Below, piece by piece: positions 1-36,307 of a stretch of DNA of 36,307 nt (its first letter is position 1; each line of letters starts with the position of its first letter). The stretch comes from Methylococcaceae bacterium (GTDB lineage: Bacteria; Pseudomonadota; Gammaproteobacteria; Methylococcales; Methylococcaceae): NCBI GenBank assembly GCA_902812445.1, contig CADDZF010000013.1:1-36307 (forward strand), given 5' to 3'. The notes beneath the pieces are model-generated. The model worked only from the letters and a program-made list of their open reading frames with translations. It had not been told where the DNA came from and did not search any database. The position numbers were made by a program, and so were the translations under genes.

Positions 1-43
1 AAAGTAGAATTAACCCGGCCCTTAAATAGACCGGATTAAAAAA

Positions 44-136
44 GGGCAGGGAGCCGAAAGCGCGGCGCCAAACCGCGTGAGCCAAGACCGGGATGTACCA
101 ACCTTGGCGATGGCCCGAAATACCAGGAGGGTATTT
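44..136 (+). ncRNA. Possible structured RNA with an AGGAG-loop hairpin (unassigned)
   Basis: Several stems can be read directly. GGGC at 44-47 can pair with GCCC at 113-116. GCGCGG at 60-65 pairs with CCGCGT at 73-78, with one G-U pair. GCCAAG at 81-86 pairs perfectly with CTTGGC at 103-108. AAATACC at 118-124 pairs perfectly with GGTATTT at 130-136, enclosing the loop AGGAG. A closing stem with two side-by-side internal stems resembles riboswitch or small-RNA architecture. AGGAG in a hairpin loop is the known recognition feature of CsrA/RsmA proteins. I could not match it to a named riboswitch class. The strand is uncertain because the complement folds equally well; + is chosen because of the AGGAG loop and the downstream gene. 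Confidence 0.3.
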
Positions 137-482
137 GTGGCAGGAATAATACGGGTCGCCTGGTGGTTAAGGTTTACGCCGCTGGTTTGATCGCTGCGTT
201 CACCTCCGGTGGACCGTCTGGTATCCGGCCTGACCGATCCGGATTCATGGGGACGCTACGTTGCCGATTCCGGCGTGTTCAGCGCGTGCAATTCGTGGGT
301 GCTCGCGAGCCATCGCTCCTCCGGCGCCGTTGCCAAACTCCGCCTTCCACTCCACCCGGGTGATGCACCAACGGGCCTTTTTCCCGGCACCCGCCATTGC
401 CGCTAGCGGCCGAATTTTGCCGCTACTTGCGGCGAAACGTCTGTATCGCTTGCTAACTGCGGGTCTTATATATAGAAATTTA

Positions 483-498
483 TGGCATAGCTTGTGCT
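483..498 (+). promoter_or_regulatory. Sigma-54 (RpoN) type promoter of the flgB operon
   Basis: The sequence TGGCATAGCTTGTGCT has the invariant GG (484-485) and GC (496-497) separated by exactly 10 nt. It matches 9 of the 12 specified positions of the TGGCACG-N4-TTGCW consensus. Transcription would start about 12 nt after the GC, near 509, leaving a short leader with the ribosome site AAGGTGAG before the ATG at 529. RpoN-dependent transcription of flgBCDE-type operons, activated by FleQ/FlrC-like proteins, is established in polar-flagellated gammaproteobacteria such as Pseudomonas and Vibrio. Confidence 0.7.
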
Positions 499-528
499 CT
501 GCTCGCTTTGATAAAAAAGGTGAGCGCT

Positions 529-921
529 ATGTCATTCAATTTCGATCAAGCATTCGGTATTCACCCGCTCGCGCTGAAGCTTCGCGATAGACGCACCGAA
601 GTTTTAGCGTCCAACCTGGCGAATACGGATACACCCGGCTACAAGGCCCGCGATATCGACTTTCAATCAGTTTTGCAAAATACCCTGACAACTCGGCCAC
701 ATATCACTGCAACCCAATCGGGCCATATTGTGCCTGGCGCGGGTCTTTCCGCTGGCAGACTAATGTATCGTGTCTCGGTGCAGCCTTCCCTGGATGGCAA
801 TACGGTTGAAACCACTACTGAGCAAATGCAATTTGCCGAGAACGCTCTGCACTATCAAGCGAGCCTGCGCTTCATTGATGGCAGAATCGCCAGCCTCATG
901 ACAGCTATCAAAGGACAATAA
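529..921 (+). CDS. flgB: Flagellar basal-body rod protein FlgB
   Basis: FlgB is one of the proximal rod subunits of the flagellar basal body and is assembled in the periplasm after export by the flagellar type III apparatus. The 130-residue product begins MSFNFDQAFGIHP and has the rod-protein N-terminal signature around residues 25-40 (LASNLANTDTPGYKARDIDF). The C-terminal heptad-like region is typical of axial proteins. The ATG at 529 is chosen because it sits 6-10 nt after AAGGTGAG and matches the family start; an in-frame TTG at 508 would add seven unconserved residues. It is the first gene of flgBCDEFGHIJ and flgC begins 2 nt after its stop. Confidence 0.95.
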   Translation: MSFNFDQAFGIHPLALKLRDRRTEVLASNLANTDTPGYKARDIDFQSVLQNTLTTRPHITATQSGHIVPGAGLSAGRLMYRVSVQPSLDGNTVETTTEQMQFAENALHYQASLRFIDGRIASLMTAIKGQ

Positions 922-923
922 CC

Positions 924-1340
924 ATGTCATCATTTAAAGTCTTCGATATCGCCGGCTCCGCCATGAACGCTCAGGCGCTCAGGCTCAACCTGGTCGCTAG
1001 CAATCTAGCTAACGCCGATAGCATCAGCAGCAGCATTCAACAGACCTATCGCTCGCGACAACCGGTTTTCGCCGCAGAATTGCAGGACGCCCGGGACAAG
1101 CAGGATGCTGCAGTAGGCGTTAAGGTACTGGGCGTGGTCGAAAGTCCGGCACCGTTGCGCATGGAATACGTACCGCATCACCCGATGGCGAATGCCGATG
1201 GCTATATCTTCAAGCCGAACGTCAACACGGTGGAAGAGATGGCTAACATGCTATCCGCTTCTCGGTCATACCAAGACAGCGCAGAAGTAGCCAATACGGC
1301 GAAACAACTCATGCTGCAGACGCTTCGATTAGGACAATAG
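924..1340 (+). CDS. flgC: Flagellar basal-body rod protein FlgC
   Basis: FlgC is a proximal rod subunit that polymerises with FlgB and FlgF. The 138-residue product starts MSSFKVFDIAGSAMNAQALRL and carries the axial-protein motif LVASNLANADS near residues 22-32. The C-terminal segment (HPMANADGYIFKPNVNTVEEM and the following region) is characteristic of FlgC. The length fits the family. The gap to flgB is two bases, with a purine-rich ribosome site inside the end of flgB, so translation is probably coupled. Confidence 0.95.
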   Translation: MSSFKVFDIAGSAMNAQALRLNLVASNLANADSISSSIQQTYRSRQPVFAAELQDARDKQDAAVGVKVLGVVESPAPLRMEYVPHHPMANADGYIFKPNVNTVEEMANMLSASRSYQDSAEVANTAKQLMLQTLRLGQ

Positions 1341-1355
1341 CGTGGAGCACAAGCC

Positions 1356-2030
1356 GTGAATACCGATTACGAAGCATTTCAGGCCTTGGGCCTGACCGAC
1401 ACCACGAAATCCGCCGCAACCCATAAGCCGAACGAGCTTGGCCAGGCTGATTTTCTCAAGCTGATGGTCACGCAGCTTTCGAACCAGGATCCAATGAAGC
1501 CTCAGGACCCTACGCAGTTTTTCAACCAGTTATCGCAGTTCAGCACGGTCACTAGCCTGCAGCAATTACAAAAATCGTTTTCCGATTTTTCGGCTGCGGT
1601 TAGCTCCGAGCAAGCGCTGCAGGCCTCCAGCCTAGTTGGACGCTCGGTACTGGCGCCCGCTGATAAAGGACTGTTGCAGCTAGGTAGCAACATCAGCGGT
1701 GAAATTACGCTGCCATCGAACGCCGCGTCAGTAACTCTGCAGGTCGTTGATGCCAACGGCAAATCGGTGAGCCACCTAGACCTAGGCGCACATTCGTCGG
1801 GACAGGCGGCCTTTGCGTGGGACGGCAAACTGGACGACGGCACTCTGGCGAGTCCAGGACTATACGGCCTGAAAGCGGAAGCCCGCCTGGAAGGCCAAAA
1901 CCAGAGCGTCGAGACCCAGGTGCTGAGCAAGGTTGAGAGCGTGACGCTCGGTAGGGATGGTAACCGGCTGGAAGTTAATCTAGCCGGCATCGGACCGGTC
2001 AAGTTTAGCGATTTACAAAAAATCTATTGA
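1356..2030 (+). CDS. flgD: Flagellar hook-capping (hook assembly) protein FlgD
   Basis: FlgD caps the growing hook and guides FlgE polymerisation; it is absent from the finished flagellum. The 224-residue product has the FlgD N-terminal signature at about residues 29-70 (QADFLKLMVTQLSNQDPMKP, then a QFSTVTSLQQL segment). A C-terminal region resembles the FlgD Tudor/FnIII domains, including an AFAWDGKLDDG motif near residue 150. Translation starts at GTG 1356, preceded by GGAG at 1344-1347; no better in-frame ATG lies nearby. It lies between flgC and flgE, as in most flg operons. Confidence 0.93.
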   Translation: MNTDYEAFQALGLTDTTKSAATHKPNELGQADFLKLMVTQLSNQDPMKPQDPTQFFNQLSQFSTVTSLQQLQKSFSDFSAAVSSEQALQASSLVGRSVLAPADKGLLQLGSNISGEITLPSNAASVTLQVVDANGKSVSHLDLGAHSSGQAAFAWDGKLDDGTLASPGLYGLKAEARLEGQNQSVETQVLSKVESVTLGRDGNRLEVNLAGIGPVKFSDLQKIY

Positions 2031-2049
2031 GGCAGAGGAATCGTCCAAA

Positions 2050-3309
2050 ATGAGCTTTAACACAGCGTTAAGCGGGTTGAACGCGGCAGCCAATAACCTT
2101 GCCGTCACCGGCAACAACATCGCCAATGCCAATACCACCGGCTTCAAAAAATCCCGTTCCGAGTTCGCCGACGTGTATGCCACCAGCCTTGGCGATGTGG
2201 GTGCGACTACACCCGGCTCAGGCGTCAGGGTCGCAAACGTGGCCCAGCAGTTAACTCCAGGCAATCTCGAGTTTACCGATAACAGCCTGGACTTGGCTGT
2301 CAGCGGCGAAGGTCTTTTTATCCTGGGTGGTAACGTCGACGACATCAACTCCAAAGTCTACACGCGCGCTGGCGCATTTCATCTGGATAAGGACGGCTAT
2401 GTCGTCAACAATGATGGCAAACCTCTACTGACCTACAAGCCCAACGGAGCTACCGTCGACGAAGGATTCAGCACGGGTATTCTGCAGACTCTCCAGCTCG
2501 ACTTCGCGCAAGGCCTCCCGAAAGCGACTTCAAATGTGGATATGAAATTTAATCTGGACGCGCGCGCTACGCCGCCGACGGTGCCATTCAGCCCGACTGA
2601 TACAGCCAGTTTTACCAAAACCAGCTCGCTCACCGTCTATGACTCGCTCGGGAATCCGTATAACGCCACGACCTATTTTGTCGCCGACAACGCCGTGACG
2701 CCGAACCAGTGGCAAGTTTATACGTCTTTGAACGGACAACTCCTGAAGAATACACCGGATACTCTTCTATTTGACACCAACGGCACGCTGCAATCTCCGG
2801 CCAATGGTCAAGTCAGTTATCCGCCATTTAATCTGAGTAGCATTAACCCGACGAGCAAGGCAGACCCTTTATCGTTGAGCTTTGATTTTACCGGCTCAAC
2901 GCAGTTCGGTACTGCGTTCAGTGTTGACCAGCAGAGCCAAGATGGATTGACGATTGGCCGCTTGAACGGCGTCGATATAGACAAGACCGGCGTGGTATTC
3001 GCCCGCTATAGCAACGGGGCAGCAAAGCCGTTAGGGCAAGTGGCGCTTGCCAAATTCGCCAACGCGCAGGGTTTATCTAAACTGGGCGACACCAATTGGG
3101 CGGAAAGCGGGGATTCCGGGCTGCCAATTTCAGGTGCGGCCGGTACGTCTAATTTCGGTACCATAGAATCTGGCGCCCTCGAGGAATCGAATGTCGATCT
3201 GGCAGCGCAATTGGTTAATCTGATCGTCGCTCAGCAGAGTTATCAGGCCAATGCACAGACGATTTCCACGGAAAACTCGATCGCCCAGACGATCCTTAAC
3301 ATCCGCTAA
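2050..3309 (+). CDS. flgE: Flagellar hook protein FlgE
   Basis: FlgE is the structural subunit of the hook, the flexible joint between rod and filament. The 419-residue product begins MSFNTALSGLNAAANNLAV, followed by GNNIANANTTGFKKSRSEF, the flagellar basal-body rod/hook N-terminal signature. The C terminus (ESNVDLAAQLVNLIVAQQSY and on to QTILNIR) is the matching axial C-terminal domain. The middle, about residues 80-330, is the surface-exposed variable region. The length is close to that of short enteric FlgE proteins. The ATG has a purine-rich ribosome site (GAGGCAGAGGAA) upstream. Confidence 0.95.
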   Translation: MSFNTALSGLNAAANNLAVTGNNIANANTTGFKKSRSEFADVYATSLGDVGATTPGSGVRVANVAQQLTPGNLEFTDNSLDLAVSGEGLFILGGNVDDINSKVYTRAGAFHLDKDGYVVNNDGKPLLTYKPNGATVDEGFSTGILQTLQLDFAQGLPKATSNVDMKFNLDARATPPTVPFSPTDTASFTKTSSLTVYDSLGNPYNATTYFVADNAVTPNQWQVYTSLNGQLLKNTPDTLLFDTNGTLQSPANGQVSYPPFNLSSINPTSKADPLSLSFDFTGSTQFGTAFSVDQQSQDGLTIGRLNGVDIDKTGVVFARYSNGAAKPLGQVALAKFANAQGLSKLGDTNWAESGDSGLPISGAAGTSNFGTIESGALEESNVDLAAQLVNLIVAQQSYQANAQTISTENSIAQTILNIR

Positions 3310-3331
3310 CGACTAGCGGCAGGCATTTGTC

Positions 3332-4072
3332 GTGGATCGCAGCATTTATGTCGCCATGAGCGGCGCCAAGCAGATCTTGCAAGCGCAAGTAACCAACAGC
3401 AACAATCTGGCGAACGTCAACACGACCGGCTTTCGCGCCGATCTGGAACAGTTCCGCAGCATGCCGGTATTCGGGCAAGGCTATCCGAGTCGCGTTTATG
3501 CCATGAGCGAGCGGCCGAGCGTCGATTTTACCCCGGGCACGATCCAGACTACCGGTCGCGAGCTCGATGTCGCAATCCACGGGGACGGCTGGATCTCGGT
3601 GCAGGCTAAGGATGGCAGGGAAGCCTACACGCGAGCCGGCGACCTGCGTGTATCAGCGGAAGGTCTTTTGCAAACCGGCACCGGTTTGCCACTCATCGGC
3701 AACAAGGGATTCATCACCCTTCCGCCGGCGCAAAAGATAGAGATTGGCGTTGATGGCACGATCAGTATCATTCCGCCCGGCACCAATGTGGCCGCGCTGG
3801 CGATTATCGACCAAATCAAGTTGGTGAAACCTTCGATCGAACAGTTGGACAAGGACAATGACGGCCTCATGCACGCCAGAGAAGGCGGCAAATTGGCGCC
3901 CAGCGCCGACGTCCAGCTGGTAGCCGGCGCTTTGGAGACCAGTAACGCTGATTCGGTCGGCGCCATGGTTCATATGATGGAGCTAGCGCGTCAGTTCGAA
4001 TTGCAGATGAAAATGATGAAAACAGTAAACGACAATGAAGCCGCCAGCGCGCAGATCATGCGAGTAGGCTGA
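3332..4072 (+). CDS. flgF: Flagellar basal-body rod protein FlgF
   Basis: FlgF is a proximal rod subunit. The 246-residue product starts (as GTG) [14 protein letters not shown], the conserved FlgF opening, followed by [20 protein letters not shown]. The C-terminal axial motif is at about residues 200-240 ([20 protein letters not shown]). The GTG at 3332 is preferred over the ATG at 3356 because the D-R-x-x-Y-x-A-M motif precedes that ATG and is conserved in the family. The ribosome site is weak (AGGCA). Residues 169-180 ([12 protein letters not shown]) look like an EF-hand-style acidic loop, but I cannot say that it binds calcium. Confidence 0.93.
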
Positions 4073-4107
4073 ATGACGAATCAGGAGAGTACCGTGGAGA
4101 CAAGCTC

Positions 4108-4893
4108 ATGACAGCATCATTATGGGTCGCCAAGACCGGTCTGGACGCACAACAGACCCGCATGTCGGTCATTTCGCATAACTTAGCCAACGTGAACACC
4201 ACGGGCTTTAAGAAAGAACGGGCGATTTTCGAAGACTTGCTGTACCAGAACGTTCGCCAAGTCGGTGGCCAATCGAGCCAGAACACGATGCTGCCTTCAG
4301 GGCTTCAGCTCGGTACCGGCGTCCGCACTGTGGCGACAGAGAAAATCCATACTCAGGGGAATATTGTGCAGACCCAGAACTCGCTAGATATCGCGATCAG
4401 CGGACGGGGGTATTTCCAGATCCTCATGCCGAATGGCGAGATCGCCTATAGCCGAGACGGTTCGCTCAAAATGGATGCTAACGGCCAGGTGGTAACATCG
4501 GGCGGCTACACACTGGAGCCCAGCCTGACCCTGCCTCAGGATGCCGAAAGTATCACCATTGGTGCTGACGGCACGGTTTCTGCCAAACAGGCCGGCAATG
4601 CCGCGTTGAATCAGATAGGCAACATTCAGCTCGCTGATTTCATCAATCCGGTCGGGCTGGAGCCGATCGGCGAAAACCTGTACCGCGAGTCGGTTTCTAG
4701 CGGCGCGCCCATTATCGGTACGCCGGGGGAAAACGGCATCGGCAAGCTGGCCCAGGGGTCACTGGAGACCTCCAACGTGAACGTCGTTGAGGAGTTGGTC
4801 AACATGATCGAAGCCCAGCGCGCGTACGAAATGAATTCCAAGGCTATTCAGACGACTGATGAAATGCTTGCCTTTGCTTCCAACACGCTGTAA
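4108..4893 (+). CDS. flgG: Flagellar distal rod protein FlgG
   Basis: FlgG forms the distal rod that passes through the P and L rings. The 261-residue product begins [16 protein letters not shown] and continues [20 protein letters not shown], a near-textbook FlgG N terminus. The C-terminal axial motif is at about residues 220-255 ([20 protein letters not shown]). The length matches enteric FlgG (about 260 aa). A GGAGA ribosome site lies a few bases upstream of the ATG at 4108. It follows flgF and precedes flgH in the usual order. Confidence 0.96.
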
Positions 4894-4899
4894 CGCTCC

Positions 4900-5586
4900 G
4901 TGATAATGGGACAAATCCTTTTCCTCGTCATCATTTTCCTGCAAACGGGCTGCGCCAGTATTTTGAACCCGCTGCCCCGGCGTGACCCGGCGTTTGCGGC
5001 CGTACGTCCGCAGGACATGCAAGCGCCGCCGCAGTACAACGCCGGCGCGATCTTTCAGCCCGGTTATGAAATTCGCCTGTTCGAAGACAACCTGGCGCGG
5101 CGGGTCGGCGATATTCTGACTGTTCGCCTGGTCGAACGGACTAATGCGAAGAAGGACGCTGATACCGATGTCAAGCGGAACGGTTCGACTTCGATCTCGG
5201 TGCCAACTATTCTCGGACAAAATAATGCCAAACTACTTGGCTATGAGTTATCCAGCAGCCTGGATTCAAAGCACGATTTCAAAGGCGAAGGAGAAAGCAA
5301 GCAGAGTAATGCCCTGACCGGTAGCATTTCCGTTACGGTCGTCGAGACGCTGCCGAATGGAAACTTGCGAGTCCGCGGCGAGAAACGCGTATCGCTTAAT
5401 CAAGGCCATGAATACGTCAAACTGTCGGGCATCGTCCGCCCCGCAGATATCGATACCACCAATGCGGTGGATTCGACCAAGATCGCCGATGCCACCATCA
5501 TGTACACCGGCGAAGGCGCGGTAGCCGATGTCAATCGGATGGGCTGGCTGCAACGCTTCTTCACCAGCGTATTGTTTCCATTTTGA
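4900..5586 (+). CDS. flgH: Flagellar L-ring lipoprotein FlgH
   Basis: FlgH builds the outer-membrane L-ring bushing around the rod. The 228-residue product has a short hydrophobic signal ending in a lipobox, LQTGC (cysteine near residue 18), so it should be lipid-modified. Downstream are conserved FlgH segments such as [20 protein letters not shown] and the C-terminal [18 protein letters not shown]. Start choice is uncertain: GTG 4900 or ATG 4906. The flgG stop at 4891-4893 is in the same frame and blocks any further extension. The signal peptide has no Lys or Arg before its hydrophobic core with either start, which is unusual. Confidence 0.92.
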
Positions 5587-5612
5587 TACGCATTCAGCAC
5601 TGGAGCATAGGA

Positions 5613-6722
5613 ATGTCGAAACATATCCGCAAAAGCGTGGTTCTGGCCGGCTTGACGAGTCTCCTGCTACTTGTAACCGGAACGCGGGCCGAGCGGATCA
5701 AGGACATTGCCGCGGTTGCCGGGGTGCGTAACAACCAGCTTATCGGCTTCGGCCTAGTAGGCGGACTCAACTTGTCCGGTGATAAGACCCGCTTCACCAG
5801 TCAAACCTTGCGCAACATGATGCTGCAACTCGGCATCAATCTGCCGCCCGGCACCAATCTGAATACGAAAAATGTGGCGGCCGTTTCCGTCCATGCCGAG
5901 TTGCCGCCGTTTGCAAAACCGGGCCAGCTAATCGACGTGACGGTTGCGTCTCTCGGCGATGCTAAGAGTCTCCGCGGTGGCAGCTTGCTAATGACCCCTC
6001 TCAGAGGCGCAGACGGGCAGGTCTATGCCTTGGCCCAAGGCAATCTCGTGGTGGGTGGCTTAAGTGCCTCCGGGCAGGACGGCTCGAAGATTACCATCAA
6101 TATCCCTAGCGCCGGACGCATTCCGAGCGGGGCGACTGTGGAACGGGCCGTATCTACGGGGTTTGCAGAAAGCGCAAATCTCGTCCTCAATTTGCATACA
6201 CCGGATTTTACGACCGCCAACCGTTTGGCCGAGGCGATCAATCGTTCATTCGGCACTGGAATCGCCCGGCCGTTGGATGGCTCATCGATTCAGATCGCGG
6301 CCCCGGGCGATCCTTCACAGCGTGTTTCGTTCACCGCGATGATCGAGAATCTCGAAATCAATCCCGGCGATGCGCCGGCGAAAATCATCGTCAACTCACG
6401 TACGGGCACCGTGGTGATCAGCAGCCACGTACGCGTCCAGCCAGCTGCCGTGTCCCACGGTAATTTGACGGTCACCATCAGCGAGAAGCCGCAGGTGAGC
6501 CAGCCTCAACCGTTCGCGGGCGGCAACACGGCCATTGTACCGCGCACAGACATCGCCGTGCAGGAAGAGGGCAATCGCATGTTCGTGTTTAGTCCGGGTG
6601 TGTCCTTGGACGAGATTGTCAAGGCCGTCAACCGGGTTGGCGCGGCGCCCAGCGACCTCGTTGCCATTCTGGAAGCGTTGAGAAGTGCTGGTGCGCTGCG
6701 CGCCGAGCTGGTCGTTATTTAG
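5613..6722 (+). CDS. flgI: Flagellar P-ring protein FlgI
   Basis: FlgI forms the periplasmic P ring in the peptidoglycan layer. The product is about 369 residues. A Sec signal peptide ([20 protein letters not shown]) is followed by the mature start [21 protein letters not shown], a hallmark of FlgI. Conserved C-terminal segments include [20 protein letters not shown] and [20 protein letters not shown]. The ATG at 5613 is chosen because GGAGCATAGGA precedes it and it gives a normal signal peptide; an in-frame TTG at 5583 overlaps the end of flgH. Length fits the family (about 365-370 aa). Confidence 0.95.
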
Positions 6723-6746
6723 TAGTTATCAGGAGGGGACGGCGCT

Positions 6747-7715
6747 ATGTTGCCAAAAACCGGCGCGGCGGACATCTACACCGATTTTAACGGCTTAGCG
6801 CAGCTGCGAAGCCAGGCGAAAACGAATTCTTCGGGCGCATTGAGAGAAGCCGCCAACCAGTTCGAAGCCTTGTTTCTGCAGGAAACCTTGAAAAGCATGC
6901 GTAGCGCAAGTCCCGGTGACCGCTTGATGGATAATAAGCAGAGCCAATTCTACCGAGACATGCACGATCAACAGCTCGCCATACATCTGGCCAAAAATTC
7001 AAACTTAGGGCTCTCCAATATGTTGGTCAAGCAATTGGGCGATGAGGTGGGGACAGAAGGTAAGGAGGCGGGCAAGACTCTGGCCGATTATCGCCATCAC
7101 GCGGTTCCCAGGATTTATGACGGCGAACCGGGTGAAGACAGCGAAGATGCTCAAGGACCGGTGAAATTTATGGAGCAGCTGATCGGCCAGACCGCCAAAG
7201 GAGCGAAACCCGGTAGGGACGCCACTCCAGCCCAGGAATCGGCCATCGCCAGCCGGGAAGGGTTCATCAATACTCTCTGGCCGCATGCCAAAGCAGCGGC
7301 AGAGGAGCTCGGCGTCGATCCCAAACTGCTACTGGCGCAGGCGGCTCTGGAGACCGGTTGGGGGAAATCGCTACTGCGTTCTTCCGGCAGTACTCACAGC
7401 CACAATGTGTTTGGTATTAAGGCGGATAAAAGCTGGCAGGGTGAGCGCGTCGTCAAGACGACCTTGGAATACGATCGCGGGACCATGATGAAAAACCGGG
7501 CCGCGTTTCGCGCCTACAAGAGTTTTGCCGACAGCTTTAAGGACTACGTGAGCTTTGTTCAGTCGAATCCGCGCTATGCTAAAGCGCTGGCGAATGCTGG
7601 CAATCCGCAAGCCTACGTCCATTCATTACAGCAAGCAGGCTATGCAACAGACCCGCAATACGCGCGGAAAATTCTCAGTATCGCCAGACATGAAAGCTTC
7701 TCAAACCTGGTGTGA
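6747..7715 (+). CDS. flgJ: Flagellar rod assembly protein / peptidoglycan hydrolase FlgJ
   Basis: FlgJ is the rod cap and opens the peptidoglycan so the rod can cross it. The 322-residue product has both classical halves. The N-terminal rod-binding domain is at about residues 25-100 (AANQFEALFLQETLKSMRSA). The C-terminal N-acetylglucosaminidase domain is at about residues 170-320 and contains LLLAQAALETGWGKS, whose Glu is the expected catalytic residue, followed by HNVFGIKADKSWQG. Many bacteria encode only the first half, so the fused gammaproteobacterial/betaproteobacterial form is informative about lineage. The ATG at 6747 follows a strong CAGGAGGGGA ribosome site. It is the last gene before the flgKL promoter. 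Confidence 0.95.
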   Translation: MLPKTGAADIYTDFNGLAQLRSQAKTNSSGALREAANQFEALFLQETLKSMRSASPGDRLMDNKQSQFYRDMHDQQLAIHLAKNSNLGLSNMLVKQLGDEVGTEGKEAGKTLADYRHHAVPRIYDGEPGEDSEDAQGPVKFMEQLIGQTAKGAKPGRDATPAQESAIASREGFINTLWPHAKAAAEELGVDPKLLLAQAALETGWGKSLLRSSGSTHSHNVFGIKADKSWQGERVVKTTLEYDRGTMMKNRAAFRAYKSFADSFKDYVSFVQSNPRYAKALANAGNPQAYVHSLQQAGYATDPQYARKILSIARHESFSNLV

Positions 7716-7763
7716 GAGGCGTTTCTAATCAGGGGTTTTCGAGAGATATCATCTGGGTTCTTC

Positions 7764-7790
7764 TAAAGATAACCCTCAAATGAGCGATAA
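7764..7790 (+). promoter_or_regulatory. Sigma-28 (FliA) type promoter of flgKL
   Basis: TAAA at 7764-7767 is followed by exactly 15 nt and then AGCGATAA at 7783-7790. The consensus is TAAA-N15-GCCGATAA, so the -35 element and spacing are perfect and the -10 matches at 6 of 8 positions, including the core CGATAA. It lies 41 bp upstream of the flgK ATG, in the only sizeable gap of the flg cluster. Separate FliA control of flgKL is established in enteric bacteria. Confidence 0.72.
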
Positions 7791-7831
7791 ACTAGTTAAG
7801 CGAACTTCAAAACGATAAGGTTTAATGATCG

Positions 7832-9514
7832 ATGTCGGGCCAACTTTTCGGTGTAGCGCTATCAGGACTTCAGTCTACCCAGCGCGCAATCAATGCCACA
7901 AGCCACAACATCGCGAACGTCAATACCGAAGGTTACAGCCGTCAACGCGCCGAGTTGACGGAACGCAATCCGAAGTTTACCGGCGCGGGCTTCCTCGGCA
8001 ATGGAGTGCATGTAACAACGGTGCGCCGCCAGTATGACGATTTTCTATCCCAGCAGGTACGCTCCAGCTCCACGGCATTCGTCGAAGCGGATCGGTATCA
8101 CTCAATGGCGACACAGGTCGACAGTATCCTGGCCGATCCGGCTACCGGTGTGGCGGCAGCCTTGCGTACCTTCTTTAACGCCGCACATGGCGTGGCCGAT
8201 GATCCCACTTCCATTCCTGCAAGACAGACCCTGCTGGCCGAAGGCGAATCACTGGCGGACCGTTTTAATGCCATGAACGGCCATTTTGACGAGTTACGCA
8301 CAAACGCGGCCAAGGGGCTCGATGAGGCAGTCGATGAAGTCAACGCCTTGGCAAATTCCATTGCGGATATGAACCAAAAGATTGTTTTCGAACTGGGGCG
8401 CTCCGGCGGCCGCCAGCCGCCGAACGACCTCTTGGACCAACGCGATCAACTCCTGGTAAAGCTATCCGAGAAAATAAACGTTAATGCCATCAAACAGGAC
8501 GACGGCTCGCTGAGCGTGTCGGTCGGCAACGGACAGTCCCTGGTATCGGGTGCTCAGGCGAACAGGCTGAATACGCAGCCGTCTGCGATCGATCCTTCTC
8601 ACAAGGATGTTGCAGTGAGTGGAAGTATAGTGATCACAAACGATATTTCGGGCGGAGAGATGGGTGGCCTGTTGAAGTTTCAAGAAGAAGTTCTTGATCC
8701 CGCGCAAAAGCAATTCGGTCGGTTAGCCACAGGTCTAGCCTTGGAGTTCAACCGGCAGCACGAAGCCGGTTACGATCTTAGTGGGCACACAGGCATCGAT
8801 TTTTTCAATCCGCCTGTAATCGGAGTCCTGAAATCGGCCAGCAACCCGGGTATCGTTTCGGTCACTTATGACCCTGCAACGGCGCCGGCCGCATTGCAGC
8901 CTAGCGATTATCAGCTGGATTACGACGGCTCTATCTATACGCTGACCCGATTATCCGACAGAAGCCAGTGGGCTAATCCAACGGGCACTTTCAGCCAGGA
9001 CGGCTTTACCTTATCTGTGAACACGGCACCACCTGCTGGCGGCCGTTTTATCATTCAGTCGGTGCAGAATAGCGCATACCGTCTGAGCGTCACCGTTACT
9101 GATCCAGAGCGGGTTGCAGCGGCGGGCGATATCAAACGCGACGCCGCCAACAATCCGGTACTGGATAGCGGCGGCAATCCCATCCCCTTGATCGGAGACA
9201 ACCGCAACGCCTTAAAGCTAGCAGGTCTTGGGGAGAAGAAAGCTCTGCTAGGCGGCAGCGCGAATATGCATGACGTGTATGGGCAGATCGTCACCAACGT
9301 AGGAACGCTCACCCGCAGCGCCGAAATCAACCGCACCGCCCAGCAAGGCTTACTCGAGCGGGCGAAGACTTCCCGTGAAGAAGTGTCCGGCGTTAATCTG
9401 GATGAAGAAGCGGCTAATCTGCTTAATTATCAGCAGGCCTACCAAGCATCCGCGCAGGTCATAGCGGTCGCCAATAGTCTATTCGATACTTTGCTTGGTG
9501 CATTCAGGAGCTAA
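7832..9514 (+). CDS. flgK: Flagellar hook-associated protein 1 FlgK
   Basis: FlgK (HAP1) forms the first junction zone between hook and filament. The 560-residue product starts MSGQLFGVALSGLQSTQ and continues SHNIANVNTEGYSRQRAELT, the FlgK signature. The C terminus (SGVNLDEEAANLLNYQQAYQ and on to IAVANSLFDTLLGAF) is the diagnostic HAP1 end. The length is typical (about 540-650 aa). AAGG lies about 11 nt before the ATG. It has its own late promoter and is followed 2 nt later by flgL. Confidence 0.96.
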   Translation: MSGQLFGVALSGLQSTQRAINATSHNIANVNTEGYSRQRAELTERNPKFTGAGFLGNGVHVTTVRRQYDDFLSQQVRSSSTAFVEADRYHSMATQVDSILADPATGVAAALRTFFNAAHGVADDPTSIPARQTLLAEGESLADRFNAMNGHFDELRTNAAKGLDEAVDEVNALANSIADMNQKIVFELGRSGGRQPPNDLLDQRDQLLVKLSEKINVNAIKQDDGSLSVSVGNGQSLVSGAQANRLNTQPSAIDPSHKDVAVSGSIVITNDISGGEMGGLLKFQEEVLDPAQKQFGRLATGLALEFNRQHEAGYDLSGHTGIDFFNPPVIGVLKSASNPGIVSVTYDPATAPAALQPSDYQLDYDGSIYTLTRLSDRSQWANPTGTFSQDGFTLSVNTAPPAGGRFIIQSVQNSAYRLSVTVTDPERVAAAGDIKRDAANNPVLDSGGNPIPLIGDNRNALKLAGLGEKKALLGGSANMHDVYGQIVTNVGTLTRSAEINRTAQQGLLERAKTSREEVSGVNLDEEAANLLNYQQAYQASAQVIAVANSLFDTLLGAFRS

Positions 9515-9516
9515 TC

Positions 9517-10506
9517 GTGAGGATTTCTACTTCATTGTCCCAGCAGCTCAGCGTCAACGCCATGCTCAACCAGCAGGCGAAATTGGCGAAAACTCAGCTA
9601 CAGCTTTCCATGGGTTCGAAAATCTTGACACCGGCCGATGATCCGTCTGCTTCCGCCAGAGCGCTCGACCTGACTGAATCCATCGCAGTGATCGGGCAAT
9701 ATCAGGCCAATGTAGAAACGATGCGCCCGCGCTTGGCATTGCAGGATAGCGCTTTGGACACGGCTACCGGCATCGTGCAGCGTGCGCGGGAACTAGCCGT
9801 GCAGGGAGCAAACGATGCGTTAAATGCGTCCGATCATCTGGCCATTGAAAAAGAGGTGCGCGAGCTGCTTGACCAAATGGAAGGGATAACTAATACGCAG
9901 GCGGCTAATGGAGAGTATATTTTTTCCGGTCTGCAGTCGGATGTGCCGGCTTATAAGTGGGATCCCACCGTAACGGCTCCTGCCACCATCCCGCCCGGTT
10001 ATGTATTTCAAGCAGATGCGCAACAGCGTAACTTGCAGATAGGCTCGTCCCGCTGGTTAGCCGACGGCGATACGGGCGATAACGTATTCGGGCAGATCGC
10101 GGCCGTCGGCGCACCGGCAGCGAGTAATGGCGGCACGCAGAACGTGTTGATGACTTTATACAATTTCGCCGAAGCTCTAGCGGGACGGTCCTCTGCGGTA
10201 GAACCACCGACCACGCCAGATACGCCGCAAGCTACGATCAGTCACACCATCACCAATCTGGACAATGCACTACATAAGATGGACCAGGCTCGCGCCAGCA
10301 TTGGTGCAAGGCTGAACGCATTGGACGATCAAACGAGCAGCAACGAAAAACTGCTCGTCGATACGCGAGCAACGTTATCCGGAATCGAGGATTTGGACTA
10401 TGCCGAAGCCATTGGCCGGTTCAACCTGCAAAATACCGCCCTCCAGGCTGCGCAGCAAGCGTATGTCAAAGTACAAGGGCTATCTTTGTTTAACTACTTG
10501 CGCTGA
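9517..10506 (+). CDS. flgL: Flagellar hook-associated protein 3 FlgL
   Basis: FlgL (HAP3) forms the second junction zone and contacts the first flagellin subunits. The 329-residue product starts at GTG 9517 as MRISTSLSQQLSVNAMLNQQ and shows the flagellin-like N-terminal helix with the motif SMGSKILTPADDPSASARAL near residues 31-51. The C-terminal coiled-coil (QNTALQAAQQAYVKVQGLSL, ending FNYLR) is the FlgL form of the flagellin C domain. The flgK stop is two bases before the GTG, indicating translational coupling. Downstream, transcription converges with ffh. Confidence 0.94.
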   Translation: MRISTSLSQQLSVNAMLNQQAKLAKTQLQLSMGSKILTPADDPSASARALDLTESIAVIGQYQANVETMRPRLALQDSALDTATGIVQRARELAVQGANDALNASDHLAIEKEVRELLDQMEGITNTQAANGEYIFSGLQSDVPAYKWDPTVTAPATIPPGYVFQADAQQRNLQIGSSRWLADGDTGDNVFGQIAAVGAPAASNGGTQNVLMTLYNFAEALAGRSSAVEPPTTPDTPQATISHTITNLDNALHKMDQARASIGARLNALDDQTSSNEKLLVDTRATLSGIEDLDYAEAIGRFNLQNTALQAAQQAYVKVQGLSLFNYLR

Positions 10507-10564
10507 TAGTGGTTCCCGGTGTGGTAGAGAACGCGGCAAAGCCCGCAGCTACGCGCCCACTATT
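10505..10564. terminator. Possible bidirectional terminator between flgL and ffh
   Basis: The two convergent stop codons are separated by about 60 bp. ATAGTGG at 10506-10512 is the perfect reverse complement of CCACTAT at 10557-10563. A smaller GC-rich stem (GCGG...CCGC near 10532-10546) lies inside. There is no clear T-tract on either side, so intrinsic termination is only a possibility. Confidence 0.3.
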
Positions 10565-10568
10565 CCCA

Positions 10569-11927
10569 TCAAAATGGCAGTCCTCGACCCAGACTACCTT
10601 TCAGTCCACGCAACAGATTCGCCATGTTTCCCTTCTTGAATTTCTTCATCATCTTCTGCATTTGCGTGTACTGCTTGATGAGGCGGTTAACGTCCTGAAC
10701 CTGGGTACCCGAACCGGCCGCGATCCGACGCTTGCGCGAACCGTTGATAACGTCGGGAAACAAACGCTCCTGACGCGTCATTGAATTGACGATGGCGACT
10801 TGCTGCAGCATGTCGTTATCGTTCACTTTTTCCTTGACGTTTCGCGGAAGGTTCGCCGTCCCCGGTAGCTTATCCAGCATTGATGTGAGCCCGCCCATGT
10901 TTTTGAGCTGCAACAACTGATCGCGATAATCTTCCAGATCGAAGGTTTTCCCTTTCTGAATCTTTTTGACGAGTTTCTCGGCCTTCTGCCGGTCCACTTT
11001 GCGCTCGACTTCCTCAATCAGACCGAGCACATCGCCCATGCCGAGGATACGTGAAGCGATGCGGTCAGGATAAAACAGTTCCAGGGCTTGAGTTTTCTCG
11101 CCAGTGCCGAGGAATTTGATCGGCTTTCCGGTGATGTGGCGAATCGATAGGGCGGCGCCGCCGCGGGCGTCGCCGTCGGTTTTGGTCAGAATGACGCCGG
11201 TCAATGGTAGCGCATCGTGAAAGGCCTTGGCCGTATTAGCAGCGTCCTGACCCGTCATGCTGTCGACGATGAACAAGGTCTCGATAGGTCGAATCGCCGC
11301 GTGGATTTGTTTAATTTCATCCATCATGGCATCGTCAATGTGAAGACGGCCAGCAGTATCGACGATGAGCACGTCGAGATAGCGCCGCTTCGCTTGGTCT
11401 ACCGCGTTTATGGCTATTTCGACTGGATCTTGCGCGGAGTCGCTCGGAAAAAATTCGACCCCGACTTCTTCAGCCAACATTTTCAATTGTTCTATAGCGG
11501 CTGGGCGATAGACGTCGACACTGACCACGCCGACCGATTTCTTTTCGTTTTCCTTTAACCAGCGCGCCAGCTTGGCCACTGTGGTGGTTTTTCCGGCGCC
11601 CTGCAATCCCGCCATAAGAACAGCCGCGGGCGGCTGGGTAGCAAAATTAAGCGGTTCGTTGGTGCTACCCATTACCTTAACCAATTCGTCCTTGACGATC
11701 TTGATCAATGTCTGGCCGGGTGTAAGGCTCGCCTGAACCTCCTGGCCAAGTGCGCGCTGTTTGACCTGCTCGGTAAAGTCGCGCACGACAGCCAGCGCGA
11801 CATCAGCTTCCAGCAACGCCATACGGACTTCGCGCAGAGTATCACGGACGTTATCTTCGGTAATCCTGCCCTGACCGCGAATTTTTTTCAGTGATTCGGT
11901 TAAGCGTTCGGTAAGATTTTCAAACAT
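10569..11927 (-). CDS. ffh: Signal recognition particle GTPase Ffh
   Basis: Ffh binds 4.5S RNA and hydrophobic signal sequences of nascent inner-membrane proteins and delivers ribosomes to FtsY. The product is 452 residues from the ATG at 11927 (MFENLTERLTESLKKIRGQG). It has the N domain, then the GTPase G domain with GLQGAGKTT at residues 107-115, DTAGR near 190 and TKTDGDARGG near 248. A methionine-rich M domain follows (QYTQMQKMMKKFKKGNMANL near the C terminus). A TTG nine bases upstream is a less likely start; the family begins MF-(D/E)-NL. The start codon lies inside the first copy of a 23-bp tandem duplication. The gene interrupts the flagellar region. Confidence 0.96.
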   Translation of the reverse strand: MFENLTERLTESLKKIRGQGRITEDNVRDTLREVRMALLEADVALAVVRDFTEQVKQRALGQEVQASLTPGQTLIKIVKDELVKVMGSTNEPLNFATQPPAAVLMAGLQGAGKTTTVAKLARWLKENEKKSVGVVSVDVYRPAAIEQLKMLAEEVGVEFFPSDSAQDPVEIAINAVDQAKRRYLDVLIVDTAGRLHIDDAMMDEIKQIHAAIRPIETLFIVDSMTGQDAANTAKAFHDALPLTGVILTKTDGDARGGAALSIRHITGKPIKFLGTGEKTQALELFYPDRIASRILGMGDVLGLIEEVERKVDRQKAEKLVKKIQKGKTFDLEDYRDQLLQLKNMGGLTSMLDKLPGTANLPRNVKEKVNDNDMLQQVAIVNSMTRQERLFPDVINGSRKRRIAAGSGTQVQDVNRLIKQYTQMQKMMKKFKKGNMANLLRGLKGSLGRGLPF

Positions 11928-11969
11928 GACTGTCAAAACCTTTAAGACATGACTGTCAAAACCTTTAAG
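11924..11969. repeat. Tandem 23-bp duplication in the ffh / ypjD divergent region
   Basis: Positions 11924-11946 and 11947-11969 are identical 23-bp units placed head to tail (each begins ACATGACTGTC and ends CCTTTAAG). Copy 1 contains the ffh start codon on the minus strand (CAT at 11925-11927) and the AAAGG that could be its ribosome site. Copy 2 therefore supplies a second ATG and a second AAAGG upstream on the minus strand. This is consistent with a recent slippage duplication. Confidence 0.9.
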
Positions 11970-12056
11970 AATGGACCTGAGGCGCCAATGAGGGCGACTT
12001 GCTTCAACTTATGGCTACATTATGCCAGACTAAAGCCCAAGGAGGGCATTGACTCG

Positions 12057-12878
12057 ATGAATTCGCTCTACTTCGGTGCCGTCGCAATCGGCTCGTATAT
12101 GCTGGCCACAGGCATGATGATCAAGGGGTTCAATACGGACTATGCCGCTGAGGCGGATTCCGCTCATCAGCGGAGGCGCATCCTTGGTGTAGCGTGGTTG
12201 GCGGCTGGCCTGCATGCGTTTTCGATCTGGCCTATTTTTCACAGCGCTGCAGGGATAAATTTCAGCTTTCTGAGTGCCGCGGCGTTGACTGCTCTAGTCG
12301 TGGTTCTGCTGCTTTTGCTTACGGCTATCAGCAAACCGGTTGATAAACTCGGAATTGTTGTCTTCCCAGCGGCATCGCTGCTACTACTGCTCGACATTGC
12401 ATTGCCGGAAGACGTCTATGTGGTGAAGACCAACTCCTGGCGCATGGATGTGCATATCTTCGTGTCTATGCTGTCCTACAGCCTATTGAACATTGCTGCT
12501 ATTCAGGCCGTCCTGCTGGCATTGCAGGATTGGCAATTGCGCACGCGCCATGTCAACCGCTTCACGCGCGCGCTTCCACCGCTGCAGACGATGGAAACTT
12601 TGCTATTTCAATTAATTGGCGTCGGCTTCGGGTTGCTCAGCGTTTCCTTGCTGAGCGGCCTTATGTTTCTGGAGAATCTGTTTACGCAGCACTTGGCACA
12701 TAAGACTGTGCTGTCGATTCTCGCCTGGATCGTATTCGCTGTCTTGCTGTGGGGGCGCGCTTATCGTGGATGGCGTGGTCAGGTCGCGATCCGCTGGACG
12801 TTGGGCGGATTTTTCTCGCTGATGCTGGCGTATTTTGGCAGTAAGATGGTGTTGGAAATTATCCTAGATAGAGTGTGA
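12057..12878 (+). CDS. YpjD-like CcsA/CcmC-family inner membrane protein
   Basis: The product is about 273 residues with roughly eight hydrophobic membrane segments. Its context and overall form fit the cytochrome c assembly/CcsA-like family that includes E. coli YpjD, which is also encoded beside ffh. Recognisable segments are an initial helix (YFGAVAIGSYMLATGMMIKG), a conserved W-R-x-D-x-H stretch near residues 127-133 (NSWRMDVHIFVS) and a final helix FFSLMLAYFGSKMVLEIIL. Family members handle heme or act in ion homeostasis; the exact role here is unknown. The ATG at 12057 is preferred because AAGGAGGG precedes it. An upstream in-frame ATG at 11949 lies in the tandem duplication and would add 36 unconserved residues. 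Confidence 0.78.
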   Translation: MNSLYFGAVAIGSYMLATGMMIKGFNTDYAAEADSAHQRRRILGVAWLAAGLHAFSIWPIFHSAAGINFSFLSAAALTALVVVLLLLLTAISKPVDKLGIVVFPAASLLLLLDIALPEDVYVVKTNSWRMDVHIFVSMLSYSLLNIAAIQAVLLALQDWQLRTRHVNRFTRALPPLQTMETLLFQLIGVGFGLLSVSLLSGLMFLENLFTQHLAHKTVLSILAWIVFAVLLWGRAYRGWRGQVAIRWTLGGFFSLMLAYFGSKMVLEIILDRV

Positions 12879-12899
12879 GCCGGCTCTGCCCTGTTTCTC

Positions 12900-13229
12900 T
12901 CAGACAAACCGAAAATCGCTGTAGCTCTGCTTCACCTTGCTCGCATTTCTAAGTCTAATGAGTTCCTCGGCGGCAGCGTTTCGTGCGGCGGCTGCCAGCT
13001 CGACCAACTGGAGCTGCACGCGCTGCACTTCTTCGCAGCGGGCGGCAATGGCGAGGGCATTTCCTTCGGGAATCGCCGTGTTGAACATGCTTCTAATCAT
13101 GCGCTCGCACTGAGTTTCCAGATTGCTCACCTTTTCCCAATTCGCTTCATTCGCCTCGATCAACATCATTCGACTGTACTGCTGAATTTCTTCAATCAGG
13201 ATCTCGCAATCGAGTGTAGCGGTTGTCAT
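12900..13229 (-). CDS. fliT: FliT-like flagellar chaperone
   Basis: The product is 109 residues, mostly predicted alpha helix and rich in Ala, Glu and Leu. Its position as the last gene after fliD and fliS identifies it as FliT, the cytoplasmic chaperone of the cap protein FliD and, in enteric bacteria, a modulator of FlhDC. Sequence identity in this family is always low, so the call leans on synteny. The ATG at 13229 is chosen because GAAAGGCCGGC precedes it; an in-frame ATG at 13244, three bases after the fliS stop, is an alternative and would add five residues. Confidence 0.7.
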   Translation of the reverse strand: MTTATLDCEILIEEIQQYSRMMLIEANEANWEKVSNLETQCERMIRSMFNTAIPEGNALAIAARCEEVQRVQLQLVELAAAARNAAAEELIRLRNASKVKQSYSDFRFV

Positions 13230-13247
13230 GCCGGCCTTTCGCATAAA

Positions 13248-13670
13248 TCAACCGGTGAGAGCGGCCGGGCAACCATCGCGCATGTCGATGGGAATGGCAT
13301 CCCATGCAGCTTTGACTTCTTTCAAAAGTCTCGCCACTTCATCCAGCATTTCTGGTCTATTTTCCATATTGGCCTGCGTCAATCGCCGCTGCATATAGTC
13401 GTACAATCTGTCCAGATTACGGGCTAGCTGACCGCCCCGCTCAGCATACAAACTTTCGCGTAACCCCCCGATAATCGAAATCGCCTGTCCGATTCGCTCG
13501 CCTTTCCCCGCGAGAGCTCGATGCAACATTGCACCTTTAGCAACGGCTATTCGTTCCAAGATGCCATCGTAGAGCATAGAGATGAGTTGGTGTGGGCTGG
13601 CATCCATAGCGGCAGAATTGACCTGCTTATAGCAGTTGATCGCCGTGCCTTTATGCGAGTAGTAGCTCAT
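13248..13670 (-). CDS. fliS: Flagellin export chaperone FliS
   Basis: FliS binds the C terminus of newly made flagellin in the cytoplasm and keeps it from polymerising before export. The 140-residue helical product has the classic features: a YKQVNSAAMDASPHQLISML N-terminal stretch with the P-H-(Q/K)-L-(I/V) core near residues 26-33, LYDGILERIAVAKGAM, and the helix LARNLDRLYDYMQRRL near residues 82-97. Length is normal. It lies between fliD and fliT in the late filament operon. Confidence 0.93.
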   Translation of the reverse strand: MSYYSHKGTAINCYKQVNSAAMDASPHQLISMLYDGILERIAVAKGAMLHRALAGKGERIGQAISIIGGLRESLYAERGGQLARNLDRLYDYMQRRLTQANMENRPEMLDEVARLLKEVKAAWDAIPIDMRDGCPAALTG

Positions 13671-13694
13671 GATGTACCTTCTCTGATCGTAGCG

Positions 13695-15725
13695 TTATTT
13701 TTGGTTGGATTGCGCGTAGGGCAAAGCTCCAAGTTGCTGTGCCAAATAAGTACTAGTGCTCTGAAGTTGACCGACGAGTCGATCCATTGCGTTGAAACGG
13801 TCAAGCAAGCGCTGCTGGAGTTTTTCCAGACGATCGTCCAGAGCGGTTCTTTCCTGGCCGATTTTGTCGACGCTTTTCTGCAGCCCTTCGGTCCGCGCAT
13901 CGATTGATCCCTCATCCAAAATCCCTTTCAGTACGTTGTCCAGCCGGTCGATAAGGCCGCGGGTAAAACGCACAGTGCCGCGTGAGCCAGTCAAATCATC
14001 GGTCGTTTGGACTTTAAGCCCAGATGCCGCGCCGCTGATTGCGGTCAAATTCCGCCCTTTGCCTTCGCCGGTTTGGCCGTCAATAGTGCCTGCTACATTC
14101 CAACCTACGCTACCGGCCCCTATGCCGAAACCCGCGATGGTGGAGCCGCTACCGATAGCGCCGATTTGAGTGATCTCGACCAGCGACGTATCGCCGTAGC
14201 TTTGTGATCGGATCGTAAACTGGTTTGCGCTACTGTCATATTGAACCGATACGCCGGCCCCAGCGTCTTTCAAGCTAGAGTCGCCGTTAATCCGTGATTG
14301 CAACTCGGCTGCCAACTGCGACGCCGTGTATGCGTTATTTTCTGTCAAAGTGATCTGGCCAGACAAAATGCCGTCGACTTTTATCCTTAGCATATTGTTC
14401 GAGCCATCCACACCTAATGATGGCGACATCGCGCCAGCCAATTCACCATGTGTTGCCGCTGCCGTGATACTCACGTTGTAGGAACCGGCTTGAGTCGCGC
14501 CGGTGTTCTCAATAAATGCAACACCATCATGGGATGGGCTTCCCATGTCCGCGAAGATTGCAATGACATCGTCTCTGTTCTTCTCCAGGGCGGCCTCAAA
14601 CTGGGTGCTGTCAAGTGCGAGCTTGCCGTCTGATTGAGTTTCGATGCCAATCTCGGCGAGCGTGCTAATCGTGCCACCAAGACCTTCTACCTTTTCCCTC
14701 ATGAGAGAGCGCAGCTGAGCCATCGCGCCGCGAACGCTGGCTTCACCCATGAGCGTTCCGCCTTTTTTGGCTTGCGCGTCGTAGCTGGATAGCTTTTTGA
14801 CGGTGTTGATTACTTCGTTAAATTTCTCGACAAATGCTTCTGCGGCCTTAGTAATCTCTCCATTACTTTGCTCGACGCTTAGGCTGACGAGTTTCCCCGG
14901 CTGCGCTTGGGCCAGTATTAAGGTGACGCCTTTCAAGGCACTGGATACCGTATTTGAGGAGTTCGTGATATCGAGCCCATTGATGTTCACGATAGCGTCC
15001 TGAGCGTTCTGCGTCTGGATCATCTGCGTGGCGGAGGCGTTGAACGCGAGCGCCGATAGCCCCGAATCGTCGATATCCGCGCCATCTCCGTCCGCTACAC
15101 TAACCTGCAGGCTATTCCTGGCGCCAGAGTCTTCCGCATTGAGTACCAGCCGGTAGCCCGTGCCATCGTTGATGATCGAGGCCGTGACGCCTGCTTTGGC
15201 GTTATTGATGGCGTCGCGGATACCACCCAAGCTGTTGTTGGAAGAATCGATCGTCAGGCTTAACGTGCCTTTTTCGGCATTCTGGGAAAAAGCGGTATAG
15301 GCGTCGGTGCTACCGTCATAACTCGTTGCACCGAACTTGATAGTCAAGGTGCCAGTACCCACCAAATCGCTCGCGCTGCTGAAGGTCTTGGTCGCCAGCG
15401 CGTGCGGCTGAGCCAGTTGTTTGACATCCAACTGGTAATTGGCCAGATCGGCATTGCCGCTAGCGGAGGCGGACACAATCAAGGGATCGCTCGTGCTCGC
15501 TTCCAGTTTTTCAAACGTGCTGCTGACGCGCAAATCGTCCAAACTGTTCCTGAAATCGCTCAGTGCCCCTTTAACCGTACCCAGTCCTGAAATCTTGGCC
15601 TGCAATTTAGCCTCCTGCCCGTCGAGCCGGGAAGCCTTCGGCGTCCTCTCCGCAGCCACCAGCTTGCTGACCATCGAGTTTATATCCAGGCCCGATCCCA
15701 AGCCTGTTGAGGTAATGACCGCCAT
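13695..15725 (-). CDS. fliD: Flagellar filament cap protein FliD
   Basis: FliD (HAP2) forms the distal cap under which flagellin folds into the filament. The 676-residue product begins MAVITSTGLGSGLDINSMVS, the conserved FliD start (SxGLGSGLDI), with a coiled-coil N-terminal region at about residues 1-100 and the FliD C-terminal domain at about 230-665. It is longer than enteric FliD (about 470 aa). The extra length lies in about residues 390-560, a Gly/Ser/Thr-rich stretch (VAFIENTGATQAGSYNVSIT and so on), which suggests an enlarged surface-exposed domain. The C-terminal coiled coil (LDDRLEKLQQRLLDRFNAMD) is intact. Confidence 0.94.
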   Translation of the reverse strand: MAVITSTGLGSGLDINSMVSKLVAAERTPKASRLDGQEAKLQAKISGLGTVKGALSDFRNSLDDLRVSSTFEKLEASTSDPLIVSASASGNADLANYQLDVKQLAQPHALATKTFSSASDLVGTGTLTIKFGATSYDGSTDAYTAFSQNAEKGTLSLTIDSSNNSLGGIRDAINNAKAGVTASIINDGTGYRLVLNAEDSGARNSLQVSVADGDGADIDDSGLSALAFNASATQMIQTQNAQDAIVNINGLDITNSSNTVSSALKGVTLILAQAQPGKLVSLSVEQSNGEITKAAEAFVEKFNEVINTVKKLSSYDAQAKKGGTLMGEASVRGAMAQLRSLMREKVEGLGGTISTLAEIGIETQSDGKLALDSTQFEAALEKNRDDVIAIFADMGSPSHDGVAFIENTGATQAGSYNVSITAAATHGELAGAMSPSLGVDGSNNMLRIKVDGILSGQITLTENNAYTASQLAAELQSRINGDSSLKDAGAGVSVQYDSSANQFTIRSQSYGDTSLVEITQIGAIGSGSTIAGFGIGAGSVGWNVAGTIDGQTGEGKGRNLTAISGAASGLKVQTTDDLTGSRGTVRFTRGLIDRLDNVLKGILDEGSIDARTEGLQKSVDKIGQERTALDDRLEKLQQRLLDRFNAMDRLVGQLQSTSTYLAQQLGALPYAQSNQK

Positions 15726-15747
15726 GACCTATCCTTTTGTTAAGAAT

Positions 15748-16140
15748 TCAGACTCGTTCTCGCAATAATAAGCCGGAAAGCTCTTCTAGATCCGCGGCCA
15801 GCCTCAATACTGATTCCGCCGGGATCTGGCGGATTACCTCTTGCGTGCTCTGATCGACAACCTGGATCACCGTACGTCCAGTGTCTTCATTCACGCTGAA
15901 ATGCAATTCACGGTGAACCTGCTGCAAAAAATCATTGATATTGCTGACCGCCTGCGCTAAACGGCGTTTCGGTGGGCCGTTTTGAACCACCGTGTAGTCC
16001 TCTTTCAGGACGTTGGCACCGGTTATCTCAAGGGGCTGAAAATCAGTTGTCGCGGACGCAGTTTGTCGGGCCAGATCGGTCTCCTGCGCGTTAGCAAAAC
16101 GGGGGGCATTGAAGTGCGCCAATGCTGACATTGCTTCCAC
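15748..16140 (-). CDS. flaG: FlaG family flagellar protein
   Basis: The product is 130 residues. The C-terminal FlaG domain, at about residues 55-130, is recognisable: an amphipathic helix (AVSNINDFLQQVHRELHFSV) followed by the signature TGRTVIQVVDQSTQEVIRQI-P. FlaG proteins influence filament length in Pseudomonas and Vibrio; the mechanism is not settled. I choose GTG 16140 because AAGGAGA lies seven bases upstream; an ATG at 16131 is possible. It lies between fliC and fliD. Confidence 0.85.
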   Translation of the reverse strand: MEAMSALAHFNAPRFANAQETDLARQTASATTDFQPLEITGANVLKEDYTVVQNGPPKRRLAQAVSNINDFLQQVHRELHFSVNEDTGRTVIQVVDQSTQEVIRQIPAESVLRLAADLEELSGLLLRERV

Positions 16141-16162
16141 TATTGTCTCTCCTTACGTGAGT

Positions 16163-16206
16163 CCAGCGAAGCTGGGAGGGCGGATTACAGACTTGTTCAT
16201 CCGCCC
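16163..16206 (-). terminator. Tandem hairpins between fliC and flaG
   Basis: GGGCGGAT (16178-16185) and ATCCGCCC (16199-16206) form a perfect 8-bp stem with a 13-nt loop. Immediately downstream in the direction of transcription, CCAGC/GCTGG (16163-16175) forms a second 5-bp stem with a 3-nt loop. No T-tract follows, so partial termination or protection of the fliC mRNA 3' end from exonucleases is more likely than full termination. Either would help give high fliC and lower flaG-fliD expression. Confidence 0.5.
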
Positions 16207-16222
16207 GGCCACTTGCGGCTTG

Positions 16223-17725
16223 TTAACCTCTGAGTAGCGATAGCACGTTCTGAGATGATGCATTCGCCTGCGCCAGCATAGCCGTGCCTGCCTGCTGTAG
16301 GATCTGGGTACGGCTCAGCGAAGCCGTTTCCGCTGCAAAATCAGCATCCTGGATGCCGCTGCGCGCGGATGTGACATTCTCCGCGGTAGTCTGCATGTTA
16401 GCTATGGCTGAGCCAAAACGGTTTTGAATCGCACCTAGATCGGCTCGCAGGCCGTCGACGAAGGACAGCGCGCCATCGATGGACTTGATAGCATTGTTGG
16501 CACCCGACTGAGTCCCCACGCTGATACCGCCTACCGCACTCAAGCTGCTCGAATTGGCGCCCGTGCCGCTGAACAACCCGCCCGCTGCACCAGAGGTTAC
16601 CGTGAAGCCGTTTGCAGAGTTGAAGCTTACTGTGCCGCCCACCATGCTCGTATCAGTAGCCGCGCCGCCGGTAAGCACCTGCGCTGCGCCTTTGGTGACA
16701 CCGTTTTGGTCCAGCCCTTGCAGTTCCAAGGTCTTGGTCGCTCCACTGTTGTTGAAGTCCTCTAAGACGACGTCATAACCTTCCGCTTGGGTCAGTGTAA
16801 TAGCCGATCGGTTGGTGGATAGCTCAGCCGTAACACCGGTGCTCGATGCTGACGCATTGATCGCATCGGCCAGCGCTGTGAGGTCGGACGTATTGCTGAC
16901 ATTGGCGGAAATGCCCACCGGCGAGCCGGTATTCGATCCGTAAAGATTGAAGCTTACCGTACCAACGCTGCCCAAATTCTGTAGGCTGGCTTTGGTAATG
17001 GCCGTTGCATCCACGCCGGTCGAGGCGGTAGCGGCGTTTACCGCAGCGGCGGCAGTACGCGCGCTGTCGCCTGCGTTAACGGCGACGGATGAGGTACCAA
17101 GGCTGCCCGTTACGGTCAAATCTTCTGTCGCGAGCACAGGTTGCGTGATAGCGGCTTTATCGGCGACGCCAGCCAGGGCATTGTTCAGGGTTCCGTTTCC
17201 ATCGACATTATTCGCACCGATATTGGTCGCCTTCGCGTTGCCGATGGAGAAGCTGATGGTCTGATCTGCATAGGCGCCGATCTGAAATTTCTGACTGGTG
17301 AAGCTGCCATCCAGCAGATTCTTGCCATTATACTGCGTCTGGTTGGCGATGCGCGTAATGTCCTGTTGTAACTGCGCAACTTCTTTCTGCAGCGAAGCGC
17401 GATCGCCTGCCGAGTTGGTATCATTGGCCGATTGTACCGATAGTTCACGCATACGTTGCAGGGCATCAGTAATTTGGCCTAGCGAGCCTTCTGCGGTCTG
17501 GGCGACGGAGATACCGTCGTTGGCATTGCGGACGGCCTGATTCAAGCCTTTTATCTGTGCTGTCATGCGATCGGAAATGGCGAGCCCGGCGGCATCGTCT
17601 TTCGCGCTATTGATCCGCATACCGGAAGATAGGCGCTCCATCGATGTCTGCATGGATAGCTGCGAACGGTTCAACTGGCGCTGAGCATTGAGGGAAGCGA
17701 TGTTGGTATTAATGACTTGTGGCAT
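16223..17725 (-). CDS. fliC: Flagellin FliC
   Basis: Flagellin is the filament subunit. The 500-residue product has the full D0/D1 N terminus: MPQVINTNIASLNAQRQLNR, then SMERLSSGMRINSAKDDAAG. It also has the full C terminus (ENVTSARSGIQDADFAAETA ... ASSQNVLSLLRG). The middle, about residues 180-400, is rich in Ala, Thr, Ser, Gly and Val and forms the variable surface domains. The ATG at 17725 has AGGAG upstream and a long leader with a stable hairpin. A sigma-28 type promoter lies about 65-95 bp upstream. Only one flagellin gene is seen in this window. Confidence 0.96.
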   Translation of the reverse strand: MPQVINTNIASLNAQRQLNRSQLSMQTSMERLSSGMRINSAKDDAAGLAISDRMTAQIKGLNQAVRNANDGISVAQTAEGSLGQITDALQRMRELSVQSANDTNSAGDRASLQKEVAQLQQDITRIANQTQYNGKNLLDGSFTSQKFQIGAYADQTISFSIGNAKATNIGANNVDGNGTLNNALAGVADKAAITQPVLATEDLTVTGSLGTSSVAVNAGDSARTAAAAVNAATASTGVDATAITKASLQNLGSVGTVSFNLYGSNTGSPVGISANVSNTSDLTALADAINASASSTGVTAELSTNRSAITLTQAEGYDVVLEDFNNSGATKTLELQGLDQNGVTKGAAQVLTGGAATDTSMVGGTVSFNSANGFTVTSGAAGGLFSGTGANSSSLSAVGGISVGTQSGANNAIKSIDGALSFVDGLRADLGAIQNRFGSAIANMQTTAENVTSARSGIQDADFAAETASLSRTQILQQAGTAMLAQANASSQNVLSLLRG

Positions 17726-17752
17726 TGTAATCTCCTATGATTAAGTGGATTG

Positions 17753-17774
17753 GCGTGGGTCTTATGTCCCACGC
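17753..17774 (-). other. Stem-loop in the fliC 5' leader
   Basis: GCGTGGG at 17753-17759 and CCCACGC at 17768-17774 form a perfect 7-bp stem with an 8-nt loop. The stem lies between the predicted sigma-28 promoter and the ribosome site, so it would be in the fliC mRNA leader. 5' hairpins commonly stabilise highly expressed flagellin messages. Confidence 0.5.
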
Positions 17775-17791
17775 TGTAACTCTCGGAATAG

Positions 17792-17818
17792 TTAGCGGTA
17801 TTCAGCTTGGAAACTTGA
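17792..17818 (-). promoter_or_regulatory. Sigma-28 (FliA) type promoter of fliC
   Basis: On the minus strand TCAAGTTT (17818-17811) is followed by 11 nt and then ACCGCTAA (17799-17792). The consensus is TAAAGTTT-N11-GCCGATAA: the -35 matches 7 of 8, the -10 matches 6 of 8 and the spacing is exact. It is correctly placed upstream of fliC. The second sigma-28 type element in this window precedes flgK. Confidence 0.75.
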
Positions 17819-17948
17819 ATGGCTATTGACCCAGGAAACAGGCTCTTCGGAGTGGTCCGCTCCGGTGTCCTGTAGCACGAAGAAATCGTCCAAGAAATGG
17901 CTTAAGCCATCCAAATCTTATGCGTCGGTTCGGATTATCAAGCGTTTT

Positions 17949-20804
17949 ATGAACGACCTTACTGCTTCGTTGCCCGATGAACTAAAAGCACCCATCGATC
18001 TCGTGTGGAACGGTTTCAGCGAGCGACTCGCAGCGCTGGGAGTTGAATTCTGCCCAGACGAGAGCCTGCTGAAATCGTTAGCCAAGGCGTGGGCAGCCAG
18101 TGGTTTTGTGATTAATTGGTCCCTGCGTCATCCAGCGATGTTCGCCAACTTGATGAGTTCTGGCGTTTGGCGGCAGGCGTCGGGCGCTACAAGCGGGTAT
18201 CGGACACGTTTACAGGAATGCCTTCGGGCCGTCGATCTGGAAGCTGGCTTAATGGCGGCGCTGCGCCAATTTAGGAATCTCGAAATGGTGCGGATTGCCA
18301 TGCGCGATATCACCGGCTGGGCGAATTTGGAAGAAACGTTGGAGGATTTATCGGCGCTGGCGGAAGTTTGCATTCAGGAGAGCCTGGCCTTTCTTTATCA
18401 AAATGCCTGCAGGCTCAGAGGCACTCCAATCACCAAAGAGGGAAGGCCACAGCAACTGGTCGTATTGGCCATGGGCAAACTGGGAGCATCCGAACTCAAT
18501 TTTTCCTCAGATATCGATCTCATCTTCGCTTATGCCGAGGACGGCATTTTGCCGGATAAGCGGGGAACGAGTTATGCGGAGTTTTTTACCCGGCTGGGCC
18601 AAAACTTAGTAAAAGTACTCGACGCCGTTACGGAAGACGGTTTCGTATTCCGCGTGGATACTCGGCTCAGGCCGTTCGGTGAGAGTGGTCCTTTGGTGAT
18701 GAGCATTCATGCCATGGAAACGTATTATCAGGGCCAGGCTCGGGAATGGGAGCGGTACGCCATGGTTAAAGTCCGCCCGGTAGCGGGAGATCTTCAGTCG
18801 GGCAGGCGCCTGCAGACGCTTTTGCGGCCTTTCGTGTACCGGCGTTACCTGGATTACCGGGCTTTCGGCGAGCTACGTGATCTCAAGCAAAAGATCACAC
18901 AGGAATTGCGCAGGAAAGACCGGCTGGAAAACATCAAGCTAGGTCCTGGCGGGATACGCGAAATCGAATTTATCGGCCAGGCATTTCAGCTGATTCGCGG
19001 CGGCCGGGATAAGCGGCTGCAGGAGCGGAGCATCTTGCGCGTGCTGTCCGTGCTCGGCGAATCGGCCTATCTGCCGGTAGCGATTGTGAACAAGCTTGCC
19101 GAAGCCTACCGCTTCCTCCGCACAGTGGAAAACAGGTTACAGCAATATGCCGACAAGCAGACTCATGATCTCCCTCAAGAACCGCTGCAGCGGTTCTGCC
19201 TGGCATTTTCCCTGGGATTTTCCGACTGGAACTCCTTCAAGCGGCGCCTAGATACACTGCGCGAACGAGTTCACGCGGTATTCGAGCAGGTCGTTGAAGC
19301 GCCCCACACGGACGATCACGACGCGTGGCTCAAGCTGGTAGGAGCGAGCCAAATCGACAGCGAACGTCTGTTGCAAACCTTGCAGGCCATAGGCTATCGC
19401 GATCCGTACCATGCGCTGAGTTTGCTTAAGGCGTTTCAGAGCTCCTACTCGCTGCAACAGCTCACGGCTAAAGGCGTGGCGGAGTTGAACCGGCTCATGC
19501 CAATGTTGCTGCGGGCGGTGGCCAAGACGGAAGAGGCTGAAGTCGTCCTTGAAAGAATACTGGCGTTGCTCGAATCGATTGCCAGCCGCAACGTTTATTT
19601 TACGCTGCTGGTAGAAAATCCTTTGGCGCTTTCACAAATGGTCAAGCTGGCCGCCGCCAGTTCCTGGATCACGCACTACATTGCCCGTTTCCCGCTGTTG
19701 CTGGATGGACTACTCGATCCGCGTGAACTGTATACGCCCCTTCATAAAGCTGAACTGGCCAGAGAACTGGCCGGGCAACTCGAAGCCGTTGGCGATGATG
19801 ATCTTGAGCAGATGATGAGCGCATTGCGCCATTTCAAGCAGACCAATGTCCTGCGCGTGGCTGCAGCGGACATTATGGGTGCCATAGCGATTGGCGTCGT
19901 GAGCGACTATCTGACCGATATCGCAGAAGTGGTTATCGATGCTGTCCTGACCCAGGCATGGCGCCTGTTAGCCAGATGGGGCTATCCCCCTGGGGCAAGC
20001 TTCGATGAAATCAAACAATTCGGTATTATCGCCTACGGCAAATTGGGCGGGTTCGAATTGGGCTACGGCTCTGATCTTGACCTGGTATTTTTGTACAATG
20101 GCGACGATGCCATGACGAGCGGCGAAAAGCCTATGCCGTGTGCTAAGTTCCACGCCCGGCTAGCGCAGAAAATCGTCAATATGCTCACGACGCAGATGCT
20201 TTCAGGCAAGCTTTATGAAGTGGATTTACGCCTGAGACCGAGCGGCAATTCCGGCTTGCTGGTCAGCGGTATCGATGCTTATGCGCGTTACCAGATGACC
20301 AGCGCCTGGACCTGGGAACAGCAAGCGCTGATCAAAGCGCGTTTTGTCGCCGGTGATCCCGCAATCGCGAAGCGCTTCGCGGAGGTTCGGGTTGAATCGC
20401 TGAGAAGACCACGTGACCCGGCAACCCTGCTCAATGACGTCATAGGCATGCGCGAGAAAATGCGGGCCACTCTGATGGTGAAAGACCCTACCGTGTTCGA
20501 TTTAAAACAAGGTATGGGCGGTATGGCGGACATCGAGTTTATAGTACAATTCGGGACTTTAGCGGGAGCGCGCGATCACCCGGAATTATTGGCCTGGACC
20601 AGCACCATAGGCCTTCTGAAGACCCTCAAAGCGATCGGTTTTCTGTGCCCAGACGATTTTGCGACGTTAGAGCAAGCCTACTATCTGTATCGAGAACGCG
20701 TACACCGCTCGGCCCTCAAGGAAACACAGGCGGTCGTGCCGGTTACTGAATTTATGGAATTGCGCGAGCGGGTTCGTCAAATCTGGCAAACCATCATGGC
20801 GTAG
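17949..20804 (+). CDS. glnE: Bifunctional glutamine synthetase adenylyltransferase/deadenylase GlnE
   Basis: GlnE adds and removes AMP on glutamine synthetase (GlnA) in response to PII and so tunes nitrogen assimilation. The product is about 951 residues (E. coli: 946). It has two nucleotidyltransferase domains. The N-terminal one has GKLGASELNFSSDIDLIFAY and the C-terminal one has GKLGGFELGYGSDLDLVFLY, each with the D-x-D metal-binding motif. Regulatory helical regions follow each (for example GPGGIREIEFIGQAFQLIRG). The ATG at 17949 (MNDLTASLPDELK) gives the normal length. The frame is open further upstream to a TTG at 17826, but that stretch overlaps the fliC promoter side and looks unconserved. 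The ribosome site at 17949 is poor. Confidence 0.95.
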   Translation: MNDLTASLPDELKAPIDLVWNGFSERLAALGVEFCPDESLLKSLAKAWAASGFVINWSLRHPAMFANLMSSGVWRQASGATSGYRTRLQECLRAVDLEAGLMAALRQFRNLEMVRIAMRDITGWANLEETLEDLSALAEVCIQESLAFLYQNACRLRGTPITKEGRPQQLVVLAMGKLGASELNFSSDIDLIFAYAEDGILPDKRGTSYAEFFTRLGQNLVKVLDAVTEDGFVFRVDTRLRPFGESGPLVMSIHAMETYYQGQAREWERYAMVKVRPVAGDLQSGRRLQTLLRPFVYRRYLDYRAFGELRDLKQKITQELRRKDRLENIKLGPGGIREIEFIGQAFQLIRGGRDKRLQERSILRVLSVLGESAYLPVAIVNKLAEAYRFLRTVENRLQQYADKQTHDLPQEPLQRFCLAFSLGFSDWNSFKRRLDTLRERVHAVFEQVVEAPHTDDHDAWLKLVGASQIDSERLLQTLQAIGYRDPYHALSLLKAFQSSYSLQQLTAKGVAELNRLMPMLLRAVAKTEEAEVVLERILALLESIASRNVYFTLLVENPLALSQMVKLAAASSWITHYIARFPLLLDGLLDPRELYTPLHKAELARELAGQLEAVGDDDLEQMMSALRHFKQTNVLRVAAADIMGAIAIGVVSDYLTDIAEVVIDAVLTQAWRLLARWGYPPGASFDEIKQFGIIAYGKLGGFELGYGSDLDLVFLYNGDDAMTSGEKPMPCAKFHARLAQKIVNMLTTQMLSGKLYEVDLRLRPSGNSGLLVSGIDAYARYQMTSAWTWEQQALIKARFVAGDPAIAKRFAEVRVESLRRPRDPATLLNDVIGMREKMRATLMVKDPTVFDLKQGMGGMADIEFIVQFGTLAGARDHPELLAWTSTIGLLKTLKAIGFLCPDDFATLEQAYYLYRERVHRSALKETQAVVPVTEFMELRERVRQIWQTIMA

Positions 20805-20871
20805 CCGAATAGCCTAACTTAAGGGTGTAACTTGAGGAACCACAGGACGCGATCAGACTGGAGACAACTTT

Positions 20872-21795
20872 ATGGCGATGGACGACAGAAATGGCGTTAT
20901 CTGGCTAGATGGTGAATGGCTGCCCTGGCGGGATGCCAAGGTTCACGTGTTGACCCATACGCTACATTACGGCTGCGGCGTATTCGAAGGGCTGCGGGCT
21001 TATCAGGCGAAACAAGGCACAGCGATCTTTCGTTTGCGCGATCATACCGACCGCCTGTGCCGTTCTGCCCATATCATGAAAATGAACGTGCCGTTTGACA
21101 AGGCTATACTCGATCGGGCCCAGCGCGAGGCGGTGAGTAAAAATAACTTGGCCAGCGCCTACATTCGTCCCATGTGCTTTTATGGCTCCGAGGGCATGGG
21201 ATTGCACGCGGCCGGGTTGAAGGTTCACGTCATGATAGCGGCCTGGGAGTGGGGCAGTTATCTCGGCGCCGAAAATATGGAACGCGGCATCCGGGTTCAT
21301 ACGTCTTCTTTCACGCGTAACCACGTCAATAGTCTAATGTCCAAGGCCAAAGCCAACGGCAACTATGTGAATTCCATTCTGGCGGTACAAGAAGCCGTCG
21401 AAGCGGGGTTTGACGAAGCTCTGTTGCTAGATCATCAAGGTTATGTCGCGGAAGGCAGCGGCGAGAACATCTTCATCGTCCGCCGTGGTAATCTCTACAC
21501 GCCGGACTTGACGTCCGTTCTCGAAGGAATTACCCGGGAAACCATACTTACCCTTGCCCAGGAGGTGGGTCTACGGGTAGTGGAAAAGCGCATCACACGC
21601 GATGAGGTCTACGTTGCTGACGAGGCGTTCTTCACCGGTACCGCGGCGGAAGTCACCCCGATACGCGAACTGGACGGGCGCACGGTCGGCCAAGGCCGTC
21701 GTGGACCAATTACGGAAACGCTACAGGCGCTCTATTTTGACCACGTATACGGCCGCCGGACCGATCATGCCGACTGGTTGAGCTACGTCGGCTAG
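20872..21795 (+). CDS. ilvE: Branched-chain amino acid aminotransferase IlvE
   Basis: IlvE is a PLP enzyme that carries out the last step of Val, Leu and Ile synthesis, and the first of their breakdown, using glutamate/2-oxoglutarate. The 307-residue product matches the family: LHYGCGVFEGLRAY near residues 31-44, NSLMSKAKANGNYVNSILAV with the expected Schiff-base lysine near residue 160, and EGSGENIFIV near 200. The adjacent start codons ATG 20872 and ATG 20878 are both plausible. It follows glnE by 67 bp; glnE-ilvE adjacency is common in gammaproteobacteria. Its stop is only 20 bp from the convergent end of the sterol operon. Confidence 0.95.
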   Translation: MAMDDRNGVIWLDGEWLPWRDAKVHVLTHTLHYGCGVFEGLRAYQAKQGTAIFRLRDHTDRLCRSAHIMKMNVPFDKAILDRAQREAVSKNNLASAYIRPMCFYGSEGMGLHAAGLKVHVMIAAWEWGSYLGAENMERGIRVHTSSFTRNHVNSLMSKAKANGNYVNSILAVQEAVEAGFDEALLLDHQGYVAEGSGENIFIVRRGNLYTPDLTSVLEGITRETILTLAQEVGLRVVEKRITRDEVYVADEAFFTGTAAEVTPIRELDGRTVGQGRRGPITETLQALYFDHVYGRRTDHADWLSYVG

Positions 21796-21815
21796 CGACC
21801 CATTGCACTGGCGTT

Positions 21816-23417
21816 TCAGTCGAGCGTCTTCAGTTTTCTCATTTCCGCAGGCGAAGTTCTGCCCCTGTGAGACACTTTGTCGTAAACCTCATCGAAGGCT
21901 TGCTTGCAGAATGGCAACTGCGCCCGCAGCCGGTCATAGTCCCGATGATCGAACATGGTTCTGAACTGCTCGCGCGTCATCTTGGTTTCCGCATACAACG
22001 CCTGATAGCCGTGATGCTCGATCACAAATGCCTCGAGCGCGGGCAGGGCGGACCGATTGTCGAAGTTCTCCTTGGCCGGCGTTCCGTACGCGCCGATATC
22101 GACATAAAGCTCGTCCGCCTCACCCTCCTCGTTGCGGAACGGGTGAATAAATCCGAGGCGCCGGTCGTTGTCATGAATCGCCAGGGGACAAAGCCACAAA
22201 GGGTAGAGCTGGTAATGAGCGTCGAGATACTGCAGGGATTTCTTGAGATAGCGGAGCGGTACGAGCATGTCCTGAATGACGTGATGCTTTTCCCTGAGTC
22301 GCCGGGTGGTTTCGGTTTCGGTATATTTCAGCAATTGAATGCTCGGCGGTAAGGCCCAGCCCAGCAGCCACCGGAAGACGGGATGGTTGCCGAAAGCGAT
22401 GATGTCTTCCATCGCCCAAAAATAGCTTCGCGTGTGTCGATGAAAGTAATCCCTCAAGGGTATATATTCGATCCCGTGCTGTCGCTTGTGCAGATAAGTT
22501 TGCACATGCTGGTAAAACCAGGGTTTGGGCCATCGGCCAAGAGGATTTAGCATCCCGTCCGAACCTAGCTCATCGGTCAACTGACCGCACATGATCACGG
22601 CCGCATGGCAACGGTAGAGGATGCCTTCCACAAAGTCGTTTTTCTCCCCATCCCTGCTTTCCGTTACAAAGAAAGCGATCGCCTCATCCAAGGTATAGAG
22701 CGGCTGATAGCGGACCTTGACATATTTCCGCGCCGGGATGATCTTCAGTGTGGCCGCCACCAGGAAGCCTAATGTGCCGTGGCTCCACGGAAGCAGATAA
22801 TAGAGATCGACATTCTCGGAACGGCTGCAGCGCAGCAGCTTGCCCTCGGCAGTCACGACATCAAAAGACTCGCAAATATGCTGGAACAGCCCGAATTTGT
22901 GGCTGCTGGTCTCCACGCCGAAACCCATGATCAATCCGCCGACGGTCAAGTCATCCAGCTCGGGAACGACGGCGAGCATCCAACCCCGGGACACCAGCGC
23001 GCGGGAGATCTGGCCCATGGTGGCAAGGGGTTCTACCTTCACGACTCGCCGATCTTCATCAATTTGAAGGATGTCATGCATGCCGATATGGACATGCTGA
23101 TGAGACAACTTGTATTTGGGCACCAGTTCGCTCATGGATTTCCAGCCGGATCGGGCGGTGCATAGCTTTTTTTTGCACCCCTCTTTTCGCCATTCCTCAA
23201 TTTGCCGGATCACTCGCTGCACGCGCAGGTCGTGTCGGGCTGGCGCGCTGGTAAGATAGAAGAGGATTCGATTACGGATCGTTGCATAGGCCTCATACAG
23301 CAAGGAGGCCGGCAACAGAACGACCGTCGCGAACAGGCCGCGATAGTGGGTAAGTAGGTACTCGAAGACCGAGCAATCTCCCGTGCGTTCTGCAACGGAT
23401 GCAAACTTCCTCTTCAT
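21816..23417 (-). CDS. DHCR24-family Delta-24 sterol reductase (FAD-dependent)
   Basis: This 533-residue protein resembles eukaryotic DHCR24 (Seladin-1), which reduces the C-24 double bond of the sterol side chain with FAD and NADPH at membranes. I see an N-terminal hydrophobic segment at about residues 27-45 (GLFATVVLLPASLLYEAY). An FAD-binding region at about 90-210 contains the stretch PELDDLTVGGLIMGFG at 152-167, followed by SSHKFGLFQHICESFD. C-terminal segments typical of DHCR24 include EYIPLRDYFHRHTRSYFW, HHVIQDMLVPLRYLK and EADELYVDIGAYG. The ATG at 23417 overlaps the upstream Rieske gene's stop as ATGA; the open frame continues upstream to 23480, but only inside that gene. It is the last gene of the sterol unit. 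The activity is inferred from family and context. Confidence 0.9.
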   Translation of the reverse strand: MKRKFASVAERTGDCSVFEYLLTHYRGLFATVVLLPASLLYEAYATIRNRILFYLTSAPARHDLRVQRVIRQIEEWRKEGCKKKLCTARSGWKSMSELVPKYKLSHQHVHIGMHDILQIDEDRRVVKVEPLATMGQISRALVSRGWMLAVVPELDDLTVGGLIMGFGVETSSHKFGLFQHICESFDVVTAEGKLLRCSRSENVDLYYLLPWSHGTLGFLVAATLKIIPARKYVKVRYQPLYTLDEAIAFFVTESRDGEKNDFVEGILYRCHAAVIMCGQLTDELGSDGMLNPLGRWPKPWFYQHVQTYLHKRQHGIEYIPLRDYFHRHTRSYFWAMEDIIAFGNHPVFRWLLGWALPPSIQLLKYTETETTRRLREKHHVIQDMLVPLRYLKKSLQYLDAHYQLYPLWLCPLAIHDNDRRLGFIHPFRNEEGEADELYVDIGAYGTPAKENFDNRSALPALEAFVIEHHGYQALYAETKMTREQFRTMFDHRDYDRLRAQLPFCKQAFDEVYDKVSHRGRTSPAEMRKLKTLD

Positions 23418-24535
23418 TCGCCGCGCTGAGGAGGACTCTGTTCGATCCCGGCGCCGCTTCGCGCCAGATAGTCTTCCCATTTGCGGGCGGTTAGCTGTTG
23501 TAGTAGCGGCACCGTCGGGTTAAGCTCGATGGGAGGCGCGTCCCAGTGTTGCTCATAGCCTTGCTGCTCGGCCTCCAGGGCCATGCCGTCCTGAGCAAGC
23601 AGCGGCCTGAAGAGCAAGGGTTTGGCGATGCGCAGCGCCATCTCCTGCAGCCAACGCGGCATTTTCAATGGTGTCAGAGGAATCTTCATGGCATCGAAGT
23701 AGAAAACAAAGAAGACTCGAGTCTGCCGCAGATCCACGGGCAGGACGAAGCACCAATGTTTGATCTTGCCGCCTGTGTCGGACCACTGATAGGGATATTC
23801 GTAGCAGAGTTCGATGGAACGGGTGTTTACCCGCCGGCGATCCACAAAGATTCCGGAGATGCGGCCTTGGGCCATGTGAGTGTCATAGGTCAATGTCACC
23901 CGCCGTTCATCGGCCTGATAGTGGCGTAGTTTGGCGTCGGTGAAAGGCCGGTACTTGCGGTGCAGAAAGGCGTGGGCAAAGTCGCAGATGTTGTCGATCA
24001 CCATAGAATGGTGAGTCTGCCACGTAAAATCCATCATCATGTGCGCCCATGGACTGTCTCCTTCTAGCTCGGGTATGGTGGGTAACAGCTGGTGCTCGGC
24101 TTTCGTGGGATCGCCGGGAAATAACCAGATGAGGCCATAGCGTACCCGTACCGGATAGACGCGTAACCGCTTCTTGAGCAGTGGCTTGCCGAAGCTGTCG
24201 TGAGAGTAATCGACCAGTCGGCCGTCACGGTCGAAGGTCCATCCGTGGTATGCACAGCGAAGGTGGCAACGCTGGACGACGCCATGGCTGAGTTTGAGTT
24301 GGCGATGTGGACAGCGATTCTGGACGGCGGCGAGCACTCCGTCCTCACCCCGATAAAGGGCGATCGAGGTGTTCCAGAACGTCACCTCTGTAATGTGTCG
24401 TTTCTTGACAGCACGAGCGTACTCCACGGCATACCAGCGATCGGGGTCCAGCCCGGCAGCGCGCGCTTTTTGGCGCGTGTTCTCCGCCTGTTGAAAACTC
24501 GGTGGCCGCCGTGATGATGCTCCCTCGACGCTCAT
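23414..24535 (-). CDS. sdmA: Rieske-type sterol C-4 demethylase oxygenase, SdmA-like
   Basis: The 373-residue product is a Rieske non-heme iron oxygenase. The [2Fe-2S] motif is CPH...CAYH (about residues 72-93, with the CPHRQLKLSH and LRCAYHGWTF parts intact). The mononuclear iron motif is in NICDFAHAFLHRKY near residues 180-193 (Asp and two His). In Methylococcus capsulatus a Rieske oxygenase named SdmA oxidises a C-4 methyl of sterols and is paired with a dehydrogenase, SdmB. The ATG at 24535 overlaps the SdmB stop as ATGA, which settles the start; the frame remains open to 24772 only because of overlap with the upstream gene. No ferredoxin or reductase gene is adjacent, so electrons must come from elsewhere. 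The assignment as SdmA rests on family, partner gene and the DHCR24 neighbour. Confidence 0.8.
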   Translation of the reverse strand: MSVEGASSRRPPSFQQAENTRQKARAAGLDPDRWYAVEYARAVKKRHITEVTFWNTSIALYRGEDGVLAAVQNRCPHRQLKLSHGVVQRCHLRCAYHGWTFDRDGRLVDYSHDSFGKPLLKKRLRVYPVRVRYGLIWLFPGDPTKAEHQLLPTIPELEGDSPWAHMMMDFTWQTHHSMVIDNICDFAHAFLHRKYRPFTDAKLRHYQADERRVTLTYDTHMAQGRISGIFVDRRRVNTRSIELCYEYPYQWSDTGGKIKHWCFVLPVDLRQTRVFFVFYFDAMKIPLTPLKMPRWLQEMALRIAKPLLFRPLLAQDGMALEAEQQGYEQHWDAPPIELNPTVPLLQQLTARKWEDYLARSGAGIEQSPPQRGE

Positions 24536-25596
24536 ACCTCTCCCGTCTTCCGGGTGCCTAAGCCCCACGTCGGCGATGTTCGTGCGGAGGGCCGGATCAC
24601 ACCGCGGCGCACGAAATCTCCATAGGCGTCCGTGATCGCCTGCATGATACTGCTTGGTCGATAGCCAAGTTCTTGCTGAGCCTTGCCATGATCGGCCCGA
24701 CGCTGCATCTGTAGCAACCGCACCGCAGCCGGCGTGAAATGGCGGGGTGCGTTCGGGAAAGCGCGATACCAAGTTCTGTCGGCAATTTCCGCCAGCACCG
24801 CCACTAGCGCGGGCGGCAGGCGCACTCGAGGCGGCGGACGTCCGCTGATTTCCCCGAACATTGCCATCAGCTCGTCCACGCTGGCGTAGGCAGTGCTGAA
24901 TAGGTATTTCTGTCCCGAGCGGCCCTGTCTCATGGCGAGGACATGGCCTTCGGCGATGTCGTGGCTGGAAACGAATGCAAAACCGCCAGGGATGTAGGCG
25001 CGTAGGCGCCCGTGCGCATAGTCAATAAGGACGCGGCCCATGCGAGACGGCCCGTAATCGTGAGGGCCAATGATGGCGCAGGAGGTGGCAACGACGACGT
25101 TGAGTCCATTGGCATGAGCGCGCAGACACTCGTGTTCCACCAGATGCTTGGAAACGGCATAGGGCAGATGACGTTCGAAGGGGTAAAACGGCATGCCTTC
25201 GTGACTGTGATGATCGGGATCATATCCAGTGGCGCTCAGCGATCCCGATACCACGATCTTATCGATCGCTAAACGCGCTGCCGCATCCAACAGGTGAATG
25301 GTGCCTCGAACGTTGGTATCGAAAATCTGGCGCTTGTGCGCCGCATTGCCTTCAATGGTCGAAACTAGCGCGGCGCAGTGATAGATACGGTTGGTGCCGC
25401 GCACGATGCTGTCCACCGATTCCTTATCGCGTAGATCAGCATAAGCGCGCTCTACAGCGAGACCGTCCAGGGCACCGTTGTCGCGGCCCGGACGCATCAT
25501 GACGCGTACATCCTCGCCATCGGCCAGCAAGCGGCGCACCAGATTGGCGCCCAGGTGACCGGTCGCCCCTGTGACCAGCACTTTCCGGCGGCTCAT
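24532..25596 (-). CDS. sdmB: NAD(P)-dependent 3-beta-hydroxysteroid dehydrogenase/decarboxylase, SdmB-like
   Basis: This is an extended SDR (NAD-epimerase/3-beta-HSD family), about 354 residues. The Rossmann motif is VLVTGATGHLGANLVRRL at about residues 5-22, and the catalytic Tyr/Lys pair is in LPYAVSKHLVE (Y-x-x-x-K) near residues 140-150, preceded by VVSGSLSATGYDP. In the bacterial C-4 demethylation pathway SdmB oxidises the 3-OH, allows loss of the C-4 carboxylate made by SdmA, and reduces the ketone. HpnA-like hopanoid SDRs are the main alternative, but the SdmA and DHCR24 neighbours favour sterols. The ATG at 25596 lies 4 bp after the thiSG stop; an in-frame ATG at 25614 overlapping thiSG is possible. 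The ribosome site is weak, so coupling to thiSG is likely. Confidence 0.78.
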   Translation of the reverse strand: MSRRKVLVTGATGHLGANLVRRLLADGEDVRVMMRPGRDNGALDGLAVERAYADLRDKESVDSIVRGTNRIYHCAALVSTIEGNAAHKRQIFDTNVRGTIHLLDAAARLAIDKIVVSGSLSATGYDPDHHSHEGMPFYPFERHLPYAVSKHLVEHECLRAHANGLNVVVATSCAIIGPHDYGPSRMGRVLIDYAHGRLRAYIPGGFAFVSSHDIAEGHVLAMRQGRSGQKYLFSTAYASVDELMAMFGEISGRPPPRVRLPPALVAVLAEIADRTWYRAFPNAPRHFTPAAVRLLQMQRRADHGKAQQELGYRPSSIMQAITDAYGDFVRRGVIRPSARTSPTWGLGTRKTGEV

Positions 25597-25600
25597 GTAA

Positions 25601-26578
25601 TTAGAAAAAGACATCCTGGATCGGCGAGGATGCGGAGGCGTAGCGTTTGCGTGGCATGCGCCCGGCGAGGAACGCCTCACGTCCGGCTTCGATGCCTTTT
25701 TTCATCGCAGACGCCATTAAAATTGGGTTTTGCGCCTCCGCTATCGCGGTATTCATCAGCACGCCATCACAGCCCAGCTCCATGGCAATCGCGGCATCCG
25801 ACGCCGTGCCTACACCAGCGTCGATAAGTATCGGTACGCTGGCGTTTTCGATGATGGTGAGGATGTTGTAAGGATTGCGAATGCCTAATCCGGAGCCGAT
25901 GGGGGCGGCCAGCGGCATGACGGCGATACAACCAATCGCTTCCAGGCGCTTGGCTACGATCGGATCATCATTGGTATACACCATGACATCAAAGCCTTCT
26001 CGGACTAGAATTTCCGCCGCCTGCAGGGTTGCCGTGACATCAGGAAACAGCGTTTTGGCGTCGCCCAGGACTTCCAGTTTGACCAGACGATGATCGCCTA
26101 GGAGTTCGCGCGCCAGTCGGCACGTGCGTATGGCATCGTCTGAGGTATAACAGCCCGCTGTATTGGGTAGCACGGTGTACCGCTGAGGAGATAGAACGTC
26201 GAGCAGGTTCGGCCGGTTGGGATCCTGGCCTATATTGGTACGCCGTATGGCGACGGTTACGATCTCCGCGCCGCTTGCCTCTATCGCTTGTCGAGTCTGC
26301 TCCAGATCCTTGTACTTGCCGGTGCCGACCAGCAGACGAGACTGATAGATTTTGCCGGCGATGACTAGCGGATCAGGCCGCCCGCCGCCGATAGCATGAA
26401 CGATTTCGACATGATCATGCTGCTTCAACGTTAAGGCGCCATATTGACTGTAAGGTACGATTTCGCGGTTCAGTTCCACCGCAATGCGTTTGTCGGTCAA
26501 TTGCAAGTGGTCGACCAATTGGGCCAGCGTGGTGTTTTCTGCCACGCCTCTGATCTCACCGTTAAGATATATTTCCAT
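25601..26578 (-). CDS. thiSG: Fused sulfur carrier ThiS / thiazole synthase ThiG
   Basis: The 325-residue product joins two thiamine-pathway proteins in one frame. Residues 1-66 are ThiS ([20 protein letters not shown] ... [10 protein letters not shown]), ending in the Gly-Gly that normally forms the free C-terminal thiocarboxylate. From residue 67 the chain runs straight into ThiG ([20 protein letters not shown]). The ThiG part keeps the KLEVLGD segment with the expected Schiff-base lysine, [14 protein letters not shown], and the phosphate-binding region ([20 protein letters not shown]). ThiG makes the thiazole ring from DXP, dehydroglycine and ThiS sulfur. No stop or start codon lies at the junction. 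The ATG at 26578 has AAGGG nine bases upstream; an ATG at 26587 would lack a ribosome site. Confidence 0.93.
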
Positions 26579-26621
26579 ATTCAGCATCCCTTGCCCGGAT
26601 CGAATGGCGGTCGCGCTTTCA

Positions 26622-27749
26622 TCAATGTGGACAAGCCGGGCTCTCCCGGGCATGGCGACGTCGTTTCGCCACGGCGGGGGCGAGCTGATTCAGCAGTTCT
26701 TCGCTCGCTTCCCACCCAATGCAGGCGTCCGTGATGCTCTGGCCGTAGATCAATTGTTCGCCCGAAACCCGCTTTTGCTGGCCCGGCTTGAGATGGCTCT
26801 CAATCATGACGCCGATGATGGCGTAATTGCCGTCTGCCAGCTGCTCTGCCACGTTCTTGCCTACCAACAGTTGGCGCTCATACTGTTTAGAGCTGTTGGC
26901 GTGACTAAAGTCGATCATCACATTGGCGGGCAGGCCGGCCGCCTTCAGTGCCTTGATCGCCGCGGCTACGCTTTCGGCATCGTAGTTCGGCGTCTGACCG
27001 CCGCGCAGAATGATATGGCTGTCGATATTCCCGGTGGTGGAAAAAATAGCCGAATGGCCGCCTTTCGTCACCGAGAGAAAGTGGTGCGGGCGGCTCGCAG
27101 CAGCGATCGCATCAATGGCTGTCTTCACCGTTCCGTCCGTCGCATTTTTAAAACCGACCGGACAGGATAAGCCAGATGCCAGCTCGCGATGAACCTGGCT
27201 TTCCGTCGTACGCGCGCCGATCGCACCCCAGGCAATGAGATCTGATACATATTGCGGCGTGATCAGATCGAGATATTCCGTCGCTGCCGGCACGCCCATC
27301 TGATTCAAATCCAGCAGGAGTTTACGCGCCAGATGCAGGCCTTTGTTGATGTTGAAACTCTGATCCAGATCGGGGTCATTGATCAAGCCCTTCCAGCCGA
27401 CCGTCGTGCGTGGTTTTTCAAAATAAACGCGCATGACGATCAGCAGCTCCTGGCTGAGGGCCGATTTTACCGCTAACAAGCGTTCGGCGTATTCGAGCGC
27501 AGCTACGGGATCGTGAATCGAACAAGGGCCGATCACGACCAAAAGGCGATCATCTAGGCCTGCCAGTATTCGATGAATGTCGTGGCGCGCCTGCAGAGTC
27601 GTCATGGCAGCCCTTTGCGTAATCGGGTATTTTCTGTGCACCTGGATGGGCGCGATTACGTCTTTCACTTCGCAGATACGTAAATCATCAGTGTTATAGG
27701 TATCCTCCGTGATGGTCACGACTTCTGATGTGTTGTTTGGATTTTTCAT
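26622..27749 (-). CDS. aroG: 3-deoxy-D-arabino-heptulosonate-7-phosphate (DAHP) synthase, class I
   Basis: This enzyme condenses phosphoenolpyruvate and erythrose-4-phosphate in the first step of the shikimate pathway. The 375-residue product is close to E. coli AroG throughout: [14 protein letters not shown] near the N terminus, [20 protein letters not shown] near residue 70, [40 protein letters not shown] and [18 protein letters not shown] cannot tell from sequence alone which aromatic amino acid inhibits it. The C-terminal tail ([14 protein letters not shown]) extends a few residues beyond the usual end. It is the first gene of the minus-strand unit, and thiSG begins 43 bp downstream. A TAGAAT box lies at 27802-27797 but has no good -35. 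Confidence 0.94.
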
Positions 27750-28076
27750 AGCCTAGATAACCGAACAGGTACGTAAGGGATATAGAGAACAACAACATTC
27801 TAGCGCGCAAAGTGAAGGCTTCGCTACCCATTCCACCGAAACGGCCGTAAGCGCGCTGTTAAAGTTATCCGGGCACGATGCCCTTTTTGCGGCGGCGCCC
27901 CGGGGTTTTGCCAATCACGACAGCGAATTGGGCTTAATTTCATTGAACTTATCGAGGCTGCCGACGAGCACAATGAATGATGACCGTGATCGGAGCCATC
28001 GAAACGATCGATAGGAATCCTGCTTGATATCCCGCAAAAAAATAGCAAAAGCGCGTCATATAAAGCAGGAGATAGC

Positions 28077-28103
28077 ATGGTTCGCCTCACGCAAATGTCA
28101 TGA
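28077..28103 (+). CDS. Possible nine-codon small ORF / leader peptide
   Basis: The frame ATG...TGA encodes MVRLTQMS and is preceded by AGGAGA (28067-28072) four bases before the ATG, one of the better ribosome sites in the window. It lies upstream of the promoter-like boxes of the heme-domain gene. It has no run of a single amino acid that would mark a classic attenuator. It may be chance. Confidence 0.15.
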   Translation: MVRLTQMS

Positions 28104-28131
28104 AGCCTTAAATTAGCTTTGCTAAGTTGGT

Positions 28132-28173
28132 GCAATGTCAATCATTGCTTGACTTAAGTGGTGCATTTATCAT
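28132..28173 (+). promoter_or_regulatory. Promoter-like boxes overlapped by a Fur-like palindrome
   Basis: TTGCTT (28145-28150), a 17-nt spacer and TATCAT (28168-28173) form a plausible sigma-70 promoter for the gene at 28273. The interrupted palindrome GCAATGTCAATCATTGC (28132-28148) overlaps the -35. Centred against the 19-bp Fur consensus GATAATGATAATCATTATC it matches 11 positions, including AATCATT. Fur repression would suit a heme/iron gene, but the match is moderate. Confidence 0.35.
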
Positions 28174-28272
28174 GAACCAAATCGCCGCAGGCCATTTTGT
28201 ATAAAGTGGCGTGAAAGCTGTATGCGTTTTGAGCGCTAGGGTCGATTGTTTACTTAACCAAGAGGCAGGATT

Positions 28273-28746
28273 GTGGCAGCGCATCTGATTGCACAACATT
28301 CAGCACCGGACGAGCACGCCCCAGCTTCGTTGGGGGCCGATCATAAAACAGCCGTCCAGCGCCCGCCCAGAGCGACTCACTCTGCATGGACTTGCCAGGT
28401 AACGTTAGACGCTTTTCAGGAGCGCATGCGACTCATTGCCGAGCTTCGCGTGCCTTATATTTGCTACGTCGCTGGTGTTTCGGGCGGGCAAGCAGCGAGT
28501 GGCCTAATGAATGGCTTTGACAGTCAAGCAGGATGGCTCAAACTTCAAGGCAAGGATTTCAAGTTTTACCTTCCAGAACACGGCATTGGGTCCATTTGGG
28601 CGGTCAGCCGGTTTCTTGCCCATGTCACCACGGTCTCGCTGGAACTGTTCACCCGATCCGGCGCTCTTATTATGCGTTTTTCGGGCATGCCGACGAAACT
28701 CGAAAATGCCGTATGGCGCGACATTATCGGCACGTTGCTGCTATAG
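28273..28746 (+). CDS. ChuX/HutX/HemS-like heme-domain protein
   Basis: The product is 157 residues from GTG 28273 (upstream AGAGGCAGG). The first 40 residues look disordered. Residues 75-155 resemble one repeat of the HemS/ChuX/HutX heme-utilisation fold: a W-x-K/L-x-x-G-x-x-F-x-x-x-L strand pattern (GWLKLQGKDFKFYLPEHGIG), then IWAVSRF, then TVSLELFTRSGALIMRFSG, and a C-terminal helix with W-R-x-I-x-G-T-L. These proteins bind or deliver heme in the cytoplasm after TonB-dependent uptake. tonB-exbB-exbD lie 3 kb away. Similarity is at the pattern level only. No membrane segment or signal peptide is seen. Confidence 0.5.
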   Translation: MAAHLIAQHSAPDEHAPASLGADHKTAVQRPPRATHSAWTCQVTLDAFQERMRLIAELRVPYICYVAGVSGGQAASGLMNGFDSQAGWLKLQGKDFKFYLPEHGIGSIWAVSRFLAHVTTVSLELFTRSGALIMRFSGMPTKLENAVWRDIIGTLLL

Positions 28747-28965
28747 CGGCGTGGGCTCTGCCGAAGGCCGCATCGCTTTGGATAAACCTCACACGAGGAG
28801 CATATCAGGCGAACTTTGTGTAAAATCTTGTCCGTTCGCCCGATTACAGCCCTGAGTAGCCGCTTGCGAGGCGCCGGTTGTTGACTTTTCCAGGTGGCTT
28901 GCCACAGGAGTGGTCTGGCTGCTGGGCAGTGGTTTTATCTGAATGGCAATTAGAGGAGATCTTTA
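28747..28965. other. 219-bp spacer upstream of the peroxiredoxin gene
   Basis: No gene is seen. A TTGACT box (28881-28886) could be a -35 but lacks a matching -10. GTGTAAAAT near 28820 could be a -10. I cannot choose between them. No clear terminator for the upstream gene was found. Confidence 0.4.
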
Positions 28966-29571
28966 ATGAGTGTACTAGTTGGTAAACCCGCCCCTGATTT
29001 CAAGGTACCCGCCGTGCTAGGCGACGGCACTATCGTTGATGAGTACCCGTTCTCGGAAAAGACCAAAGGTAAATATGCTGTTTTGGTGTTTTATCCGCTG
29101 GATTTTACCTTTGTCTGTCCGACCGAGCTGATCGCTTTGGATCACCGTCTGGATGAGCTAAAAAGCCGCGGCGTTGAAGTCATCGCGGTTTCGGTTGATT
29201 CGCAATACACTCACAACGCGTGGCGCAACACCTCGGTTGACAAAGGCGGCATCGGACCGGTGCGCTATGTCATGGCAGCGGATGTGGGGCATAAGATTGC
29301 AAAGGCTTATGATGTGGAAGCAGAAGGCGCGGCAGTTGCCTATCGAGCAACTTTTTTAATCGACAAAAATGGCATCGTCCGCCATCAAGTCGTCAACGAT
29401 CTGCCGCTGGGTCGCAACATGGATGAGCTGATCCGCATGGTCGATGCCCTCCAGTTCTTCGAGCAGCACGGCGAAGTGTGCCCCGCCGGTTGGAGCAAGG
29501 GCGATATCGGCATGTCCGCAAGTCCGGAAGGAGTGGCCTCCTACCTTGGCAAGCACGCCGAAAAGCTATAG
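28966..29571 (+). CDS. Typical 2-Cys peroxiredoxin (AhpC/TSA family)
   Basis: The protein reduces hydrogen peroxide and organic peroxides through a peroxidatic cysteine. The 201-residue product has the peroxidatic motif FTFVCPTE near residues 47-54 (YPLDFTFVCPTELIALDHRL) and the resolving cysteine in HGEVCPAGW near residue 170. The C-terminal end (SPEGVASYLGKHAEKL) lacks a clear YF motif of the overoxidation-sensitive type, so it is probably a robust bacterial enzyme. AGAGGAGATC precedes the ATG. No alkyl hydroperoxide reductase ahpF or thioredoxin gene is adjacent. Confidence 0.95.
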   Translation: MSVLVGKPAPDFKVPAVLGDGTIVDEYPFSEKTKGKYAVLVFYPLDFTFVCPTELIALDHRLDELKSRGVEVIAVSVDSQYTHNAWRNTSVDKGGIGPVRYVMAADVGHKIAKAYDVEAEGAAVAYRATFLIDKNGIVRHQVVNDLPLGRNMDELIRMVDALQFFEQHGEVCPAGWSKGDIGMSASPEGVASYLGKHAEKL

Positions 29572-29617
29572 TCGAGGGGATTCTCGCCCGCATCGATCGA
29601 GTTTGGCTGTTATAGCG

Positions 29618-29651
29618 TGGGCGTTGGATGAGCGAACTCATGCGACGCCCA
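29618..29651. terminator. Hairpin between the peroxiredoxin gene and exbD
   Basis: TGGGCGT (29618-29624) pairs perfectly with ACGCCCA (29645-29651), and inside it ATGAG (29628-29632) pairs with CTCAT (29637-29641) around a CGAA tetraloop. It lies between convergent genes. No T-tract follows on either strand, so intrinsic termination is uncertain. Confidence 0.42.
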
Positions 29652-29703
29652 TCTGCGCTTGCTTCTGGGAAGGCGCCTCGTTTGCCGGGCTATGGATCGC
29701 GTG

Positions 29704-30114
29704 CTACTCCTGCACGGTGACGAACGATAACTTGTTGATACCGGCACGCTGCGTTGCGGCCATCACTTTGGCGATCTTGGCGTAAGGAACGCTTTGGTCG
29801 ACATAAAGATGGATACCTACCGCGTCGTTGCGCTGTAGCGCATCTTTCAATCGTGTCTCTAATTCCGTCATGTCGTTGATAGGATACTTGTTCAAGCTTA
29901 TCGCACCCTGAGCATCGATGCTGAGCTGTAGCGGCTCAGCCTCTATGTTGGCTGCCGTGGCAGCAGTTTTCGGCAGGTTGACGCGTACTGCCTGGGTCAG
30001 CAGCGGCGCGGTAACCATGAAAGCTACCAAGAGTACCAGCATCACGTCCACCAAGGGGGTAACGTTGATGTCGCTCATCGCGTCCGGTTCTTCGGACGGG
30101 GTTTGAAACGCCAT
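29704..30114 (-). CDS. exbD: Biopolymer transport protein ExbD
   Basis: ExbD is the single-pass inner-membrane partner of ExbB and passes proton-motive-force energy to TonB. The 136-residue product has the family signature DINVTPLVDVMLVLLVAFMV at about residues 15-34, with the functional membrane aspartate in LVDVMLVL. A periplasmic domain follows (VNLPKTAATAANIEAEPLQL ...). It ends with KVMAATQRAGINKLSFVTVQ, typical of the ExbD/TolR fold. TolR is an alternative, but the tonB neighbour favours ExbD. It is the last gene of tonB-exbB-exbD. Confidence 0.9.
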   Translation of the reverse strand: MAFQTPSEEPDAMSDINVTPLVDVMLVLLVAFMVTAPLLTQAVRVNLPKTAATAANIEAEPLQLSIDAQGAISLNKYPINDMTELETRLKDALQRNDAVGIHLYVDQSVPYAKIAKVMAATQRAGINKLSFVTVQE

Positions 30115-30137
30115 ATCGATTCCTCAAGTTTTAAGTT

Positions 30138-30791
30138 TCAAGATAAAGACGTGCGGCTCACAAGGTGCAAGAAATCGCGTGCGAAGTTTTCCAAGGCCGT
30201 ACGATTAAGCTTGGCGCGCCGCAAAAAAAAGTTATACGCCAGTACGGCAGGTACGGCGACGGCGATGCCGATTGCCGTGGCGACCAAGGCTTCGCCGATG
30301 GGCCCTGCCACGACATCGAGACTCGCTGAACCGCTTTTGCTGATTTCCTGAAGCGCGTGCATGATGCCTAGCACGGTGCCGAACAGACCGACGAAAGGCG
30401 CGGTGCTGCCGATACTGGCAAGCACCGTGAGGCCGCTCTCCAGGAGTCGCTGTTCTCGCTGCAGGCGCCGCTCTAATGCGCGTTCTAACAGATTCTGGGG
30501 GTCCCCGCGGTACCTTAGGCTGTCATTACCGGGGCTCTTGATATCGGCCAACCACCCGAACCCGTCCTGCGCAATCCGCGCGAGAGGACCTTTAGTCTGA
30601 CTGGGCGGCAACGATACCGCCGCGCCCAGTTCCGGTGCATTCCAGAACGCAGAAGTGAACGTTTGGTTTTGCCGGCCCAGCGTCCAGTATTGCCAGCTTT
30701 TAAACAGGATAATCGTCCACGTAGCGACAGAGAATCCGGCCAATATCCAGAGCGTACTATTGACGACGGCGGAAGACGATATAGTGAGCAT
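30138..30791 (-). CDS. exbB: Biopolymer transport protein ExbB
   Basis: ExbB is the multi-pass stator subunit of the TonB energising complex. The 217-residue product has three membrane segments: an N-terminal one (STLWILAGFSVATWTIILFK), and two in the C-terminal half (LASIGSTAPFVGLFGTVLGI and LVATAIGIAVAVPAVLAYNF). The conserved TAPFVGLFGTVLGIMHALQ and PIGEALVATAIGI motifs mark the MotA/TolQ/ExbB family. The ATG at 30791 has TAGGGA upstream. It lies 11 bp downstream of tonB and 23 bp upstream of exbD, consistent with one operon. Confidence 0.92.
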   Translation of the reverse strand: MLTISSSAVVNSTLWILAGFSVATWTIILFKSWQYWTLGRQNQTFTSAFWNAPELGAAVSLPPSQTKGPLARIAQDGFGWLADIKSPGNDSLRYRGDPQNLLERALERRLQREQRLLESGLTVLASIGSTAPFVGLFGTVLGIMHALQEISKSGSASLDVVAGPIGEALVATAIGIAVAVPAVLAYNFFLRRAKLNRTALENFARDFLHLVSRTSLS

Positions 30792-30802
30792 CAATTCCCT
30801 AT

Positions 30803-31639
30803 TCAGTTATTTAATTTAAACGTGATCGGCACGATGACCCAACTGATAATTGGCGTATCGCCGCGCTTCGCCGGCACAAAGCGCCATTTCTTGACCGTCT
30901 CGAGGGCCGCTTCATCGAGGCTATCATGACCGCTGCTTTCATCGATGAGCACCTGATCGCAAAAACCGTTTTCCAGTACATGGACGCGCAGTTTTACATC
31001 GCCCTCCCAGCCCCGCTGACGGGCAACTGCCGGGTAAGGCGGCTTCGGATTCTCGAGGTAATGGGCATGAAAACTAGCAGCCACAGTAGGCCCGGAAGCG
31101 TTTTGGCTACTTTTGTCGCGTGGCGCGGCCGGGTCGGTGATGCCGCGACTCCCGGGGGACGGCGCCTCGTCAGCTAACGCCGTGTCAGAGGTGAGCGGCG
31201 CTGATCTGACCGCCTGTTCGCTCTTTTCGAGAGCCGGCACACGGGCCACTTTGGGTTGCTTGATCGGCTTGGCCGTCTTTTTCGGCGGCCGCTTCGCCTT
31301 GGATCTTTTCGCTAGGGCAGGGGAGTCGATCGGCTTCGCAGGCTCCTGGCTCAACGGCGCGGATGGAGTGGCCTGCGGGGGCCCGCTATTGGGTGCAGCA
31401 ACGGCGAGCACGATTTCAACGGTGCGCACCGGTTTGGCTGCCACAAGGTCGTTATCCTTAACAAGCCACCACCCGAACGCGCCGTGCAAGAGTAACGACA
31501 ACAGCAAGAACGGCAAACAGGTACTATAAAGCACCGTATCTTGCGCTACCTCGAGGTGGCCTTCCTGAGTGATGGGGCTGAGAAACACGCTATTGGACAG
31601 TTGCGCAGGATTGATGATCTTATCGGGTTGAACGAGCAC
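30803..31639 (-). CDS. tonB: TonB-like energy-transducing protein
   Basis: TonB spans the periplasm and drives outer-membrane receptors for iron, heme or other ligands. The product is up to 278 residues: a membrane anchor at about 40-60 (LPFLLLSLLLHGAFGWWLV), then a long Pro/Lys/Ala-rich linker at about 80-180 (KRPPKKTAKPIKQPKVARVP), then the TonB C-terminal domain at about 195-278 (NPKPPYPAVARQRGWEGDVK ... EAALETVKKWRFVPAKRGDT). The start is uncertain: GTG 31639 has no clear ribosome site, and an internal GTG closer to the anchor would give a shorter cytoplasmic tail. Confidence 0.88.
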   Translation of the reverse strand: MLVQPDKIINPAQLSNSVFLSPITQEGHLEVAQDTVLYSTCLPFLLLSLLLHGAFGWWLVKDNDLVAAKPVRTVEIVLAVAAPNSGPPQATPSAPLSQEPAKPIDSPALAKRSKAKRPPKKTAKPIKQPKVARVPALEKSEQAVRSAPLTSDTALADEAPSPGSRGITDPAAPRDKSSQNASGPTVAASFHAHYLENPKPPYPAVARQRGWEGDVKLRVHVLENGFCDQVLIDESSGHDSLDEAALETVKKWRFVPAKRGDTPIISWVIVPITFKLNN

Positions 31640-31931
31640 GTGGCACGAGGAGAAAACAAGCGAGTAATAATCGGGAAAGATCGCTCAACGGGCCCTGTAC
31701 GCGATACGGTTCAGACAGGCGGAATAGATTTTATCGCTCCTTGATTATTTCCAAAAATTCAGGCCAGCGCAAATGTGGTTTCTATCGCACCGCCTTATGA
31801 CTTGCTAACTGGCCGAAGGTTGCCGCATGGGTGAAACACTCGAGCTTCCAGCGAGTCGCTATGTTGCCTCGATGTTTTGCATCGAAAAATGGAGTACTAT
31901 GGATTAAAATGTGACTAAGAGAGGTAGCTTT
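31640..31931. other. Divergent spacer between tonB (-) and tatA (+)
   Basis: This 292-bp region should hold promoters for both directions. I see a CGATG/CATCG stem near 31871-31885 and AT-rich boxes just before tatA (TACTATGGATTAAAAT), but no well-spaced -35/-10 pair. No clear Fur box is visible upstream of tonB. Confidence 0.4.
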
Positions 31932-32150
31932 ATGGGCATCGGTATTTGGGAATTATTGGTTCTGTTCCTGATCGTACTTTTACTGTTCGGCACCAAGCGA
32001 CTGCGCAATATCGGCAACGACTTAGGCGGTGCCATCAAAGGTTTTCGCACTGCGATGAACGAGGGCGACGGAGAGAAACCTGCCATCGATAAACGCGAAA
32101 GCGATCGAACCATTGATGGAGAGGCGGTTTCCGATAAGGAAAAGCTTTAA
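31932..32150 (+). CDS. tatA: Twin-arginine translocase subunit TatA
   Basis: TatA forms the pore-like assembly of the Tat system, which exports folded proteins with twin-arginine signals. The 72-residue product has one N-terminal membrane segment ([18 protein letters not shown]) with the conserved F-G-x-K-x-L motif, an amphipathic helix ([15 protein letters not shown]) and a charged tail. The ATG at 31932 has AGAGGTAG upstream. TatE would look similar; it is called TatA because tatB and tatC follow. Confidence 0.94.
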
Positions 32151-32176
32151 AAAAAATTATTTTCTGAAGCAGTCCG

Positions 32177-32527
32177 GTGTTCGAGGTCGGCTTTTCCGAA
32201 CTTCTATTGATCGGCTTGGTTGCATTGCTCGTGATTGGCCCCGAGCGCCTGCCGCGCGTCGCCCGGGAAGCGGCGTTGTGGCTCAAGAAGGCGCGCTCGT
32301 TGGTAACTTCAGTAAAGCGGGAGATCGATCATGAGCTGCAGCTGGACGAGATGAAGCAAGCGCTCTTGAAACATGATCCGTCCGGGGACCTCCGTGCGAC
32401 CTTGGAAAAAACTGCCCGGGAAATTGCTGCGAGCAAACCGAAAACCCGATCATCTACCAAAGACCTTGCAGTGAACGAGAGGCAGTCGGCGGACCAAAGT
32501 CCTTCCCATGAAGAACCACAACGCTAG
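32177..32527 (+). CDS. tatB: Twin-arginine translocase subunit TatB
   Basis: TatB joins TatC to recognise twin-arginine signal peptides. The 116-residue product starts at GTG 32177 as [26 protein letters not shown], the family signature with the conserved G-P-(E/K)-R-L-P. A long amphipathic and charged region follows. It is shorter than E. coli TatB (171 aa) but within the family range. The ribosome site is weak. Its 3' end overlaps the tatC start by 20 bp. Confidence 0.93.
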
Positions 32528-33341
32528 GCCGCCGATCGATAGCGAGCAACCTTTTATTTCGCATTTGGTTGAGTTACGTGATCGCTTGTTGCGAGCGGTT
32601 ATCGTGGTTCTGCTGGTGTTTTTCAGTCTGGCCTATTTTGCCAATCCGATTTACGCTTATCTGGCCGGTCCGCTGATGCGCCATCTGCCGCAGGGTTCCC
32701 AGATGATCGCGATCGAGGTTGCATCGCCTTTTTTGGCACCTTTTAAGTTGACCCTCATTGTATCGGTTTTCATCGCGATGCCGTTCATCCTATATCAAGC
32801 GTGGGCGTTTATCGCGCCTGGTTTATACCGACACGAGCGCCGCTTGATACTGCCGCTCCTGGTTGCCAGCACTTTGCTGTTCTTTGCCGGTATTGCCTTT
32901 GCTTATTATGTGGTATTCCCGCTGATCTTCGGTTTTCTAACCGCGACCATGCCCAAAGGCGTCGCCATGATGACTGATATCAGCCATTATCTGGATTTCG
33001 TGCTGACGCTCTTTTTCGCTTTCGGCGTATCGTTTGAAGTCCCCATAGCCACGATTTTGCTGGTCTGGAGCGGCATCGTGTCGTACCGCGGGTTAGCGAG
33101 CAAGCGTCCGTACGTCATCGTCGCTGTCTTTACAGTCGGCGCGATATTGACACCGCCCGACGTCGTCTCGCAGGTTTTGCTGGCCATACCCATGTGGCTG
33201 TTGTTTGAGGCGGGGCTATTGTGCTCGCGGTTTGTCGTGCGCCGAGCTGATGAAGAGCGCGGCGATGCCAGCGCGTATGCACTGGCCAAATCAGAGCGGG
33301 AAGTGATTTGGCCTAAAAAGGATAACCGGCATTCCGAATGA
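32508..33341 (+). CDS. tatC: Twin-arginine translocase subunit TatC
   Basis: TatC is the polytopic receptor of the Tat system. The 277-residue product has six predicted membrane segments and the conserved features [20 protein letters not shown] near the N terminus, [22 protein letters not shown] near residues 76-100, the [10 protein letters not shown] loop, and [20 protein letters not shown] near residue 170. The ATG at 32508 lies inside the tatB 3' end. Downstream, transcription converges with the nif accessory string; the 45-bp gap has a weak AT-rich inverted repeat (CATAAT/ATTATG) but no strong terminator. Confidence 0.96.
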
Positions 33342-33386
33342 TTAGCTGTAACCGATCGTATTTAACATAATATACATTATGCGCAA

Positions 33387-34148
33387 TCAAGGAAGGTCTT
33401 CATCCCGCTCTCCAAGTCGTCGCCGCACGACGTCTCGCACCTCCGCAGCCGGATCCTGCAGCAGCCGCTCGATGGCACCTAGAGGCGCTTTGTCAACCGC
33501 GAGATAGCGAATCAGCCATTCCGGATCATCAAGCATGATCACGAGAGATTCAGGCGGCAGGCGTTCAGCGATAATCTGCCGCACTTGCAGCTCAATGTCA
33601 TGAACCATGAGTGCGAGACTGGCGAGCGGTAGACGTTTGGCCACCTCTTTTCGGACCTGTCCATCGGGATCGCAGATCATCCGGAATAAGCGCCCCTCCG
33701 GCAATCTTCTCGCGACATAGACCCGCACCATGTAATCCGCATCGTTGACCATCGCCTCGAGCCCGCTCGGAGCCAAGCGGTCGGCCACGGTAATCCGTAC
33801 TTCGCGATCGGGATCGTTGATCAATAAACCCAGCTGTTCCAGCGGCAGTCGATAAGCGACGGCGCGCCGCACGACTTCGTCCCCGTCGTGGACGAGGCGT
33901 GCTACGGCGGCGGCAGGTGCATAACGCACGGCAATGGCGCGCCGCTCCCAAAAATCATCATCGATGTACCGCTCGGCCAACTCCGTGTTGCCCTTGAGGA
34001 AGCGATCGATCTGCCGTCCACTCATCGCCTGCACGCAGACATCACCGGGCTGGCAGCCCCCGGCGCGTAACAGGCTGTCCCGATAGGGACAGGTCGCACA
34101 GTCGGCGGCAGGTGTGGCGTCTCGCTCGCAGAGCAATTGGTGTGGCAT
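33387..34148 (-). CDS. LRV (leucine-rich repeat variant) 4Fe-4S protein, nif-associated
   Basis: The product is 253 residues from ATG 34148. The N terminus has a cysteine cluster (CERDATPAADCATCPYRD, then GGCQPGDVC), matching the [4Fe-4S] domain of the Azotobacter vinelandii LRV protein. From about residue 65 there are about eight 24-residue repeats of the form V-R-x-x-V-A-x-R-L-P (for example VRRAVAYRLPLEQLGLLIND, VRVYVARRLPEGRLFRMICD, VRKEVAKRLPLASLALMVHD). The family is encoded in nif regions, but its role is not established. GTG 34220 is an alternative start; it overlaps the preceding stop as GTGA and would add 24 residues. Neither start has a good ribosome site. Confidence 0.82.
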   Translation of the reverse strand: MPHQLLCERDATPAADCATCPYRDSLLRAGGCQPGDVCVQAMSGRQIDRFLKGNTELAERYIDDDFWERRAIAVRYAPAAAVARLVHDGDEVVRRAVAYRLPLEQLGLLINDPDREVRITVADRLAPSGLEAMVNDADYMVRVYVARRLPEGRLFRMICDPDGQVRKEVAKRLPLASLALMVHDIELQVRQIIAERLPPESLVIMLDDPEWLIRYLAVDKAPLGAIERLLQDPAAEVRDVVRRRLGERDEDLP

Positions 34149-34216
34149 TGAAATTGGCTTATTTCGGGGCTCGCAATTTTCGGGTCGGCTGGGAACCACA
34201 AGGCTTCTCAACGCCG

Positions 34217-35209
34217 TCACACACTATAGGGCACGGCAATCCACTGACTCAGCACGGCCGCATCGCGCGCGGGCAGATAGGCGTAATCGCCTTTGAGCTC
34301 CTGGTACACCGCCTCGCCGACATGTGCCGAAACCAAGCCTCTCAACATAAGAAAATACCAGGCGAAACGATAGCCGGCCAGACTATCGAAATGCCCGAGC
34401 AGCCTCGCCAAGGCACGGCCCTTTTTGCCTTGGGTGTTCTCCAATCGGGGTACGTCCCTGATCGGACTGTGGACCGTCTCGACGTTCATGATCTGCTCGC
34501 CGTGCCGCCCGACGTGCTGATAAAGCCGTAAGCTCCAATCCTCGCAGAAGGCTTTTTCGCTACCGGCGCTGCTAGCGTCCCAGTCGTCCATGAAGCGTTG
34601 CACCGGATGTCGGTTGACTCGGTGCCGGCTTAACTCCTGCATGAACCGGGCGACCTCGGTTTTTCGTCGATAAGCGTAATGAGAAGCGCTCACGATGAAA
34701 GGCTCGACCGCCAGTGGCGTTAGCGGATCGATCAACTCTTCCAAATCCCCGGGCGGCTGTTCAACGTTGAACAGGTACCGGTCAGCCAGTTCCTCGCTTC
34801 GATCGGCCTCGATCTGGACGAAGTCCTCGGCATGCTGCCCGCTTCGCGCGATCAAATACAGCGTCACGCCCTTATGCCTGGTGGCAAGAAAGCCCTCCTC
34901 CTCGCAGTAACGAAGAACCGTATTAAAATTTTGTCCGCATTCGAGAAAGCTTCGCTCCGCCCATTCATTGAGGTCATAGGCGACGCGGCTGCCGTCGGCC
35001 TTGACGATGCCGCCAAGCCGGTACCATTCATGACTTAGCCGGGTGAGATGCAAGGGATATTCCGGATAAGCTTTTTGTATCCGTTCCACCAGCGCCTCGT
35101 CGCCGGCTTCGGGCACGGTGTGCTTACACAATTTATCGAGTAGCAGGCCATCGAAGCGGGCCGAACGCCGGTTGTGCTCTTCGACCACGCGGGGTGTTCC
35201 ATCAGGCAT
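34217..35209 (-). CDS. Unrecognised 330-aa protein in the nif accessory string
   Basis: I do not recognise this family. The product is acidic to neutral and soluble, with no signal peptide or clear membrane segment. Notable stretches are ALVERIQKAYPEYPLHLTRL, a segment that could form a helix-turn-helix or winged helix (WAERSFLECGQNFNTVLRYC then EEEGFLATRHKGVTLYLI), HYAYRRKTEVARFMQELSRH, and an aromatic C-terminal region (GYRFAWYFLMLRGLVSAHVG). Cysteines are few and not in an Fe-S pattern. Start candidates ATG 35212 and ATG 35209 overlap the end of the preceding gene; the frame stays open further upstream only inside that gene. Its overlap with both neighbours suggests a nitrogen-fixation role. 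Confidence 0.7.
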   Translation of the reverse strand: MPDGTPRVVEEHNRRSARFDGLLLDKLCKHTVPEAGDEALVERIQKAYPEYPLHLTRLSHEWYRLGGIVKADGSRVAYDLNEWAERSFLECGQNFNTVLRYCEEEGFLATRHKGVTLYLIARSGQHAEDFVQIEADRSEELADRYLFNVEQPPGDLEELIDPLTPLAVEPFIVSASHYAYRRKTEVARFMQELSRHRVNRHPVQRFMDDWDASSAGSEKAFCEDWSLRLYQHVGRHGEQIMNVETVHSPIRDVPRLENTQGKKGRALARLLGHFDSLAGYRFAWYFLMLRGLVSAHVGEAVYQELKGDYAYLPARDAAVLSQWIAVPYSV

Positions 35210-35471
35210 CATCCGGCAGCTCCGCCAGCACCAGGCCGGTCGCCTGCGCCAGATCGGCGGTGAATTTGAGACAGTGTTCGCGCCCGTCGACCAGATAAAT
35301 GTTGAAGCCCGGATGAGACGAGTAAGGCGGGTATCCGCCGATGTCATCATCGAGGCAATAGGTGAAATGGATGTCCGTCAGTTTACTTCGCAACGCTGCC
35401 AGCGTCGCTTCGGACAAGCCGCTCTTCTCAACGATGGTGGCGATCGCGGCGATGACTTCCGGGTTTAACAT
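35202..35471 (-). CDS. Unrecognised 89-aa protein in the nif accessory string
   Basis: The small soluble product begins MLNPEVIAAIATIVEKSGLS, followed by an amphipathic helix (EATLAALRSKL), a compact strand-rich section with CLDDDIGGYPPYSSHPGF, and an acidic end LAELPDDA. I cannot assign a function. The ATG at 35471 lies within the last codons of the NifY-like gene (ATGTTAA overlap), which fixes the start and implies translational coupling. It in turn overlaps the next gene by 8-11 bp. Such tight packing with NifY and LRV argues for a real gene. Confidence 0.72.
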   Translation of the reverse strand: MLNPEVIAAIATIVEKSGLSEATLAALRSKLTDIHFTYCLDDDIGGYPPYSSHPGFNIYLVDGREHCLKFTADLAQATGLVLAELPDDA

Positions 35472-36175
35472 CCACGGTCTTCCAAAGGCTCGGCCGCAGC
35501 GAAACGCACTCGATCCTTCGCCGCCACCCCCATGATCTTGGCGAGCCAAGGCGGGGGATTTCTGTCCAGGATGGTCTGGAGCTTGGCCAGCACATCCCTG
35601 GCTTCCGCTTCCTCCGACAGCTTCATCGGGTAAACACCGGCCTTAATCACCTTAGCCACGGCCGGGCCGCCGATGGAGACTACATACAGCACTTGGCAAT
35701 CCTTGATCAGTTCTGCACGGAAAGCGTTGCGGTCATCTGCTTGGCCTGCGCCCAGCGCAGAGCGCAGATCGATCAGGCGGATTTCCTGCTTGTTTACCTG
35801 GTAGACCAGGAAGTGCAGGCAGGAGCCGAAATGACCATCCATGCGCTCGCCGACGTTGGACGCGATCGCGACTCGAATGGAGCCCGGCATGTCACCGTCG
35901 CCATAGGGTCGCGCTTCGGGCAGCTCGGTTCCCTCCGCTTCACCCCATAGAATGCGCACGGCCTCCTTGTAATTCGGAATGGTGACGGCGTCCAGATGTT
36001 CGGTGTCTTCCTCACCGTCCGGACTGGCCAGACCGGTCTTGAGCTGGGTCACGGTCACGCGAGTCAGTTTTTCCTCGGTCAGCGGGGGGCCTAGCTTGTC
36101 GATCAAGATTTCGAGCAGTTGCTTCGCGCTTACATCGGGCAGTGCTCGGGCCGCCAGGCCGATGCGTAATGCCAT
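35465..36175 (-). CDS. nifY: NifY/NafY-like FeMo-cofactor binding protein
   Basis: The 236-residue product has two regions. The N-terminal helical part, at about residues 1-95 (ALPDVSAKQLLEILIDKLGP ... AVTIPNYKEAVRILWGEAEG), resembles the sterile-alpha-motif-like domain of NafY/NifY. The C-terminal NifX/NifB-like domain, at about 98-215, has IRVAIASNVGERMDGHFGSC, with the histidine expected to contact cofactor, and CQVLYVVSIGGPAVAKVIKA. Such proteins hold FeMo-co or its precursor, or stabilise apo-dinitrogenase. NafY and NifY cannot be separated here; the length fits both. The first gene of the string starts at ATG 36175 after GCGAG, a weak ribosome site. No sigma-54 nif promoter is seen in the 80 bp upstream. 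Confidence 0.85.
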   Translation of the reverse strand: MALRIGLAARALPDVSAKQLLEILIDKLGPPLTEEKLTRVTVTQLKTGLASPDGEEDTEHLDAVTIPNYKEAVRILWGEAEGTELPEARPYGDGDMPGSIRVAIASNVGERMDGHFGSCLHFLVYQVNKQEIRLIDLRSALGAGQADDRNAFRAELIKDCQVLYVVSIGGPAVAKVIKAGVYPMKLSEEAEARDVLAKLQTILDRNPPPWLAKIMGVAAKDRVRFAAAEPLEDRGC

Positions 36176-36254
36176 CTCGCGGGGGTGGTGGGTTAATTTG
36201 ATTTAATGGCTAGAATATTCACTTTGCTTTCGTTCGTTTATCAGAAGCACAACC

Positions 36255-36307
36255 ATGGCGCATCAACTCGTTCGTTGCAAATATTGTGAAAGCCCCGATG
36301 TAGTTCG
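36255..36307 (+). CDS. Partial gene at window edge, possible IS1-type InsA N terminus
   Basis: Only 17 codons are visible: MAHQLVRCKYCESPDVV. The C-x-x-C pair followed by S-P-D-V-V resembles the zinc-finger start of IS1 InsA proteins (MA...CPSCSATDGVV in IS1). The 60-bp AT-rich stretch before it would match the short distance from an IS1 left end to insA. If so, an insertion sequence begins around 36191-36210, just upstream of nifY. Other zinc-ribbon proteins could look the same over so short a length. Confidence 0.35.
   Translation, partial: MAHQLVRCKYCESPDVV

Follow-up and report, generated by a model that had tools for sequence, protein, structure and literature searches.

The window analysed here, a stretch of 36,307 nucleotides from a Methylococcaceae bacterium (contig CADDZF010000013.1), contains a three-gene module whose best explanation is late sterol tailoring in a methanotroph that makes sterols, with C-4 methyl removal and side-chain reduction (probability approximately 0.88). 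The pathway chemistry is already known. Judged by sequence comparison, the SdmAB pair of the module forms a clade separate from the Methylococcus capsulatus type and has cyanobacterial SdmAB as its nearest relatives.

All three genes lie on the minus strand. The SdmB-like SDR (3beta-hydroxysterol dehydrogenase/decarboxylase type) is encoded at 24532..25596 (354 aa; ATG at 25596, stop at 24532; a second in-frame ATG is possible at 25614), the SdmA-like Rieske oxygenase at 23414..24535 (373 aa; ATG at 24535, stop at 23414) and the DHCR24-like protein, a predicted FAD-dependent sterol C-24 reductase, at 21816..23417 (533 aa; ATG at 23417, stop at 21816). The sequence-only reading had described the genes as joined by exact ATGA overlaps, and both four-base overlaps proved real when the open reading frames and junctions were read directly: gaggtATGAgcgtc at 24535-24532 combines the stop of sdmB with the start of sdmA, and ggcgaATGAagagg at 23417-23414 the stop of sdmA with the start of dhcr24. 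The overlaps suggest that the three genes are translated as a single unit. Comparison with the loci of relatives indicated that they are particular to this genome; there the distances between alignment ends were 35-305 nt for SdmB-SdmA and, where the two were adjacent, 54-140 nt for SdmA-DHCR24. Adjacency of SdmB and SdmA was universal in loci of the window type, and DHCR24 was found downstream and co-directional, divergent upstream, several kb off or elsewhere in the genome. The operon probably starts further upstream. A ThiS-ThiG fusion gene (25601..26653, minus strand; Pfam ThiS and ThiG), which has its stop codon 4 nt before the ATG of sdmB, probably belongs to the same operon but falls outside sterol chemistry, and its 32-nt overlap partner, a DAHP synthase gene (26622..27749, minus strand; Pfam DAHP_synth_1), is the probable first gene. 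The position of thiSG next to sdmB was not seen in any other fetched locus. A promoter and terminator scan of 21600-28400 gave no more hits than shuffled sequences and no minus-strand promoter candidate.

The three proteins are 62-77% identical to counterparts in dozens of other methanotroph genomes, and their matches to protein families were much stronger than expected by chance. The Rieske oxygenase matched Pfam Rieske (E 6e-20) and VanA_C, and resembles SdmA in the broad sense of PMC10202945 in its [2Fe-2S] ligands (CxH...CxxH) and mononuclear iron site (DxxHxxxH); in the alignment the actual motifs, CPH...CAYH and DFAHAFLH, were both shared with M. capsulatus-type SdmA. It is the only SdmA-type gene of the genome. 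No reductase or ferredoxin partner for it was identified, and a plasmid search for SdmA returned generic Rieske oxygenases only (best approximately 34% identity). The SDR matched Pfam Epimerase (E 2e-32) and 3Beta_HSD (E 8e-16). Its NAD(P) motif TGATGHLG and its Y-x3-K are kept in M. capsulatus-type SdmB, and as an SDR with TGxxGxLG and YxxxK that adjoins the oxygenase it resembles SdmB in the same broad sense. For the third protein Pfam and NCBIfam gave generic FAD matches only; the FAD-binding (PCMH/VAO) domain itself was clear (FAD_binding_4, PF01565, E 2e-14, 54 bits against a cut-off of 26.4), and a PDB search yielded no close relative and no DHCR24 among the matches. The DHCR24 label comes from a gene-order match to MetluDRAFT_1263, a DHCR24 homologue in PMC4919349. 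Like the methanotroph DHCR24 homologues it is a FAD_binding_4 protein that co-occurs with oxidosqualene cyclase (OSC), with 62-72% identical homologues in 29 other genomes of the family. These homologues, whose activity is known only by correlation with lipid profiles, share no ancestry with the GGR-type Bsr enzyme that reduces C-24 in myxobacteria (PMC12004948).

The genome carrying the module is 99.94% complete and contains the complete pathway. It had been noted from the window that the cyclase and the squalene epoxidase were missing there, so that the substrate must come from elsewhere; both genes were located on another contig of the same genome, C89, together with a gene for a CYP51-like P450 and an NTF2-type 8,14-reductase candidate. 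The cyclase scored 942 bits against the TIGR03463 cut-off of 851, stayed below the hopene-cyclase cut-off (TIGR01507, 261 against 431 bits) and carries the DCTAE motif in its translation; the adjoining squalene epoxidase is of the SE family. The 8,14-reductase Bsr belongs to the NTF2 superfamily, and its gene lies together with sterol genes (PMC13277303). Absence of an OSC from the genome had been named beforehand as a finding that would refute the sterol-tailoring reading. Since the cyclase, the epoxidase, the P450 and the NTF2-type candidate are all present, the sterol-tailoring reading stands, and the presence of OSC and squalene epoxidase also agrees with SdmAB in the broad sense.

The surroundings of the homologous genes bear on what the pair acts upon. 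The sterol clusters of relatives contain sdmB-sdmA pairs next to OSC, SQE, CYP51 and bstABC, as in the orders SQE-OSC-CYP51-DHCR24-SdmB-SdmA (locus L005, inside 11 kb) and CYP51-NTF2-OSC-SQE-SdmB-SdmA-BstABC-x-DHCR24 (locus L230), and the pair was found near OSC, SQE or CYP51 in many phyla, including non-methanotrophs. Within the family (n=38) SdmA was present in 29 of the 33 genomes with OSC and in one of the five without it (Fisher p 0.004); DHCR24 showed the same split (29/33 and 1/5). The lone SdmA-positive genome without OSC is 72% complete. It could be argued that the SDR and the oxygenase act on another triterpenoid, such as hopanoids made through the squalene-hopene cyclase that the genome also encodes, or that they represent an HpnA-like sugar epimerase beside an unrelated oxygenase, as the SDR matches HpnA with 218 bits. 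The SdmB model exceeded HpnA by 79 bits, however, the pair adjoins sterol genes and tracks OSC as described above, and sterol demethylation by related pairs has been demonstrated experimentally (PMC10202945). An HpnA or hopanoid identity was dismissed on the score and the genomic context, and we regard this explanation as very improbable.

The sequence-only reading had called the pair SdmB-like and SdmA-like and had noted C-4 demethylation by SdmA/SdmB in M. capsulatus. The nature of the genes as a sterol-tailoring SDR/Rieske pair was supported; their membership of the M. capsulatus type was not, and orthology to M. capsulatus SdmAB was rejected on score, identity, gene order and tree. The two systems share an adjacent Rieske oxygenase and SDR with the same catalytic motifs in a sterol-producing methanotroph, but the window proteins are only 42-48% (SdmA) and 40-42% (SdmB) identical to those of M. 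capsulatus and reached 386 bits with NF052579 (SdmA) and 297 bits with NF052578 (SdmB), both with a cut-off of 600. Nineteen Methylococcales genomes exceeded the NF052579 cut-off. Across the order SdmA of the M. capsulatus type was found in 20 genomes and of the window type in 40, never both in one genome. Mean identities of window-type SdmA/B were 58/63% to cyanobacterial and 40/41% to M. capsulatus-type proteins. The nearest clade, of the Rivularia/Calothrix group (57-60% identical), likewise has sdmB upstream of sdmA in a sterol cluster, but with CYP51 between them and OSC/SQE alongside. This grouping had support of 99/96 in the concatenated SdmA+SdmB tree and 91/85 with SdmA alone. Both methanotroph types could instead be one vertical lineage with a fast-evolving branch rather than two acquisitions: the branch leading to the M. 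capsulatus type is long, and AU tests did not reject a single clade (p 0.115 for SdmA, p 0.257 for SdmA+SdmB). Against this stand the best trees, the gene order (sdmB-sdmA in the window type, sdmA-sdmB in the M. capsulatus type), mutual exclusion that holds within families and even within one genus, and the lack of a matching split in the OSC and DHCR24 that these genomes carry. A single lineage thus appears possible but the less favoured explanation.

In the proposed pathway, the C89 enzymes (squalene epoxidase, OSC, CYP51-like P450 and NTF2-type 8,14-reductase) would supply the substrate, and SdmA would oxidise one of its C-4 methyls in several steps in the direction of the carboxylate. SdmB would then oxidise C-3, permitting decarboxylation, and reduce the 3-ketone back. 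The DHCR24-type flavoprotein would reduce the side-chain double bond, giving a 4-monomethyl, side-chain-saturated sterol, e.g. 4-methylcholest-8(14)-en-3-ol. In E. coli, C-4 demethylation has been obtained with the SdmAB pairs from Calothrix and M. capsulatus and also with E. salina SdmA plus SdmC (PMC10202945). C-24 is saturated in methanotrophs with a DHCR24 homologue and not in Methylosarcina lacus, which has none, and C-24 reduction by these homologues has already been proposed (PMC4919349).

Calothrix SdmAB removes both C-4 methyls (PMC10202945), whereas the window type probably removes one. The cyanobacterial loci compared here are not necessarily those of Calothrix NIES-4105. The Methylobacter-type cluster (L230, genome G869), which carries the same types of SdmA (71%), SdmB (76%) and DHCR24 (69%), fits the published M. 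luteus numbering (CYP51, +2 OSC, +3 SQE, +10 DHCR24), and the published M. whittenburyi locus numbers likewise fit the window-type gene order. Both species make 4-monomethyl and no 4-desmethyl sterols, and the table in PMC4919349 lists a 4-desmethyl sterol for no methanotroph. Because of this match one-methyl removal is likely, and full demethylation, suggested by the kinship with the Calothrix-like proteins, was downgraded. The window organism differs from the Methylobacter-type cluster in that its pathway is split over two loci, its DHCR24 gene is coupled directly to the sdmBA operon, its OSC is different (36% identical), and BstA was not found. The BstA sterol transporter was not found in Methylocaldum either, nor does bstABC adjoin the window pair, and BstABC prefer C-4-methylated sterols (PMC10942540). 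It is therefore conceivable, if rather unlikely, that in this lineage, perhaps with Methylocaldum, SdmBA removes both methyls to give a 4-desmethyl sterol and the known C-4-methylsterol transporter is unused. If true, this would be a methanotroph making 4-desmethyl, side-chain-saturated sterols with cholestane-type skeletons.

Bacteria and eukaryotes use unrelated enzymes for C-4 demethylation, and 4-methyl sterols and the fossil steranes derived from them serve as markers of aerobic methanotrophs. In contrast to the view in the literature that sdmAB occurs together with bst genes, several SdmAB-bearing methanotrophs appear without BstA, which casts doubt on Bst transport always going with C-4 demethylation. 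One order uses two mutually exclusive SdmAB lineages for one step, and the pair that has been studied more closely, that of M. capsulatus, is the less common; conclusions based on M. capsulatus may therefore not carry over, and the majority type is left unnamed by the curated models.

Direct reading of the open reading frames and junctions bore out the three minus-strand genes with ATGA overlaps proposed in the sequence-only reading. These are an SDR gene (sdmB, 25596-24532; Pfam Epimerase/3Beta_HSD), a Rieske oxygenase gene (sdmA, 24535-23414; Rieske and VanA_C) and the gene of a DHCR24-like FAD protein (dhcr24, 23417-21816; FAD_binding_4). All three had Pfam matches exceeding the curated cut-offs, and both junctions, SDR/Rieske and Rieske/FAD, read ATGA. 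Upstream of the SDR gene lies a ThiS-ThiG fusion (25601-26653) encoding one 350-aa protein, which is translationally close to the sterol genes. Because the thiSG stop is only 4 nt from the SDR start codon and the DAHP synthase gene overlaps thiSG by 32 nt, the five genes (DAHP synthase, thiSG, sdmB, sdmA, dhcr24) probably form a co-transcribed unit. In this genome (G000) the sterol genes seem to be riders on a housekeeping operon; thiSG adjoining sdmB was seen in none of the other fetched loci.

The oxidosqualene cyclase (OSC) and squalene monooxygenase, which the earlier reading proposed to seek elsewhere in the genome, were both found on another contig, C89, of the G000 assembly (3.21 Mb, 260 contigs, completeness 99.94%). 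Of the two cyclases in G000, that on C89 scored 942 bits against TIGR03463 (2,3-oxidosqualene cyclase, cut-off 851), fell below the hopene-cyclase cut-off and contains the DCTAE motif. The other scored much higher with Pfam and resembles the OSC little, and for these reasons was judged to be of the hopene type. A squalene epoxidase (SQE) gene adjoins the OSC gene (PF08491 match above cut-off). The C89 P450 shares synteny with P450s of other methanotroph sterol clusters and is 60-78% identical to them; CYP51 is used as its working name on these grounds. Between the P450 and OSC genes a small protein is encoded (1718-2374 of the C89 locus), 60-77% conserved in methanotroph sterol loci. Since it matched no Pfam or NCBIfam model, its naming follows position and superfamily description: it is likely the NTF2-type 8,14-sterol reductase characterised recently (described 2026; PMC13277303). 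With these four genes on C89, there is therefore a candidate gene for every step needed for a methanotroph-type sterol. OSCs of family f1, to which G000 belongs, were 60-71% identical to the G000 OSC (L152), those of the sister family f8 (L009, L230, L231, L236-L238, L240-L242) only 33-36%; by these identities, methanotroph OSCs also appear to form two lineages.

In relatives the module genes lie in sterol clusters. Methylococcaceae isolate 8 (L005) carries SQE, OSC, NTF2-type, CYP51, DHCR24, SdmB and SdmA genes inside 11 kb, and in L009, L012 and many f8 genomes the sterol transport genes bstABC follow the SdmB/SdmA pair. Same-type SdmA was found within ~8 kb of OSC in Rokubacteria, Elusimicrobia, Nitrospira, Gammaproteobacteria, Planctomycetota, Myxococcota and Rivularia records. 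Among 38 family genomes SdmA was present in 29/33 OSC-positive and 1/5 OSC-negative genomes (Fisher p 0.004, indicative only as the genomes are related), the lone exception being 72% complete; DHCR24 likewise tracked OSC. Together with OSC and SQE on C89, this supports the sterol-tailoring reading of the three genes. An SdmB-SdmA pair (56/53% identical) also occurs in the actinomycete Lentzea sp. NBRC 105346 (L022), where no OSC lies within 10 kb and where taken-up sterols are possibly modified. In a cyanobacterial sterol cluster (L256, G233:C6) the alignments of sdmB and of OSC both fall into two segments (15605-16593, 17551-19448), which suggests frameshifts, by decay or assembly error.

Against the NCBIfam models, each with a cut-off of 600, the window SdmA reached 386 bits and the window SdmB 297. 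An SdmA-like protein was found in 60/251 Methylococcales genomes. In 20 it belongs to the M. capsulatus type, with 19 passing the cut-off and one lying across two contigs; in the remaining 40 it belongs to the window type, including one copy cut short by a contig end. None of the 251 genomes had both, and two families each contain both types. Gene order is sdmB-sdmA in the window type but sdmA-sdmB in the M. capsulatus type. Both types share the same catalytic motifs. More distant SdmA-like Rieske proteins (~160 bits) occur additionally in genus g5, Methylocaldum sp. 14B included (G004:C1:819629-820606, G005:C23:63268-64251, G007:C1:788860-789825), and a distant paralogue (~210-260 bits, 31-33% identical) in about one fifth of the cyanobacterial genomes searched (e.g. 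L177-L186).

Among the family genomes, mean identities to the window-type and M. capsulatus-type sets were 71.5% and 44.9% for the window SdmA and 71.3% and 41.0% for SdmB, but nearly equal for DHCR24 (66.6% and 63.4%) and the G000 OSC (65.6% and 64.7%). Among these four proteins the split is thus confined to the C-4 demethylase pair, the pattern expected under replacement of one pair by the other. The trees resolved the window type as a single clade (100/100) grouping with cyanobacterial SdmAB (91/85 for SdmA, 99/96 for SdmA+SdmB), and the M. capsulatus type as a separate clade on a long branch. Replacement in methanotrophs is favoured but not proven, because the AU test did not reject a single clade of both methanotroph types (p 0.115 for SdmA, 0.257 for SdmA+SdmB).

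Given its relationship to the cyanobacterial pair, window-type SdmAB might be expected to remove two C-4 methyls: Calothrix SdmAB removes both and M. capsulatus SdmAB one, while in E. salina a third protein is required for removal of both (PMC10202945). Against this stand the sterols of two Methylobacter species. The order in G869 (CYP51, NTF2-type, OSC, SQE, sdmB, sdmA, bstA, bstB, bstC, one reverse gene, DHCR24) fits exactly the published locus numbers of Methylobacter luteus (1253, 1255, 1256, 1263) and M. whittenburyi (3865, 3867, 3868, 3875) (PMC4919349), a match by gene numbering, not by named sequences; f8 loci of the M. capsulatus type are arranged differently. Both species were reported to make 4-monomethyl and no 4-desmethyl sterols (PMC4919349), and removal of one methyl by the window type is therefore the favoured reading.

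The same numbering bears on the proposed C-24 reduction. The gene of the G869 locus (L230) at the position of MetluDRAFT_1263, given as a DHCR24 homologue, shares 69% identity with the FAD protein of the window; side chains are saturated in M. luteus and unsaturated in Methylosarcina lacus, which is without the gene (PMC4919349). Some myxobacteria use a C-24 reductase of the unrelated GGR type (PMC12004948).

According to PMC10942540, every other methanotroph that has sdmA/sdmB also has bst genes. With an M. capsulatus-type query for the RND transporter BstA (E <= 1e-100), matches were obtained in 27/38 family genomes, and none in G000, G008 or the three SdmA-bearing g5 genomes G004, G005 and G007, although SdmA, OSC and DHCR24 occur in all five; the G005 loci are the same as those of Methylocaldum sp. 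14B. This gap in BstA disagrees with the published statement.

The module is an ordinary yet informative case of sterol tailoring by a methanotroph, a known kind of bacterial system. Less expected were the missing BstA, the existence of two mutually exclusive SdmAB lineages, and the place of the window locus in the one that has no name in the curated models.
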